Below are positions 1-64,000 of a stretch of DNA of 64,000 nt, in pieces. The position numbers and the translations under genes are program-made. How positions within the stretch are numbered: the first letter of the stretch is position 1; every line of letters begins with the position of its first letter. The notes under the pieces were generated by a model. It was not told where the DNA came from and ran no database searches. It was given only the letters and a program-made list of their open reading frames with translations. The DNA is from Nakazawaea peltata (lineage: Eukaryota; Ascomycota; Pichiomycetes; Alaninales; Pachysolenaceae): contig BCGQ01000001.1 of assembly GCA_001599355.1 (NCBI GenBank), positions 1,677,135 to 1,741,134 of the forward strand, read 5' to 3'.

Positions 1-659
1 AATAAGAATTTGACGAAGAAAATGAACCAAATGATAAAAGAGAATGTCATTACCGATAAAATGACAGCTTCGGTACGGTTAGTGCTAGCAATTTCCTTGA
101 TAACGGTGATCATTGAACTATTGAATTTCAAGATCTTGAATAATGTGATCCCATTTATCACTTGTCTAGGAGTATCACACAATAACAACACTTGACAATT
201 TTGTAGTGTAAAAAATGTGAATATCGCAAGATAATTAAAGAAATTGTCCGAGGAGATCTCGTTGTAAACGCAAAAATATTTGTATGATCTGACTGACTTC
301 ATGAACATTGCACCTGTGTTGATATAAGTTAACGAAACATTATTGGTGAGGTACAGGACTATCAGTTTGAATAACAAATAGGCGTAAAATACTATCGATA
401 GCAGGATACATCCAAAGAATAACCACTTGCAAATACTGTAGGAGATGAAAGGTTGGACATCTGAGGACCAAGTATTGAAGACAATTAACTTAATCAGCGT
501 ATAAACATCAGAACCAACAAACAGTAACTTTAAAATCAGCCCTCCCCATAACACCAAATAAGACACCAAAGTTCCAAAGCGATAGTTAAGAAAACAGTCG
601 ACATTGATCTGATCGAAAGTATTGTGGTCTATCTGCCACTCCCAACTGTTCGACAACAT
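1..659 (-). CDS. KCH1: KCH1/PRM6-type fungal potassium channel (5' part, cut by window edge)
   Basis: The complement of positions 659 to 1 is one uninterrupted reading frame of 219 codons starting at ATG (657-659); its 3' end lies outside the window. The translation matches the fungal low-affinity K+ transport family (Kch1/Prm6), plasma-membrane proteins that support K+ influx during mating or calcium signalling. Recognisable family blocks are a GSDVYT-x-IKL segment followed by FNTWS near residues 49-63, SYSICKWLF-FGC near 75-85, NNVSLTYIN near 109-117, and DTPRQVINGITL followed later by a TEAVILS-MTFSF membrane segment. Several hydrophobic stretches fit a multi-pass membrane protein. The CTG at codon 55 falls where other members have Cys or a small residue. 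KCH1 and PRM6 cannot be told apart here. Family assignment is from memory of the block pattern and is fairly secure. Confidence 0.82.
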   Translation of the reverse strand, partial: MLSNSWEWQIDHNTFDQINVDCFLNYRFGTLVSYLVLWGGLILKLLFVGSDVYTLIKLIVFNTWSSDVQPFISYSICKWLFFGCILLSIVFYAYLLFKLIVLYLTNNVSLTYINTGAMFMKSVRSYKYFCVYNEISSDNFFNYLAIFTFFTLQNCQVLLLCDTPRQVINGITLFKILKFNSSMITVIKEIASTNRTEAVILSVMTFSFIIWFIFFVKFL

Positions 660-1599
660 GATATTGTACTAAACAAACCAGTTAGACCTTCGCTTGACTG
701 ATGTTTTTATAAAATATTTGATCTAGCGCTGATATCTGGAAATATGTTTCAGATCAGTTACGTAATAAATAAAAAGCTGCTATTTTTAAAGCATCTAGAT
801 TTTCCCTGCAAAAATAAGGGACGCGTTTGAGAGTAAAAGGGGTTATTGGAGAGCAAAACATTAAGTTTGGCGAGTCTCGAATAAGCATCAAAGTGCAGAA
901 AATAAGTTTAGGAGATTGGATCCATTGCAGAGCAAAAAATTAGTCTTGTAGGCGTATTATATGTGCACCATATTAGTACCATATTTGCACCGTATTGTAA
1001 CAAAGTCAAATTTATTGCAGTAGTGAATTAATAACACCTTCTCCCTACCGGCATCTGTTTGATAATTGAAGTTTTGAAAATTAAGACCCCCCTTAATGAT
1101 TGGCGCCGCAAGACAACCAGAAAAGCCCATATCGAGATCTTCTGAACATAAAAGAGAAATTATCAATTGTCTTGAATAGAAATAAATAATAATAAAAACA
1201 GTTTAAGGCAAACATCATAACATGCTTCTCGTTAACAGAACCCATAGTGTCGATCCAGCTTTTTAATTTTTAGCTTGTGCGTGCACTAAATGTCGTCTAA
1301 TATGTATATGTACACATATTACTTGTGACCGGGTTCATACCTCCCTTTTACAAATTGGCTTAACCATGTCTTACGAAAAACTCTTCCTGCATACAAAATT
1401 TTGACGATTTGAGGCCATGAGTCTCCCAGCATAGCCGGGATATTTTATTCAGATCGTCGAGAACATCCTCTAGAGATATTCGAGTCTCGCCCACCTTTTA
1501 TCTCGATGACTAACACCCTACCTCGAAGACTGCTGTTGATATTCCGTGATGGTTAGTTAGTTTATACAGCTCTATTGTTAGGAAAAGGTAGCGAGAACC

Positions 1600-3300
1600 T
1601 AGTCTTGAATCTTGATCCATGCACCACATGGAAAAGCTAATATTAGAGGAATGTTATGCATAGCGAACCAGTATGTGACCTTTTGTTGGGCCAGGCGAAT
1701 GGTCCTTCGGATTTATTGGAGCAGGCTGTACGAAAAAGTCTTCCGTAGTCCGATTTGGTCCAAGACTTTTTTGAGAAAAACAGCGAATACAAGGCGTCGC
1801 TAAGCATAAAAGTACATCGGGATAACGCAACTTCAATGTGTATTCGGTGATGTAACTCTTCGAGAAAAGTATCTCCGGAGAGGGGCTATTCATCAAGACC
1901 GAAAATCAAAGGGGAAGAACATGGGAAAGACGTACAAGGTGGGAAAAATCGTACGATGGTGCACTCAAGAGCATAATTAGATCATACAGCAGCTATGTAG
2001 CAATTACTCAAGAGCAAGACCAAGACAAGAGCCAAACTCTTATCCGGAAAACTAGTAGCCAATGGTGTTCGCGTTCTCCATTGGAAAAATTTTCGACTAA
2101 GTCTTAGTATTTTCTATCTCCTGTAGGCAATTACATTTAGAGTGAATATGTTAAAGCGGCCCTTATGTTGTGGCCATACGCTTACATGATCAGTTCCCGC
2201 TTATCTAAGAGATCGCTTCGCTATCAATTTTTTTTAATTTCACTTTGGAATGAAGCAGGGACACACCGCTTTGAATAGGGCTCATGTTGCCCACAACTTG
2301 GTGAACTTCGCAGACCTAATAAAAAGGTACCCTACATAATGGGAACGGGATTCTATGTTTTTTGCTTAGTGTGCGATCGCCTTAAAATTCCCTCATGTTG
2401 AAGGCCCAATTTGATCACCGGAGCGGCAAGTAGGCCATCGGTTAAGTCCTTATATAATTCACATTTTGGGTGAAGGAGAATAAACTTTGGTTGGAGCTCC
2501 AAACTTCGATTGTCCTGTTCTGGTACCGGTGGACCCAGTTCTATCGAAGCATTTGCATCGTTAATAAGACAAGATGGGGCGAGAACTATCTAGTATATGC
2601 AGAGCAGGTTAAATAGATGAAGATAATCCCGAGCATCATCTTCCCATAACAAGAATACTGGCTTAGAAATAAAAATCCCGCTCGCATTATTAGGACATAA
2701 TAATTAATACATCACGCTTCTGGGGTCCTATCCGAAATTGACGAGGGGCACAGTCGACCCATCAAACCTTAACCCTCAAAGATAGGGCTTCTCTGCTATA
2801 GTATTTGACATCATCCTTGCAAAAAGTTTAAAGAAAAAAAGAAAAGAAAACAAAGGCAAGGTAAAAGTCTATCTTAAGCCTCATGCATAAGAAAGCGCCA
2901 ACAATTGGTCAGATAGTTTTCTAGGAAATGATCAATACCTTTGGGAAAAAAATAAGTTGAAAATAAGTCCAAGAGGTGCAGCGCAATCGACTGCCTCTGA
3001 GAGAGTAGATAGAAAATTGCCAATTGTGAACACCATCGCCGTTGCTTATTTGTTAGTGGAGAGCGATCTTTATGTAAGGTGAGATAGCTCCCGATGGCGG
3101 ATGTATATACCGCGGATAGAGAGTAGCGTAAAAAAATAAAATTGCTGCTTTGATGGCTCCGGATATGCTGATTAAAACACACGCGGAATGACCCTAAAAG
3201 TACCGTGCGGTAATAACACGGCCGTACTACATTGACATTCTATGCCTCCTGCCTAGTTGCGGGCGCAAGTCGGCTTGGGAGATGATTCTTGTAAGATGTG
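1600..3300. mobile_element. Possible heavily decayed LTR-retrotransposon remains
   Basis: Short translated fragments on the plus strand around 1.65-1.95 kb vaguely recall the RNase H region of Ty1/copia-type elements. A minus-strand fragment around 2.87-3.18 kb recalls RNase H of Ty3/gypsy-type elements. The resemblance is weak, there are many breaks, and no LTRs, target-site duplications or primer-binding site were seen, so family, ends and orientation are unsettled. If real, it is an old fossil with no coding capacity. Chance resemblance is a serious alternative. Confidence 0.15.
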
Positions 3301-4278
3301 TTCTGCTGAAAAAAAAAAATATGTAGCAAATGTAATTATAAGTAATATAACTTAGGTTTAGATGATCTCAAAAAAAAATAAGAAAAATAATAAAAAAAAT
3401 TGAAGAGATCTGCGCAGCTAATCATGAAGTCGTGAAAATCTAAAATGGTATATTTGTTGAGTTGGAGGGACTAAGATAGATGCAGTTCCCCATATCGCAA
3501 ATCCAGAAGTATGGCTCTTTTTCGGGATCCCTAATACAGTTGAGCAGCTCTTTTTTGGTACGCTTAACAAGTTGCAAAGTAAAGGCGATCTCTCTATTAT
3601 CATGCGATCTCTGGATAGTTCTGTACGCCTTTGGACAACAATCTTTGAAACATATTCTTTTATCTTTATGCGCTCTGCATGATGCATGAAAAGTATAATT
3701 ATTAAAGTCAAGACTTGCATATAAACAATAAACATATTTTCAATGTATCAGATATCTACCACCTCAGATAAATAATAACAAATCTAGAAGAACAGCAAAA
3801 AAATAGAAGGGTAGCGTTCAGGATTGCAGACTAATTCGTATTGATATGTCTCTTGCGATAAAAGATATGTAAGTCAATTCGTAGTTCTTGCTTCTGCATT
3901 GGTCATTCTAACTTTCTCCTCTATATATATGAGCAGAAGTCTTGAAGGAATGGCGATTTTGACGCAATTTAGAAAAGATCTTCCAACCCCCCAATTAGAA
4001 TCCCCATCACTAGACGGATTACACAAAAAAAAAGACTGAGTGCACTACTCCAAGTATAGATTATTCGGTTTTGCTCGAAGTTTGTCCGGGATTATAAAGC
4101 TGGCCTTGTCCTCAGATTCATTTTACTATTCAATCGATCGATAGTTCTCGCACCCGAACCGGTGAGCTGTGTCACTAATTCACCAAGGGAGTAATCGCAT
4201 ATACTGTCTCATTTGCGCATATTTTTGCTGCCGCAGCTCTTTTCAAATCAGCGAACAATAAGGCAGAGTGCACTGGAG

Positions 4279-4287
4279 TATAAAATA
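4279..4287 (+). promoter_or_regulatory. TATA box of the Q/N-rich protein gene
   Basis: TATAAAATA lies 35 bp upstream of the ATG at 4322, a usual spacing for a short yeast leader. Confidence 0.5.
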
Positions 4288-4321
4288 GAGATAGATCCCG
4301 GATCGTGTTGAGAACATCTCG

Positions 4322-5461
4322 ATGTCACAGGTGAATACCACAAATCATCCGCACCAGGTGAATTCGGGACAGTACAGGCAACATACAGGGTCTCAGAATA
4401 ACAACAATCCCCAACTTCAATACCTGCCCCTAACCAACTACCCTGAGTACTCACTGGGCATAGCTTCAACTGGCACTTCCATTTCACAAGGCACTTCATT
4501 CAGTGGGCCAGGATACACTCAGCAGCCACTTCAATACGGCAGAGGTTCGACTTCTAGCAGTTTTTCAGCCGTTTCTGCCACACCTTTGACTGGTTCAATT
4601 GTTCATTTTCCAGATCCTCAACAAAGTTCCAATTTATCTTACCCTGTGCTGGCACCAATTAAGAACGGTGGTACTACTGCCTTCAACGAGAATATCAATA
4701 ACAATAATAACAACATGCAACATCCATATGATCCATTGACAGGCGGTATGGATTTCTCAAGATCCAAGTCCGATACATATTTAAATCCGGGGGACCCGAG
4801 ACATCCAGTGATGGGAGCTCCTGTTCTACCTCAAGGAGTATATCCGGTTTATCATACGGGTATTCAGAAACCATTTGTTCCTCAGGTGGGGATTTCTCTG
4901 AATCCAAACCTGGGAGGTTCTTCACATCAATCACAACAGGTATCTCAAGGTCAAAAAACAGTCACAGAAAAAGAATTAGAGGTGCTAAAGAGCCTTCTTC
5001 CGGGACTGGAACTGCACAAATGGAAGTATCTCTCGCATCGTATTTCTAAAATGAGATCTAAGAAGTTCACACCCGACTTTGTCAGGAATAAGACTCATGA
5101 TTTCTTCTCTCTTCCTCAAGGAAGATCTCAAAATTCAAAAGTAAACTCACCGGAGAAGGAGAGACCTCAAGGAAGTGAAATTGAAGAAGGAGAATCTGCA
5201 AGTGAGAAGAACTCTAAGTTAGGAATGCACTGTATCGAGGGACTTCTAGGAGTGTCTGTGGTTTACTTGACTCATCCAAATATGATCAGTCCTCCTACAA
5301 TGTTCGGGACCAATGGAGCTAATAACACCTACGCTAAGGGAACTACTGGTCCTTACAATATAATGACACCGATTCCTGGGGGAATCCAGGGTCCTTCTGG
5401 ATCTTCTGGCATGTCACATAACAATACTGGCATGAATGCTACGAACGAATATGGTCTTTAG
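4322..5461 (+). CDS. Q/N/S/G-rich protein of unknown function
   Basis: This 379-residue protein is not recognised. Residues 1-215 are low complexity, rich in Gln, Asn, Ser, Gly and Pro, with an N-run near 125-131. A single ordered-looking segment follows at about residues 217-262: it begins TEKELEVLKSLLPG, continues with a basic helix (HKWKYLSHRISKMRSKKF), and ends near HDFFSLP. It looks like a small helical, possibly nucleic-acid-binding module. The C-terminus is again Gly/Ser/Asn-rich. In S. cerevisiae the Q/N-rich prion gene RNQ1 sits beside BIK1, but no sequence similarity to Rnq1 is visible. The start is the first in-frame ATG, 35 bp after a TATA box. A regulatory or RNA-related role is a guess from composition only. 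Confidence 0.7.
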   Translation: MSQVNTTNHPHQVNSGQYRQHTGSQNNNNPQLQYLPLTNYPEYSLGIASTGTSISQGTSFSGPGYTQQPLQYGRGSTSSSFSAVSATPLTGSIVHFPDPQQSSNLSYPVLAPIKNGGTTAFNENINNNNNNMQHPYDPLTGGMDFSRSKSDTYLNPGDPRHPVMGAPVLPQGVYPVYHTGIQKPFVPQVGISLNPNLGGSSHQSQQVSQGQKTVTEKELEVLKSLLPGLELHKWKYLSHRISKMRSKKFTPDFVRNKTHDFFSLPQGRSQNSKVNSPEKERPQGSEIEEGESASEKNSKLGMHCIEGLLGVSVVYLTHPNMISPPTMFGTNGANNTYAKGTTGPYNIMTPIPGGIQGPSGSSGMSHNNTGMNATNEYGL

Positions 5462-5970
5462 ACTGGAAAATTTTACAAGAGAGAAATCCCTATGGAGATG
5501 AATATTTTTAGACATGTATATTTCTTCACAAGGGTAAAGTGTATAGTATATAATACTGGGGAGGAAGTCTAAGGAGATATTAATGACGAATGATATTGTA
5601 GATATGATTTGTATTTTTAGGTGACACTGTCAGTGACATTTTGGGGGGCTAAACCCTATTTAAGCTTTGCGACCGGCGCATTCTAGTCAGTCCTATTGTC
5701 TTGAGTGACAAAGTTAATTCGCGTTCCGAAGGACTAAAAGGATCGCATCGCAAAAATATGGTTTCCGAATCGGGAAATTTATTTTCAAAATCTCTCCAGG
5801 ATCTGTCTCAGATTTAGTAAACAACAACATAAGACATCATTGGCACGAAAGGTGGCGGTTAGTGGTGGAAAAACCGTTGAAGTAGGGATACAAGTAGCTG
5901 AAGAGTTGATCTGGCTGGTTTTTTATCAACATTTAGCTCCGGAATCACCTCAAATAACGCTTGCAAAACT
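5462..5970. other. Intergenic region upstream of BIK1
   Basis: About 510 bp between the Q/N-rich gene and BIK1. It is the 3' flank of one gene and the promoter of the next. No repeat, TATA box or known binding site stands out. Confidence 0.4.
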
Positions 5971-7743
5971 ATGGACGTGATAATTCCATTAGGATCAGAG
6001 GTACAGTTGCCTCTGGGACTCGCCTCTGGTGGGTCTGTGGGACCTGTCACCGGGATTCTTAGGTATGTGGGACCTGTTAAAGGTAAAAAGGGTACTTTTG
6101 CCGGCGTTGATTTGCTTTCAGATAACATTCAGGGTAAGAATAATGGATCAGTGGATGGTGTGGAATATTTCAAGACAAGGAAGGAGAAGTCTGGGTTGTT
6201 CTTGCCGTATAATAAACTTGCAGGATCGAATTTGAAGTTTGTGAAGGCTCCTAAGAAGGTGATAACTAATATTGAGACGATTCTGGCCTCAGGAACCGAC
6301 AAATTACCTTTTAATCTGACGTCTACTCCTGCTGTGAAAAATACAGTAGCGGCACCTGTGGCGATCACTGAGAGACTGAATAAAGTACTGGGAAGTAGTA
6401 CAATGAAGGCTGAGAATTCTCTTGGGTTGACACAGACCGGTCCAAGACGATTTGGCAACATTTCCAAGAGCCCAAATCAAGAATCAACCCCATCATCCTT
6501 GAAAGATTTAGAACAAACCAATAAAACTTTACAACTGGAAAAACTGAGTCTAGAGATGAAGCTGACACAACTTGAGAACGAGTTGAGACTGAAAAAGACG
6601 GCCTTAGAGGAACTGGAAAGGCAATTGAATGTAAAAGAGGCGAAATTAGCTAAACAAAGGAGCAACTACGAAGCTCAGCGTGACGAATTAAGAGAACTGA
6701 TACAAATTTTAGAGCAACAACTGCAAGAGAATGAGAAATTATATCAAGAAGAGATCCATAGACTTCAAGAACAAGGAATTATGGATCCTGATGATAGTAC
6801 GAATGAAGTAGTTCAAGATTCAAGGGCGAAATCTAAAGAACTTTTGCATTTAAAAAGTGAAATGATCGAAGCAAATAAACTCTTAGCTGAAAGACAAGAC
6901 AAGATCAAAGTCCTCAGCTCTAAAATCGATAATTTAGTTACTTCAAATGGAGAATTACAACAAAAGATCCAACAGATGCATAAGATGGAGATTTCAACTT
7001 CCAAAATAGCCTCAGAAGGGGCAGAGAATCGAATTTCCGAACTCGAAAAAAGGCTAGAAGAAACCGAATCTCTGCTCTCCAATTGTCATGTAGAAATGAA
7101 GAAGATGAGTCAAGAATTGAGTTTGAAAGAGGCAGAAATTGAAGAATTGAAACTGCAATTGCAACGAGACTCTAAAAATAACCAATCTGTAGATGAAGAA
7201 ATCGAGAAGCTCCGTCTAGAATTGGAACTTGCAACTTTAGGTGACTCTCACCGTCATGAAGTAACAGATCTAAAGAAAGAGAATGAAGAATTGATTTCGA
7301 GAGTGGAAAGCTATCAATTGGAATTAAGTCAGCTGGATTTACAACATAAATTGGATCTTGAACAGAAACAGGCCATCATCGATTCGTTATCGAAGAAGAT
7401 CTTGGAAATGGATAAAAATCATGGAGGGAATGAGAATGAAGGACATCAAAAGCAAAGAACTACAGCCAAGAAGGCATCCAATTCACCTCCTACAGACTTC
7501 ATCCGACCTTCTTTGAAGAATATCGAGAATATTCATCCTTCTTCGCCTAAGTCTCCTAGTTTCTCATCAAAGGGAGCGTCTCCTAAGATCAATGTGAATC
7601 AAGATTCGATTTCTCAGCTTGTGGGGGGTCAATTGATGGTGTATATTCCTGAGACACAAGCTGATCCAAGTGCAGGACGTACTAAATGGTGTGGGTTATG
7701 TGAGAGGGAAGGACATGAGTCAGTTGATTGTGGGTTATTTTAG
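5971..7743 (+). CDS. BIK1: Microtubule plus-end protein Bik1 (CLIP-170 orthologue)
   Basis: A 590-residue protein with the CLIP-170 layout. An N-terminal CAP-Gly domain (about residues 10-82) carries GILRYVGPVKGKKGTFAGVDL and later SGLFLPYNKL, the part that binds EEY/F tails of alpha-tubulin and EB1. A long heptad-rich coiled coil (about 165-485) would dimerise the protein. A C-terminal CCHC zinc knuckle (C-x2-C-x4-H-x4-C in the last 20 residues) in CLIP-170 and Bik1 recruits partners such as dynein/LIS1. The role is microtubule stability, spindle positioning and nuclear fusion. It is longer than S. cerevisiae Bik1 (about 440 residues), mostly in the coiled coil. HIS4 follows in the same direction, as in S. 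cerevisiae, supporting orthology. Confidence 0.93.
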   Translation: MDVIIPLGSEVQLPLGLASGGSVGPVTGILRYVGPVKGKKGTFAGVDLLSDNIQGKNNGSVDGVEYFKTRKEKSGLFLPYNKLAGSNLKFVKAPKKVITNIETILASGTDKLPFNLTSTPAVKNTVAAPVAITERLNKVLGSSTMKAENSLGLTQTGPRRFGNISKSPNQESTPSSLKDLEQTNKTLQLEKLSLEMKLTQLENELRLKKTALEELERQLNVKEAKLAKQRSNYEAQRDELRELIQILEQQLQENEKLYQEEIHRLQEQGIMDPDDSTNEVVQDSRAKSKELLHLKSEMIEANKLLAERQDKIKVLSSKIDNLVTSNGELQQKIQQMHKMEISTSKIASEGAENRISELEKRLEETESLLSNCHVEMKKMSQELSLKEAEIEELKLQLQRDSKNNQSVDEEIEKLRLELELATLGDSHRHEVTDLKKENEELISRVESYQLELSQLDLQHKLDLEQKQAIIDSLSKKILEMDKNHGGNENEGHQKQRTTAKKASNSPPTDFIRPSLKNIENIHPSSPKSPSFSSKGASPKINVNQDSISQLVGGQLMVYIPETQADPSAGRTKWCGLCEREGHESVDCGLF

Positions 7744-7860
7744 ATTGAAATACAGAGAACAGAGAGGGAACAGAGAAGAGGAGATAATTTCGTTGGTAAT
7801 TGGAACAGAAATGAATGGGAGAGAGTGGGGAATGGAGGAGAAAATTAGGGGGATTGGGAA

Positions 7861-7894
7861 AATTGAGAGAAATTGAGAGAAATTGAGAGAAATT
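7861..7894 (+). repeat. 10-bp tandem repeat AATTGAGAGA
   Basis: Three perfect AATTGAGAGA units and a fourth diverged to AATTGGGGG, within a G-rich 3' flank of BIK1. Confidence 0.85.
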
Positions 7895-8265
7895 GGGGGT
7901 AAATGAGGATTGGGGAGGGGGTTAATTAAATAAAAGGCGAAGAGGAGGTAAATTAAGGGTGGACAGAGGGGTGGATAGAGGGGTGTAGGAGGGGTATGTA
8001 TCACTAATCGCTTAGTGTGAGTGGAAAGTATCAAATATTTTCATTCAATGATCAATACACTGTGCCTGGTGGTTCCCCTTCTTATCCTGCTTTCACTGCC
8101 TTCCCCCAGCACCCTGCCCCTACTCCTACCCCTACCCTTCCCCCTATCCCTCTGATTATCCCGTATTGCTCAGTCAATTCTCAATGCGCTAACCTTCATC
8201 CCACGCTACCTAACCTCTACCCCACGTTAAACTCGATCTCACCGGACTCGATCTCTCTTTCCTTC

Positions 8266-8366
8266 TGCGCTACCGCTCTACATTTTGCGCTACCGGTCTG
8301 CCATTGCGCTACCGGTCACTGCGCTACCTCATTGCGCTACTTCACTGCGCTACCTCACTGCGCTAC
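8266..8366 (+). repeat. Seven-copy TGCGCTAC repeat in the HIS4 promoter
   Basis: TGCGCTAC starts at 8266, 8286, 8305, 8320, 8333, 8346 and 8359. The spacing shrinks from 20 to 13 bp, and the last four units form a regular 13-bp tandem. It could be a decaying minisatellite or a cluster of binding sites. Confidence 0.85.
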
Positions 8367-8498
8367 ACCCCCTGCATAAACTACACTGAAAAATTTAAAT
8401 CTCCCCATACTTAACTTTAGCGCTAAATAATGCAAACCCATCTGGTGATACAACCATATCATAAACATATTAACAAATAACTAACAAATAAACACATT

Positions 8499-8507
8499 AT
8501 GAGTCAT
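8499..8507 (+). promoter_or_regulatory. Gcn4-type site, palindromic ATGAGTCAT
   Basis: Perfect ATGAGTCAT, the optimal Gcn4 bZIP site, about 265 bp upstream of the HIS4 ATG. Gcn4 control of HIS4 under amino-acid starvation is established in S. cerevisiae; its action here is inferred. Confidence 0.7.
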
Positions 8508-8690
8508 TCTCATCGTAATCTCATGTGTAATCTCATCTCATAATCTCATGTCATAATCTCATTACGTCCAATTCAATGCCCCTCTGATAATCTGGTCTGA
8601 TCCCCTACCTCCATCTCGTCAAGTTTACACGACCCCTCGGCGAAAAAAAAATTTCACCTTCCTATTTAGGCAACCAATTTTTCATCCCGA

Positions 8691-8697
8691 TGACTCA
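8691..8697 (+). promoter_or_regulatory. Gcn4-type site TGACTCA
   Basis: Perfect TGACTCA core 73 bp before the HIS4 ATG, a second general-amino-acid-control site in this promoter. Its position is close for an activator site, so it may lie in or near the transcribed leader. Confidence 0.55.
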
Positions 8698-8769
8698 AAA
8701 AATCATCCAACTCTTCCATTCAAATACCCAGCCAAAGTCCCAATCAAATCCCCATAAAGAACCCAAAAA

Positions 8770-11343
8770 ATGGTATTCCCGTTGTTGCCTTACTACGGTT
8801 CATTAGAATCTGTGAGTGCTGAATCGTTAGCCAAGGTCTCTTTGGCCAACCAAATTTTAGTCAAATATACCGCCGGTGCTGCCTCAAAAGTAGCTCTGAT
8901 CATTGGAGAATTGGAGTTAGTTGGCAAGTTAAGTTTGGATATTGAAGATGAGAAGGTCCAGATTGATGAGATTGTTCAATTATTGAACTCTGGAGTTGCT
9001 CAACTTTTCGTTTCTACCGAATTTGCTGCTCAAATCATCGACTCGATCAAAGGATTATCCGAGTCGAGAATCGTTGTCAAGTTGGCTGGTCTGGCGGCTG
9101 CCGAGTCGGCTTCAAAGTCGGCTCCAAAATCTGCCATTTTACTCCCTTCATCCACTCCATTAGGTGATCTGAAACTGTTAGCCGAGTCCCGTCAAGTTTA
9201 CTCGTTCGTCCAAGACGTCTCAGCCTCAATCAACCTCTCTTCCCTCGTAGCTTCAGGTTTAATCCCAGTTGTCGACCTGACCAAGTTGACTAACGACCCT
9301 AAATCGGACTCAAACTCCATTGGAATCGCCCAACTCCTCACCTCCGCCTTGAAAACCGACCGTCCAGACAACTTGTACACCACTTTAGTCGTTGACAAGT
9401 ACAACCATTCTCTCGGGTTAGTTTACTCATCTGTTGAGTCGATCAGTGAGCTGATCAGAACCAAAACCGGGGTTTACCAATCCCGTCGTCATGGTTTATG
9501 GTACAAGGGAGCCACCTCCGGTGCTGTCCAGAAGTTATTGGCCATCGAACTCGACTGTGATGCCGATTGTTTGAAATTCGTAGTCGAACAGTCCGGTGTC
9601 GGTTTCTGTCACTTGGAACAAGACACTTGTTTCGGTAATTTACAAGGTTTGACCCAGTTGGAGAAGACATTACAAAGCAGAAAGCTGGATGCTCCTCTGG
9701 GAAGCTACACCAAACGTTTATTCGAGGATTCCAAGTTGTTGGACGCTAAGATTAGAGAAGAAGCTGATGAGTTGACTGAACTGAAGACTAAAGATGAGAT
9801 CAGTTGGGAAGCTGCTGATTTGATTTACTTTGCTTTGGCTAAATGTGTCAAGGAGGGTGTTAGTATCAGTGATATTGAGAGGAATTTGTATTTGAAGCAT
9901 CTTAAGGTTAGTAGAAGGGAGGGAAATGCTAAGAGTAAGTATGTGAAGGAAACTCCAGCCTCTGCTACTGCTCCTGCTCCTGCTACGGCTACCCCAGAAG
10001 CTGTCGCTGCCGCTCCAGCTTCTGATAAGATCGTCATGTCCCGTATCGACATCTCCACCTCCTCTTCCCTGTCCATCCAAAAAGCCCTCGAAAGACCAAT
10101 CCAAAAAACTGCCGATATCATGAAATTAGTTCTTCCTATCGTCAACTCGGTCAAAGAACGTGGGGACTCTGCCTTGATCGAATTGACCGAGAAATTCGAC
10201 AAAGTCAAGCTCGCCTCTCCAATCATGGAAGCCCCATTCCCTGAATCTCTGATGAATATCACCCCAGACGTAAAGAAAGCCATCGATATCTCGATCGAAA
10301 ACGTCCGTAAATTCCATGCTGCTCAACTCCAAGACCCAATGGATGTCGAGACTTGTCCTGGTGTCATCTGTTCGAGATTCTCAAGACCTATCGAGAACGT
10401 TGGTTTGTATATTCCAGGTGGAACTGCCGTCTTACCTTCTACAGCTTTAATGTTGGGTGTCCCAGCCCAAGTAGCCGGTTGTAAGAACATCATCTTTGCC
10501 TCACCTCCAGATAAATCCGGTAACTTGACCCCAGAAGTCGTCTACGTCGCTCATAAAGTTGGTGCCAAATGTATCGTCCTTGCCGGAGGTGCTCAAGCCG
10601 TCGCTGCTATGGCCTACGGTACCGAATCTGTTCCTAAATGTGATAAAATCTTAGGCCCAGGTAACCAGTTTGTCACTGCTGCTAAAATGCATGTCCAGAA
10701 TGACTCAACTGCCTTATGTTCGATCGATATGCCAGCCGGACCTTCCGAAGTCCTTGTCATTGCCGACTCTAAAGCCGATCCTGACTTTGTAGCCAGTGAT
10801 TTGTTATCCCAAGCCGAGCATGGAATCGATTCTCAAGTCATTTTGATCGCTGTCAACCTCTCCCCAGAAGAATTAGACGCAATCGATGAAGCCGTCAACA
10901 GACAAGCCTTACTGTTACCAAGAGTCGATATCGTTAGAAAGTGTATTGCTCACTCCACCACCTTGACCGTCTCATCTTATGAACAGCTGTTTGAATTCTC
11001 CAACAAATACGCTCCTGAACATTTGATCTTGCAAATTGAAAATGCCCAATCTTATGTCGATTTAGTCGACAATGCCGGTTCGGTCTTTGTCGGAGCTTAC
11101 TCTCCAGAGTCCTGTGGTGATTATTCATCGGGAACCAACCATACTTTACCAACTTACGGTTACGCTAGACAATATTCTGGTGTGAATACGGCCACATTCC
11201 AGAAATTCATCACTTCTCAGAACGTTACACCTGAAGGATTGAAACATATCGGTAAGGCCGTCATGGATTTGGCTGAAGTTGAGGGTTTGGATGCTCATAG
11301 GAATGCTGTTAAGGTTAGAATGGAGAAGTTGGGCTACATTTAG
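8770..11343 (+). CDS. HIS4: Trifunctional histidine biosynthesis enzyme His4
   Basis: An 857-residue fusion enzyme catalysing steps 2, 3, 9 and 10 of histidine synthesis. Phosphoribosyl-AMP cyclohydrolase is at about residues 205-290 (SRRHGLWYKGATSG, then Cys/Asp metal ligands in ELDCDADC). Phosphoribosyl-ATP pyrophosphohydrolase follows at about 295-375 (REEADEL). An Ala/Pro linker (about 395-415) precedes histidinol dehydrogenase to the C-terminus, with KILGPGNQFVTAAK, DMPAGPSEVLV, SQAEHG, NKYAPEHLI and SSGTNHTLPTYGYA, which include the zinc and substrate residues. S. cerevisiae His4 is 799 residues; the extra length is N-terminal and in the linker. CTG codon 740 falls at the Ala of the family's EEAxExSN motif. 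It follows BIK1 in tandem, as in S. cerevisiae, and carries Gcn4-type sites upstream. Confidence 0.97.
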   Translation: MVFPLLPYYGSLESVSAESLAKVSLANQILVKYTAGAASKVALIIGELELVGKLSLDIEDEKVQIDEIVQLLNSGVAQLFVSTEFAAQIIDSIKGLSESRIVVKLAGLAAAESASKSAPKSAILLPSSTPLGDLKLLAESRQVYSFVQDVSASINLSSLVASGLIPVVDLTKLTNDPKSDSNSIGIAQLLTSALKTDRPDNLYTTLVVDKYNHSLGLVYSSVESISELIRTKTGVYQSRRHGLWYKGATSGAVQKLLAIELDCDADCLKFVVEQSGVGFCHLEQDTCFGNLQGLTQLEKTLQSRKLDAPLGSYTKRLFEDSKLLDAKIREEADELTELKTKDEISWEAADLIYFALAKCVKEGVSISDIERNLYLKHLKVSRREGNAKSKYVKETPASATAPAPATATPEAVAAAPASDKIVMSRIDISTSSSLSIQKALERPIQKTADIMKLVLPIVNSVKERGDSALIELTEKFDKVKLASPIMEAPFPESLMNITPDVKKAIDISIENVRKFHAAQLQDPMDVETCPGVICSRFSRPIENVGLYIPGGTAVLPSTALMLGVPAQVAGCKNIIFASPPDKSGNLTPEVVYVAHKVGAKCIVLAGGAQAVAAMAYGTESVPKCDKILGPGNQFVTAAKMHVQNDSTALCSIDMPAGPSEVLVIADSKADPDFVASDLLSQAEHGIDSQVILIAVNLSPEELDAIDEAVNRQALLLPRVDIVRKCIAHSTTLTVSSYEQLFEFSNKYAPEHLILQIENAQSYVDLVDNAGSVFVGAYSPESCGDYSSGTNHTLPTYGYARQYSGVNTATFQKFITSQNVTPEGLKHIGKAVMDLAEVEGLDAHRNAVKVRMEKLGYI

Positions 11344-11441
11344 ACCATCCCATCTGCTAATACACGTTGACTAATACATTATATACTTGAATATAAGATA
11401 TTTATATGATAATTGTACATTATACACACTATAAAGAGGTA

Positions 11442-12578
11442 TTACTCACTCAATTTAGATAATAATGATGCCAAATTAGGATTAATACCTTTGCTAGTCG
11501 CCGGTTTCTCTTCACTCACCTTCTCATCATCACTATCAACATCATAAGCAGGAGAAACTTCCTCTTCTTCGTCGGAATTCTCTTCAATTTCTTGTCTCTT
11601 CCCCAAGTTTCCTTCAACTTTTTGTCTCTTCACATCCCCACCTTCATCGTCAGAATTCTCATACATAGGAGCAAAATCTTCATCGTCATCATCTTGCAGT
11701 TCCACTTCTCCATTACCTACTGCCCCAGACCCCTCTATATACTCCTTCAATTCCCTCTTTTTCAGTTCAACTTTCAGTCCCTTCTCTTCTAATGCCTCCA
11801 ACTTGAGATTGTCGGTCTTAATGGCTTCTTTTTGAGCCTCTATCACTCTAGTCAAATCCCTGATCAATGACTCCCTGATACTCACAATATCATGAATCCC
11901 ATTGGCCGAGCTTTGCTTGAGCTTCTCCAGAGCTTCAAGTTTACTTAAAAAGATGTCTGGCAGAGGTAAATTGTACTCATTTTCAAAGAGTTCTTTATAG
12001 ATGGCATTGAATTTCAAGTTACTAGACGCAAATAATGATGACGAGTGCGATAATCTGTTGTAAGCAGACGATAATGGCACCAATTCCGGAGCCATGTCGG
12101 TAATTGAACGTTTCAGAGGTGGAGGAAGAGATGATCCGGAGCTTTTCGAAGATCCAGATCCCTTGGATGACCCAGAAACTCGACTTCCTCCAATCAGTGC
12201 CTCTAATGACTTAATAACATTCGAATTGAACACCTTCCTCTCCTTCCAGATCCCTATTACCCTCTTATATTTGGCCTGAATGGCCGAAGGAAGTGAAGGA
12301 TACACTTTGGAGAGGACTGAGGGGAGTCTTTTGGCGAATTCGGTGGCGAATTCGGGCTTTTTCTGAGCCCGTGCCTTCTGGAGTATCTCATTAGCAACAT
12401 AGAAAAGCGGTAACTTCTGCAGACTCGGGGCATTTACCACAAATTCTGACCATACTTTGATCGATTCTGCACTGTACAGTTGATGGTATAAGATCCACTC
12501 AGAGACGCTGACGACGGTGGGTTGAGTTTCGTCGAGGGAGCCTAATTTGGCGAGGAGCTTCTTTTCGTTGAATGACAT
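11442..12578 (-). CDS. RTT103: Rtt103-like RNA polymerase II CTD-interacting protein
   Basis: A 378-residue protein with an N-terminal CTD-interacting domain (CID, about residues 1-135): eight-helix pattern with SVSEWILYHQ, FYVANEILQKARAQK, and YKRVIGIWKERKVF at the end, the hallmark of Rtt103 and human RPRD1. Such proteins bind Ser2-phosphorylated polymerase II tails and help the Rat1 exonuclease terminate transcription. A helical middle section (about 190-290) may dimerise. An acidic Asp/Glu-rich tail (about 295-375) follows. S. cerevisiae Rtt103 is 409 residues. It converges on HIS4 with a 98-bp gap and diverges from REV3. Pcf11 is excluded by the absence of its later domains. Confidence 0.88.
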   Translation of the reverse strand: MSFNEKKLLAKLGSLDETQPTVVSVSEWILYHQLYSAESIKVWSEFVVNAPSLQKLPLFYVANEILQKARAQKKPEFATEFAKRLPSVLSKVYPSLPSAIQAKYKRVIGIWKERKVFNSNVIKSLEALIGGSRVSGSSKGSGSSKSSGSSLPPPLKRSITDMAPELVPLSSAYNRLSHSSSLFASSNLKFNAIYKELFENEYNLPLPDIFLSKLEALEKLKQSSANGIHDIVSIRESLIRDLTRVIEAQKEAIKTDNLKLEALEEKGLKVELKKRELKEYIEGSGAVGNGEVELQDDDDEDFAPMYENSDDEGGDVKRQKVEGNLGKRQEIEENSDEEEEVSPAYDVDSDDEKVSEEKPATSKGINPNLASLLSKLSE

Positions 12579-13029
12579 GAGGTCCGTATGGTTTGGAGTA
12601 TGGTTTGTAGGGTCGTTGTCTGGATGTGGTTGGCGGTTGAAGAATTGAAAATGTTTGAGAGATTTTTCCGCCTATTTTCCACCTGCTCTTTGCGCATTTT
12701 CCTTTGGCCTCCGCCCGCTCTCTGCCCACTCTCCGCCCACTCTCCGCCTACCCTCCGCCTACCCTCCGCCTACCCTCCGCTCACCAGTAGCTCACCAGTT
12801 CACACCATCTCTTTCCTCCCACTTAAATTAATATTCTGCTAATTTGTATTTAATGTTTTGCTCTTTTAAATTGATTTTTCGCTCCTCATCACGCCCCCGA
12901 ATTTTTCAGACGCGAAACTCCTCGAGGCGATGACCTCTATGTACCTACCTTATACTAACCCAGACCGAAGTTTCTATACTTCCAAACACACTTAGATCAT
13001 TCACAAATACCATATGATTACTCATACCC
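12579..13029. promoter_or_regulatory. RTT103-REV3 divergent promoter with 11-bp repeats and an ACGCG element
   Basis: A 450-bp shared promoter. CTCCGCCTACC-type 11-bp units repeat at about 12709-12782. GACGCGAAA (12909-12917) matches the MBF/SBF-like core seen before S-phase genes. TACTAACCCAG (12953-12963) resembles a branch site with 3' splice site, but no matching 5' splice site was found. Confidence 0.5.
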
Positions 13030-16000
13030 ATGAAAAATCCCAATTTTTCCTCGTCTCGAAGCTCCAATCAGCTGTATTCTGACGCTTTTAAGCTTCAGAT
13101 CTTAGCCTACGATTCTTATCAGACGAAACCATCTGCTTTAGATAAGAACCACTCGACAATTACAATATCAAAGACTGACACAATCATTGCTAGTGCCAAA
13201 CCTTTTCAACAAGTCCCTATTTTCAGAATTTTCGCAAAGACTCCCACTGGTCATACCCTGCTTCTACACATCCATAACTGTTTCCCCTATATTTTTATCG
13301 AGTACAACGACAAATCTATAGGAACAGGACCCTTGAACCTCGAGAAAGTCAAACTGGATCTTAAATTAATGAAAATTGAGATAGAAAAGCAACTCCATAT
13401 CTCTTTCAAACGACTCAAATTGCGCAAATCTAACCAAGATGGACTTAATGAGGATGAAGATCTAGACGATCCCAACCCAGGTCCAGAAACCGACTCTGAT
13501 GACCCCTACTTATACGAAAACAAATACATTGTAGCACTTGAATTGGTCAAATCGACTCCCTTCTACGGTTTTCATCTGGGTCATAAATTGTACGTCAAAA
13601 TTAGTTACTTAAACCCCAGACATTCCTCCAGATTGTGTAGTATCTTATTACTGAAAAAGGTCAATTCAAAAGTATATCAGCCTTATGAGTCGCATATCCC
13701 ATTCTCCCTTCAGGTTTTCGCTGACTTCAATTTATATTGTCATGACTGGTTGTATTTAAGTAATTTACTATGGAGGAACCCTATTATTTCGGCGATGAAT
13801 CTTGACGAGAATGATGACGAGCTTCTGTATACAGATGAGGAGTTGGAGTCGTTCTCCAGACTTAAAGTTAATGAACCCTTGAAACAACTACTAAAAGATA
13901 ATATTAAACCTTTCTACGATCCCCAATTGTTCCCTCAACAACAAGACAAATATGATAATGTCCTCCCAAAAGAACAATTCCCCAGAATAGGATCCACTCT
14001 ACTTGAAATAGACTGTTTTCCACAGTGGATTCTTAACCGTAGTCAACTTTCATTTCGGGATATCCACCATGATTTCCAAGAAATGCTTAACCCAAGCTCA
14101 AATAAAGAAACTAGCTACTTGTACTCCACTAAAGATATCTTGCGAGACATCAGATTCCAAAGAGAACTCAGGAATATCTCCGACCAAGAATTATCACACA
14201 TTTCTCTCATGAGTGAAAGAGACCAGAGATCATACTCTGGGAAAACTAACTGGATAGAGCAACAAGAGCTCGAATCTATGCTCGAGTACTGCTTACAGCT
14301 CTCTAAAAAAGCCGACCTGCAGGCCAGGTTGCCTCCAGCTGTCACTTCAGCCCTCAATTCCCTTTCTGAATCCAGTAGCTATCTACCCTCTCCCCCTCCT
14401 TCAAGTTTAGATATAATTTTCAGTCCTCAAGAACTGATCGACCTGCTTTGTTTCACGAATATTTCATGGTTCAAGGTGAAATTGCAGTCAGCCAGCCCCT
14501 CAGGATGGAATTTGGAGTCTTCTTTGTCTTTCCATTCCTCGTTTAGTGACGAAATCGAACCAGATCCTATTTTAGATGAACCTTTAGAAGCACCAGACTC
14601 TGGATCAGATACCAACGAAGAAGATGATCAGGAAAACTATAATTGGCTAGGAACTGTACCTCCTCATAAATCTCAGGACGAACCTGTAGAAGCTGAAGAA
14701 TCTGCAGTTGAACTGGAAATTTCCACCTCTCAAAAACGTTTAAATGACTCCTCATTTTTTGGGGATACAAGCTTCCTCCTTGCGACAGATGAAATCGTTT
14801 TGAGCCAGCTCTCGCAACGTAAAAAACCTCGTCATAACACCTCTACTCGTGAACTTTCCAGAATATCAGTCACCAAGTCTTCAAATTATAAGTTTGTCGG
14901 ATCATCTGGTCTTCCAGCAAACGATGAGCTTTTTTTTGAGGAATTCAAGGAAAGGGGGTTATTAGATATTGAATATCAGGACCCCTTCTATTCTCTGAAG
15001 CTGGATGTTCGTGCACCATTCATATTCGCTGGTCGAAAGTTTATTTTAAAATCAAATCACCACTCTGATCTCCCTCCCTTGGAAATCCAGAACAAGACAC
15101 CATCAAAGGATTTCTATCATAACGAAAGGCTTTCATCTATTAAATTCAAAGGCAAAACCTTCCTGTTCACTGCCCCAATTCCTTCATCTGTAGAAGTCAG
15201 CTCCTGGTTAAAGTCTCACAAACAGACTCAGTCAGCTCTCTTCAAATCCCAAATAATAGGACCTACCCCTGGTCGCAAACATGGTTTTAAATATCCATCT
15301 ACTCAAAAACGTGATAGAGAAATGAAAGTCGAATTGAACTCTCTCTTAAGTTTCCTGCTTGAAATACATGTGAATACCAGAGGAGACCTCAAACCTGACC
15401 CGGCAATAGATGAGATTACGGCCATTTTCTGGTCCTTTGACAAAGCCTCATGCGCTGTGGAGTTAGATATAGCAGATAGTGGAATCTTCGTCCTAGACCG
15501 AGAACAGAATGACTATAATGTAAATGGTAGTATCGTAGCCGTATTCTCAAGCGAGACTCTGATGGTCAGAGAATTAATTACTTTAGTAAAGTTAATCGAC
15601 CCAGACCTTTTATGTGGATATGAAATCCACGGTAGATCGTGGGGTTTCCTCATAGAAAGATTCAGACTCAAATATGATATCGATTTATGCTCGCTGTTAT
15701 CAAGAGTCAGCTTTAAAAGTAATGATAAATTTGGTGACCGTTGGGGATACACGCATGCCTCTGCTATTAAGATAACGGGAAGGCATATGGTTAATATATG
15801 GCGTATTTTACGAGGGGAACTTAATTTATTAAAGTATACTTTGGAGAATGTTGCCTTTCATGTGTTACACGTCCGAATCCCGCATTATTCAGACCGTCAA
15901 TTGACCGAGTGGATCCAGTCGGGGACTCCTTCAAATGTAGCTCTGGTCCTTGATTACTTTTCAACTCGAGTCAAACTCGATTTAGATGTGCTCGAGCGTC

Positions 16001-17859
16001 TTGAAATCGTTAGTAAGACCGTAGAGAAAGGACGTCTTGTAGGAATAGATTTTTATAGTATCTTTTACAGGGGATCTCAATTCAAAGTTGAGAGTTTCTT
16101 AGTAAGATTGACCAAAGCCGAGAATTACATGCTTGTCTCCCCAAGTAAGCAACAAGTTTTCAAAGCAGATGCTTTGCAATGTATTCCTTTAATTATGGAA
16201 CCTTCAAGCGGCTTCTTGAAGAGTCCCTTAGTGGTTCTCGACTTCCAGTCGTTATACCCTAGTGTAATTATCGCCTACAACTACTGTTATTCCACTATAT
16301 TGGGACGGCTCAAGAATTACAATCCGAAAATTAAACAAAAATTGGGGGTGATAGACCATAAACTTGAGCCTGGAGTTTTGAATTTGATCAAAGATCATAT
16401 CACCGTTTCTCCTAATGGACTCATGTTCCTGAAATCCTCTGTAAGGAAGTCTTTGTTAGCCAAGATGTTGACAGATATCTTGGAAACTCGTATTCTGGTA
16501 AAAGAAACTATGAAATATTTCGACGCTTCTGATCATGACCTTCTTCGTTCATACAATGGACGACAACTTGCCTTGAAATTATTAGCCAATGTCACTTATG
16601 GTTATGCTTCAGCCACTTATTCTGGAAGAATGCCCTGTGCTGATATTGCTGATGCAATTGTCTCTACTGGAAGAGAAACATTGAATCTGGCAATTAAAGA
16701 AATAGAAAATAATTCTTCCAAATGGGGGGCTAAGGTAGTTTATGGAGATACAGATTCTTTGTTTGTATATTTTCCTGGGAAATCACGACTGGACGCTTTC
16801 AAATATGGTCGTGAGATCGCTTCCCATATCACTTCCATCAATCCTAAGCCCATCAAATTGAAGTTCGAGAAAGTTTATCATCCATGTGTCCTCCTCACTA
16901 AGAAAAGATACGTGGGTTACTCATATTTGTCAGAAGACCAGACCGAGCCTATTTTTGATTCTAAGGGGATCGAGACTGTTCGTAGAGATGGTATTCCTGC
17001 CCAACAGAAGATTGTCGAGAAGACTCTTAGAACCTTATTTGAATCCCAGGACTTATCACAAATTAAAAACTACGTCCAGAACGAATTCAAGAAAATCAAT
17101 CAGAATAAAATAGCTGTCCAAGATTTCTGTTTCGCGAAAGAAGTTCGTATGGGAACTTATAAAGATGAAAGGTATGCCCCTCCCGGTGCCCATGTTTCAA
17201 AGCAACTCATGGCTGAAGATTCTCGTGCAGAACCCCAATATAAAGAAAGAGTTCCGTACGTAGTGATTCAAGGCTCCAGAGGTGAACGGTTGAAGGATCG
17301 TTGTGTGACCCCCCAATATTTCCTCGAGAATCGTATTAAGCTGGACTTGAAATTAGATTCTGAATATTATATAACCAAGACTCTCATTCCCCCGTTGGAA
17401 CGTATCCTTAACTTAGTGGGGGTCGATGTAAAGGCCTGGTATCGAGAGCTTCCCCGGAATTTGAACAATAACCTCCCAACATCTGGCACTGACCAGGGCT
17501 TTAAAGTGTTGGGAGCCCTCCAGAACTTTGTTCAAGTATCTAAATGTGTAATTTGTCTGAAACAGATCGGTCCATCCAGCAAATTTTGTCAGGTCTGTCG
17601 CAAGGATGAACTTTCAACAATACTCAAATTACAAACGAAGGTCAAACTGGCCCAACACGAAATGAAACTGTTATTGGCTATTTGCAGAACCTGCTCAACA
17701 AGAAACTCGACGAACTGCGTTTCAGACCCGGCCGAAACTGCTAATCTGTGCTCCAACATCGATTGTCCAATACTCTACTCGAGATTGAAGGCTAAATGGA
17801 AGCTCGAGCAGGTCATCACAAAAGAAGGTAGCTTGTTACTGGAGCTGGAATCTTGGTGA
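13030..17859 (+). CDS. REV3: DNA polymerase zeta catalytic subunit Rev3
   Basis: A 1609-residue family B polymerase (S. cerevisiae Rev3 is about 1504) that extends DNA past lesions, giving most damage-induced mutagenesis, with Rev7, Pol31 and Pol32. The N-terminal domain has HIHNCFPYIFIEY (about residues 80-92), followed by an acidic low-complexity insert typical of Rev3 (about 520-590). The polymerase core has motif A LDFQSLYPSV (about 1072), KLLANVTYGYASA motif B (about 1185) and catalytic YGDTDSLF motif C (about 1238). The proofreading acidic residues are not evident, as expected for Pol zeta. The C-terminus has two cysteine clusters: CVIC/CQVC (about 1507-1530) and CRTC with a later C-x4-C (CSNIDC), the latter ligating the 4Fe-4S cluster that binds Pol31/Pol32. 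It converges on APC5 with a 53-bp gap. Confidence 0.97.
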   Translation: MKNPNFSSSRSSNQLYSDAFKLQILAYDSYQTKPSALDKNHSTITISKTDTIIASAKPFQQVPIFRIFAKTPTGHTLLLHIHNCFPYIFIEYNDKSIGTGPLNLEKVKLDLKLMKIEIEKQLHISFKRLKLRKSNQDGLNEDEDLDDPNPGPETDSDDPYLYENKYIVALELVKSTPFYGFHLGHKLYVKISYLNPRHSSRLCSILLLKKVNSKVYQPYESHIPFSLQVFADFNLYCHDWLYLSNLLWRNPIISAMNLDENDDELLYTDEELESFSRLKVNEPLKQLLKDNIKPFYDPQLFPQQQDKYDNVLPKEQFPRIGSTLLEIDCFPQWILNRSQLSFRDIHHDFQEMLNPSSNKETSYLYSTKDILRDIRFQRELRNISDQELSHISLMSERDQRSYSGKTNWIEQQELESMLEYCLQLSKKADLQARLPPAVTSALNSLSESSSYLPSPPPSSLDIIFSPQELIDLLCFTNISWFKVKLQSASPSGWNLESSLSFHSSFSDEIEPDPILDEPLEAPDSGSDTNEEDDQENYNWLGTVPPHKSQDEPVEAEESAVELEISTSQKRLNDSSFFGDTSFLLATDEIVLSQLSQRKKPRHNTSTRELSRISVTKSSNYKFVGSSGLPANDELFFEEFKERGLLDIEYQDPFYSLKLDVRAPFIFAGRKFILKSNHHSDLPPLEIQNKTPSKDFYHNERLSSIKFKGKTFLFTAPIPSSVEVSSWLKSHKQTQSALFKSQIIGPTPGRKHGFKYPSTQKRDREMKVELNSLLSFLLEIHVNTRGDLKPDPAIDEITAIFWSFDKASCAVELDIADSGIFVLDREQNDYNVNGSIVAVFSSETLMVRELITLVKLIDPDLLCGYEIHGRSWGFLIERFRLKYDIDLCSLLSRVSFKSNDKFGDRWGYTHASAIKITGRHMVNIWRILRGELNLLKYTLENVAFHVLHVRIPHYSDRQLTEWIQSGTPSNVALVLDYFSTRVKLDLDVLERLEIVSKTVEKGRLVGIDFYSIFYRGSQFKVESFLVRLTKAENYMLVSPSKQQVFKADALQCIPLIMEPSSGFLKSPLVVLDFQSLYPSVIIAYNYCYSTILGRLKNYNPKIKQKLGVIDHKLEPGVLNLIKDHITVSPNGLMFLKSSVRKSLLAKMLTDILETRILVKETMKYFDASDHDLLRSYNGRQLALKLLANVTYGYASATYSGRMPCADIADAIVSTGRETLNLAIKEIENNSSKWGAKVVYGDTDSLFVYFPGKSRLDAFKYGREIASHITSINPKPIKLKFEKVYHPCVLLTKKRYVGYSYLSEDQTEPIFDSKGIETVRRDGIPAQQKIVEKTLRTLFESQDLSQIKNYVQNEFKKINQNKIAVQDFCFAKEVRMGTYKDERYAPPGAHVSKQLMAEDSRAEPQYKERVPYVVIQGSRGERLKDRCVTPQYFLENRIKLDLKLDSEYYITKTLIPPLERILNLVGVDVKAWYRELPRNLNNNLPTSGTDQGFKVLGALQNFVQVSKCVICLKQIGPSSKFCQVCRKDELSTILKLQTKVKLAQHEMKLLLAICRTCSTRNSTNCVSDPAETANLCSNIDCPILYSRLKAKWKLEQVITKEGSLLLELESW

Positions 17860-17912
17860 ACCTACGTAATTATTTAATCATTATATTTATTCATGCATTT
17901 AAATCATTAATT

Positions 17913-19673
17913 CTATATTTTAAGCTCATCCAAGATCTCTTTTAAAGCCTTTACTTCATTTCGGAACTCAATATCGTTGATGAAATCCATTTGAACAAGT
18001 AATTTCGTCACTATACTATCGGCAGCATCCATCTTACCCTGTTTAATGTAGTCACGAGCCATCAATGCGAGTTTCCGTGAATTCCAAACCTTGAATAAAT
18101 GGCCATTTTCAGGGACAGCTGGTTCCAATTCATCAAATATTTGGAACAGTTCGTTGTGGTTTCCTTTAAGATACTCCAAATATGCTTTTTTCATCGCTAT
18201 TGACACTCGATCATATATATTATTCTGATAATCGCAAGAAGCCAATCCAATATCAAGGTAAACCTCCAGTAATGGTACTACACCTAATCTAAGCCACATA
18301 GTACTGGAAAGATGGCATGATTTAGCGAAAATCGAGAAGTCTACTGAGTCATTATCGTTGATTTCATCGTACAAAAGACTCAAGTAAGTGGAAATCAACA
18401 AATCTTCCATAATCGTAGGTAAATCGGTCCCGTTATTTAGCTCTTGCAATGCTCTAAATTGGTAGAAAACCGATTGTAATTGCTTGTTGCGTGTCTCTTT
18501 TGTACGGAGCTTCAAGAAATTCAAGATTTTCTGTTTGTCAGAGTACTCCTTACCCAATACAAGTTCCAAATGAGGTCTCTCTCTAGCAAAATTATATACC
18601 CAAGTTAATAAATAATTCAAGCAATTCAAATCTTTGTTTTCTCTGGCAACTACAATGGCCTCACCAATTGCACTGACCAGTTGTTGTTCACAGTTAAAAG
18701 TCGCATACAACGTTGCCAAATTTAAAAGAGCATAATGATAAAGAGGCATCTGCTTACTACTCATCATATAATCAAAATACCGGTGAAGATTCTCAAAAGC
18801 TCCTTCAAAATCGTTCTCCTTGAGACATTCCAAGTATTTGATATAATGGGAAGATGGTACGGATCCGGGCTCCATGGTGGAAACGAGATTCAATACATTA
18901 GCTATTTCTGGGGATGCAGGCGTTCCAAAAGACTCCATAAGGTAAATTTGGTGTTCTATAAGAGCCGAAAGTTCAGTTTGAGGGAAAGTTAAGATAGAAT
19001 TATCGGTTTGATGAGTTGAAGAGGTCAATTTTTCAAGGATTTTCGATTCCTGATCATTAGATGAGCTCTCATTCAACTGATTAAGCATTTTAAGAGCCAA
19101 TTTTGACTTTACGTTCGCTCTATATTGCTGGAAAGATCTCCATAATACAATGACAGTCTCAAATTCGAGATATCTGAAACTCAAGCAAATCTGACTTACA
19201 AATTTACCCAATAAACTAGTCTTAGTAAGAGGTTTATAACCAATATCAGTTTCTGTTTTAAAAGGATCATCAGTAAGGAGCTCTGAACAGTTCCTTATAA
19301 AGCTATTAAAGTCATCTAATTCCTTAATGGAGTACAATACCTTGAAAATCCGCTTTTTCGTGTCGCGAATATCACTTTTCAACTCCTCTTCAGCCAATGG
19401 ACTCGCTCTAGATGAATTATATCCCGATATAGTGACATCTAAAGCGGTCATAATGGAGTCGAGGTCCATCGCCACCAAAGCACATTTGTTATGAGCATCT
19501 TTTTTACCTGATCTGGACCCAATTAATCGCACAATGGCCCTCGCAATCAGCGGCGCTTGTCTTTCAGGAAGAACGCGTATACAATGGCAAAAAATGATGA
19601 TCATTAGGACCAATTTTGAGCTTGAAATCTCCGAAGTCAACACGACGCCTTGATTTTGGACTGGCGGTGACAT
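17913..19673 (-). CDS. APC5: Anaphase-promoting complex subunit Apc5
   Basis: A 586-residue helical repeat protein. Diagnostic Apc5 blocks are SLLGKFV followed by a conserved LW-x-SFQQYR helix (about residues 150-188) and EGAFENLHRYFDYMM (about 293-308), the Apc5 TPR signature. The remainder is tandem TPR-like helices. Apc5 is a scaffold of the APC/C ubiquitin ligase platform, joining Apc1 and Apc4 and supporting mitotic degradation of securin and cyclins. S. cerevisiae Apc5 is 685 residues, so this is somewhat short but uninterrupted. The start is the first ATG. A 758-bp intergenic region lies upstream. Confidence 0.88.
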   Translation of the reverse strand: MSPPVQNQGVVLTSEISSSKLVLMIIIFCHCIRVLPERQAPLIARAIVRLIGSRSGKKDAHNKCALVAMDLDSIMTALDVTISGYNSSRASPLAEEELKSDIRDTKKRIFKVLYSIKELDDFNSFIRNCSELLTDDPFKTETDIGYKPLTKTSLLGKFVSQICLSFRYLEFETVIVLWRSFQQYRANVKSKLALKMLNQLNESSSNDQESKILEKLTSSTHQTDNSILTFPQTELSALIEHQIYLMESFGTPASPEIANVLNLVSTMEPGSVPSSHYIKYLECLKENDFEGAFENLHRYFDYMMSSKQMPLYHYALLNLATLYATFNCEQQLVSAIGEAIVVARENKDLNCLNYLLTWVYNFARERPHLELVLGKEYSDKQKILNFLKLRTKETRNKQLQSVFYQFRALQELNNGTDLPTIMEDLLISTYLSLLYDEINDNDSVDFSIFAKSCHLSSTMWLRLGVVPLLEVYLDIGLASCDYQNNIYDRVSIAMKKAYLEYLKGNHNELFQIFDELEPAVPENGHLFKVWNSRKLALMARDYIKQGKMDAADSIVTKLLVQMDFINDIEFRNEVKALKEILDELKI

Positions 19674-20431
19674 TGTAACTTCTGTTCAGCGATTTCTTCA
19701 GTCTTTTGTTCAGTATCTGGTCGGGCACCGGCCCTTGTTTCTCTTTGTTTTCCCTTTTTATTTTTAAAAGGAGGGAAAAGGGAGGGAAAAAGAAGGGAAA
19801 AAGCTCATTTAAATATTGTTAAGGGCTGCGTAGGTAAAGGGGGAAGAGTAGACAGGTAGGGAAGGGCCGTAGGAGCAGGGGGGATCTCAGGAAGTGACGA
19901 CGTGACGACGTATTAAATTAGTGAGAGTAAAGAGATGTGTCTTCTTTAACAATGTCAATTCCTGTTCTCTCTGTAGGTTTATAAGAATAACTCCCTTCCC
20001 CCCCGCTCCCCCTTATTTATTAGATAGTCTATTAGTAGTAAGTAGGCTAATGTCCTTCATTTGCACAATATCAACAAGTATCTTAGTGCGTATCCCAGTG
20101 CGTATCGTTTAACAGAAAGAGAGATTTCTCAATTGAAAATTACCTAGCGAAAATGTGATTCAAGATCTAAAGATACCTTAGTTGGTTACGATCGAATCGA
20201 GACAGAAAACATCATATTCTCGAGGTGAACACTCTTACATTTCATATCATTCAACGTAGACATCTTAGAGGTAGAGGCGAGATACATGAAGAGGCAGGGT
20301 TCAGGTACAGGCAGCTACAGGTACAGGCAGGGTACAAGTACAGGCAGGGTACAAGCACATCCAGCTACAACCATGTCAACTACACCTTATTAATTAAATA
20401 TCTTCTTCCTATATATATGCTGTAGATTCCA
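19674..20431. other. APC5 promoter and PIS1 3' flank
   Basis: 758 bp between the APC5 start and the PIS1 stop. It contains purine-rich AAAGGGAGGG stretches near 19770-19880 and a Gly/Arg-like GTACAGGCAGG repeat at 20293-20366. No conserved gene was found; the 60-66 codon open frames here have no recognisable features. Confidence 0.45.
20293..20366 (+). repeat. TACAGGCAGGG tandem repeat
   Basis: Imperfect units around the core TACAGGCAGGG, with CAGCTACAGG variants, repeated about five times in the PIS1 3' flank. Confidence 0.7.
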
Positions 20432-21112
20432 CTACTCCTTCTTAGCAGCAATCTCCTTATTCTTATCAGAAGCATCCAACTCAGCCAAGTTCACAGCAGC
20501 AGATCCCAATTGAATAACATTCATGAACTGTTTGAACAGCCATAATGGGAATGAAACAACACACAACGCTTGCGATTTACTATATCCAAAGAAGCTGGTG
20601 TTGGTGGAGAAGGAGGCAAGGTACAACCCAACAAAGAAGAGCTCGTTAAAGGCACAACAAATAAATAAAAAGATCCTGTTACTGTAATACAATCTCAATA
20701 AGATGTTCTTGTTCTCACTAATGTTCTTATGAGATCCAGCTCCCGAGACCAATGAAGCGTACATGTGCATATAATGAGAAGCCAAATCCAACGAGATCAA
20801 AAGTTGGAACAATACAGCCCAAGAAGGATACAGCAAACATAAGAATGCCATAAGTGACGCAGTCGAGCATCTATCGGTAACCATATCCAATACGGCACCG
20901 AATCTGCTACTCTGGTTATACTTTCTAGCAGCAGCCCCGTCGACAGCATCTAACAAGCACGAGACACCATAGATCCAAGTGGTGTACCGAGGGTGGTCAT
21001 GCATCAAAAAAAGCGAGATAATCGCAGTGACCACTCTTGTATGGCCGATAATATTCGGAATATATTTGAAAAGCACCGTCTCCGCGGTAACAGGTTTGTC
21101 AACACTACTCAT
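20432..21112 (-). CDS. PIS1: Phosphatidylinositol synthase Pis1
   Basis: A 226-residue ER membrane enzyme joining CDP-diacylglycerol and myo-inositol to give phosphatidylinositol. The CDP-alcohol phosphotransferase motif D-G-x2-A-R-x8-G-x3-D-x3-D is complete in DAVDGAAARKYNQSSRFG followed by AVLDMVTDR (about residues 53-80). LDLASHYMHMYASLVSG (about 108-125) and LRLYYSNRIFLF are the PI-synthase-specific blocks that separate it from cardiolipin or choline phosphotransferases. Several transmembrane helices follow, and the tail is Lys-rich (AAKKE), a possible ER-retention signal. Length matches S. cerevisiae Pis1 (220). It diverges from the DUF202 gene across a 240-bp promoter carrying an inverted GATAAG pair. 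Confidence 0.96.
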   Translation of the reverse strand: MSSVDKPVTAETVLFKYIPNIIGHTRVVTAIISLFLMHDHPRYTTWIYGVSCLLDAVDGAAARKYNQSSRFGAVLDMVTDRCSTASLMAFLCLLYPSWAVLFQLLISLDLASHYMHMYASLVSGAGSHKNISENKNILLRLYYSNRIFLFICCAFNELFFVGLYLASFSTNTSFFGYSKSQALCVVSFPLWLFKQFMNVIQLGSAAVNLAELDASDKNKEIAAKKE

Positions 21113-21195
21113 TGCTCCAATTGGCCCTACCGTTTCCTTTTTAGACCTGAGCCCTCTCTTATTTGGATCAATTAAACTTTTTTTTTCGTTCGACT

Positions 21196-21220
21196 TCCGG
21201 ATAAGCCCTTCTTATCCGGA
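21196..21220. promoter_or_regulatory. Perfect inverted repeat with two GATAAG cores
   Basis: TCCGGATAAG (21196-21205), spacer CCCTT, then CTTATCCGGA (21211-21220). The 10-bp arms are perfect. Each holds a GATAAG core (GATA-factor type) and a CCGG that could suit a Zn2Cys6 dimer. It lies midway in the PIS1/DUF202 divergent promoter. Confidence 0.7.
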
Positions 21221-21352
21221 GACTTCCCCGAAACGGCACCTTCCTAATCGGGACTGGCAGATCTTCCACATCTTTCAAAGACGAGATTTGAGGATGAATT
21301 GATGTGATGAGATGAGTAACCGAGAGTTTATAAGGGGTAATTTTTGCATACA

Positions 21353-21953
21353 ATGGAGTCATTAGAAACTTTATACGTACGACATATCGTTGATAAGATG
21401 CCATTTTGGTTTGGGGATAGTCATTTCTTCTCCCCTTCAAAGAAGGCTATTTCTAATACCAAAAATGAGGCTCGAGACCATGTAAGTAGACCTCACAATA
21501 GGAGAATGAGCATGCAATGGCCATGCAATCATGACTTTGCGATCATCAAATCATAAAATCATAAAATCATAAACATCGAGTATCCATTTTACTAACCTTC
21601 AGCTTGCAAATGAACGTACTTTCCTCGCTTGGGTGAGATTCACCTTCTACGTCGTAGGTATCTCGCTCTCCATAATGATTCTTTTCGAAAACAGTGAGGA
21701 GAATCCAGATGCCGATCCAAGTTATCCTCGACACAAATTAAAGGCATATGCATACCCATTGGTTGTTGCCAATATGATTCTGGCATTGATTGCAGCTTGT
21801 GGAGCTGCCATTAGATATTTCAACATTCAATTGCTTCTTCTAAAGAAGAATCAAGTTCCTCTCGATAGGGCACTTCTTGCGATGGTATTATTTATGGCGG
21901 GATCTATTGCGGTGGTTGTATTAATATCGATTATTGATCTTAATAATAATTAG
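21353..21953 (+). CDS. DUF202-domain membrane protein, two exons
   Basis: Exon 1 is 21353-21481 (43 codons from ATG) and exon 2 is 21603-21953 (116 codons plus TAG), giving 159 residues. Splicing is supported because the junction restores the DUF202 (YidH-type) signature exactly: exon 1 ends ...NEARDH and exon 2 begins LANERTFLAWVRF, matching the family's ARDxLANERTFLAWxR. The intron keeps phase 0. Three transmembrane helices follow (about residues 55-72, 95-115 and 135-155). DUF202 domains occur in small membrane proteins and in VTC polyphosphate complex subunits; the exact role of stand-alone fungal members is not known to me. It is shorter than, and distinct from, the SPX-bearing Vtc proteins. 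It diverges from PIS1. Confidence 0.85.
21482..21602 (+). other. Spliceosomal intron (121 nt) of the DUF202 gene
   Basis: 5' splice site GTAAGT at 21482, perfect branch site TACTAAC at 21590-21596, and 3' AG at 21601-21602. The branch A lies only about 7 nt before the end of the intron, very short for Saccharomycotina. It is the only intron in this window I can support. Confidence 0.85.
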
Positions 21954-21959
21954 GCATGG

Positions 21960-22070
21960 AAATATCCATTTCTGCATATTCCATATCCACATATTCACGT
22001 ATCTACATATTCTTGTATCTACATATTCGTATCCACATATCTACATATCTACATATTCATATCTATCATT
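21960..22070 (+). repeat. ATATCTACATATTC-type tandem repeat
   Basis: Imperfect CATAT(T/C)C and TCTACATATTC units repeat about eight times between the DUF202 gene and the LOS1 3' end. Low-complexity AT/C DNA with no evidence of function. Confidence 0.6.
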
Positions 22071-22105
22071 TAATGCTACATTAACTTTTATCACCTATGC
22101 TACCT

Positions 22106-25100
22106 CTACCCCCTAAATTGACTAATGAACCCAACAAAGTACTTATTGAACTCCTTATCACTACTACCCACCAACGTCTTCAAGAAATCCTCAACAACAT
22201 TCGCAGGGATACTCATATTTAACATATAATTTTGTAAATTTCCAACCATCATTTGGTTGATCTCTTTGGATCCCTTTGGAGATCCAATCAAAGTCAAACT
22301 TTTCAGAACTCTCGAGAGTTCAGGTACCAAAGCACGATGCTCTGGATCTTTAATTTTGAATTCCCCATGTTTAAATGGTAATTCAAACGTCAAAATAACC
22401 ATATTATTGATCAATGTCCCATTGATATCCTCATAATTGGCATTTTCAATATTAATATCCTCAGAATCGGCGATGAAACCGGATCCTAAAACTACAACCA
22501 AGTTATTCAACTCGGCAATTGCCAACTTGGCTACAAGAGGCTCTGCTAAATTCATCGAATAGTTCAACAAATTGTTGATAAGAGTTGGGAAACTGGCCCT
22601 GTTCTCTGCCGTAATCAATAAACTAGTCAAGTTGTTGTTGGTCAAACTGATAAGCAATGAGAGGAACAGTTTTTTCAACGATTCCTTCTCCTTCTTAGCA
22701 AAGTCGTCCGACTCCAATTCCTTGTTGTCCAAAATTCCAAAGATCTTTGCTAATAATGGAGACACCAAATTGTTGAGTAATTGATAGAAATTGGAGAATT
22801 TGTTCAAGAAATGGGACAATTGACCGATGAAATGCAAGAAATCGGCCACCTCCGACAATTTCAAACTGTCAAAGTGGACGAACAACAACGAAATATACTT
22901 ATTCAAGATCAGCTCGATAGCATTATTAGTCAAAGCTACATTTTTACTCAATACGAGGAAAATACGAACAAATGTCAATCTCAGAGCATCTCTAATGATG
23001 GAGAACTCAATGAAATTCTCCAAAGTGATCATGACAACTTGAGAAATTTGCTCGAAATTACCCATGAACTTCTCATGAATGTTATCGCCAGTATTGAAAC
23101 AGTTCTCGAACCCTCTAATGAAGGTACCGATATTGGATAATACATGATGGGTTTGAATAGGTACCAGAGTAGTGGATTTCAGTTGAGAAGCATTGTTGAT
23201 ACAGCTCTCCAAGTTGGAGAACAACGGTTGCAATACATATTCCATCAATTTGACCTGGAACTCAACTTCAGATACCAATGAAATGAGAACTCCCACCGCC
23301 TCAAACAAATAAAGTTGACTGTAGAAATCTCCACTCTCTTCTAAATTCTCGATATCGATCTCTGTTGGGTTCTTGGCATTGACAGGAGGATAAGCTACCA
23401 CCTTGATCTCCAATAATGGACTGATATTCTTGATCAACTCTTCCAAAGTGAAATTATCCAATTTAGGTTTGACCAACTTGATGAACCGCAAGAAAATGTA
23501 CCATGAACGAGACTGAACCTTCTTGTTCCCGTTGAACAATCCAAACTCACTGATAAAGATCTTCAACACCTTGAGAATCAACTCCTGTTTATCTACGCCT
23601 TCAACAGTGATATTGGAGTTGGTGAAGAAATTGTAATGCTTCAAAATCAACTCGAAAAACAACATCTGAATCAACGGGTGGTTGATCAAAATCGAAGGAG
23701 AGTTCTCAATCACTTTACATAACATCTCATTGAAAACATAATATGGTTGAGAAGCATTGATCATGGTCTTGGGTAAATTCATGACATTATTTCTCAAGAT
23801 CTCACTATAATTAGTCAACTCGAAAAGACCCAACTCGATCTGTCTCCAATCTTTGGAATTGCCGAACAAACTCTCATTGATACAGTTAGTAATGATATCT
23901 AAACCTACAGATTCGTTCAAGATCATGACCGAGTCTTGGAACGATTTCAATTTGTTTCTAATTTCGGCAAATTGCTCGACATCTTCGTCATCCAACCCAT
24001 CATCGTCCTCAGAGTACTTCATCTTGAGAATGACAGTCTTCAATAACGAAGTCAAGATGTCATTATTACTCAACAGGGAGAAATCAACGTCGCTGACGAT
24101 GTTCTTCTTCAAAAACAACAAAAACTCAGCTACAAATGGGAACACTTGGGTGCTGACATCGTCATATTCATGGCCAAAGAACTGGAATACAAGTGGGAAG
24201 GCACCAATCAACTTTTGCATGGCCAAATTACGGAACTCTGGGTCTTGTAACTTGGCAGAATCGGCATTCTCCAATACTAAGATATATTCAGTAGCAAGAC
24301 TGTTGATCAAATGAGCCAAAGCCTCCAGTAAATCTACATCTTGGACATCCTCGGCAAGATTTAAATTGGAAATGACCGAGCCCAAGTCCATCAAATGTAA
24401 CAAATTCAATTTGTTAGCAGGAGGCATTTTCTTGCCTATGATCTCAATGAGAGCCTTACAAGTGATGATACGTTGTTGTTGAGGACGGCCTCCACTTAAA
24501 AATTGGTAGATCAACCTCAAATAATCGGGATCGACGATCAAATTGATCTCAATCCATGAAATGTACCCCCCAATATTCTGAATCGTGTTATTTACTATGT
24601 CAAGGGCCAAATTAGCCGACGATTGGGAGTAGTACTGTAAAATTTCACGCCACGATGATGTCAAATTGGCCATATCCACCATTCTAATGGCATCCTTGAT
24701 CAAATTATTCTGGTCAATCACCGCCCTCTCTCTTTGGAAAAGATTGTCTCCAATCTCAGTATGGATCACCAGTAAAACACGTAAATAATAATCGGTGGCG
24801 ATATCATTGAAACCCTGTGAACTCTTCAGCAACGACCAAAGATCCTGAATGAACGCCGGATAAATCTCAATATAAACCCTACAAAATAACAACCCCAATG
24901 TCTTAGCCAAGGCGTTACGTAAATATGATGGCTGGATATTGGCGGTGGAGACCTGGGTCTTCAAGTATTCGAAAAGCCTGTCCTTCAAGACCACAAGCTG
25001 TTGAGGACCCAACGAACCGATCTGCGAATCCAACACTTGGAACACAAAGAACTTGGCTTGTTCGATCAACTGATTGTTCTGCAATAAGAGTAAAGAACAG

Positions 25101-25222
25101 TGGTCCCACCCATCGTCGGAGGTCTTGATTTGCTCTATAAATTGGAAGGCTTGTTGCTTCAACTCGTTGGACGAGTTCGCGTTACATGCGATCTCAACCG
25201 CCTGCTGGATCTGTGCTTCCAT
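22106..25222 (-). CDS. LOS1: tRNA nuclear export receptor Los1 (exportin-t)
   Basis: A 1038-residue HEAT-repeat karyopherin that, with Ran-GTP, carries mature tRNAs out of the nucleus. The N-terminal importin-beta-like segment (QAFQFIEQIK, then FVFQVLDSQI, about residues 25-75) is followed by the exportin-1-type domain (about 95-240). GGYISWIEINLIVDPDYLRL (about 218-237) is the exportin-t landmark and separates Los1 from Crm1, Msn5 and Cse1. The rest is irregular amphipathic helix pairs to the end. S. cerevisiae Los1 is 1100 residues. The start is the first ATG, near residue 1 of the family alignment. It converges on the DUF202 gene and diverges from the PRCC-like gene. Confidence 0.93.
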   Translation of the reverse strand: MEAQIQQAVEIACNANSSNELKQQAFQFIEQIKTSDDGWDHCSLLLLQNNQLIEQAKFFVFQVLDSQIGSLGPQQLVVLKDRLFEYLKTQVSTANIQPSYLRNALAKTLGLLFCRVYIEIYPAFIQDLWSLLKSSQGFNDIATDYYLRVLLVIHTEIGDNLFQRERAVIDQNNLIKDAIRMVDMANLTSSWREILQYYSQSSANLALDIVNNTIQNIGGYISWIEINLIVDPDYLRLIYQFLSGGRPQQQRIITCKALIEIIGKKMPPANKLNLLHLMDLGSVISNLNLAEDVQDVDLLEALAHLINSLATEYILVLENADSAKLQDPEFRNLAMQKLIGAFPLVFQFFGHEYDDVSTQVFPFVAEFLLFLKKNIVSDVDFSLLSNNDILTSLLKTVILKMKYSEDDDGLDDEDVEQFAEIRNKLKSFQDSVMILNESVGLDIITNCINESLFGNSKDWRQIELGLFELTNYSEILRNNVMNLPKTMINASQPYYVFNEMLCKVIENSPSILINHPLIQMLFFELILKHYNFFTNSNITVEGVDKQELILKVLKIFISEFGLFNGNKKVQSRSWYIFLRFIKLVKPKLDNFTLEELIKNISPLLEIKVVAYPPVNAKNPTEIDIENLEESGDFYSQLYLFEAVGVLISLVSEVEFQVKLMEYVLQPLFSNLESCINNASQLKSTTLVPIQTHHVLSNIGTFIRGFENCFNTGDNIHEKFMGNFEQISQVVMITLENFIEFSIIRDALRLTFVRIFLVLSKNVALTNNAIELILNKYISLLFVHFDSLKLSEVADFLHFIGQLSHFLNKFSNFYQLLNNLVSPLLAKIFGILDNKELESDDFAKKEKESLKKLFLSLLISLTNNNLTSLLITAENRASFPTLINNLLNYSMNLAEPLVAKLAIAELNNLVVVLGSGFIADSEDINIENANYEDINGTLINNMVILTFELPFKHGEFKIKDPEHRALVPELSRVLKSLTLIGSPKGSKEINQMMVGNLQNYMLNMSIPANVVEDFLKTLVGSSDKEFNKYFVGFISQFRG

Positions 25223-25561
25223 TCTCTTCTGCTCTTGTTACGCCTTCGAGTTTAACCGCCGTTACAAATTTAAGCTGGAAAAATTTTCAGCGCACAATCG
25301 ACATCAAAGCTGAGCGATTTATCAATTTTTCCACGTTATTTCGTACTATTTTTCTTTTGGTCAAACGACTTGTTTGTTTACGTGATAGAGTTCCTTAAGG
25401 GGAATTACTTTATTGGGAAATTATAGAAGTCTACAGACCTACATATTTATATTTCATATTTTGCTCATTTGAGTTTACTTATAACGCTCTGTACAGCTCA
25501 TCGACAGTGCTATTGGCGGTTATCTTGGACAGGTACCTTCCACAGTCACCATACGCCTGAT

Positions 25562-26392
25562 ATGAACTCGGTATTGGGATATAGTTCAGATAGTGATTCT
25601 GAGACAGAGAGTACACATGGTCTGGGCCTGCCCCTGGGTCTGCCCCTGGGTCTGCCTCTCGACTCTTTCTCTGCTCAGTCACTCTCCCCGACTCAATCAC
25701 TGACTAACTCCCAACCCACCTCATCTCGATCCAGATGTCTCGGAGCCGCCGTAAAAAACACTTTCAATGATACTAATAGAATCGGAGAATCAGGAATATC
25801 AATCAAATCCATCGCATCTATCACAGACTTGGTCCCTGCACTGTTGATGAAGAAGAAGGGAAAGAAATCGGCAACTGCTCCCACTGCAACTGCACCCACT
25901 TCATCTACTCCCACTGCTACTCCTATCCCAGACCCAGTCCCCCCAATCGACCTTCATCTCGGTGACATATTCAACTCATCTGCCACTCAAAAAAGACAAT
26001 CCCTCCCTTCTTTCAATACACTGGTCGTTCACGATGACTCAATGGACATCGAGCCTTCTCCTTCGGAAATTACCGACAAAATATCAAATGAGCCTACAAT
26101 ATCTGTACCCAACAGAAAGAAACGCAATCAAATTGATTCATCTAAAATCATCGATTTCGATATGAACAGCTTCTACAATGAGAATAGTGACCTCATCCTG
26201 AATGGAGAACTTGACTTCGATGAACATACAAGGCAGAATAAGAAGATCAAGTACTACAATCCTACGGGAACCAATCAATTAAGTGATTTGATTAGATTCA
26301 GTTCACAAAATACTGACAATCTTAAGGTGCGATATGATAAAGAGAAATCGATCAAGTCTCAGACTGCCCAAAAATACGGTTTCAAGAAGTGA
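25562..26392 (+). CDS. PRCC-like nuclear protein
   Basis: A 276-residue mostly disordered protein. The start is taken at ATG 25562, because upstream in-frame codons lack an ATG and MNSVLGYSSDSDSETES is the usual opening of this family. The conserved C-terminal part (about 200-276) has IIDFDMNSFYNEN and ends in SQTAQKYGFKK, resembling PRCC (mitotic checkpoint regulator, MAD2B-interacting), a protein associated with spliceosomes. Residues 22-34 are a five-codon-pair repeat rich in CTG (positions 25620-25664). It reads Gly-Leu-Pro with the standard code, but Gly-Ala-Pro with CUG as Ala, which suits a disordered acidic protein better. Family assignment rests on both termini and is moderate. Confidence 0.65.
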   Translation: MNSVLGYSSDSDSETESTHGLGLPLGLPLGLPLDSFSAQSLSPTQSLTNSQPTSSRSRCLGAAVKNTFNDTNRIGESGISIKSIASITDLVPALLMKKKGKKSATAPTATAPTSSTPTATPIPDPVPPIDLHLGDIFNSSATQKRQSLPSFNTLVVHDDSMDIEPSPSEITDKISNEPTISVPNRKKRNQIDSSKIIDFDMNSFYNENSDLILNGELDFDEHTRQNKKIKYYNPTGTNQLSDLIRFSSQNTDNLKVRYDKEKSIKSQTAQKYGFKK

Positions 26393-26393
26393 T

Positions 26394-26504
26394 ATTGATA
26401 ATGATAATTTGCTATGATAATGATCTGGTGGTGATAATTTGATGATAATTTGATGATAATCTGCTGATGATAATCTGCTCTATAATCAGATCGATAATCT
26501 GCTC
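26394..26504 (+). repeat. TGATAAT(C/T)TG tandem repeat
   Basis: About eight imperfect TGATAATTTGA or TGATAATCTGC units directly after the PRCC-like stop codon. Confidence 0.75.
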
Positions 26505-26584
26505 GCATTAATGGTATGTTGGGTCATCTCCCATGAATGAATGACAGGCTCTACTTGGTGTTGAAGAAGTCTCTAGACTTCGTT

Positions 26585-26656
26585 CACTGCTTATCCCTCA
26601 CTGATTATCCCTCACTGTCCATCCTTCCCTGTTCATCCCTCACTGTTCACCCCTCA
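26585..26656 (+). repeat. ATCCCTCACTG tandem repeat
   Basis: Five imperfect CTCACTGNTYATCC units, pyrimidine-rich on the plus strand. Confidence 0.75.
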
Positions 26657-26807
26657 ATTCCATCCAACTCCCCCCACCATCTCACCCTAACCCCCATTAA
26701 AAATATATTATATAAATTATAATTCAAACATCTACACCATTCAAATTCTAAAATCCAGATTTACTTCTACACCTATTATCTTAAACCCATCATATTAAAC
26801 TAAAAAC

Positions 26808-28799
26808 TTACCAAAGAGCAGCCTCTTCAAGAAGAGCATCAATAACTAATTCGAGATGGTCTCCCATACTCATTAAAATTTCGTTAACTTCGTAATCCTC
26901 AGACTCCAAAGAGACCAGCTTGACCAGAGTATCCTTAGTGATGACTCCGTTTTCAGCAGTGACCTCTCTGGTGAATGGAATTGGAGAAACAGCAGAAGTA
27001 GAGTAAACCTTGGCAGTAGTGTTGTAACTCAAGTCATCAACAGTACTGTTAACCTTAAGATCGTACATTCCTACAGTCAAACCGTTAATCTTGGTCTTCA
27101 AAGAAGATCCGGTAGAGACCTTCAAAGAGTTGTTGGTACCTGGACCCCAGACCATTGGAGCAGCCTTCAAGTCGGAAATAGACAATGGGTAGGCAGAAGA
27201 GACGTTCTTGGTGAAGACAGAAAGCATCAGGTCAGCATCTTGCAAGTCTAATCCGATTTTGCTCGAGGCAACGTAAGTCAAACCGTTAGAAGCACCTGCC
27301 AACTTGGAGTTCTTGATAGAAACAGCCTTAGAGGAGGTGTTGAAAGTAGAAATGAACGATTTCAAAGATCCGTCAGCCAAAGTGAAGTTCAATTGAGAGA
27401 TAACACCAGAGCTGATGGTGGATCTGACAATCTGGTTGTTGACACCACCGAATGGAGGAGCAATCAAGATACCAGTGCCATCTACTAAAGAGTCGGAGAC
27501 CAAGATCTCACCTACGGAAGCGTTAACAACGCTAGATTCCCAAGCAAAGAAGTTACCAGAGATGTACCAGTCTGGGATCTTCATCAGATCGGCACCTGGA
27601 GCTGGAACTGGGGCTGGAACAGCTGGAACAGCACCAAGAGTGGAAGATTTGACTGGAGAGAAAACCTCAATTTCCAAAGTGGAGTCATCCTCCCATAATA
27701 ATGGCAAGAAGGCACTCAAATCTAACTCATAAGCGTAAGCATCGAAAGCACCTGGAGCAGCAATTGGAGTCCAAGACTTGGAAGAGTCCAAACTCTTACC
27801 AATAGCATTGGCCTTCAACAAGACTGGATCTGGGACGATGGCACCGACGAAAATCGAGTTCAAGTAGACGTTCAAGGTTCTGACTGGACCAGCACTGGTT
27901 CCTCCAGTTGGTGGGTTGATCAGAGAGTCATAGTATTGGGTCTCTTCCTCACTAGCAGAAGCAAATAATTGGATCTTGGCTTGGGTGACGTTAGAGTTGA
28001 CTTGTGGAATGTCCAAAGTGATCAAATCACTAGAAGATTTGAAAGGCTTGTTCTTTTGGGACAATGGAAGGATGACATCGGCAACAGAGTCAGAGTTGAA
28101 GTCCAAAGTAGTAGCAGCCTTACCCTTTGGAGCGACAGTGGTGTCATTGTAGAAAACGGCATCCAAAGTGACATTGACAGCCCCGGTGATGGCACCGTCG
28201 ATCAATTGTAAAGTGATCTTGGAGTCCTCAGCAAACAATGGCAAGTATTCGGTGACATTCTTGGTGGTGGAAGAGTTGGCAGATCCACCTAATGGGTTAG
28301 GAGTACTAGTTCTCCAAATTGGGTTACCCCCAATGTACAACTCGTAGATAGCTGGCAGTTGTTCACCCTCGACGGTGAAATTCAAAGTGAATAAAGCACC
28401 AGTGTAATTGAAAACCTTTGGAGCCTTGTATTTGTACTTCAAAGAACCAGCAACGGCAGTCTCATCGAAGATGGAAACATTCTTCTCATAAGCACCCAAT
28501 GGTACAGCGTAGGTTGGTCTAACCTCGAAGACCTCAACAGTTGGAACAACAGGAGCAGGAACGGCAAGTTGGTCAAAAATCAGATTAACAATGTTAAATG
28601 GACTGACAATGGCCAAGGCTGGAACTTGAGCTTGGAATGGACTAGCACAAGCAAAGACAACCAAATAAGTAGCCAAAGCAGTCATAGCAGTATAAAGAGA
28701 TCTTCTCAAAGGGGATACAGAACGTTTGTCCTGTTTAATATCCCCCAAAAAGATTTCACCTCTCCCCTCAATATCTTCAATCGACAAGTAAGCAGACAT
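26808..28799 (-). CDS. PNGase A-type membrane glycoprotein
   Basis: A 663-residue protein of the peptide-N4-(N-acetyl-glucosaminyl)asparagine amidase A family, which cleaves or is related to enzymes cleaving N-glycans from glycopeptides. A short basic cytosolic tail (RRS) precedes one hydrophobic segment (about residues 35-53), fitting a type II signal anchor with a lumenal or secreted body. VEVFEVRPTYAVP (about 87-99) opens the domain. ELYIGGNPIWRTSTPNP (about 153-169), LDLSAFLPLLWEDDSTL (about 372-388) and WYISGNFFAWE (about 415-425) follow the fungal family pattern. There are many N-x-S/T sites. S. cerevisiae has only the unrelated Png1. A TATA-like TATATAAA lies about 65 bp upstream (28862-28869 on the plus strand). 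Enzyme activity is inferred. Confidence 0.82.
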   Translation of the reverse strand: MSAYLSIEDIEGRGEIFLGDIKQDKRSVSPLRRSLYTAMTALATYLVVFACASPFQAQVPALAIVSPFNIVNLIFDQLAVPAPVVPTVEVFEVRPTYAVPLGAYEKNVSIFDETAVAGSLKYKYKAPKVFNYTGALFTLNFTVEGEQLPAIYELYIGGNPIWRTSTPNPLGGSANSSTTKNVTEYLPLFAEDSKITLQLIDGAITGAVNVTLDAVFYNDTTVAPKGKAATTLDFNSDSVADVILPLSQKNKPFKSSSDLITLDIPQVNSNVTQAKIQLFASASEEETQYYDSLINPPTGGTSAGPVRTLNVYLNSIFVGAIVPDPVLLKANAIGKSLDSSKSWTPIAAPGAFDAYAYELDLSAFLPLLWEDDSTLEIEVFSPVKSSTLGAVPAVPAPVPAPGADLMKIPDWYISGNFFAWESSVVNASVGEILVSDSLVDGTGILIAPPFGGVNNQIVRSTISSGVISQLNFTLADGSLKSFISTFNTSSKAVSIKNSKLAGASNGLTYVASSKIGLDLQDADLMLSVFTKNVSSAYPLSISDLKAAPMVWGPGTNNSLKVSTGSSLKTKINGLTVGMYDLKVNSTVDDLSYNTTAKVYSTSAVSPIPFTREVTAENGVITKDTLVKLVSLESEDYEVNEILMSMGDHLELVIDALLEEAALW

Positions 28800-29302
28800 T
28801 TCTTAACAATTAAAAGCTTATGGTGGACTAGAATTAACCAGCTGCAAGTCAATCCCCCAGCTTTATATACAAGACCCTGCTGTCACAAAATTTTTCACTA
28901 TGCCAAAGTTCCTTACCGCATCTCCGTCCGCTTACAACCAACCGATGATCATCGTGTCCATTTTAGGAAAGCTTCATGCAGCTTTTAAGGTAGAGCAACC
29001 GGCGCAGCGTTAGATTTGTGCTGCTTCATAATAAATGCGTGCTTATCAGCCTCGGAAGAAGCCGAGGAGGGACGGAAACGGCCGAAAGAGGGAATTGGGT
29101 GGGGATACACGACTTTGGAATTCGGTAAAGCGTTTGAAAAATTGAGAGCTGTGCGCGCAGACCACGCGCAGAGCTTGGACTCGGTGGGGCGGACTCGATG
29201 GGGCGCGCGCGTTACCTTGGAGCGGGAGGGCGCGTGGAGCAAAGGCGAAACAACCGCTGAAATAGAAGGAGAACACATCAAAATAGGGGCTGGACAGGCT
29301 CA
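28800..29302. promoter_or_regulatory. PNGase A-EXO5 divergent promoter with a GC-rich patch
   Basis: 502 bp. It contains the TATA-like box for the PNGase-type gene, a TACACGACT element (29106-29114) near GGGAATTGGG, and a GC-rich patch (about 29150-29240) with CGCGC and CGCGCGCG cores, unlike neighbouring AT-rich DNA. Such cores are bound by RSC-associated or MBF-type factors in other yeasts; here this is inference. Confidence 0.5.
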
Positions 29303-31129
29303 ATGTATTTTGCGCGGATGAGTTGGAGATGTCCTGGAGTGGTGAGAAGATCTGTGGAGATGCAAATGCGCGGAATTAGAAGGAGGAATATCTCAGGAAT
29401 GGTTCGTATGAAGTTTAGTATTCCTCTTGAAGGGCAGGGCGATCAAAAGGTTGACGATGGTAGTGCTGAGACAAAAAAGGGCACAGAATTGGCTTCTAAA
29501 GAGCCAGATACTTCGTTCTTAGCCGATTTCTTTATCAAACCTGTCAAAACTACTGCAAATAAAGAATCTCCCATCGCATCTACTTCATCTATACCTGGTG
29601 TACCCTCTTCTATACTTCCATTAGATCCTCTGACGCATACTTTACCTTATAACCACTTCCCAGATCACCTTCCCACGCCATATCAAGTGCTAAATGGTCG
29701 GAAACAAGTTAAAATGAACCTGGCACTGACTGCTGATGGACCAGAACGACTCTCGGTCAGCAATATCGCTCCTGGATGGTGTGAGCTTCGTAAACTTTAC
29801 GACATATACCTGGATATCGAGAAGGAAACCACTAAAGAAATGCTGAGGGGAACACAAATCCATGAACAACTTGAGAATGAACTGCACCCCGCTGTGGAGA
29901 CCGATGAGTTGATCTCGCTGTATTTAGCCGAGACAGAGAAGTTCAATGCCCCATTGTACCAAAGATTAGAGGGTATCGAAGACAAAGAGACTCATATAGC
30001 TTCATTAATAGAGAAGGAACCCATTTTTGGAGTTCTGGATCAGATCACTCGTCTCATATCGTTATTTACGACCGGAAGTGCTCGTGAGATCAGAGTCATA
30101 CTGTGCATTGACACCAAACATTTGGATTTAATCGACTGTGGGAACTTCAAAGAGCGTAATTTGAAAGATCTGGTGGTTCTGAGTGGGATTATTGATCATT
30201 TGATCTTTGCACCTTCGGCAAATCCCGGCGAGGACTGGTCTCTCTGTGAAGAATTGCTGGGGTACACCCATGATATCAAGGAATTCTTGATGTGGGCACC
30301 CGAAATCCTCTCAGAGTCACAAAGTTGGCCATTGATCACCGTAAGCGATATCAAAACCAGAGGTTGGAGAAGTATCCCCAAGCAATTGAATGTTTTAAGA
30401 GCCAATGAGCTCCAAGTCTCGTTCTACAGGAAGTTCTTAGGCATTTTGGGAGGTCAATTATCCGAGACCTCGATCAGGAAAGATCTGAGCTCCCAAGTAG
30501 AGTTCTGCTACCATTTGCTTGTAGAGAATATGGTCAGAAGAAATGTAGATATTGATAAACCTTTACAGCCGGAGTTGGTGTTGCCATTCTTAGCTAAAAA
30601 TAGGTCTCTTGTATATGATGTAGTTAGATTAAAAGAGGGAGAGCCATTTGAGTTTGGTCCAGTGGATGAAATGGAATATCTGGAGTTTCCAGAGTATAAC
30701 CTAAGTAAATTGGAAGGTATCAAAGACTACAAAGAAGATTATGAGGTGTTTGATCAACGATTATTTGAAGGAAATTGGAAGAAACCAATAACTATAAGGT
30801 ATTTACTTATGAGATTGGCTCAAATGTTTGAAATTATGGAACCTTTCTTATCTGACCAATGTTCTATTGAGTATTTGCTTCGTACGGGCAACAGTCTCGA
30901 ACCATTCAAGACCACTTATCATCACTATAATAACCTGGCAGTAAACGAGGCTCTTTCTCATAGTGCTCGGTTCTATTTCACCTCAAATGATGACAGAGTC
31001 GATCTTATCAATCCTCGATCGTTCAAAACGTACTGCGAACCTCCTGCAAACGCCAAGACTGGGGGCTGTAGATACCGTGAGTGGTGTGGCTGGTACCAAA
31101 CCCACAAATTAGACTACGTATCTGTATAA
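29303..31129 (+). CDS. EXO5: Mitochondrial exonuclease V, Exo5/Dem1
   Basis: A 608-residue iron-sulphur exonuclease of the PD-(D/E)XK class that degrades single-stranded DNA and maintains mitochondrial DNA in yeast. The N-terminus is Arg-rich and lacks acids (RRSVEMQMRGIRRRN), a good mitochondrial presequence. SVSNIAPGWCELRKLYDIY (about residues 150-170) contains the first cluster cysteine, followed by a GTQIHEQLE helix. SGIIDHLIF (about 295) and TVSDIKTRG (about 348) fit the metal-binding Asp and the D-x-K catalytic pair. The last three cysteines, in YCEPP and GGCRYREWCGW (about 577-598), complete the 4Fe-4S site. S. cerevisiae Exo5 is 585 residues. Later in-frame Mets (29318, 29357) are alternative starts. 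Its stop is 24 bp from the next stop. Confidence 0.92.
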   Translation: MYFARMSWRCPGVVRRSVEMQMRGIRRRNISGMVRMKFSIPLEGQGDQKVDDGSAETKKGTELASKEPDTSFLADFFIKPVKTTANKESPIASTSSIPGVPSSILPLDPLTHTLPYNHFPDHLPTPYQVLNGRKQVKMNLALTADGPERLSVSNIAPGWCELRKLYDIYLDIEKETTKEMLRGTQIHEQLENELHPAVETDELISLYLAETEKFNAPLYQRLEGIEDKETHIASLIEKEPIFGVLDQITRLISLFTTGSAREIRVILCIDTKHLDLIDCGNFKERNLKDLVVLSGIIDHLIFAPSANPGEDWSLCEELLGYTHDIKEFLMWAPEILSESQSWPLITVSDIKTRGWRSIPKQLNVLRANELQVSFYRKFLGILGGQLSETSIRKDLSSQVEFCYHLLVENMVRRNVDIDKPLQPELVLPFLAKNRSLVYDVVRLKEGEPFEFGPVDEMEYLEFPEYNLSKLEGIKDYKEDYEVFDQRLFEGNWKKPITIRYLLMRLAQMFEIMEPFLSDQCSIEYLLRTGNSLEPFKTTYHHYNNLAVNEALSHSARFYFTSNDDRVDLINPRSFKTYCEPPANAKTGGCRYREWCGWYQTHKLDYVSV

Positions 31130-31153
31130 TAAAATATGTATAAATATAAATAA

Positions 31154-32011
31154 TCAAAATCGTTTAGGTCTTTTCGAAGCCGAGATCTCACAAGGGTGCT
31201 CGCCCGAGTCATCTCTTTCTCTTTTGGGGGTCCGTTGGACTATTCCACTGGCCATCATCTTACCATATTTCAGCTTGCTGAACAGTCTGACCTTCTGAGT
31301 CAAGTGATGCTCATCCCTAGGGTATAAATCGTATTTATCGGCACTAATTTTCAATAATGAATCAATGTGAGGTAAAGCGATTTTGTCCTCGGGACTTTGG
31401 GGTGATACAGCAGAGGACCCCCCTCCATTGGTATAACTGTGATATGCGAGTTGGAGAAGCAGGTTAAACACATCCTCATTATTGTTATTTGGCCTGTTGG
31501 GCTCAAGTGCATCATTCGATGAGGTTAGTGATGAGGTCTCTGAGATTGGAGAAGATGAGGCAGCAGCCGTTGCCGTTGTAGGTTCACCCCAGATATCAGC
31601 ATTCAGAAATGGGGGATTTGGAGGATGTAGCACATTGATATTATCAGACGTCACCCACAGTGGACTAGCCAACCCGCTGTCTGTATTATTATTATTCAAC
31701 TGTTGTAAGCGCCGTCTCCGGAAGGCATTTGATCGGTAGAGACCAGTCTGATTGATCCGCCTTGGAGGTGGGAAACGCATAGGAGCGAAACTGCTGAAAC
31801 TGAAGCGTGAGAACAGGCTCAAATTTGGCCCTGCTTCGGATGAAGGAGACCTATTACCACTAGTCTGGCCAGCCAGACCCCCATCTGAGACGGGTAAAAA
31901 TGAGGGAGACCCTTGGAGATGGGTCTCTGAAATGCGAACTCTTTTGTTTCTTCTGGATCCTGACAATCCTTCATCCTCTATGTCACCTAACTGATCTATT
32001 CGAAGTCCCAT
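31154..32011 (-). CDS. Unrecognised nuclear-type protein
   Basis: A 285-residue protein I do not recognise. Residues 1-100 are basic and Ser-rich, with RRNKRVRIS (about 21-29) and two RRR clusters near 83-101 that look like nuclear localisation signals. The middle is Asn/Ser/Pro-rich. A helical stretch EDVFNLLLQLAYHSYTNGG (about 178-196) and a segment DSLLKISADKYDLYPRDEHH followed by LTQKVRLFSKLKYGKMMA (about 216-254) look ordered. The C-terminus ends SASKRPKRF, another nuclear signal. Uniform codon use, a convergent EXO5 neighbour with a 24-bp gap, and two TACACGAC elements upstream support a real gene. A transcription- or cell-cycle-related role is only a guess. Confidence 0.65.
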   Translation of the reverse strand: MGLRIDQLGDIEDEGLSGSRRNKRVRISETHLQGSPSFLPVSDGGLAGQTSGNRSPSSEAGPNLSLFSRFSFSSFAPMRFPPPRRINQTGLYRSNAFRRRRLQQLNNNNTDSGLASPLWVTSDNINVLHPPNPPFLNADIWGEPTTATAAASSSPISETSSLTSSNDALEPNRPNNNNEDVFNLLLQLAYHSYTNGGGSSAVSPQSPEDKIALPHIDSLLKISADKYDLYPRDEHHLTQKVRLFSKLKYGKMMASGIVQRTPKRERDDSGEHPCEISASKRPKRF

Positions 32012-32604
32012 AATGCCAAATTTGTTCCACCAGGGACCAACTAATGAAGTGAGTAAATAAGAGGAAGATCAAGGGTTTAATTAGGAGCGATATATGAATA
32101 AAATTTGTAGATGTGTACACGACTATTGTAAAGAAAATTCGCGATCATTACACGACCATCCCAATTAGGAAGGTGTTTTCCACTATAAAAAAATTTTCCT
32201 CTCCCTCGCTTTGTAAACATCTTTTCACCCTTTTTATTTCTTTGATACGAATGCTTCCTATTCACTGCACCATTCTTGTACCTGAATGATTGGAGGGGAA
32301 AAGGCTAGCTAGATCAAAGTTAATACGTTCAAAAACGTCCTCATACCGGTCCCTGTTCCTATTTCTCATTTATTTTGAGGATGTTCATGGCAGTAGTCTG
32401 GTACTGCGTTCTTGATATATCTACTAGTTTGTCTAAAATGTGAGAATTGAATTAACCTATTAAAAATACATCTATGTATATATACACATTGGGTTATAAA
32501 CCGAAGAGAAATCATATTTTTTCACCTAAAAAACACCTAGGGGAGTCCTAACTAGCTCCCTTTAACTAATATACAGTAACATTAAAACAAAGTCATGGGC
32601 CTTC
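32012..32604. other. Intergenic region upstream of the orphan gene
   Basis: 593 bp holding two TACACGAC-type elements (32116-32123, 32149-32157), the second immediately followed by CCCAATTAGGA (32160-32170). The remaining AT-rich DNA shows nothing I can name. Confidence 0.45.
32149..32170 (+). promoter_or_regulatory. Paired TACACGACC / CCCAATTAGGA element
   Basis: The two recurrent intergenic motifs of this window sit 2 bp apart here, about 140 bp upstream of the minus-strand start at 32011. Confidence 0.45.
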
Positions 32605-34341
32605 TTAGAGCATCATTACCAGAACAACTACCAGTCCGATGAAACTGGTGAATTTGTTGCTGTAGACGACGTTAGCGGCACCTTCGAAGACAGAGACTGG
32701 CTCGGATCCATTGGAAGCGGCAGTTGTCGAGGAAGTGACAATGCTGCTAGAGCTGGCTCCGACAATCTCTGCAACGGTAGTAGCACTGACTACAGGAACG
32801 GTTGTAGCCTCGTCCAGAGGAATAACTGTAGCCTTGGTGTTACCTGGCAATGTGGTCGTCACGTATTTAGTCTCGGTAGTAGTAGAGTCGTCAGTAGACG
32901 AAGATGAGGATGAAGATTTGGTCTTGGTCTTGGTCTCGGTGAGAGTTGAAGTCTCATCGGAGGAAGACGAAGAGGAAGTCTTGGTCTTGGTTTCAGTGAC
33001 GGTTTCAGTCTCATCTGAGCTCGAACTGGTCTCGCTCAATGGACAGTAAGTTGTGTAGACGGTAGAAGTACCGTGAATAGTTGTTGTGACAACGGTCTGC
33101 AAAGCTTCAGATGTTGAAGTAGAGCAGGCATTGTTGTGACAAGAAGTGATCGTGACTAAGACGGTGACATCAGCTGAAGCGGTCTCGGTCTCGGTCTCAA
33201 GGGTCGATTGGGCAGCAGGTGTAGAGGTGGTAGTAACGGTTCCGACACTCTCGGTAGTTGCCTTATCATCGGTGGTGACAGCGACTGGAATATCAACAGT
33301 AGAGGAAGAAGCAGAAGCTGAAGATGAGGTTCCAGAAACAGAGACACTGGTAGCTGAAATAGTAACAGTGTTGCTCAATTCGTAGGTAGTAGAAGCTCTC
33401 TTGACCTTAGAAGAGTTTCCTTCGAAGACTTCAACATCAACGGAGTTGGTGAAAGTTTCGTCAGAATCACTGTCCTTCTTACCTGGGATACCAATCTTCA
33501 ACAAACCAGAAGATGGACCAGTGTATTCGATGTCGAAAGAGTCCTCAGAACAAGTGATAGCGAGTAATGAAGATTCAACAGATACGCCGTCAACTTGGTA
33601 AGTGAATCCAGAACAGTCGTACTTGAAGTTCAACTTGGACAGATCAGCAGTGAAGGTAAGAGAGCTCCAGTCAGCGACTTCACTTGGAACGTAGATGTAC
33701 CAGAATGGCTCTCCGTTCTTGTCGTAACCAGTCATGTAAGGAGCGACAGAGGAACTTGGAGAGGAAGTGGAGCTTGAAGAGGAGGAGCTTGAAGAGGAAG
33801 AACTTGAAGAGGAAGAACTTGAAGAAGAAACTGGCTCATAAGTTGTAACCTCAGTTGGATGACCAGAGATAGTAGTACTATAAGAAGCCACCAAAGACTC
33901 AGTAGTAATAGTAGAACAATCACTAGCAAAGTGACAGTCAGTGTAGACAAGAGTAGTAGTAGAGAACAGCAAGCTAGTAGCTTCCTCTCCATCTGTAGCA
34001 GTAACAGTTGATCCACTGGCAGTGACATCGACATAAGTAACCGAATCATCACTAGAAGTGGAGTTGACAAATGCACTGGAAACAGGAGAAGAAGAAGATC
34101 TGTGATCTCTTGTAAGAGTGGTGTAACCAGTCAGCGAGTAAGTAGTACTGAAGTCAGTCTCAGTAATTGTGGTGTCAATAGTGGTAGTAACATCCTCAGT
34201 GGTTGTTACATCCAAAGTAACATCAGTATAAGCGACAGAAGAGTTTCCGTAATAGAACGATGAAGGGTACACATTGCTGGAATAACAGTGAGCAAGTGAT
34301 GGAAGCGATGCCGCAATAGCAGCCAAAGCAGAGTACTTCAT
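32605..34341 (-). CDS. GPI-anchored Ser/Thr-rich cell-wall protein
   Basis: A 578-residue mannoprotein-like product. There is a signal peptide at residues 1-19 (MKYSALAAIAASLPSLAHC). Repeats of the type DVTTTxDTTITETDFSTTYS follow, then a Ser run (about 172-191). An ordered, Cys-containing region (about 200-305: EPFWYIYVPSEVADW, KYDCSGFTYQVDG, ITCSEDSFDIEYTG) ends at KVKR (312-315), a possible Kex2 site. ITSCHNNACSTSTSEA...YTTYCPL (about 402-440) is the module found in Sed1, Flo and related wall proteins. The C-terminus has a Gly/Ala/Asn omega region and a hydrophobic tail, VVYSNKFTSFIGLVVVLVMML, as for a GPI signal. A TATA-like TATATATA lies about 65 bp upstream. Structural or adhesive wall function is inferred. 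Confidence 0.85.
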   Translation of the reverse strand: MKYSALAAIAASLPSLAHCYSSNVYPSSFYYGNSSVAYTDVTLDVTTTEDVTTTIDTTITETDFSTTYSLTGYTTLTRDHRSSSSPVSSAFVNSTSSDDSVTYVDVTASGSTVTATDGEEATSLLFSTTTLVYTDCHFASDCSTITTESLVASYSTTISGHPTEVTTYEPVSSSSSSSSSSSSSSSSSSSSTSSPSSSVAPYMTGYDKNGEPFWYIYVPSEVADWSSLTFTADLSKLNFKYDCSGFTYQVDGVSVESSLLAITCSEDSFDIEYTGPSSGLLKIGIPGKKDSDSDETFTNSVDVEVFEGNSSKVKRASTTYELSNTVTISATSVSVSGTSSSASASSSTVDIPVAVTTDDKATTESVGTVTTTSTPAAQSTLETETETASADVTVLVTITSCHNNACSTSTSEALQTVVTTTIHGTSTVYTTYCPLSETSSSSDETETVTETKTKTSSSSSSDETSTLTETKTKTKSSSSSSSTDDSTTTETKYVTTTLPGNTKATVIPLDEATTVPVVSATTVAEIVGASSSSIVTSSTTAASNGSEPVSVFEGAANVVYSNKFTSFIGLVVVLVMML

Positions 34342-34943
34342 TTGAATAATTTTTGATTATATGGAGAACTTAAGATAAAAGAAGAGCACATGAATCAGAT
34401 CAAATATATATAAAACATCGGGATCAGATCTCAAGTGGCGGGTTCCACCCCCAATCGGCTCTCTGTCAAAGCCTCAAGAGGCTGTAGTTTAGTAGGGAAA
34501 AAATAAAAAAAAATTACCCCCAATTTTAGTGCGTTAAACCCAGCCCTCCCATAGTTAAAAAAATATGCATGGAAAATGAGTGGAAAATGAGTGGAAAATG
34601 CGTGAAAAATTTCTTAGCAGATTTGCGCGGGTAAAACTAGCCCCCTCTTGAGAAGGGGGTGATGAGAGGGAGGTATGGTAGGGATGGAACGGGGAGGAGG
34701 GAAGTGCATGCATTTGAATGCATGAATCCGGGAATTGTTAACGGTTGCGATCGGTGAGTTCTTTGTTCGGCAATTGAGAGGATCTGCGATTTGAGGTGGC
34801 ATGGTCAAAATGGGCTGACTAAATAGAGAAATGTTAGGTGAAAATGAGACGGTAGGAGATTAAGAGTAGACCATACATGTAAATCTTGCAGAGAATGGGA
34901 ATTAGAGTGAATTGAGGTAGAAGCGGGGATGGGTAGTAGTGTA

Positions 34944-35005
34944 GACAGGTGCATGGGTAGATGCGTGGGCAGATGCGTGGGCAGATGCGTGGGCAGATGC
35001 GTGGG
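34944..35005 (+). repeat. 12-bp tandem repeat GCAGATGCGTGG
   Basis: Four near-perfect GCAGATGCGTGG units preceded by two diverged ones (GCATGGGTAGATG). Confidence 0.85.
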
Positions 35006-35039
35006 GTGGAGTATAGTCAAATAGGAACTTAGTGAAAAG

Positions 35040-35105
35040 TAGGTTAATTGTAGGTTAGTTGTAGGTTGGTTGTAGGTTGGTTAATTGTAGGTTAATTGTA
35101 GGTGG
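35040..35105 (+). repeat. GGTT(A/G)(A/G)TTGTA tandem repeat
   Basis: Six units of GGTTAATTGTA and GGTTGGTTGTA close to the MEX67 3' end. Confidence 0.8.
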
Positions 35106-35190
35106 CAGGTAGGTGAGTGATATTTCCAGATGTCTACATCTAACTACTCTAAACAAATCTCAGTGCTATATTATTTATATACTTTTACAT

Positions 35191-37041
35191 TCAGTGTTGG
35201 TATGCATTGATTGGAATGTTGGATTTAGAACCATTGAAACTAGTAATACATGTTTGATAGTCCCAGTTACTTTGTTGACATAACATTAAACTGAATTCGG
35301 CATTCAATTTTGTCTCCTCAAAGATTCTTCCTAACAATTGTTGCTGCACTGGGCTTAAAGCATTCAAAATATCTGGAGGAACTTGTTGTTGTAATAAAGT
35401 GATGGTATTAGCACTCAAAGGAGGGGTCGGGAGACCATTAGCAACAGGCAGCAGTGGAGATACCAGCAGAGGTACCGACAGTGGCAGCAGCAGTGGTACC
35501 AGAGGCAGTCCAGCACCGTTTTCAGTCCACGATTTAGCACCAGCATGAGCTCTAATTAATAACAAATCAGAAGCAATGATCATTGACAGATCTGGTCCTT
35601 GGACAATGACAAATGTTCTATCGAATGATTTCTTTGTAAGTTTCCCCTTGGCTGTAGAGTTGTGGTTGAATCTATTACGAGGTCCAGAATTAGTAGGTTG
35701 AACTTCCGGAATTGCTACCTCATCGAATTCTCCATGCACAATAACCACTATACCGTTGATTTGAGGGTAAGAATACGACTCGACGGAGAAAAGTTGAGGT
35801 GACTCGATAAGCATGTGTTTTGTTCTAGGTAACTGCTGGAAAACCTTGTAGATATCTTGAGCACCTTTATGTAATCTGGCCATTCTGGAACGTTCATTGG
35901 AGATCCTCGAAAGGTTTCTTGAGTTGGGAAGATAATATGACCATGCTTGTGCATCTTCCTCATGACTTATGGAAGGAGCCAGGGAATCGACTTGGACAGA
36001 AAATTGAGATTCTGGCGAAGAATACAATCCCATCAACTCTTGTCTATTAGAATCCCAAAGCTTGAGATAATTCGAGATGAAAGAGGTGGCTATATTATGA
36101 ATGTCTGGGGTCTCGAAGAACATCTGCTTGGTAGGAATTGGGAATTTGAAGATCTTCAGAAGTTTAACTTCATCTCTCAAGATCTGGCCATCGAGTAAGA
36201 TCAATTTTGGGAAGATTTTCATGATTTCAAATTGATAATTATTGGCTTGTTGGACTGGATTGTTGAGTAATACAAGTTCCCTCAAGTTGGTGAATTTACC
36301 TTTCCAAGTTTCAAAGAATTTGAGTCTCGATATACGATTAGAATCAAGTGATAAGTTCAATAAAGTTGGGAAAGTTGTTCCAATCAAAGACAAGCTGGTG
36401 AAAGTGTCATTTAACTGGTTGTTGGCCAAATTGACGGTCTCAACAATGATATTAGGGTCCTGAGACAGAAGTTTCATTAAAGCCATGAACATTTTAGACG
36501 ATGTGGCCGAGGTTGTAGAGCCGCCGATCAAACCTCTACTGACCAACAAGTGATCGTTTTGCATGTTGCTTAAGTCGAGCATTTTGAGCTGAGGATTATA
36601 TCTGGCGGTCAAGAACTGTTTCAAGGACTCGACAGTGGAAACGGCAGCTGAAGACATTGGAGAATTGTTTGTTCCAGCTCCAGCGCCAGGGGCTCCATTA
36701 TTGATTATATTAAATTTCAAAGATTGACCAGCAAATTTGACCCCATTCCAGTTCATCAAGGTGTCGGCGTCCTTCTGGGAACGGACGTAGCCTACTACGG
36801 CACCATTCATTTGGTTTACTGAGGTGTTTGATACGTTGATTCGTGTCTTTCTGGAGAGGAATGACACCAAATCTGAGGGCGTCGCGTTATTCCACCCCCA
36901 GATTTCAACTTGGACACCGCTGTTGGAAGATTGGCCGAAGGGGGCGGCAGGAGGCGCTCCAAATACATTGGGGGAGCCATTCCTGCTGTTATTCCCGTTA
37001 TTTTGGCCGTATCCGCCTCTACCTCTTCCACGGTAACTCAT
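35191..37041 (-). CDS. MEX67: mRNA export receptor Mex67
   Basis: A 616-residue orthologue of Mex67/NXF1, which with Mtr2 carries mRNPs through nuclear pores. An RGG-type start (SYRGRGRGGYG) is followed by an RRM-like domain (about residues 46-115), leucine-rich repeats (about 150-270: LKMLDLSNMQ, TVNLANNQL, LLNLSLDSNRISRL, LRELVLLNNPV), an NTF2-like domain (about 305-480, the Mtr2 partner, with LIESPQLFSV and VIVHGEFDEV), and a C-terminal UBA/TAP-C domain (about 555-616, EETKLN and QSNWDYQTCITSFNGS) for FG nucleoporins. The linker at about 500-535 is extremely rich in CTG; it would be an Ala/Pro/Val linker under CUG-Ala, and an unlikely Leu/Pro block under the standard code. S. cerevisiae Mex67 is 599 residues. 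Confidence 0.95.
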   Translation of the reverse strand: MSYRGRGRGGYGQNNGNNSRNGSPNVFGAPPAAPFGQSSNSGVQVEIWGWNNATPSDLVSFLSRKTRINVSNTSVNQMNGAVVGYVRSQKDADTLMNWNGVKFAGQSLKFNIINNGAPGAGAGTNNSPMSSAAVSTVESLKQFLTARYNPQLKMLDLSNMQNDHLLVSRGLIGGSTTSATSSKMFMALMKLLSQDPNIIVETVNLANNQLNDTFTSLSLIGTTFPTLLNLSLDSNRISRLKFFETWKGKFTNLRELVLLNNPVQQANNYQFEIMKIFPKLILLDGQILRDEVKLLKIFKFPIPTKQMFFETPDIHNIATSFISNYLKLWDSNRQELMGLYSSPESQFSVQVDSLAPSISHEEDAQAWSYYLPNSRNLSRISNERSRMARLHKGAQDIYKVFQQLPRTKHMLIESPQLFSVESYSYPQINGIVVIVHGEFDEVAIPEVQPTNSGPRNRFNHNSTAKGKLTKKSFDRTFVIVQGPDLSMIIASDLLLIRAHAGAKSWTENGAGLPLVPLLLPLSVPLLVSPLLPVANGLPTPPLSANTITLLQQQVPPDILNALSPVQQQLLGRIFEETKLNAEFSLMLCQQSNWDYQTCITSFNGSKSNIPINAYQH

Positions 37042-37170
37042 CTCAATTGGTCGTTTATGGTGAGAAGGGTAGAGCGATGGGCTTTAGTGGGAAAATTTTT
37101 CTAGTCTGTAAGGTCGTGTATTTTGGGTGAATGACCGGATGGGGAGGGAAGTACAGCGGAACAAGAAAAT

Positions 37171-37296
37171 GATAAAGTAGTGTATTTAAGGCTAATAGCA
37201 GACTATGAGCGGCCGGAAATGGTAAAGGTAGTGTACGTAAGATCAATCGAAGATTAGGAGCAGGAAAGGATAAAGGTAGTGTATTTAAGGCTAATC
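37171..37296 (+). repeat. Approximately 49-bp tandem repeat, three copies
   Basis: The block GATAAAGGTAGTGTATTTAA followed by GGCTAAT starts near 37171, 37221 and 37269. The second copy is the most diverged. Confidence 0.75.
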
Positions 37297-37373
37297 GATA
37301 GGATAGTGTAGGGATAAGAGATGTAGATTGGTTATTGAGGGTGGTGAGGGGAAGTATAGGGAATTAGTAGAGC

Positions 37374-37467
37374 AGTGGTTAGTTCAGTAGTGGTTAGTGG
37401 GGTAGTGGAGTGGAGTAGTGGAGTGGAGGAGTGAAGTGGAGTAGTGAAGTGGAGCAGTAGTGAGTGG
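37374..37467 (+). repeat. GTGGAGTA(GTG) repeat
   Basis: Imperfect units built from AGTAGTGGAGTG and GTGAAGTGGAGTA. A related repeat lies at 40088-40180, upstream of NAT5. Confidence 0.75.
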
Positions 37468-37637
37468 AATACGGTGAATTGGTGTTATGATGTTAAAGGT
37501 CGTGCAAAAATCCCAATCCCTCTCGTCGCGCACATCTCCCAATTACTTTGGTCGTGCAAATTTCACCACACAAAAGAACAACGTTCATCTAAATCCATCA
37601 CCTCGCTCCAAACGTAGTCTACATAACATTGTCGAAA

Positions 37638-39599
37638 ATGGCGGGAATGAGCTATGATTACGACGAGAACGCCAGTTCATGGCCTTATTTCGTCCTCACG
37701 ATCTTAATAGTCATACTTTTACCCGTACTGTACTCATATTTTTCAGGGATCTCAAATCAAGTCAGTTCAGGGGTTCTGGATTGGACCGCCAATGGTCAGA
37801 TCAAACTATCCACCGACCCTGCCACCCCAATTGACCCACAATTGAAGTCTTATAAACTGAGAGAGAAAAAATCAAAGTTTGTCAACAAGAAATTGGCCAT
37901 AATAATCGCGTTGGTGATTGGAATCGCGTCTATTTTCTACCTCAATCAGAGCCTGCCGCCACTGGAGTTCGGGTTGGCGTTTGATCCATTCGAGATCTTG
38001 GACATCTCGTCTTCGGCCACCGATCGTGAGATCAAGTCTCATTACAGGAAATTGTCGTTGGTTTACCATCCGGACAAGATCTCACGTGACGCCACCGAGG
38101 AGGAGAAAGAGGAGCTCGAGCTGAAGTTCGTCTTGATCAATAAGGCTTATAAGGCGTTAACTGACGAGGATACCAAGCGGAATTATGAGCTCTATGGACA
38201 CCCAGATGGTCCTCAAGACGTGACTCATGGAATTGCTCTTCCTAAATGGTTTGTAGATGGGTCTTATTCGTGGATTCTTACTATTCTGTATATAATTGGG
38301 ATTGCTGTGTTGCTTCCATGGGGGGTTGGGAAGTGGTGGAACCGCGTACAGTCGTATACCAAGAAGGGGATTCATGTTGACACTGCTAGGGTGTTCACTA
38401 ATAGATTATTGAACCATAATCCGGCTAATGTTGTTACTGTGAAGGAGATTTTGGGGTTGATTAGTAAATCGGCCGAGTTTCAGATCATGTTTGGTTCGAA
38501 ATATGAGCCTGAGGATATTAAAATTATGTTGAATGACTATTTGAGAAGGGATTTCGGTGCTTATGAGACTGGAGATGTCTTGAGACTGGTATCGATTGTT
38601 CCTAATTTGATTTCTGGACTTATCGATATCGCAGCTACTTTCAGGAATACTGAGATGGTTGTCAAGTGCATTGAGACTAATAAGTGTATTATTCAAGCTG
38701 TTAGTCCATCGGTTTCGTCCAAGTATTATGAGTTTTTACAATTGCCTCATGTAGAGTTGTCGAAGATTGATAAATCGTTTGAGGTTTATAGCATTTCCAA
38801 GTTCTTTACACTTTCTAAGGAGGACCAGAAGAAGTTTTTGGGGGTTAATGATGCTCAATTGGAGGATATCATCACTGTGGGTTCCAATATTCCTTACATT
38901 AAGTTGGCTAAAGCCGAATTTAAAGTTCCTGGAGAGGACGTTGTACCTCCATCATCTCATGCTAATTTGAGTATGAAAGTGATTGTAAAATCGGCTCTGG
39001 ATAAGAGACAACCTGTTCTTTCAAGAAAGGCTTTAGAAGAAGAAGAGACATTTGAGTCATTGAGGGATCCATTCAAGATTGTAGCTGATCAGCCAGGTCT
39101 TCCACCTACATTTGCTTCATATTTCCCAAGATTGAATATCGAGTCCAATGGATGGATATGTTTATTGGTTAATCAGAAGGATAACAAGATCAGTGATCTG
39201 CCACAGCATTTCCAAAGACTTTCGTTGAGTAATTTGAAGGCCAAGTCAGCCGACGAGTTGATTGTAGGCAGTATCAAGCAACAACTTTCGTCTACGACTC
39301 CACCTCAACCGGGAAGTTATCCATTTAGATGTGTTTTAAAGTCCTTAGACTACTTTGGGAATGATTTGGAATTCCCAGTCACTCTCGAAGTACAAGAGCC
39401 TGCCATTGTGGACACCAAAGACCAGTATGAGATTGAAGATCCAGACGAAGACAGTGTTGCGGGAATGATGGCTCAATTGAAGGGTGAAAGTGTGAAAAGA
39501 AACCATGAATACGATAGTAGTGATGAAGAAGATAGTGATTTCGAGGAGGAGAGTGATTTCACCGACATTAATACCGATACCGAGGATGAGAAAGAGTGA
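37638..39599 (+). CDS. SEC63: ER translocation protein Sec63
   Basis: A 653-residue ER membrane J-protein that recruits Kar2/BiP to the Sec61 channel for post-translational import. The start is taken at ATG 37638 (MAGMSYDYDEN); ATG 37647 gives MSYDYDEN, close to the family start, and is equally possible. Transmembrane helices lie near residues 15-38, 80-100 and 208-228. The lumenal J domain (about 110-185) has AFDPFEIL, YRKLSLVYHPDK (HPD intact) and LTDEDTKRNYELYGHPDG. NRVQSYTKKGIH follows the third helix as in yeast Sec63, then come Brl domains and a strongly acidic tail (last 45 residues) that binds Sec62. It converges with NAT5, leaving 22 bp, as in S. cerevisiae. Confidence 0.96.
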   Translation: MAGMSYDYDENASSWPYFVLTILIVILLPVLYSYFSGISNQVSSGVLDWTANGQIKLSTDPATPIDPQLKSYKLREKKSKFVNKKLAIIIALVIGIASIFYLNQSLPPLEFGLAFDPFEILDISSSATDREIKSHYRKLSLVYHPDKISRDATEEEKEELELKFVLINKAYKALTDEDTKRNYELYGHPDGPQDVTHGIALPKWFVDGSYSWILTILYIIGIAVLLPWGVGKWWNRVQSYTKKGIHVDTARVFTNRLLNHNPANVVTVKEILGLISKSAEFQIMFGSKYEPEDIKIMLNDYLRRDFGAYETGDVLRLVSIVPNLISGLIDIAATFRNTEMVVKCIETNKCIIQAVSPSVSSKYYEFLQLPHVELSKIDKSFEVYSISKFFTLSKEDQKKFLGVNDAQLEDIITVGSNIPYIKLAKAEFKVPGEDVVPPSSHANLSMKVIVKSALDKRQPVLSRKALEEEETFESLRDPFKIVADQPGLPPTFASYFPRLNIESNGWICLLVNQKDNKISDLPQHFQRLSLSNLKAKSADELIVGSIKQQLSSTTPPQPGSYPFRCVLKSLDYFGNDLEFPVTLEVQEPAIVDTKDQYEIEDPDEDSVAGMMAQLKGESVKRNHEYDSSDEEDSDFEEESDFTDINTDTEDEKE

Positions 39600-39621
39600 A
39601 TAAATTCTAACTATACAAGTT

Positions 39622-40086
39622 TTAGATCTTTTTAGTCATGTAGAGAGCGTCAGGTTGGGGTAAATTTTGGTCTTTGTAGTAATCTTTGAGGTCCAGTTGG
39701 ACGGAGAAGCCTCTGGAGGTGTACCATTGGACTAAATCTTGGTCGGATTTCTGGACATGAATGCTGATTTCGTGGACAAATCTTTTGGATGTCTCTTCTT
39801 GGATGTAATTCAAGAGCAGAGATCCTGCTCCGAGAGAACGGTAAGGTTTCAATACTGCGATTGACTCGATGTAGACGGCTTGGGGTAACTTGTCATTGGA
39901 GGGGGAGAATTGGAGTTTTGCCTTGATAGCACCGATTGGGACACCTTTATAGTAGGCGAGTCTTTGGATGGTTTGGTTGTTTTCGATGTTGAAGAAGTCT
40001 GGAGGGTAAGTTGTTGGGAGGATGGATGTTATTTTTTTGAAGGTTCCGAGGTTATTTGAGTTGACGAGGCCTAAGTCGATGGACAT
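39622..40086 (-). CDS. NAT5: N-terminal acetyltransferase subunit Nat5 (Naa50)
   Basis: A 154-residue GNAT acetyltransferase. The start is set at ATG 40084-40086 (MSIDLGLVN); the longer frame upstream is repeat DNA. The acetyl-CoA-binding loop is RSLGAGSLLLNYIQEE (about residues 81-96), after the beta strand VYIESIAVLKPYR that is typical of Naa50. YTSRGFSVQLDLKDYY follows, matching the Naa50 YxKFGFxxxxxxxxYY block with its substrate-site tyrosines. Naa50 associates with the NatA complex (Nat1/Ard1) on ribosomes and acetylates or stabilises it. S. cerevisiae Nat5 is 176 residues. The convergent pairing with SEC63 is conserved and supports the call. Confidence 0.88.
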   Translation of the reverse strand: MSIDLGLVNSNNLGTFKKITSILPTTYPPDFFNIENNQTIQRLAYYKGVPIGAIKAKLQFSPSNDKLPQAVYIESIAVLKPYRSLGAGSLLLNYIQEETSKRFVHEISIHVQKSDQDLVQWYTSRGFSVQLDLKDYYKDQNLPQPDALYMTKKI

Positions 40087-40087
40087 A

Positions 40088-40180
40088 TTGTGGAGTGGTG
40101 AGTGGTGGAGCGGTGCAGTGGAATGAAGTAGTGCAGTCGTGGAGCAGTGCGTTGAAGTGGAGCAGTGCTTGAAGTGAAGT
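40088..40180 (+). repeat. GTGGAGCAGTG repeat upstream of NAT5
   Basis: About six imperfect GTGGAGYRGTG units, related to the 37374-37467 tract and in the same plus-strand orientation. Confidence 0.7.
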
Positions 40181-40260
40181 CCAGTGAGTGGTGAAGGGAG
40201 TGAAAAATCGGAGTCAAAGAACAGAGTCAGCAGTTTACGAACGGAGTCAAAATGAGACAA

Positions 40261-40350
40261 AAAATCCGAGTCAATTTTCTCAGCAATTTACAAAATCCGA
40301 GTCAATTTTCTCAGCAATTTACAAACAGAGTCAATTTTCAGTAATTCACG
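40261..40350 (+). repeat. 31-bp tandem repeat, two perfect copies plus a partial third
   Basis: Copies start at 40261 and 40292, each AAAATCCGAGTCAATTTTCT followed by CAGCAATTTAC. The third copy is diverged, with GAGTCAATTTTCAGTAATT. Older degenerate copies lie upstream to about 40205. Confidence 0.9.
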
Positions 40351-40384
40351 AAAAAATCCTCCACTTTCCTCAGTTCAAATCACT

Positions 40385-40431
40385 TCAAGTCGAGTCAGTT
40401 CAAGTCAGTTCGAGTCAGTTCAAGTCAGTCA
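40385..40431 (+). repeat. 10-bp GTCAGTTCRA repeat
   Basis: About four units alternating GAGTCAGTTC and AAGTCAGTTC, just before the TAF6 start. Confidence 0.85.
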
Positions 40432-40477
40432 AGTAGAGCCAGTTCATCTCAGCCCAATCCAATCAAGTCAGCACGTC

Positions 40478-41992
40478 ATGAACCTGTCGCATCTCTCTCA
40501 ACTGGCTAAGATCCCAACCTCCCATACCCTTTGGTCCCCAGCTGACACCGTCAAAGATGTCGCCGAAAGTATCGGATTGAATAACCTCGGCGACGAGGTA
40601 GCTAAGAACTTAGCAATGGATGTCGAGTACAGAATCCATGAGATCCTCGAACAAGCCATCAAGTTCAAGAGACACTCCAAACGTAAGACCTTGACCACCC
40701 AAGATATCGACAAGCTGTTGAAAGTGTTGAATCTCGAACCTTTGTACGGGTACGATGTCCATCGTCCACTTGTATTCAAGGAAGCGATTGTTGGAGCCGG
40801 GTCCAATTTGTATTATATTGATGATGAGGAGGTGGAGTTTGAGAAGTTGATCAACCAGCCACTCCCAAAGATCCCAAGGTATGCCACATACACTCTGCAT
40901 TGGCTCTCTGTTGAAGGTGTCCAGCCGTCGATTCCTCAGAATCCTCTTGCGGCTGATATTCGTCAAATACCTCCGTTCTTGAGGGGGGCCATGACTAATA
41001 TGTTGACGTTGGAGTCGGAGTATCTGTCGGCTTCGTCGGATTCTCGGAATAAACAGCAACAACAGCAGTTATTTGGCTTGTCGGGAAGTGGATCTTCCGA
41101 GCAACAACTGCTGAAGAAAGATTTGGACGTCAAGCCTTTGGTCAAACATGTGTTATCGAAGGAGTTACAGTTGTACTTTGACCGTGTAATAGATGCCTTA
41201 GTTAAACCTAACCCTGAAGATGATGCTGAGATCGAGCATTTGAAGGCTGCGGCTTTGAATTCCATCAAATCGGACCCGGGTCTTCATCAGTTGATCCCAT
41301 ACTTTATCCAGTTCATTGCAGAGACAATTACTAATAATTTGAAGAATTTGCTGTTACTTTCGACAATGTTGGAGTTGATATACTCGTTATTGGCCAACCA
41401 GACCTTGTTTTTGGAGCCTTATATTCATGCTTTGATGCCTTGTATTTTGACTTTGTTGTTGGCTAAGAAAATCGGTAATAATGATCCTGCTGATAAACAA
41501 CATTTCGTCACTAGAGATTTCGCTTCTCATTTATTGGCCCATATCATTAAGAAGTATGGTACTTCTTACTCGACTTTGAAACCTAGAATTACCAGGACTT
41601 TATTGAGAGCTTTATTGGATCCTACTAAATCTACTGGTACTCAATATGGTGCTATCATTGGACTTAGATCGTTGGGTGAGGAAGTTATTCGTATTATTCT
41701 TGCTGGAAATTTGCTGACATGGTCTCAAACTTTCTTGGTCAAGAAGGTATGGGATGAAGAGGAGGAGAATGATAAGCAAATGTTGATCGATGCCATTATT
41801 GAGAGTCTTAGACTTTTGAAGGTGAAGAAACAGACTGAAGGGGAAGACCAAATGGATGTCGATGACAAGGAAATTAATGATGAGTTGAAGGAGAAGATTT
41901 CAAAGAGAATCGGTCAACAAGTTTCTGAAGCGATCTTTGTTCAAGAAGATGCTAAAGAGATTGTTGAAGGTGTTCTTTTCGGAGAGTTTTAA
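40478..41992 (+). CDS. TAF6: TFIID/SAGA subunit Taf6
   Basis: A 504-residue subunit shared by TFIID and SAGA. The N-terminal histone-fold domain (about residues 10-90) has SPADTVKDVAESIGL, EVAKNLAMDVEYRIHEI and LTTQDIDK, then LKVLNLEPLYGYD; it pairs with Taf9 as an H4-like/H3-like dimer. A Gln/Ser linker (about 188-215) leads to the C-terminal HEAT-repeat domain (about 225-455), with LRALLDPTKSTGTQYGAIIGLRSLG being the family signature. Codon 80 is CTG exactly where the family has an almost invariant Ala before L-K-V-L-N, a strong hint about the code. S. cerevisiae Taf6 is 516 residues. Confidence 0.96.
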   Translation: MNLSHLSQLAKIPTSHTLWSPADTVKDVAESIGLNNLGDEVAKNLAMDVEYRIHEILEQAIKFKRHSKRKTLTTQDIDKLLKVLNLEPLYGYDVHRPLVFKEAIVGAGSNLYYIDDEEVEFEKLINQPLPKIPRYATYTLHWLSVEGVQPSIPQNPLAADIRQIPPFLRGAMTNMLTLESEYLSASSDSRNKQQQQQLFGLSGSGSSEQQLLKKDLDVKPLVKHVLSKELQLYFDRVIDALVKPNPEDDAEIEHLKAAALNSIKSDPGLHQLIPYFIQFIAETITNNLKNLLLLSTMLELIYSLLANQTLFLEPYIHALMPCILTLLLAKKIGNNDPADKQHFVTRDFASHLLAHIIKKYGTSYSTLKPRITRTLLRALLDPTKSTGTQYGAIIGLRSLGEEVIRIILAGNLLTWSQTFLVKKVWDEEEENDKQMLIDAIIESLRLLKVKKQTEGEDQMDVDDKEINDELKEKISKRIGQQVSEAIFVQEDAKEIVEGVLFGEF

Positions 41993-42036
41993 TATATATT
42001 ACAATTAGTTGAATCATAACATGTTTGTAGAATTAT

Positions 42037-42498
42037 TTATAATTTAGAACTTTTATAGTACTCATTCAAACCTTGGTCTCCCGAGACAAGGATACAATTA
42101 CGTTGGTAGATTATATCGTCGGCCATATCCAGTTCTTTTAAAGCGGCAATTACCTTGGAATCGTAACTTCCTGGTTGGAACCATATACTATTGATACGAT
42201 CTTTGAATGGAACCAATTCTGATACTAATTGGAGACTAGCAGCTGGTGGAACAATCACCGATATACTTAAGCGAGACTCTGGATTCAGGTTCAGATATTC
42301 AGTAAAAGAACTTGCCACGGGAACTCCGAGGATCTCTTTGGCTGAAGGGTTGATTGGTGTCACTGGTAATGATCTTTGAATGTACCAATTGAGAATTTTG
42401 TAACCGAATTTTTCAGGGTTTGTCGAAGCACCAATTACTAAGAATCTTGTTGAGTCTTTGGACCCAAAGAATTTGGCCATATTTGCTATTGAAGACAT
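42037..42498 (-). CDS. CoA-binding-domain (Rossmann) protein
   Basis: A 153-residue single-domain protein of the CoA-binding family (YccU/YneT-like in bacteria), related to the N-terminal fold of succinyl-CoA ligase alpha. STRFLVIGASTNPEKFGYKI (about residues 16-35) is the nucleotide-binding loop, VTPINPSAKEILG (about 46-58) the second strand and turn, SISVIVPPAA (about 78-87) the third, and SIWFQPGSYD followed by IIYQRNCILVSG (about 104-138) the closing strands. Related small proteins exist in yeasts, but their substrate is not known to me. It converges on TAF6 with a 44-bp gap and diverges from FMP52 across about 250 bp. Confidence 0.82.
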   Translation of the reverse strand: MSSIANMAKFFGSKDSTRFLVIGASTNPEKFGYKILNWYIQRSLPVTPINPSAKEILGVPVASSFTEYLNLNPESRLSISVIVPPAASLQLVSELVPFKDRINSIWFQPGSYDSKVIAALKELDMADDIIYQRNCILVSGDQGLNEYYKSSKL

Positions 42499-42746
42499 GA
42501 TGAACGATGCAAAGTGTAGTTGTTGGGATTAGTTTTATTTAAGCGAGTTTAGCTCATCGATTTTTTGATTCTGGGGTTTGTCATCAACGATGAGCAAATT
42601 ACGAATACTCGCCACAAAAAAACCGTTTTGATAATAATGCTGCGTGAGCTATCGAATTTAAGCTTAAAGTATGCACAAGCTCAGATTAGCGAGAGTATAA
42701 ACTGTTCTGAAACGTTGAATTTGAGGCTAGGTTCTGAAAATTTATA

Positions 42747-43445
42747 ATGACAATTCCAACTGCTTGTATCATTGGATCCACCGGTTTGGTGGGTAAAGAA
42801 ATCTTAAGAAACTTGAACGCGGACCCTGAATTGGCCACTCAAGTTTACTCAGTCACCAGAAGAGAAGTAGAGGGGATTGAATTTGGTTCTCATGTCAAAA
42901 GAATCATTGAGAAGGATTCGAGTAAATGGACTGAACAATTAGGAAAATTGGGTAAGATCCATACTTTGATCTCAGGTTTAGGAACTACAAGAGCTGATGC
43001 TGGTGGGTTGGCCAACCAATACAAAATCGACCACGATTTGAACTATGAAATTGCCAAATATGCTAAGGAGAATCTCGGATGTGATACCTATTTATTGATT
43101 TCGTCTACTGGTGCTTCTTCGAGCTCGATGTTCCCTTACCTTAAGATGAAGGGAGAGTTAGACGAGCATGTCCAGGAATTGAAGTTCAACAAGACAATCA
43201 TTTTGCGTCCAGGACTGTTGTTGGGTCCAAGAGACCGTAGTAAGGGATTTGCCGGAAACCTTCTTTTGGGTACCAGTCAGTTCTTTGTGTCGAAATTTGG
43301 CTACAGATTCATGTCTGGTGTAACTGGAGAAGAGGTTGGTAAAGTTGTTGCTCGTCTTTTAAAGGAATCCGAGAGTTATGAAGATGGAACTGTGAAGATT
43401 GTTAGTGCTTCAGAGATTATTAAGATGGTTAATGAGATCAAATGA
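42747..43445 (+). CDS. FMP52: Mitochondrial NAD(P)-binding protein Fmp52
   Basis: A 232-residue atypical short-chain dehydrogenase. The Rossmann start is CIIGSTGLVGKEILRNL (about residues 7-23), followed by YSVTRREVEG. ISGLGTTRADAGG (about 75-87), YLLISSTGASSSSMFPYLKMKGELD (about 112-136, with the Y-x3-K pair) and IILRPGLLLGPRDRSKG (about 146-162) are all Fmp52/HTATIP2-family blocks. S. cerevisiae Fmp52 is 231 residues and was found at mitochondria; its substrate is unknown. Length, order of motifs and ends agree. Confidence 0.92.
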   Translation: MTIPTACIIGSTGLVGKEILRNLNADPELATQVYSVTRREVEGIEFGSHVKRIIEKDSSKWTEQLGKLGKIHTLISGLGTTRADAGGLANQYKIDHDLNYEIAKYAKENLGCDTYLLISSTGASSSSMFPYLKMKGELDEHVQELKFNKTIILRPGLLLGPRDRSKGFAGNLLLGTSQFFVSKFGYRFMSGVTGEEVGKVVARLLKESESYEDGTVKIVSASEIIKMVNEIK

Positions 43446-44028
43446 GATGAAGAACCACGATATGAGAAAAAATTGAAGAAGAAATTGAAGGGGATGCTGA
43501 GACACAAAATTCAAGACTTTTATCAAGTGACCCATCATTATTTATCAAATGAACTGTCAATTGACTATGTTCTGGTCATTGATCAATTTTATGGAATTAA
43601 CTATATACTATGATTTATTTTATTTTAATCCAGTTGCATGTAAATATAATACCAAGTAGCACGCTTCGTATTCGTCAAGGTCACATTTTCCCGATCCAGG
43701 ATTTGATATTGTACGACCTTCATGATCTGGAAATAACTGGAAAAGTCATTTGGTGGATGAGATTTGGGGAGACTTAAAATTTATGATATTTTCGGGGCAT
43801 AACCCAAACTTTACTCAGACCAATACATAAGTCCAGTAGTATAGCATAACCCCTTTTTATACCCCCTCACACCTCCATACTATTTCACATTATAAATACT
43901 CAACATAAATACTGAGAGTGGTATAATAGTAATGCATATTATAGTATGTACTAAGTAGTATAATAGTAGGTACAAGCTATCCGTAATAATGCTTTGGAAC
44001 TCAGATGAATTTTAGAACAGTAGAATGA

Positions 44029-44097
44029 GTTGAGATAAGTATGAGATGAGCAGCAGATTAGTACCAGATGAGCATGAGATGAGGATGAGATGAGCAC
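44029..44097 (+). repeat. ATGAGATGAG(C/G)A repeat
   Basis: About six imperfect ATGAGATGAGCA units, purine-rich on the plus strand. Confidence 0.7.
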
Positions 44098-44124
44098 CCG
44101 ATAGGAATCAAATGACCATAGTTA

Positions 44125-44158
44125 TCCTAATTGGGACAAATTAGCAAAATGCACGACC
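44125..44158 (+). promoter_or_regulatory. Paired TCCTAATTGGGA / TGCACGACC element
   Basis: The two recurrent motifs are separated by 13 bp in the RMD9 upstream region. Confidence 0.45.
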
Positions 44159-44777
44159 TTTAATGAAATCTCAGATGAGATATCAAGAGTCAATTAGTTG
44201 AACCAAATAACATTAATTTTTGTACTACAATCAGAAATGAACTTTGAATACCATAGACGTATGTACTTCTAGTAGCCGTGCCAAAATATTGCACCAATAT
44301 CTACCGTGTAATTCTTCCTTAAAAACCTAATCTAACTAACTACCATTAATTACATCATCATTGAAAAATAGTCACTCATTCACTACTAATACAAATATCC
44401 TTCACATTACTCCGATCTAAAAATAACATCTAACTAACTAATAAAGCCCCAGAATCAAATCTAGATCATCAATGCACTCTACCTATTCCATTCATTGCGC
44501 CCTTACCCTTCACTCCTCCCCATCACCTGTACCATATCCCGAAAAGTCGTGTACGCCCCAAAAATATGATGTGATTTTCCTCCGCGGCTTTTGCCTCTGC
44601 TCATCATCTGATTTTCAAAATCGCCCCTTGAATTTATAAACGATATCAGAGGGTAATTTGATATTGTTGGGTAAACCAGACATAGAGAATATAAAGCTGC
44701 TACACATCGTCACTAACACCTTAAGTGCCCGCTAACTGCTAACTGCTAACCGCCAACCACCCGCCAATCAACCGCCC

Positions 44778-46709
44778 ATGTTCAGACTCGTTGGTGCAAA
44801 CGCTGGTCAGGCGATCAAACGTTCGTCTTCCTCAAAACTCGTGAACGCAAATCATCGTTTCCTTCAATCTTCACTGTTTCCCAATATAGAACAGACTCTT
44901 CCCTTACAACAGGCCCAGACTCAGACTCAAACCCAATCACAGACCCAATCACAGTCACCTTTCCATGGAGATTTCAACTCATCCAAGTCTTTTTACGGGA
45001 ATAAATCGTTGAAATATGACAAGTCTAACCCCTCCAGAGGTAATTCCAGCCCCTCCAATCCCAAAAACAGAAAAAATTACTCCATTTCACGTGCCATCTC
45101 CCACGATAACCCCCATAGAGCCGAACTTCTCAAGTTTGACGAAATCACCAACAAAAACTACCATTATGATCTCGTTAAAGAGAGGGTAATTGCTCATGAA
45201 TACATGTCTTCTCAGTCTTTTTTACTGAACATTGAAAATGTCATGATTTTATACCGTCAATTATCCGATGTCGGTCAATTGGATGCCCAAAGAATGTCTT
45301 CTCTTGTGATGCTCTTAAGAAACGGTTTGAGATTCAACAGACTCGCAATGAAAGATTTAGAAAAGAAACCTGATTATGACGACTCCAAGTCCTTGAATGT
45401 CAAGATCTTCACCTTAATTTTAAGCTCTTTCCGTACCATAACTCAAGACATTTTAGATGGTAAAGTTCAAGTGAATTCCCATGGTTTTTCCTCCATTATT
45501 AATCTGTTTGTCGATATGAGATTGAATGACGAGGCTTTCAATATCTGGGAAGTAGCCAATACTGCTCGGAATTTGCCTTGGTTACGTGAAGTCTCCCATA
45601 ATGATCAAGTTTTAGGTAGTATATTCCCTATTTTGTCCAATTTTGTCAGTGCATACACTTTTGAAGAACTTGAGCAGTTATTTTTAACTGCAAAGACTCC
45701 AAACTGTCATCCTACCTTGATAATTGGCTTCATCAGAACCTGTTTATCTTACAACAAGAAAGACAGAGCTATTGAATTGTTTACCGAGTTGACTGAATCA
45801 TTCTACGGTGAGCAGAAGAAAGAGAAACAGCACTTCAAAAGGTACATCTCCTACTTGACCGACTCTCATTTGTCCTTCATTGGCTATTGTAAAGATGTCA
45901 ACACTGCCAAAGTATTCTTTGACAACGCTCGTCTCAATGCCATGCCTTATCCAACTCCATTGCTTTCCAATTATGTTAATCTTTACATGGAAAACACATG
46001 GGAACAAACTCAAGACATTTATCGAATCATTGAGATCTGGTGTCAAACATGGGAGAATTATGCCTCGAAGAACAACTTCTCCGGTGTTATCTCCTCGTCA
46101 GTCAATGGAAAGTTCCTCAATATCTTCTTCTCCAAATACCCAGAGTATGGTCCAGAGGGTTTCAAGTTACTCAAGTCTTTGATCACCCGATACTCTCAAA
46201 TCAAGCCTTTAGATGAACCTTTCTTGAATATTTTGTTAGTAAGATCGGCCAAGTGGGGAGATTCAGACGTAGTTGACAGTATCGATGCTGCTTATGGCAC
46301 ATTCGGAGTCAAGAAAAGTGTAGTTTCTTACCGGTGTTTATTGAAAGCGTATGGAAATGTCGATGTATCCACCGAGAAGATTTATACTGCGTTTGTGGGA
46401 TTATTACAAACAAAGGATTTGTCTAATGAGAAGTTCCTCTCCAATGCCGATTGGCTCAGTTTGAAAGATGCCACCATCAATGCCGAGAAATATGAGTCGT
46501 TTGGTAACAAAAATGAACGTGCTCTTTTGTATTTCAAATGTTTGAAGATGTATGGATCATATTTGAGAAATATGTTATACTATAAGAGATGTTTACTGAA
46601 GGATGGAGAGACTAGAGATGGAATTTTCAGGGAATTAGTAGGAGGAGTTGATGGGATGGTTATTGATTTGCCTCGGTATGAGTTTAAGTATATGAAGAGG
46701 AATTTTTGA
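44778..46709 (+). CDS. RMD9: Mitochondrial mRNA-processing PPR-like protein Rmd9
   Basis: A 643-residue protein matching yeast Rmd9 in length (646) and layout. The N-terminal presequence is rich in Arg/Ser/Ala with few acids. A Gln/Thr repeat (about residues 50-66) and a basic Ser/Asn-rich segment precede the helical body from about 110, including RAELLKFDEITNKNYHYDLVK, helical-hairpin repeats such as GFSSIINLFVDMRLNDEAFNIWEVA (about 236-260) and HPTLIIGFIRTCLSYNKKDRAIELF (about 312-336). Rmd9 is a pentatricopeptide-type RNA-binding protein of the mitochondrial inner membrane that binds the dodecamer at mRNA 3' ends and stabilises mitochondrial transcripts. The QTQTQTQSQTQSQ tract is encoded by a short DNA repeat. 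Confidence 0.88.
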   Translation: MFRLVGANAGQAIKRSSSSKLVNANHRFLQSSLFPNIEQTLPLQQAQTQTQTQSQTQSQSPFHGDFNSSKSFYGNKSLKYDKSNPSRGNSSPSNPKNRKNYSISRAISHDNPHRAELLKFDEITNKNYHYDLVKERVIAHEYMSSQSFLLNIENVMILYRQLSDVGQLDAQRMSSLVMLLRNGLRFNRLAMKDLEKKPDYDDSKSLNVKIFTLILSSFRTITQDILDGKVQVNSHGFSSIINLFVDMRLNDEAFNIWEVANTARNLPWLREVSHNDQVLGSIFPILSNFVSAYTFEELEQLFLTAKTPNCHPTLIIGFIRTCLSYNKKDRAIELFTELTESFYGEQKKEKQHFKRYISYLTDSHLSFIGYCKDVNTAKVFFDNARLNAMPYPTPLLSNYVNLYMENTWEQTQDIYRIIEIWCQTWENYASKNNFSGVISSSVNGKFLNIFFSKYPEYGPEGFKLLKSLITRYSQIKPLDEPFLNILLVRSAKWGDSDVVDSIDAAYGTFGVKKSVVSYRCLLKAYGNVDVSTEKIYTAFVGLLQTKDLSNEKFLSNADWLSLKDATINAEKYESFGNKNERALLYFKCLKMYGSYLRNMLYYKRCLLKDGETRDGIFRELVGGVDGMVIDLPRYEFKYMKRNF

Positions 46710-47223
46710 ACATATCACACACCTCATCACCCCCTCATCACCCCCATATTACCACACCACAATCATCCACCTCCACCCAGCCCACATGGCTAGTCTATAG
46801 AGAACAGACCCGAAGTCCAATGAAGCAGAAACAACACAGACGTGGATAAACGAAATGATATGAGCAATATGAAAGAACGAAAATTAGTATATAAAGTTAT
46901 GATAATATTAGATGATATGGAATTAATAGATTATTAGAATGATGAGTTATAGTAGAGAGTAGGGCAGTAGGAAGAGGGGATCAACAGATATGCTGACTGC
47001 TTTGGCTATTGATTATGGTGTACTATTTAAAGAAGATGCTTGCCTAATTGAGTCTACTCTTCAGAGACACCCCTCGTAGAGACACCCCTCGTAGAGACAA
47101 CTTGTAGAGACATCCCTCGTAGAGACAACTCCAGAGAGACAAACTCCATGGAGATCCATCCCTGTACAGAAACATCAAACCTACACCATCCATACATGTC
47201 AATGCTATTCTTACTCTATACTA
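46710..47223. other. RMD9-SLD3 convergent intergenic region
   Basis: 514 bp between two 3' ends, with a 15-bp AGAGACACCCCTCGT repeat (47062-47143) and AT-rich flanks. No gene was seen. Confidence 0.55.
47062..47143 (+). repeat. 15-bp tandem repeat AGAGACACCCCTCGT
   Basis: About five units, the first two near perfect, later ones shortened to AGAGACAACT. Confidence 0.85.
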
Positions 47224-49404
47224 TTACACATTATCATCATTAAAAAGTGCCCTAGGCCTCATCACCGGCGACCCAACAATATATGAAACTGGATCTCCAG
47301 GTCTAGGAGACGAATTAACCTTCCCCTTACTCCTCTTTCCAACTTTCAATTCCCTTTGTTGCTTCTTACTCGACGATTTGACTACAGGAGTACGAAATGG
47401 AGACGAAACAATCTCATTCTCCATCGTTATCCCGTTTGTAGTCGGAGGAGACAACGCTACTACAGCTGGAGACTCAATAATATCGTCCAGATCACCCCCA
47501 ATTCTCGTCTGGTTAAATCTAAATGACAACGGAGACGACGAGATATGTTGGGGGGCTATTCTATTTCCAACAGGTTTACTATTAGGAGTCTCTGCCACTT
47601 CAAAAAGTCGGCTTTGAAGATTTGATCCTTGAAGAGTCTCGTCAAGTCCTGAAGTCTTTTGCTTCTTAACAGGAGTCTCTCCAATCTCACAAATGCTTGT
47701 ATTTTTAGGTAGTTCAGGTTTCGAAGGAAGAGTATTGGTCGAAGTTGTACCGAAAATACCTTTAGAAGGTTTGTTAGAAAGTTTAGAAGTACGATGTTTA
47801 CTGGAGTTTATTGAAAACTCACCAACAGTTCCACCAATACCTGCTCCACTACCCAATGGTTTAGCCGAAAAATCGATAGTTCGTTTCTCCAAATTCTTTG
47901 TAGACAGAGTCATCGATGATGACCTTTTCAACGACGGTTTCTCTACCAAGAACCCATTGAGAGAGCTCTTAGTCTTGGGTAAGCCAATTTTAGACACCGG
48001 AATAGGATTCTCATTCATCGTAAAACCAGGCTGAAGTTGAGGTAAAGTCGAACTACTCTTGGATCTCCCCAGAACTTTATTAGGTCTCCGACGAACACTC
48101 ACTCCTTTCACCGTCTTAATAAGCTCTTTACATAACTCTGGACTCTTCTTATAGTAATATGGAATGATAATGTTGGATAAAAAGTCCACTACATCGTTCT
48201 GTTTCTTCGTAGTTTCGCCGGGAGTTTGCATTTCTCCCCTTACGATCGAGTCGAACACAATCAACATATCCAAATATTTACGAACTCCAGCTTTACACAG
48301 GTCAATTGGAGATACAGACGAACTCAGCTGCTCAATTTCAGCATCCTGAGAGATCACCGTCCCTATCAAGGTCGGCACTAAAGTGGAGATCTTCTTTCTA
48401 TTCTTTTTTCTAACTAAAGAGGGTCTTTTCTTCTTAGGACCAGCCTTTTGAACAACCAGTACATCCTCCAGCCTCTCATTCTTCTCTAATATCAATACAA
48501 GCTCCATCAACACTATTATCTGTAACTTTATCTCTCTTCTTTTCAACCTCTCTTTAAAATGGTTCCACTGAGTTTCAATACTCGTTGGGAGCTCTGTCGA
48601 TGCATATTTACTTCTGAAATCCAGTTCGATTTCACTACAATTACATACTTTACTATTATCACTAAAGAATTCCCGACCTTCCGTAGCATATTTATCGTTG
48701 AATTGATCAATATCGAGCCTCAAAAACGACAAACAACTCTCAAATCCTGTTTGGTTCCCTTCACAAAGCACCCTCAATCTGGCGAACGCCGACTTCACAA
48801 AGAACATCAAGTCAGCATGACTATAAAGTGATCCATAGTACTTTTCCAGGATATACAGTCGTGGATCCTTACCGGTGTCCTTCCTAAATGGAGACACTTG
48901 TAATGGAGAGTCATTGGACAGTTTTTGCAGAGGTGGAAGCATGCTGAAACCCGACAAATCTAGACCGGTGTTCTCCTCTAAGGAATCCGGCAGCACTTCT
49001 ATCACACCAGGGACCATCTCTTCTATTGGAGACTCTTTCAATTCCTTCAAAGACCTCAATTTCACCTCTTTATTCAACCTGTAAAGCCCATAGATCTGCT
49101 CAGAGTACTTGAAAAGTACACCCAAACGGTACCCGGAGCTGCCGGATTTCTGGATTTTCACATAATAACTGGTCATACGCCACTCCAGAGCACGATGGGG
49201 GTCCAAATGAATCATACTGATATTGGAAATGTTGCCTTGAGTCTGGAATTTGGGGAGTAAGTCGGCCTCGATGTGGCTAAGCCGGCGGATGGGCGACACT
49301 TCCAACGCCACAAGTTTGGACCGGTGGAGGCGTGGCACCACTTTCAAAGGGCTAGGTAGCACTAACACCTCGTTGGAGACATTATTAGCGTGAGAACTGT
49401 CCAT
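47224..49404 (-). CDS. SLD3: DNA replication initiation factor Sld3
   Basis: A 726-residue protein with the start set at ATG 49402-49404 (MDSSHANNV). It carries the Sld3/Treslin domain (about residues 200-460). The blocks FKERLKRREIKLQIIVLMELVLI (about 282-304), then IDLCKAGVRKYLDMLIVFDSIV (about 366-387) and FLSNIIIPYYYKKSPELCKELIKTVKG (about 405-431) are the Cdc45-binding part. The C-terminal third is disordered, Ser/Pro-rich and full of S/T-P sites, where CDK phosphorylation creates the Dpb11-binding sites in S. cerevisiae. Sld3 loads Cdc45 on Mcm2-7 under DDK control, limiting origin firing. S. cerevisiae Sld3 is 668 residues. GACGCGCC upstream (49480-49487) would suit S-phase control. 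Confidence 0.88.
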   Translation of the reverse strand: MDSSHANNVSNEVLVLPSPLKVVPRLHRSKLVALEVSPIRRLSHIEADLLPKFQTQGNISNISMIHLDPHRALEWRMTSYYVKIQKSGSSGYRLGVLFKYSEQIYGLYRLNKEVKLRSLKELKESPIEEMVPGVIEVLPDSLEENTGLDLSGFSMLPPLQKLSNDSPLQVSPFRKDTGKDPRLYILEKYYGSLYSHADLMFFVKSAFARLRVLCEGNQTGFESCLSFLRLDIDQFNDKYATEGREFFSDNSKVCNCSEIELDFRSKYASTELPTSIETQWNHFKERLKRREIKLQIIVLMELVLILEKNERLEDVLVVQKAGPKKKRPSLVRKKNRKKISTLVPTLIGTVISQDAEIEQLSSSVSPIDLCKAGVRKYLDMLIVFDSIVRGEMQTPGETTKKQNDVVDFLSNIIIPYYYKKSPELCKELIKTVKGVSVRRRPNKVLGRSKSSSTLPQLQPGFTMNENPIPVSKIGLPKTKSSLNGFLVEKPSLKRSSSMTLSTKNLEKRTIDFSAKPLGSGAGIGGTVGEFSINSSKHRTSKLSNKPSKGIFGTTSTNTLPSKPELPKNTSICEIGETPVKKQKTSGLDETLQGSNLQSRLFEVAETPNSKPVGNRIAPQHISSSPLSFRFNQTRIGGDLDDIIESPAVVALSPPTTNGITMENEIVSSPFRTPVVKSSSKKQQRELKVGKRSKGKVNSSPRPGDPVSYIVGSPVMRPRALFNDDNV

Positions 49405-49416
49405 TTTGAGGTGCAC

Positions 49417-49956
49417 ACCTTGCTCTTGATTCGACTGTTTAGCTTTGAATTCTCGATTTGAGATGGATTTTTTTTAGGTGACGCGCCTCGCGCCTCGATG
49501 AGGTTACCGTTTTGGGAAAGATGGGCTAGTCAAAGTGGGGTAGCACTGTTTGAGGGACGGGTGGATGGTGGCGTTAGCAGTGAGCGAGAACGTTAAGATC
49601 AGATTTGACGTGCTTAAGGGATCGGATTTGAAAGAGAAGAATTTCAATTAGATTTTTTCAATTTTCAAGGTAAAGGGGTAAAGGGGGTAAGGGGCAGGGG
49701 GTAAGGGGCAGGGGGTAAGGGGCAGGGGGTAGGGGTGGATATATAAAAGGGGTAATGATTACACCAGAAGTATGTAATTACGAAATTGGAATCATCTCAA
49801 CTTCCATCTCCATTCAAGGTATACACTACGTAGACCACCTTGAACACCTGACCACCTGACCACCCATGGCCCACCTCGTTTCTCTACACTATCTACATAC
49901 CCCCAAATTTAAATTACATCATCTACTATAAACATTTTTATTTCTCATGCATTGAT
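49417..49956. promoter_or_regulatory. SLD3 promoter and PTA1 3' flank
   Basis: 540 bp. It has GACGCGCC and CTCGCGCC close to SLD3 (49480-49494), a G-rich 14-bp repeat with quadruplex potential (49675-49738), and C-rich CCACCTGACCACC units (about 49836-49866). Confidence 0.5.
49675..49738 (+). repeat. G-rich 14-bp tandem repeat, quadruplex-prone
   Basis: Units of GGGGCAGGGGGTAA repeat about three times within a tract of at least eight G4-G5 runs separated by 1-3 bases on the plus strand. The pattern fits a stable G-quadruplex. Confidence 0.85.
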
Positions 49957-52113
49957 TTAATTTTCTGTACCTATAACATAATCAGGATCCAACTTTTTCA
50001 ATAAAGAAATCACCTCCTTATCGAAATCCTCACTACCATTCTCCTTAGCCTTAGAATCCTCATAAAGTGACTTCAACAATTCCACCGAAGCGTTCTTCAA
50101 TGGTGGCCTGTAAATAGCAAGGAACTGCAATGATTGGAATCCAAGTTTGAATCTCATCGGATCCAAACATAACGACCGGATCTTGAAGACCAAATCTTGG
50201 TTCAAGAATGGAAGATCAGAGATCAACCGGATGAAAAGTTTACGATCAGCCAGTTCCATGAATAAAATAACAGTCTCCAACACCTTCTCGGCCCACTTCA
50301 AATACACCTTCGTATTAGCAACCTCCTCCTCAGTGATCTCCCCAGCCTTGAACTTGGCCTCATTTTGAACCGTCTCACTATACCACTCTTCATTAAGCCA
50401 CTCGATGCAAGCTCCAATCCTGTTTCTGATATCATCACTGAAATACTTGAAGATTTCTTCGCGAATAATCTCGCTCAATTGCGACTCGTCATCACTAGGC
50501 AACCCTCTAGAGGCCAACCTTGTCAATACGACAACCCAAGACTCCTTATTCCAACTAGGAATAGCCACTTTGGTCAAGTCAGATTGATTTGATTCCAAGG
50601 TATCTGAGAGATTCGGCCCGGTACTGATGTTCTTCTCGGCCAACTTCAAGAAATTACCAACTATTCTCTTCACATGCTTCCTCTTCTCTTCAATACTCAT
50701 AGGCTCTGGGATCGGCAAGTCGTAAGTTACTCCTTCCAAACCTTCCAACTCATCACCACCCATTTCTTCATCATCACCTTCACCTTTTACTGCTTCCACT
50801 TTCATACTCCCTACCATAGGACGAGAAAGAATCTCCTTGTATCTATCGGAGATGATCCCAAGTCCACTGACCAACTTTGCTCTGTCTGCTTTCTTCAATG
50901 CTATAACCACCATATTGGTCAATATATCTTGAGGAATACTCGACAAGTCGACCTCGTTGATCGGGTCCCTCGGATTGATCAAAGAAAACAACGAGCTGTA
51001 CCTCAAATCACCAGCAACCGGAGACGAATTATAGAAGATATCGGTACTCTCCAAGATACGAGACTCAGTTTTACGTTTCTTAGCAGCTGGTTCATCATCC
51101 TCTTCATCATTCAAAATACCTCTCTTCTTCAGCAGATCGTTCCTCATCATCACATAACTGTACTTACGACTCATCTTTTGCTGCAAATTCGAGTCCTTCA
51201 CCAACTTCTTATTGATCATGAACCCAATCAAGATCTTATTGAAACGATCATTGAACCTCTCAATCAACTTGATCTTAGCAGAGTCGGTCTCGAATTTCGA
51301 ATGCTTCTTCATCGATGATTCATAATTCATCACAAGAGTAGTCAATTTGTTATAGATATGGTTGGGTCTCTTCTTGAAAAGCTTGACAATGACAAGCTCG
51401 ACGGCCGAGAAAAGAGGCGAGATAACAAGAGCTTCATCATTTAAGAAATTGAATAACATGTCCAACAATGCTTGTCCTTCGGCCTCAAGACTTTTATTCA
51501 ATACAGAATGGTTGGGAGGCACCATAGAAATCGATACCTCCTCCAGAGCTCCTCTGGAGGCAGCCAGACGTCGCAGTCTCGGATCTTTAGGAGGTGTAGG
51601 TAACTGAATCTCAGCAATCTTCGCTACGAAATGGATAAGTTCCAATTTACAACTGATAGAACGCATCAGATCGGTCTGCTTATTCAACGGCACCAATGGA
51701 GCCGAGGTCTGGAAATTCCTCAATACTACCTGCTTGATCTCCGACATCTTCAGCCAACTGGCGGATGCCTCCAATTCCCCGGACACTCCCGTCTCCAACA
51801 CATTCAAAAACACCAACTCGTAAATTAACACCAATAAATGGAGGGTCTTCTTCATCACTAACACATCTTTTACTTTCAATAACAGAAGAATAGGATCCAA
51901 CAACTGGACAGATGTCTCTTTGAGAAGTGTCTTTGGAAGATTGGCCCCATTCACAGAGTACGCTTCCACCAAGAAACTAAGACACCATTTCTGTAACAGA
52001 AGGTCATTATTATATACAATAGGTAAAACAGTCTTCAAGACGTCTGGGAAAAGCTGGCTATTTTCCAAAGCCATAGCCTTGGCCTTGTTCAAACTCTCGA
52101 TAGCCTCAGCCAT
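49957..52113 (-). CDS. PTA1: Pre-mRNA 3'-end processing scaffold Pta1 (symplekin)
   Basis: A 718-residue symplekin orthologue, a scaffold of the cleavage and polyadenylation factor that also binds Ssu72. The N-terminal ARM/HEAT domain (about residues 1-290) starts LNKAKAMALENSQLFPDVLKTVLPIVY and includes KWCLSFLVEAY, VMKKTLHLLVLIYELVF, DPRLRRLAASR (about 178-188) and FNFLNDEALVISPLFSAVELVIVKLFKKRP (about 225-254). DLSSIPQDILTNMVVIALKKADRAKL (about 385-410) and a helical C-terminal domain containing KVYLKWAEKVLETVILFMELADRKLFIRLISDLPFLNQD match the symplekin C-terminal fold. S. cerevisiae Pta1 is 785 residues. A short promoter with ATCGTGCA (52282-52289) separates it from TFS1. Confidence 0.9.
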   Translation of the reverse strand: MAEAIESLNKAKAMALENSQLFPDVLKTVLPIVYNNDLLLQKWCLSFLVEAYSVNGANLPKTLLKETSVQLLDPILLLLKVKDVLVMKKTLHLLVLIYELVFLNVLETGVSGELEASASWLKMSEIKQVVLRNFQTSAPLVPLNKQTDLMRSISCKLELIHFVAKIAEIQLPTPPKDPRLRRLAASRGALEEVSISMVPPNHSVLNKSLEAEGQALLDMLFNFLNDEALVISPLFSAVELVIVKLFKKRPNHIYNKLTTLVMNYESSMKKHSKFETDSAKIKLIERFNDRFNKILIGFMINKKLVKDSNLQQKMSRKYSYVMMRNDLLKKRGILNDEEDDEPAAKKRKTESRILESTDIFYNSSPVAGDLRYSSLFSLINPRDPINEVDLSSIPQDILTNMVVIALKKADRAKLVSGLGIISDRYKEILSRPMVGSMKVEAVKGEGDDEEMGGDELEGLEGVTYDLPIPEPMSIEEKRKHVKRIVGNFLKLAEKNISTGPNLSDTLESNQSDLTKVAIPSWNKESWVVVLTRLASRGLPSDDESQLSEIIREEIFKYFSDDIRNRIGACIEWLNEEWYSETVQNEAKFKAGEITEEEVANTKVYLKWAEKVLETVILFMELADRKLFIRLISDLPFLNQDLVFKIRSLCLDPMRFKLGFQSLQFLAIYRPPLKNASVELLKSLYEDSKAKENGSEDFDKEVISLLKKLDPDYVIGTEN

Positions 52114-52334
52114 ATTACCCTCAGACTAGATTTTACTCCACAATTACCGCTTGGTCAATTTCAACCTTCGACTGTCCTCCTCCCTCAAGTAAAATGCCCT
52201 TGGAGACTCAGAAGGAAAAAGATGAAAATGGGCGGAGAATTTGGCAGGGAGTTTTTTACAGGGGCTACACAGAATTAGCACATCGTGCACTACTAATATA
52301 TATAAAGGTTAAAGGTTAATGGTTAATGGTTAAT

Positions 52335-53063
52335 TTATTGGGTCTCGTTTTGGGCATAGAAGAAGTTAACAGCTATCAAGGACAATGAATACTTGTCGGA
52401 CCATTCCTTAACACCATTGGCCGGGATCCCGGTCCCCCAATTAGGACGATCTTTAGGCAGTTCAGGGGAAATATCACCTGATTGTTTGAGGAACATGAAG
52501 CAATATCTATGAGGACCGGTCTTTGGAGGTGGTCCAGGTCCTTGATATGGAATTAAAGTGACTCCCTTATCAAATTGTAACTCCGTAGTCAAACTATCAA
52601 CATTATCATTAAGAGTACTGGCTTGAACAGGATTCAATTTCAAATCCTTCACGATATAATGACAATATTCCGACCATTTCTTGTCAGTTTTGGAAGGAGC
52701 ATCCGGATCAGTCAAAACTAAAGTGAATTTATCCTCTTCAGTCACCTTAAACTCATCGGTATTCTCCACATTCAACGTAAATGCAACCTTAGGAAGCTCT
52801 TGTGTCTCATCAACCTTCAAAGTATTACCCAAAACAACATCCTTATCCTTCCCATACGAAATAATAAGCAATCCCTTAGGCTTGAAATCCTTGTCGGCAA
52901 TGACATCCGGGTTCAATTCATGCTTAACAAAGCTCTCCTTGATCGAATTGGTAATGGTCATCAAATTCATCCTGCTCTGTAGATTAATCACCCTTCTTTG
53001 GTATACTGGACTCAATATTCTGCAATTGTTCCTGAAACTTGATCCTAACAATCGCAAACTCAT
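52335..53063 (-). CDS. TFS1: PEBP-family carboxypeptidase Y inhibitor-like protein Tfs1
   Basis: A 242-residue phosphatidylethanolamine-binding protein. Signature blocks are FTLVLTDPDAPSKTDKKWSEYCHYIVKDLKL (about residues 112-142, with the DPDAPS ligand pocket), LIPYQGPGPPPKTGPHRYCFMFLKQ (about 173-197) and KDRPNWGTGIPANGVKEW. Tfs1 in S. cerevisiae inhibits carboxypeptidase Y and the RasGAP Ira2 and is 219 residues. The extra N-terminus (1-31, with several Arg and no acids: LLGSSFRNN, YQRRVINLQSR) resembles a mitochondrial presequence. The internal Met32 aligns with the usual family start, so an alternative shorter cytosolic form is possible. Confidence 0.92.
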   Translation of the reverse strand: MSLRLLGSSFRNNCRILSPVYQRRVINLQSRMNLMTITNSIKESFVKHELNPDVIADKDFKPKGLLIISYGKDKDVVLGNTLKVDETQELPKVAFTLNVENTDEFKVTEEDKFTLVLTDPDAPSKTDKKWSEYCHYIVKDLKLNPVQASTLNDNVDSLTTELQFDKGVTLIPYQGPGPPPKTGPHRYCFMFLKQSGDISPELPKDRPNWGTGIPANGVKEWSDKYSLSLIAVNFFYAQNETQ

Positions 53064-53142
53064 AGAGTACTATTTATAACCAGATAGCAAACTGATCTCA
53101 ATTCAATTGATTTAAATTACAGCAAGTCACCCCTAAAGTATT

Positions 53143-53207
53143 GCGGGGGCAGATAAGCCACGGGCAGATACGAGGGGCAGATACGGGGGGCAAGCAGAGG
53201 GCAGGCA
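53143..53207 (+). repeat. GGGGCAGATACG repeat before PRP5
   Basis: About five imperfect GGGGCAGATA(C/A)G units in the TFS1-PRP5 divergent promoter, followed by TGCACGACC at 53231-53239 and two TTGGTGTCACGATG units (53245-53281). Confidence 0.75.
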
Positions 53208-53347
53208 ATTCAAGATTTTCAGTATTTAGGTGCACGACCTTTCTTGGTGTCACGATGTTCCAAATTTCTTGGTGTCACGATGCTTTCAAATTTCTCATGT
53301 CTTTAAGGTGAACCATCTCTTCACGTCATCCCTCTACGACCCATACC

Positions 53348-56035
53348 ATGTCATATAATCGTTATAAAGGTGGTCATGGTGACCGTAGACCCTACTACGA
53401 CGATGAGCGTAGAGGTTTTCCCCCAAATAGGTCCAATTACCCCGCCAAACACAAGAATCAACCTCATCACAGAGACCAATCGAGTTCAGAGTATCTACAG
53501 AAGGATGTAAGTAGAGGCTCTGATAAGTCAAAGAGCACTGATATGAATGCTAATACTAATACTACGTCTGAAAGTAACGGGAAAAGTAGTTTGCAGCCAG
53601 AAAATACCAAGAAAGATGAGCTTAGTGCGGCTGAGAAGCTTCGATTAAGACAAGAGAAATTGGCCAAATGGAAACAGAAGCAAGCACCTGAGAAAGTGGG
53701 CACAACTGGGGCTGAAAATGGAACTCTGACCCCTTCACCAGGTGCTTCAACTCCTCCTCCGTCTATAGCCAAAAAGATATCCATTCAACCCATCCAAAAG
53801 AAACCTTTAATTGTCAAGTTGAAAAAACTGGTACCTTCAAAGAGGACGTTACAACTCTCGGTTCCCAAAGCTTCTCCATCGCTGTTTTCGGAGGATGATT
53901 CAGTCAATGGCATATCTTCTACTAAGAGACCAAAAATCTCTGCAAAAACCCCGGTTAATGACACAGAAGACAGTCTAGATCTGTTCTTCAATAATATTGA
54001 AAAATCTCAACCTGAAAGACCCCCAACAGAGTCACAAGAAGTACAAGAATTCATGGATCTTTTCCTGGACGAAGCTCAAGAAGACTCTAAAGGATCAGAT
54101 TCTGTCAAAGATCTTATGAAACAAGCCAAAAATATCAATGCATCCAAAGAGATTCCAGAGATTCCACCCTCATCAAGAGCAGTAATCAAGAAATTCTACG
54201 ACTCAAAGCTCAATCAATTCAAAGAAAAAGACTCCCAAGAGTTCATGATATCCAATGAGATCAGCATTAAACCTGAGAATGACGAGTTTTCAGCTGTAAG
54301 TTCCTTCAGTCAGCTTGGTTTGACTTCTAAAATGTTGGAAGTTCTTGAAGAACTCCAATTTACAGAGCCGACCCCCATCCAAAAGATCTCTTTACCCATC
54401 CTAATGTCAGGTCATGATGCTATTGCTGTTGCCAAAACAGGTTCCGGTAAGACATTACTGTTCATCCTCCCAATGATTCGTCATATAGTAGCCAATTTCT
54501 CTCTCACCAAACAATCCAAGTTAAGTCTGACTCCAATTGGATTGATTTTGACTCCAACCAGGGAACTTGCCTTACAAATCTTCAACGATTGTAAACCTTT
54601 CCTTAAAATCTTGAATTTACGTGGAGTTTGTTGCTATGGAGGATCCAATATCAGCTCCCAAATAGCAGACCTTAAAAAAGGTGCCGAACTTGTCATTTGT
54701 ACCCCCGGTAGATTAATAGATTTACTCACTGCCAACAATGGTAGGGTCACCAACTTATCAGAAGTGAGTTTCTTGATCTTAGATGAAGCTGACAGGATGT
54801 TTGATCTCGGATTCGAACCTCAAATAATGAAAATTATCAAAAATATCAGAAATGACCGTCAAACTTGTCTTTTCAGTGCAACTTTTGCTAAGAAAATCGA
54901 GTCTCTTGCTTCCAAAGTACTTTCAGATCCTGTCCAGATCGTCGTAGGTGGAGGTAGAAGTATTGTATCCGATACTATCACTCAAAGAGTGCTTGTAGTG
55001 AAGCCAGAGGAGAAGATATTTAAATTACTCAAGATTTTAGGGGATTTTGCCTCGGAAGAAACCGAGTTAGTCAACAAATTATTGATATTCTGTTCAACCA
55101 AAGACAGATGTGATAATTTGGTGACCCAATTAGTACAAAGAGGTCATAAATGTATTGCTCTTCATGGAGGGAAAGATCAAATTGACCGTGATAATGCCAT
55201 TAAAGATTTCCAGAATGGGAATATCCCCATCTTAGTCGCCACAAGTGTTGCTGCTAGAGGTTTAGATGTAAAGAATTTATCGATTGTAGTCAACTATGAT
55301 GCTCCAAACCATTTAGAAGATTATGTCCATCGTGTTGGTAGAACTGGTAGAGCAGGAAATACCGGAATAGCATACACTTTTGTAGAACCTAGTGAAGAAA
55401 GAGCAGCTAATGATATCTCCAAGCTGCTTAAAATGAGTAAAAACCTTGTTCCTAACGAAATTGAGCAATTGCTGAACCTGTTCCAAGACAAATTGAAGGA
55501 CGGGAAAGAGAAGTACACTTCTGGATTTGGGGGTAAAGGTTTAGAGAAGCTTGAAGAAACCAGAAACAAAGTGAAGAATCTGGAAAGAAGATCTCTGACC
55601 GGGGAATCGTATGAAGAGCCAACACCTGAACCATCCACTATTGATATTGACTCATCTACTGCTTTGGAAGATATGGAATCCATTGATTTCACTGTTCATG
55701 AGTCAAAAATACCTGGAAAATTGGACGCCCGTCTGTTCCATGCTAAAATTTATATTAACGATTTACCTCAAAAAGCCAGAGTTTTCCTTTCTCAACAATA
55801 TCCTTCTGTTTCTGAAGCCACTAACGTTTCAATTACAACGAAAGGTGTATTTGTTCAAGATTCAAAGAACTCCAAAGAGGATAAATTACATATTATTGTA
55901 GAAAGTGAAGATCGTATGGAGGTGGTGAATGCTGTTTCGATGCTTAGATCTGCAATGATCGAAGGATTACAAGGAAGTAATGAAGAAGAACTCCGGAAGA
56001 TGAGACAAGGTGGTGCAGGCCGTTATAAAGTGTAA
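53348..56035 (+). CDS. PRP5: DEAD-box splicing helicase Prp5
   Basis: An 895-residue ATPase that remodels U2 snRNP for branch-site recognition and prespliceosome assembly. The N-terminal 300 residues are low complexity with KDELSAAEKLRLRQEKLAKWKQK (about residues 88-110), a Prp5-family helix. The helicase core has the Q motif ELQFTEPTPIQ (about 337-347), Walker A AKTGSGKT (about 362-369), TPTREL (about 401), DEADRMFDLGFEPQ (about 478-491; DEADR is typical of Prp5), SAT (about 510), ARGLD (about 636) and HRVGRTGR (about 661). The C-terminus keeps FHAKIYINDLPQKAR and the KH-like end of the family (INDFPQ block). Codon 371 is CTG where the family has Ala or Ser. S. cerevisiae Prp5 is 849 residues. 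Confidence 0.94.
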   Translation: MSYNRYKGGHGDRRPYYDDERRGFPPNRSNYPAKHKNQPHHRDQSSSEYLQKDVSRGSDKSKSTDMNANTNTTSESNGKSSLQPENTKKDELSAAEKLRLRQEKLAKWKQKQAPEKVGTTGAENGTLTPSPGASTPPPSIAKKISIQPIQKKPLIVKLKKLVPSKRTLQLSVPKASPSLFSEDDSVNGISSTKRPKISAKTPVNDTEDSLDLFFNNIEKSQPERPPTESQEVQEFMDLFLDEAQEDSKGSDSVKDLMKQAKNINASKEIPEIPPSSRAVIKKFYDSKLNQFKEKDSQEFMISNEISIKPENDEFSAVSSFSQLGLTSKMLEVLEELQFTEPTPIQKISLPILMSGHDAIAVAKTGSGKTLLFILPMIRHIVANFSLTKQSKLSLTPIGLILTPTRELALQIFNDCKPFLKILNLRGVCCYGGSNISSQIADLKKGAELVICTPGRLIDLLTANNGRVTNLSEVSFLILDEADRMFDLGFEPQIMKIIKNIRNDRQTCLFSATFAKKIESLASKVLSDPVQIVVGGGRSIVSDTITQRVLVVKPEEKIFKLLKILGDFASEETELVNKLLIFCSTKDRCDNLVTQLVQRGHKCIALHGGKDQIDRDNAIKDFQNGNIPILVATSVAARGLDVKNLSIVVNYDAPNHLEDYVHRVGRTGRAGNTGIAYTFVEPSEERAANDISKLLKMSKNLVPNEIEQLLNLFQDKLKDGKEKYTSGFGGKGLEKLEETRNKVKNLERRSLTGESYEEPTPEPSTIDIDSSTALEDMESIDFTVHESKIPGKLDARLFHAKIYINDLPQKARVFLSQQYPSVSEATNVSITTKGVFVQDSKNSKEDKLHIIVESEDRMEVVNAVSMLRSAMIEGLQGSNEEELRKMRQGGAGRYKV

Positions 56036-56450
56036 TAATAAATGTGAATATTAATAATGAATAACCCCCCTGGGATGTGATTACGTAATATACCCTAATT
56101 GGGAATTTGGTAGCACACGACTTAAGTGGTTAGGAGTTGGAGAAGTTGGCTGGAGAGACCATGAAGGGCCATGGGAAGCGACAAGAGGCGACAAGAGACC
56201 ACGAGAGACCACGAGAGACCACCTAAAGTAAGCTCCAACTTCCCATGATAATCTTAGACCACATAACTACCCGACTCCTCACCACCCAATACTACAAAAC
56301 CTACACCGAAACAATATCGTCTCTTGATTAAGATATAATCTACAATTAAAACTATACATAGTAATCGAAGTATTGAATTGAGACACATATCTCAAGAAAC
56401 AAACTGTATCTGAAGCAAGCAAACATATTTTAATCTAAATGAAGGTATCA
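56036..56450. other. PRP5-HAP5 convergent intergenic region
   Basis: 415 bp between two stop codons. It contains CCCTAATTGGGA (56093-56104) followed 9 bp later by CACACGACT, and a GACCACGAGA repeat (56177-56223). No gene was seen. The motif pair between convergent genes is unexpected for a promoter element. Confidence 0.5.
56177..56223 (+). repeat. 10-bp GAGACCACGA repeat
   Basis: Two AGGCGACAAG-type units grade into three GAGACCACGA units. Confidence 0.8.
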
Positions 56451-57131
56451 TTATTGGGATGGTCTGTGAGAATTATTAAATTGATGACTCTTCTTCGGTT
56501 TCTCATCCTCTCTTGGGACAATATCAATCAAGAAATCAAACATATCAGACTTCTGCAACAGCAGAGCAATATCTGATCTTTGTAATGTTCTTCTTTTGTT
56601 TTCTTCCAGATGAATCCACAGTCTCATAGTCAACTCAGTAATGAAAATATCACAACCTTTGGCAAATAAAATTGGAGCTTCAGCACTAATCATACGTACT
56701 TCTTCATCAGTTTTCATCACCTTCTTTATACGAGCCAATGGTAATTGATGATTCTTAAAGTCGTGTTCGTCATGTTCAATAGAATTGATCGTCTCTTGCC
56801 AATATTGCATCATCATATTCTTATAAGTGTCACTCAAACCTTGCCCAACATTAGCAAAAGCACCACCTTCACCAAACTCATCTTCCTCTTCCTCCTCTTC
56901 TTCATCCTGTCCATCTTCCATACCCATTTCACCATCATCCAGCTCAGGTATTATCCCCATATCATGTGTAGGATCTCTTTGTACATCATTAAGCGATAAA
57001 TCATCATTCATAATATCATCATTAGGAACGCCAGCAGCGCCCAGTTGCAGCAGCAGATTATACATCTGACCATTGTCAGTCAAATACGATTGCAGCGCGT
57101 ATCCGCCGCCATAAGGCACCTCTCCGTTCAT
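56451..57131 (-). CDS. HAP5: CCAAT-binding complex subunit Hap5 (NF-YC)
   Basis: A 226-residue histone-fold protein. An N-terminal Ala/Gln/Asp-rich region and an acidic Glu run (about residues 74-85) precede the conserved core (about 105-210): MMMQYWQETINSIEHDEHDFKNHQLPLARIKKVMK, ISAEAPILFAKGCDIFITELTMR, then ENKRRTLQRSDIA and KSDMFDFLIDIVPRE. It pairs with Hap3, binds Hap2 and recognises CCAAT to activate respiratory genes. Codon 175 (before EENKRRTLQ) and codons 190-191 (after DIA) are CTG. Fungal NF-YC proteins have A, and A-A or E-A, at these places, so this gene gives some of the best evidence for CUG as Ala. Divergent from SNX3, as in S. cerevisiae. Confidence 0.96.
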   Translation of the reverse strand: MNGEVPYGGGYALQSYLTDNGQMYNLLLQLGAAGVPNDDIMNDDLSLNDVQRDPTHDMGIIPELDDGEMGMEDGQDEEEEEEEDEFGEGGAFANVGQGLSDTYKNMMMQYWQETINSIEHDEHDFKNHQLPLARIKKVMKTDEEVRMISAEAPILFAKGCDIFITELTMRLWIHLEENKRRTLQRSDIALLLQKSDMFDFLIDIVPREDEKPKKSHQFNNSHRPSQ

Positions 57132-57709
57132 CGTCTATTCTATCACCCTTAAAATGTTGTATAACGCTGATATGAATCATCTAAACAATTTTTTCATAAT
57201 TGTTGAAGAATAGGGTCGTGTAAGGTTAATAAAGCGCTAAGACCGAGGGTAGATGAGAAATGGGGGAAAGAGGGTGGGAGTAGAGGTGGTGGTCGAAGTT
57301 AATATTACACTACTTACTATACCTTACCCTATACATTATATGTCTATCTCACAGTTGTATTCACTGTGCTGTAACATTTGGTCGCCCCATCACACCTTCT
57401 TCAAGGCTTCCTCTTCCCCATTACCAACCCTGACAGCACCTGATTATAATTACCCTTTTCGGACATGTCATCGTAGAAAATGTTTGGAAGGAGAGAATTT
57501 TAGTGATTTCTTGACTTTTTTAGCGCTTTGTTAGGTTTTTCTTAGTGCTTTCACAGATTTTCTGCGCTTTCTACGCTTTCTGCGCTTTCTGCGCTTTCTG
57601 AGCTCCCACTTTCTATCCTTTCCGCGCTACTCTGAGCATTTTCTAAATCTTCCTCATTTTCTCACTTATCATTCTCAAAATACAAACAAATCATCTACAT
57701 CACAAGGCA
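57132..57709. promoter_or_regulatory. HAP5-SNX3 divergent promoter
   Basis: 578 bp with GGTCGTGTA (57214-57222) near HAP5, two AGCGCT sites, and a 9-bp TGCGCTTTC repeat (57563-57598) near SNX3. The 93-codon open frame at 57253-57534 has no recognisable features and is not called. Confidence 0.5.
57563..57598 (+). repeat. 9-bp TGCGCTTTC tandem repeat
   Basis: Four contiguous units (57563, 57572 as TACGCTTTC, 57581, 57590) with diverged copies (AGTGCTTTC, TGAGCTCCC, CGCGCTACT) on both sides. The GCGCT core is shared with the HIS4 promoter repeat. Confidence 0.9.
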
Positions 57710-58195
57710 ATGCCAACTGTTAATCCATTCACATCATTTGAAGGAACAGATCTGAAGCGGCCTGTTCACAAACAGACCTTCGAAGAGTTGTATGGAGCCC
57801 CTGAGAACTTCCTAGAAGTCGAGGTGGTCAACCCAATAACCCATGGCTCAGGTTCTCATATGTTCACCGATTATGAGATCATATGTCGTACCAATATCCC
57901 TGCATTTAAGAAAAAATTCTCCCGTGTCAGAAGGAGATATAGCGATTTTGACTCGTTCCGTAAGATTTTGGAGCTCGAAAGCTCAAAAGTGGTTATCCCT
58001 AAACTTCCAGAGAAGAATTTTGGCATTTTGAATTTCCAGGCTTCCAATTTTGAAGCTGGTTTCATAGAAGAGAGAAGAGCAGGTCTTGAAAGATTTTTGA
58101 CCACAGTTGCCAGTCATCCATTATTACAGACTGGTAGTAACTGTTTGGTCAGTTTCATTCAAGATGACGTATGGGATAAGCATAGATTCTATTAA
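57710..58195 (+). CDS. SNX3: Sorting nexin Snx3 (Grd19)
   Basis: A 161-residue single PX-domain protein. [16 protein letters not shown] (about residues 33-48), the PI3P-binding [19 protein letters not shown] (about 71-89, with the key RRYSDF), VVIPKLPEK (about 95-103) and [21 protein letters not shown] (about 120-140) match Snx3 at its usual 162-residue length. Snx3 works with retromer at endosomes to retrieve Golgi membrane proteins. The start is the first ATG. Divergence from HAP5 is the same as in S. cerevisiae (HAP5/GRD19). Confidence 0.96.
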
Positions 58196-59192
58196 ATTAA
58201 CTGTATAAACAAGGACAATGCCCCGGGATTTAACCCAGGCAGATCTTTAATGATATAATGAAGACCCGAATAGTATTCGTAAATTTGGTAAAATGAGTGC
58301 AATAATGGCTTGAAAATTCCAATTATCGGAGTACGGCCTGTTTGTCTGTTATTATTCCACTCTTATTCTTGTGGGGATTTCTGATTAGGGGTGTAAAAAA
58401 ATCGATTGGCTGATAATTTCGAGGGCCCTCATGGCATGAGCCAAAAGGATGATCTAGATCAAAAAAGTAAGTTATAAAGCTAAACTTTAAATTGGGATGC
58501 AGAATTTTGTAGAGGTGGTTGAAACGATAGCTCGGAAAGAGGCTAACAAAGTAGAGAGAGGGTTCGGAAAGAGCAGACTCGGAAGGAGCAGAGTTTGATT
58601 AGCTCAAATTAGACCGTAGTACATAAATGATATCACTCACCTTCAATTACTCAATCATTGCCACTTGCAATGCCAATTCTATTCCCAATGCCAATTGCAA
58701 TCCCACTCCCATTGTAATTGCTATCGGTTAGCTCGTTTCTAAACCCATCCCTCTTTGATCCGAAAAATGCCAAATGCACAGCAACAGAAGCAACATGCGC
58801 CAATTTTGCTCTCCGCCATTTCCAACAGCTGTTTTAGCTGCGTGGGATGATTTTTTTCACTAAGGCCGGGGGTTGGGGTGGCTGCAAAGGGTGAAAGGGG
58901 TTAGCATTAAATAATAGAGGATCTAGAATAGTTGCACAAACGTGAAAGATCTACTATTGGTGTGCAGCCTTGCTTTAAATGAAAGTGAAAAATTGGATTC
59001 TGGCCATTCTCCGAGTGTCCTTCACCGCATGCCATTGGCATAGCTACCCCTATGCGAACCAACCAATTGTCTAAATGCACCAGCTTAGCAACTTGTGTCA
59101 ATCCCGCGTCTATTTCCATTCCCAATACCTCAATTATTGACACAATTATTGCGTTTTGCCGACCCTATTATCTCTAACTCGGATACCATTAG

Positions 59193-59238
59193 TAGTGCCC
59201 AAACCAATATTGCCCACACCAGTATTGCCCACACCTGT
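59193..59238 (+). repeat. ATTGCCCACACCAGT repeat
   Basis: Three units (the first diverged to AGTGCCCAAACCAAT) of 15 bp in the ADH upstream region. Confidence 0.85.
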
Positions 59239-59555
59239 TCCCCTTGCTCTCTAATAATTTTACCTGACTCCGATTCTTATGTTACATCACCACACCCTAT
59301 CCTCCAATCCGAAATTTCCCCCCTCCCAAAATGATCGACCTTAACACTCCCCCCAATATCACCTTAGATGCCGCTGATGCAAAAAACATCAACTGAGAAC
59401 CCGCTCATAAATTTCTTTTTCGCAGAAAAGTCAGCTGTTGCTTTCGTTTCTCCCATAGTTTTTCCTTTCCTCCTGCAGCAAAAGCGGTTTTACACCCTCA
59501 GTTTAATTTTTTCTCGACAGTGTCACCACCAGATTTTTGGGGGGTTAGGACAAGA

Positions 59556-59563
59556 TATAAATA
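59556..59563 (+). promoter_or_regulatory. TATA box of the ADH gene
   Basis: TATAAATA 78 bp before the ATG, matching the strong-TATA layout of yeast glycolytic genes. Confidence 0.7.
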
Positions 59564-59640
59564 GAGGTGAATATACCCATTGAAGAGAAGAATTGGTTTT
59601 GATTTCTCCATAGATATATCAATTACAAATAACAAACATC

Positions 59641-60687
59641 ATGTCGATTCCACAAACTCAAAAGGCCGTCGTCTTCGAAACCAACGGTGGTCCATTAATT
59701 TACAAGGACATTCCAGTTCCAAAGCCTAAGGCTAATGAATTGTTGATCAATGTCAAGTACTCGGGTGTATGTCACACCGATTTACACGCCTGGAAGGGTG
59801 ATTGGCCATTGGCTACCAAATTGCCTTTGGTCGGTGGTCACGAAGGTGCCGGTGTCGTTGTAGGCATGGGTGAGGCTGTTAAAGGTTGGAAGATTGGTGA
59901 TTACGCCGGTATCAAATGGTTGAACGGTTCTTGTTTGAACTGTGAGTACTGTGAGAAGGGTAACGAATCCAACTGTGCCGATGCTGACTTATCTGGTTAC
60001 CTTCACGATGGTTCTTTCCAACAATATGCTACTGCTGATGCCATTCAAGCTGCTAGAATTCCAGCTGGTACCGATTTGGCTGAGGTTGCTCCAATCTTAT
60101 GTGCCGGTGTTACCGTCTACAAGGCTTTGAAGACCGCCGACTTGGCTGCCGGTGAATGGGTTGCCGTTTCTGGTGCTGGTGGTGGATTAGGTACTTTAGC
60201 CATCCAATACGCCAAGGCTATGGGTTACAGAGTCCTTGCCATTGATGGTGGTGCTGACAAGGGTGTCTTGTGTAAGGATTTGGGAGCCGAAGCTTACATT
60301 GACTTCACACAAACTAAGGACATGGCCCTGGAGGTCATTGAGATCACTAAGGGTGGTGCTCATGGTGTCATCAACGTCTCTGTCTCTGAGAAGGCTATTG
60401 AGACTTCTTGTGATTACGTCAGAAACAACGGTAGCGTTGTTCTTGTCGGATTACCAGCCGGAGCTGTCTGCAAATCATCTGTTTTCAACCAAGTTGTTAA
60501 GTCTTACTCCATCAAGGGTTCTTATGTCGGTAACAGAGCTGATACTTCTGAAGCCATTGACTTCTTTGTCAGAGGCCTTGCCAAGGCTCCAATTAAGGTT
60601 GTCGGTTTGTCCGAGTTACCAAGTGTTTATGAATTGATGGAGAAGGGGGCTATCTTAGGTAGATACGTCTTGGATACTAGTAAATAA
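59641..60687 (+). CDS. ADH1: Alcohol dehydrogenase (cytosolic, Adh1-type)
   Basis: A 348-residue zinc alcohol dehydrogenase converting acetaldehyde and NADH to ethanol, and the reverse. Catalytic-zinc ligands are the Cys in [16 protein letters not shown] (about residue 44), the His in GGHEGAG (about 67) and the Cys in [12 protein letters not shown] (about 153). Structural-zinc cysteines lie in [15 protein letters not shown] (about 98-112). The NAD fold is [20 protein letters not shown] followed by an Asp-containing strand end (AIDGG). [16 protein letters not shown] and [15 protein letters not shown] are the yeast ADH signatures. There is no mitochondrial presequence, so it is cytosolic. Codon choice is strongly biased (TTG, GGT, GCC/GCT), a mark of high expression; its single CTG (codon 230) is at a position with Ala/Gly in yeast ADHs. 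Confidence 0.94.
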
Positions 60688-61101
60688 TGAAATATTACGC
60701 GATTGAGAAATGAAATAATTACACTGTAGATACATCCAGTCATTCGTAAGAGACGTGTGTGTATGTATAGATCCACACAACTCATCCAATAACCATTGAC
60801 TAATGCTCATTAACCATCCCCCCACACAAAGACCCAATCGGGATTTTAGCCCATACACGACCATCACAACCTAATCTCCTGAAATTCCCAACCGTCGTGC
60901 ACTTCCTGCGCGCGTCCACAACGGCACAGACAAAAAGCAAAGGAAAAAAGAAAAGAGCAAAAAAACAGCGGGAGGAAGAGAGCGTTTTTTGTTGTCTGAG
61001 AATTAAAGAATCCGGTGGGAACGGCGGCACAGAGTTGGGCAAGTGACAGAGGTAATCAATCGATCGAGGTATATTTGGCGTGTTATTAGATTTCTGGTAA
61101 G
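60688..61101. promoter_or_regulatory. ADH terminator region and PDE2 promoter
   Basis: 414 bp with CCCAATCGGGA (60833-60843) followed 10 bp later by TACACGACC (60854-60862), a second GTCGTGCA (60894-60901), GCGCGCG (60909-60915) and an A-rich tract (60935-60968). Confidence 0.55.
60833..60862 (+). promoter_or_regulatory. Paired CCCAATCGGGA / TACACGACC element
   Basis: Another instance of the recurrent motif pair, about 240 bp upstream of PDE2. Confidence 0.45.
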
Positions 61102-62811
61102 ATGACAGTTCTGGGGACCATGATGCTCGAGTACATAGTACTTGGAGACAAGTTGTCCAACCAGGGGACTAAGATCGAGGCTGCTTTGAAGAAGATCTAT
61201 GAGGTTGAGGAGGTGGAGTGGTTGAGATACCATGCCTCGGATCCGAAACTGTTGATCACTTACTTGACGTTAAAGAACAGATACCCAAATACTACTGATT
61301 ACGATCAGATAAATAAGGAGGAGGTTGAGTTGAACCATCCCATTTTACTTTTTGCATCTAGGACAAATTTACCTGGCAACAAACTGGTCGACAAGGACCA
61401 GAAGGTGTTGAATGATATGAGTTTTGATGATATCGATTTTGTATTGAATGACCATTTCCACCATCTCAATGTTATATATATCGATTATGATCAGGTGGAT
61501 TTTAATGCTATTACTAATACATTAAGATCTCGTTCACAAGTGATGAAGCACCGTCCAATGCGTGTATTATCGTGGATTGGATACGATGAAAACACATCTA
61601 TAAAGTCACTGGGATTGAGATCTATGAATGATGATTTGAAAATTGAATATGACACTGCTGACCGTCGTCTGATGGCTGATATGCTTGTGCGAGACATTGA
61701 TTATTTCTCATTATTGAAATTGAACCATGAGCATTCTTATTATCGCAAGATGGTATATGATTGGGGATTCCAAGCTCATAAGCTCACTTATGATGAGTTG
61801 TTGTTCTGTGCTAAGACCATTTGGGATATTCTGATCATGGAAGTCCAGGAGAAAGAGAAATTACTCGTCGATGATCAGAATAGACTGCTCCTGTTCATGT
61901 TCAATGTTCGAGACAACTATAGAATGGGTAACGAATTCCATAATTTCCGTCATGCTGTCGATGTGTTACAAGCAACATTCTACCTTTTAGTGAGGTTAAA
62001 GTGTTTGCCTGAAGAGGGTGCTAGTTCGGAAGCTACTGACTCCGAAACCATCACCGATATGATCACTAAGAAATTGTTATCCCCACTGGTACTGATGACT
62101 CTTTTAGTTCTGTCGTTAGGACATGATATTGGACATCCCGGATTAACAAATAAATTCCTCGTAGATCACAAAACACCTATCCTGCTCCAATTTGAAGGCA
62201 AGAGTGTATTGGAAAGTTTCCATTTCAGTGAGTTTAGAAGTATCTTGGATAAGTTCTATCCTCCTCTCTTTGAAGTGTATGCAGACTACTTGGCATTGAT
62301 ACAGAAATCGATCTTATCGACCGATATGACGAACCATTTCAGTTATATCGATAAGATTGATATCTTTATGGATTCAGAACTGCATATCTTACAACAACCG
62401 AACGATGAACCTTTCGAAGATGAGATTAAGAATCATACTCGTCTATTATTATGTTCATTGATCATCAAGTGTGCTGATATTTCGAATGTTTCAAGACCGT
62501 TGGAAGTGAGTGCCAAATGGGGTGTTTCATTGACTAATGAAACTAACGAGATTGTTACTCTTGAGAAGAATTTGAAGGATCCTCAAGGTGATGTGATTCA
62601 AGAATTTGATCATTGTCTTCGGGAGCTTGGAAATATCAAACCGGAAGAGGTGATCAAAGCTTTACCAAGTATTTGTAATGGGCAATGTTTCTTTATTGAG
62701 AACTTTGTCATGCAATACTTTGATAAGGTGCAAGTGATCTTGCCTAAGTTGAGTTTTTTGTATGAACAGATTACGGATAATCTTGGGTATTGGAAGAGTC
62801 AAAGCAAATAG
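61102..62811 (+). CDS. PDE2: High-affinity cAMP phosphodiesterase Pde2
   Basis: A 569-residue class I (HD-domain) phosphodiesterase hydrolysing cAMP and so damping Ras/PKA signalling. The catalytic domain spans about residues 210-560. NEFHNFRHAVDVLQATFYLL (about 276-295) holds the first metal His, LGHDIGHPGLTNKF (about 339-352) the HD metal pair, GKSVLESFHFSEF (about 367-379) the next block, and IIKCADISNVSRPLEVSAKWG (about 454-474) the last metal Asp. CTG codons 337 (three residues before HD) and 361 (in the P-x-A-x-L/Y block) fall on family alanines. S. cerevisiae Pde2 is 526 residues. PDE2 lies near HAP5 and SNX3 in S. cerevisiae also. Confidence 0.95.
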   Translation: MTVLGTMMLEYIVLGDKLSNQGTKIEAALKKIYEVEEVEWLRYHASDPKLLITYLTLKNRYPNTTDYDQINKEEVELNHPILLFASRTNLPGNKLVDKDQKVLNDMSFDDIDFVLNDHFHHLNVIYIDYDQVDFNAITNTLRSRSQVMKHRPMRVLSWIGYDENTSIKSLGLRSMNDDLKIEYDTADRRLMADMLVRDIDYFSLLKLNHEHSYYRKMVYDWGFQAHKLTYDELLFCAKTIWDILIMEVQEKEKLLVDDQNRLLLFMFNVRDNYRMGNEFHNFRHAVDVLQATFYLLVRLKCLPEEGASSEATDSETITDMITKKLLSPLVLMTLLVLSLGHDIGHPGLTNKFLVDHKTPILLQFEGKSVLESFHFSEFRSILDKFYPPLFEVYADYLALIQKSILSTDMTNHFSYIDKIDIFMDSELHILQQPNDEPFEDEIKNHTRLLLCSLIIKCADISNVSRPLEVSAKWGVSLTNETNEIVTLEKNLKDPQGDVIQEFDHCLRELGNIKPEEVIKALPSICNGQCFFIENFVMQYFDKVQVILPKLSFLYEQITDNLGYWKSQSK

Positions 62812-62876
62812 TGAATAAATGTTTGAATGAGTAGAAGAAGTAAAGGAGAAATGAGTAGTGAAGTAGAGAAGTAGAG

Positions 62877-62880
<4 letters not shown>

Positions 62881-62909
<29 letters not shown>
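62881..62909 (+). repeat. AG dinucleotide microsatellite
   Basis: An uninterrupted run of about 14 AG units, flanked on the left by AAGTAGAG units. Confidence 0.95.
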
Positions 62910-62912
<3 letters not shown>

Positions 62913-62956
62913 AGGGAGGGATAACCAAATGCAAAATCGTATGATGTAAAGTCAAT

Positions 62957-63000
62957 GTAGAGATAGGGATTGGTAGAGATAGGGATTGGTAGAGATATAG
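62957..63000 (+). repeat. 16-bp GGTAGAGATAGGGATT repeat
   Basis: Two perfect units plus partial copies on either side. Confidence 0.85.
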
Positions 63001-63690
63001 AGGGATCGATAGATGAGAGAAGACGATCGGTAGAGGAGAACAGATGGCCGGTTGAGTTCGATCTCCCCTTGCGCACAAGCCACTCTCACTAACACAACTT
63101 GTTCGTCAGTTTTTCCCACTCAACAGTACCTGTTGATCTAAATAGAGACATTTGATACGTGGTGAGAGGTGGTGAAAAACGAGGTGAGTGAGGGGAGGGT
63201 AAGTAAAAGTAGCAACAAGGAGTTGTGGGGGGGAGGGGGTGTCATAAGAAGATCACATAGAACACTAACGTATCTTATATACCTAATCCAATCATCTCAT
63301 CTCAAATAATGCTACTATTCACTTAACTGCCCTAACTATGCCCCTACAATGCTCCCCAGCTCTCCCCCTCTTCGCCCCCCCTCTACCTGAAATCCCCCTA
63401 TTATCTTACCAAGAATGGGTAAAAAGACTAATTGAAAATCTGAGACCTCCTTTACGATTTTTCCCTCGCCCTCACCTTAATTATGTGTTCGATTATTTTG
63501 TTCACCTAAAGCAGTAAATTTTCAGACATCAACTGAAAAGAAATACTGGAACGTATAAATATCTCCCTCCCTCCCTCATATATTGTATACATTAACACGC
63601 CTTGCTTCTGTATCCGCCCCCGTTCCCGCCATTCAATTTACCATCGGGAAATACGCGGCAAAAACAGAGCGATCCCCCATTTGAAGCACA

Positions 63691-63698
63691 TATAAATA
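63691..63698 (+). promoter_or_regulatory. TATA box of the right-edge gene
   Basis: TATAAATA about 200 bp before the ATG at 63897, implying a long leader if used. Confidence 0.4.
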
Positions 63699-63896
63699 GT
63701 AATTTTCCGTACTATTTTTAACCTTCAAATCAAACAGTAACGGACGAGTATTGCGGGAAAAGATTTTGACAATTTTATCAATTTGAGGCGTTGGGATTCG
63801 GTTTATTAAGATATCATCTCTTATTAGAAGGAAAAAAGTAGCTTATTCCAGTTATTTCTACACCCCGCTTTGAATACCACCTATAATTAGAATCAG

Positions 63897-64000
63897 ATGA
63901 CTACAGAGCATAACTATAGCGACAATTTGTTGCCTGCGAAGCAGCCACCAGTCAATCCATGGCTGCTGAGAAGACAGCAGCTTCATCAAGCCCAGTCAAA
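63897..64000 (+). CDS. Start of an unrecognised gene, cut by the window edge
   Basis: An ATG at 63897 opens a frame that stays open for 34 codons to the window end. It reads MTTEHNYSDNLLPAKQPPVN, then PW, two CTG codons, and a Gln/Arg-rich stretch. The PVNPW element recalls N-termini of La-related RNA-binding proteins such as Sro9/Slf1, but too little is present to say. Long upstream non-coding DNA and a TATA box support a real start. Confidence 0.45.
   Translation, partial: MTTEHNYSDNLLPAKQPPVNPWLLRRQQLHQAQS

Follow-up and report, generated by a model that had tools for sequence, protein, structure and literature searches.

Conserved columns and an alanine-type tRNA(CAG) gene indicate that CUG is read as alanine in a yeast genome grouping with Pachysolen

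Genes and CTG codons of the window

The HAP5 (NF-YC/HapE) gene lies on the reverse strand of the stretch of 64,000 nucleotides analysed here (the window), which spans positions 1677135-1741134 of contig C1 in a genome of 11,631,020 bases and 11 contigs. The window has a GC content of 41% and carries 29 ORFs, one of which runs off its edge. Together these ORFs contain 245 CTG codons (16.2 per 1000 codons), next to 372 TTA, 632 TTG, 254 CTT, 168 CTC and 35 CTA. Gene names were taken from Pfam for ten proteins and from PDB matches for HIS4, HAP5 and PRP5; the remaining names are presumptive. The features discussed are collected in Table 1.

An earlier note on this DNA had observed CTG at columns normally occupied by alanine and had proposed a CUG-Ala yeast. 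The observation is confirmed and the interpretation is supported by the analyses described below. All CTG codons named there are present, at HAP5 175 and 190-191, TAF6 80, PDE2 337 and 361, PRP5 371, HIS4 740 and ADH 230.

When HAP5 was searched with CTG translated as X, the top PDB matches were fungal HapE chains. Its conserved domain holds four CTG codons, all of which stand opposite alanine in fungal HapE, while the six N-terminal CTG codons fall outside the aligned region. Five chains were printed out of 17 matches: the three from HapE have A at all of codons 171, 175, 190 and 191, and the two from plants have S at codon 171 and A at the other three. The alanine sites proposed at 175 and 190-191 are thus borne out in every printed chain, and codon 171 is an additional conserved-domain CTG that had escaped the note. 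The Histone match of HAP5 likewise favours alanine, with 67.8 bits for Ala, 61.2 for Ser and 55.9 for Leu.

Comparable agreement is seen at most of the other named sites. TAF6 codon 80 is indeed a near-invariant alanine column, and HIS4 codon 740, expected to be A or C, meets exactly these residues in the printed HisD chains. For PRP5 codon 371, where A or S had been expected, the PDB alignments give A in both DDX46-type chains and in DDX42, and S in yeast Prp5 and Dbp2. The expectation of alanine at both PDE2 sites holds for codon 337, but codon 361 fits either serine or alanine. At ADH codon 230 the CTG is present, and the two residues score practically alike. The other leucine codons, CTT, CTC, CTA, TTA and TTG, each infer L in the pipeline applied below to TAF6, REV3 and PDE2.

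Two CTG-dense low-complexity stretches are also present as described, namely the MEX67 linker (35191-37041, reverse strand) and a Gly/Pro repeat in the forward-strand ORF 25562-26392. Read with alanine, they would become Ala/Pro and Gly/Ala/Pro sequence, respectively.

Table 1. Location of the genes, CTG codons and tRNA genes discussed. Positions are those of the window unless a contig is given.
Feature	Position	Strand	Basis or content
HAP5 (NF-YC/HapE) ORF, 10 CTG codons	56451..57131	-	translation, PF00808 + PF00125, PDB HapE match
HAP5 codon 171 CTG, Ala (HapE) or Ser (plants)	56619..56621	-	PDB alignment
HAP5 codon 175 CTG, alanine column	56607..56609	-	A in 5 printed chains
HAP5 codons 190-191 CTG CTG, Ala-Ala pair	56559..56564	-	AA in 5 printed chains
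TAF6 ORF, 9 CTG codons	40478..41992	+	118 homologues aligned
TAF6 codon 80 CTG, alanine column	40715..40717	+	A 114/118
TAF6 codon 140 CTG, alanine column	40895..40897	+	A 116/118
REV3 (DNA polymerase zeta) ORF, 28 CTG codons	13030..17859	+	118 homologues aligned; tree
PDE2 ORF, 13 CTG codons	61102..62811	+	119 homologues aligned
PDE2 codon 262 CTG, leucine column (evidence against)	61885..61887	+	L 100/119
PDE2 codon 337 CTG, alanine column	62110..62112	+	A 97/119
PDE2 codon 361 CTG, Ser/Ala column	62182..62184	+	S 75, A 36 of 119
HIS4 codon 740 CTG	10987..10989	+	A, C, C in three HisD chains
PRP5 codon 371 CTG, Ala/Ser column	54458..54460	+	PDB chains
ADH codon 230 CTG, Ala vs Ser inseparable	60328..60330	+	ADH_zinc_N 100.7 (Ala) vs 100.9 (Ser) bits
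CTG-rich Gly/Pro repeat, codons 21-31 of ORF 25562-26392	25622..25654	+	translation
CCT5 (L089), 30 CTG codons	C7:381943-383436
CCT1 (L087), 19 CTG codons	C1:465225-466751
tRNA(CAG)	C4:81426-81498 (ARAGORN end 81499); L062:126-198		ARAGORN, Rfam tRNA model
tRNA-Leu(UAG), sixteenth class II gene, 120-base intron	C4:804518-804725 (L098 c68-275)	-	D-arm search

Alanine, serine and leucine at CTG columns

TAF6, REV3 and PDE2, with CTG written as X, were aligned with 118, 118 and 119 of the 120 homologues listed for each. The underlying searches were run with CTG as Ala for TAF6 and as X for REV3 and PDE2, and five rows of the closest relatives were excluded owing to doubt about their code or translation. 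In this profile test, each of 22 other codons scored best with its standard amino acid. Over the 40 of 50 CTG codons that could be scored, the sums were -3.9 bits for S, -14.1 for A and -70.1 for L; in the 28 more conserved columns, alanine takes the lead (-9.5 versus -12.0 for S). In 13 of the 40 columns a single residue reaches at least 60%, which is A in four, V and S in two each, and K, D, E, M and L in one each. Many of the CTG codons sit in D, E, K, V or M columns, which counts against alanine, and PDE2 codon 262 is the clearest single site against it. The residues of the relatives at the window's CTG sites give no clear signal, and the translation of their own CTG codons is uncertain: alanine occurs at 3/8 (TAF6) and 1/26 (REV3) sites in Pachysolen, and at 2/9, 2/27, 1/25 and 4/11 sites in relatives P0001, P0125, P0127 and P0245. 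Taken as a whole, the three proteins exclude leucine and leave alanine and serine inseparable.

These columns are where both competing single-residue readings find part of their support. If CUG were serine, as in the CUG-Ser1 or CUG-Ser2 clades, the lead of S over A in the 40 columns would be expected. If CUG kept its standard meaning and the alanine columns were coincidental, PDE2 codon 262 would be an ordinary leucine, and four of the 13 well-conserved columns (V, V, M and L) would be accounted for.

Pfam family scores offer a second comparison, in which the same proteins were translated with Ala, Ser or Leu at CTG and the scores were summed. For the ten window proteins and 24 families, the totals were 3126.9 bits (Ala), 3111.2 (Ser) and 3052.9 (Leu), so that alanine exceeds serine by 15.7 bits and leucine by 74.0 bits. 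By family, Ala is better than Ser in ten, worse in nine and tied in five; against Leu it is better in 18, worse in four and tied in two. Eight of the 32 matches obtained with the Ala table had been dropped as weaker or overlapping, namely Histone on HAP5, Histone, TFIID-31kDa and CBFD on TAF6, and ResIII, ADH_zinc_N_2, LRR_9 and LRR_4; the ResIII match leans to Leu (Ala 19.9, Ser 19.5, Leu 21.0). The CTG signal of the window exceeds chance, and the margin of alanine over serine within the window is modest.

The decisive margin between alanine and serine comes from elsewhere in the genome. Nine chaperonin genes outside the window, with 86 CTG codons, score 4413.4 bits with Ala, 4352.6 with Ser and 4292.9 with Leu; one further match, covering a short part of a longer gene, was not included. 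Alanine is preferred over serine by 60.8 bits and in all nine proteins, and over leucine by 120.5 bits and in seven of nine. CCT5 and CCT1 were chosen for alignment with PDB chains because they have the most CTG codons among the nine, and the other seven were tested by Pfam score alone. Opposite the 49 CTG sites of these two genes, the S. cerevisiae chains (4v81_E, 4v81_A) carry A 37 times, S three times and L never, the remaining residues being K and C (two each) and E, Q, T, N and V (one each). Conserved CTG columns that are mostly leucine or serine are thus not what is seen here. Human chains show A at 21/30 sites in CCT5 and 13/19 in CCT1 (one gap), and L at none of the 48 aligned sites. 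Summed over these 49 residues in yeast, BLOSUM62 scores come to 145 for A, 47 for S and -57 for L. In the same yeast alignments, GCN codons face A in 39 of 53 cases and the other leucine codons face L in 98 of 117; therefore, with 37 of 49 against 39 of 53, CTG acts like a GCN codon.

In the chaperonin and HAP5 columns, alanine beats both leucine and serine. The chaperonin columns refute leucine as the standing meaning of CUG, and the probability left to it is negligible. Leu outscores Ala in four window families and two chaperonins; against it stand the overall Pfam deficits and the complete lack of leucine at the aligned yeast and human sites.

tRNA genes that could read CUG

One tRNA gene with a CAG anticodon was found. 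ARAGORN labels it 'Leu' purely from the anticodon, and the Rfam tRNA model aligns with it over its full length at 50.9 bits under permissive filters; it was missed with the fast Rfam filters, and bare folding gave no cloverleaf (z 0.15). The gene has a five-base variable loop and the pairs G1-C72, G2-C71, G3:U70 and C4-G69, a U6.U67 mismatch and A73. Three of these elements, G3:U70, U6.U67 and A73, are common to the tRNA-Ala(AGC) and tRNA-Ala(UGC) of the genome, and among 13 tRNA types sampled from it G3:U70 occurs only in the CAG type and the two Ala types. G3:U70 is the main recognition signal of alanyl-tRNA synthetase (AlaRS). According to PMC5951914, AlaRS requires no particular anticodon bases. 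Because G3:U70 and A73 are present and the enzyme ignores the anticodon, AlaRS would be expected to charge this class I tRNA with alanine, and ribosomes would then insert alanine wherever it reads CUG.

The identity of this tRNA had been singled out as a point to check, and the outcome has two sides. The alanine elements G3:U70 and A73 are there, but the molecule also carries A35, G37 and A73, which PMC8629427 describes as yeast leucine identity, while the two Ala tRNAs of the genome have A37. Compared part by part, the gene is nearest to Ala-AGC in the acceptor (11/15), the variable loop (5/5, with Met equal) and the T-arm (14/17, with Glu equal). Its D-arm is nearest to Val (16/18) and Gln (15/17), and its anticodon stem to Val, Glu and His (7/10 each). 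Overall identity points to no clear parent, with 52/75 to Val-TAC and 49/74 to Ala-AGC in a partial set of the genome's tRNAs (without, for instance, Val-CAC and Val-AAC). Judged by its sequence, tRNA(CAG) is a patchwork of an Ala-like acceptor end, a Val/Gln-like D-arm and anticodon stem, and Leu determinants. Krassowski et al. (PMC5951914) derive the CAG tRNA of the CUG-Ala clade from tRNA-Ala.

Other candidate readers of CUG were sought among class II tRNAs, the structural class of leucine and serine acceptors. A class II pattern that restricts the gap, and so misses long introns, returned 15 genes; the class II D-arm alone returned 16, with none in controls. By their loops, these are Leu CAA (5), TAA (2), AAG (1) and UAG (1), and Ser AGA (3), TGA (1), CGA (1) and GCT (2). 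No TCAG was found at the anticodon after any of the 16 D-arms at any intron length, where a gene with a deviant D-arm could escape, and accordingly neither a tRNA-Leu(CAG) nor a tRNA-Ser(CAG) of class II was found among them. BLAST of tRNA(CAG) against the genome gave only the self-match. Two class I CAG patterns recovered tRNA(CAG), one giving 128 matches (control 115), part of them listed, and the other 44 (control 17). Among the remaining matches, of which not all were folded, Lys, Leu(AAG) and Leu(UAG) tRNA genes were recognised; none of these has CAG as its anticodon. Within BLAST, the class II D-arms and the class I matches listed (not all folded), no second CAG tRNA was recognised. As a separate observation, C2:142651-143050 (L075) contains tandem Lys-type tRNA genes with short introns, at least two and probably three.

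A tRNA(CAG) lacking the long arm and bearing G3:U70, together with the CAG-free set of class II genes, is difficult to reconcile with serine decoding, as is serine at just three of the 49 yeast CCT columns. Ser does score above Ala in nine window families. Between the tRNA gene and the chaperonin columns, the serine reading is largely refuted, and we consider it very improbable.

The sixteenth class II gene is a tRNA-Leu(UAG) interrupted by a 120-base intron, whereas the introns of the plausible tRNAs reported by ARAGORN measure 10-34 bases. The intron folds into a strong hairpin of -37.9 kcal/mol; 200 shuffled sequences average -18.8 (z -6.33), and none of them folds as well. Rfam matches to plant microRNA precursors at this intron lie far under the gathering scores and are likely hairpin look-alikes. 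This tRNA might wobble onto CUG, as its counterpart does in Saccharomyces (PMC5951914), and to that extent its presence is in keeping with a leucine reading; the dedicated alanine-type tRNA(CAG) stands against it. For some yeasts of the Leu1 clade, the same source describes structured introns of 134-318 bases in tRNA-Leu(CAG), with slower maturation of the tRNA as their suggested effect. By analogy, the 120-base intron may limit tRNA-Leu(UAG) as a competitor for CUG. In a literature search on tRNA introns of the subphylum, nothing listed dealt with this gene. Through this structured intron, the clade connects with the proposal that leucine tRNAs reading CUN codons were under unusual selection in budding yeasts.

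A mixed outcome could also be envisaged, in which CUG yields alanine for the most part and leucine in a small, possibly regulated fraction, the leucine arising from leucine charging of tRNA(CAG) or from wobble by tRNA-Leu(UAG). The combination of A35, G37 and A73 would suit such charging, G37 being associated with about 3% leucine charging in C. albicans (PMC5951914), and a few CTG codons do fall at hydrophobic columns. However, the only codons one step away from a new CTG encode L, M, V, P, Q or R, and the hydrophobic and Q/R columns are therefore explicable without leucine decoding. Moreover, the absence of a long variable arm in tRNA(CAG) and the possible restraint on tRNA-Leu(UAG) by its intron speak against a leucine fraction, and for P. 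tannophilus PMC8645108 gives more than 99% alanine and rejects an earlier figure of 10% leucine. We regard a minor leucine component as distinctly unlikely.

Codon usage, phylogenetic position and relation to known codes

Protein matches place the genome close to Pachysolen. TAF6 is 75% identical to a protein labelled lgn (a label taken as Logan) and 66% to that of Pachysolen tannophilus; for REV3 the values are 53% to the former and 55% to Pachysolen, in a match that covers 60% of the query, and the best PDE2 match is 49% identical. None of the matches listed for these three proteins is nearly identical. Trees were built from 19 TAF6 and 20 REV3 sequences, hand-selected from the 120 listed for each and comprising neither Nakazawaea nor Peterozyma. 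The window groups with the lgn-labelled relative and Pachysolen with ultrafast bootstrap values of 99 (TAF6) and 100 (REV3), and not with the Ser clades, a further point against serine; some deep branches of the REV3 tree are doubtful, with Wickerhamomyces adjoining filamentous fungi. NCBI taxonomy lists Nakazawaea and Peterozyma in the Pachysolenaceae, order Alaninales.

The chaperonin and HAP5 columns, the Pfam sums, the Ala-type tRNA(CAG) and the place beside Pachysolen all point the same way, and CUG is almost certainly alanine in this nuclear genome (NCBI table 26, the CUG-Ala code). The CUG-Ala clade seems to gain another member with this genome, as the earlier note had inferred. The code itself is already known from close relatives and is a rare nuclear code change.

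Read as alanine, CTG accounts for 22.6% of CTG plus GCN codons in 28 window ORFs and 20.0% in the nine chaperonins, and is the third most used alanine codon of the window. Its share is uneven (chi-square 82.2 on 27 df for the window ORFs, 79.2 on 8 df for the chaperonins), ranging from 2% in ADH to 59% in CCT5; CCT1 has 37%, and the other six CCT genes and Hsp60 have 6-22%. Two genes presumed by family to be eEF1A (L096, L097) have no CTG against 33 GCN codons each, and a gene presumed on the same grounds to be mitochondrial EF-G-like has 18 CTG against 29 GCN codons. The eEF1A genes fit an avoidance of CTG in highly expressed genes, given a single tRNA gene. Avoidance by expression does not fit the differences among the CCT genes, whose products are required in equal numbers. 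GC3 is unlikely as a cause of the uneven use (correlation -0.21, 37 genes).

In the genes examined, CTG is freely used at alanines common to yeast and human. PMC5951914 describes CUG in code-changed clades as fairly rare and as located mainly at sites of poor conservation or alignment, and PMC8084343 gives a mean CUG frequency of 0.003-0.006 in three GAL genes of code-changed species. Five CUG-Ala genomes were excluded from one codon-usage survey, according to PMC6701816. A tentative reading, which we hold to be possible but rather doubtful as a whole, is that CUG is here a mainstream alanine codon and not a rare relic, served by one patchwork tRNA and with tRNA-Leu(UAG) held back by its hairpin intron. 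Because the leucine tRNA would be held back by this 120-base intron, the reassignment might then be guarded from both sides.

Nuclear sense-codon reassignments are very rare, and standard-code translation would give a wrong sequence for most proteins of this genome. The many CUG codons at conserved alanines provide many sites for peptide tests. A change from GCN to CUG requires two base changes (GC to CT), and a CUG-Ala genome with many CUGs allows one to ask how alanine sites made this crossing.

Among known systems, the closest likeness is to the CUG-Ala code of Pachysolen, Nakazawaea and Peterozyma (table 26), with CUG at alanine columns, a CAG tRNA of alanine identity, no tRNA-Leu(CAG) found, and grouping with Pachysolen. 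It differs from the code-changed clades as portrayed in PMC5951914 in that CUG reaches 16.2 per 1000 codons in the window, makes up 20-23% of alanine codons in the genes examined and stands at conserved alanines. The CUG-Ser1 code (Candida albicans clade) reassigns the same codon and shares G37 beside the CAG anticodon, but there a tRNA-Ser reads CUG, and here a class I tRNA with G3:U70. The CUG-Ser2 code (Ascoidea/Saccharomycopsis) again concerns the same codon, with both Ser and Leu tRNA(CAG) in most species, whereas one CAG tRNA is recognised here. Finally, the expanded, structured tRNA-Leu(CAG) introns of some Leu1-clade yeasts (PMC5951914) likewise lie in a CUN-reading leucine tRNA; in the present case the long hairpin intron interrupts tRNA-Leu(UAG), in a genome that belongs with the CUG-Ala clade.
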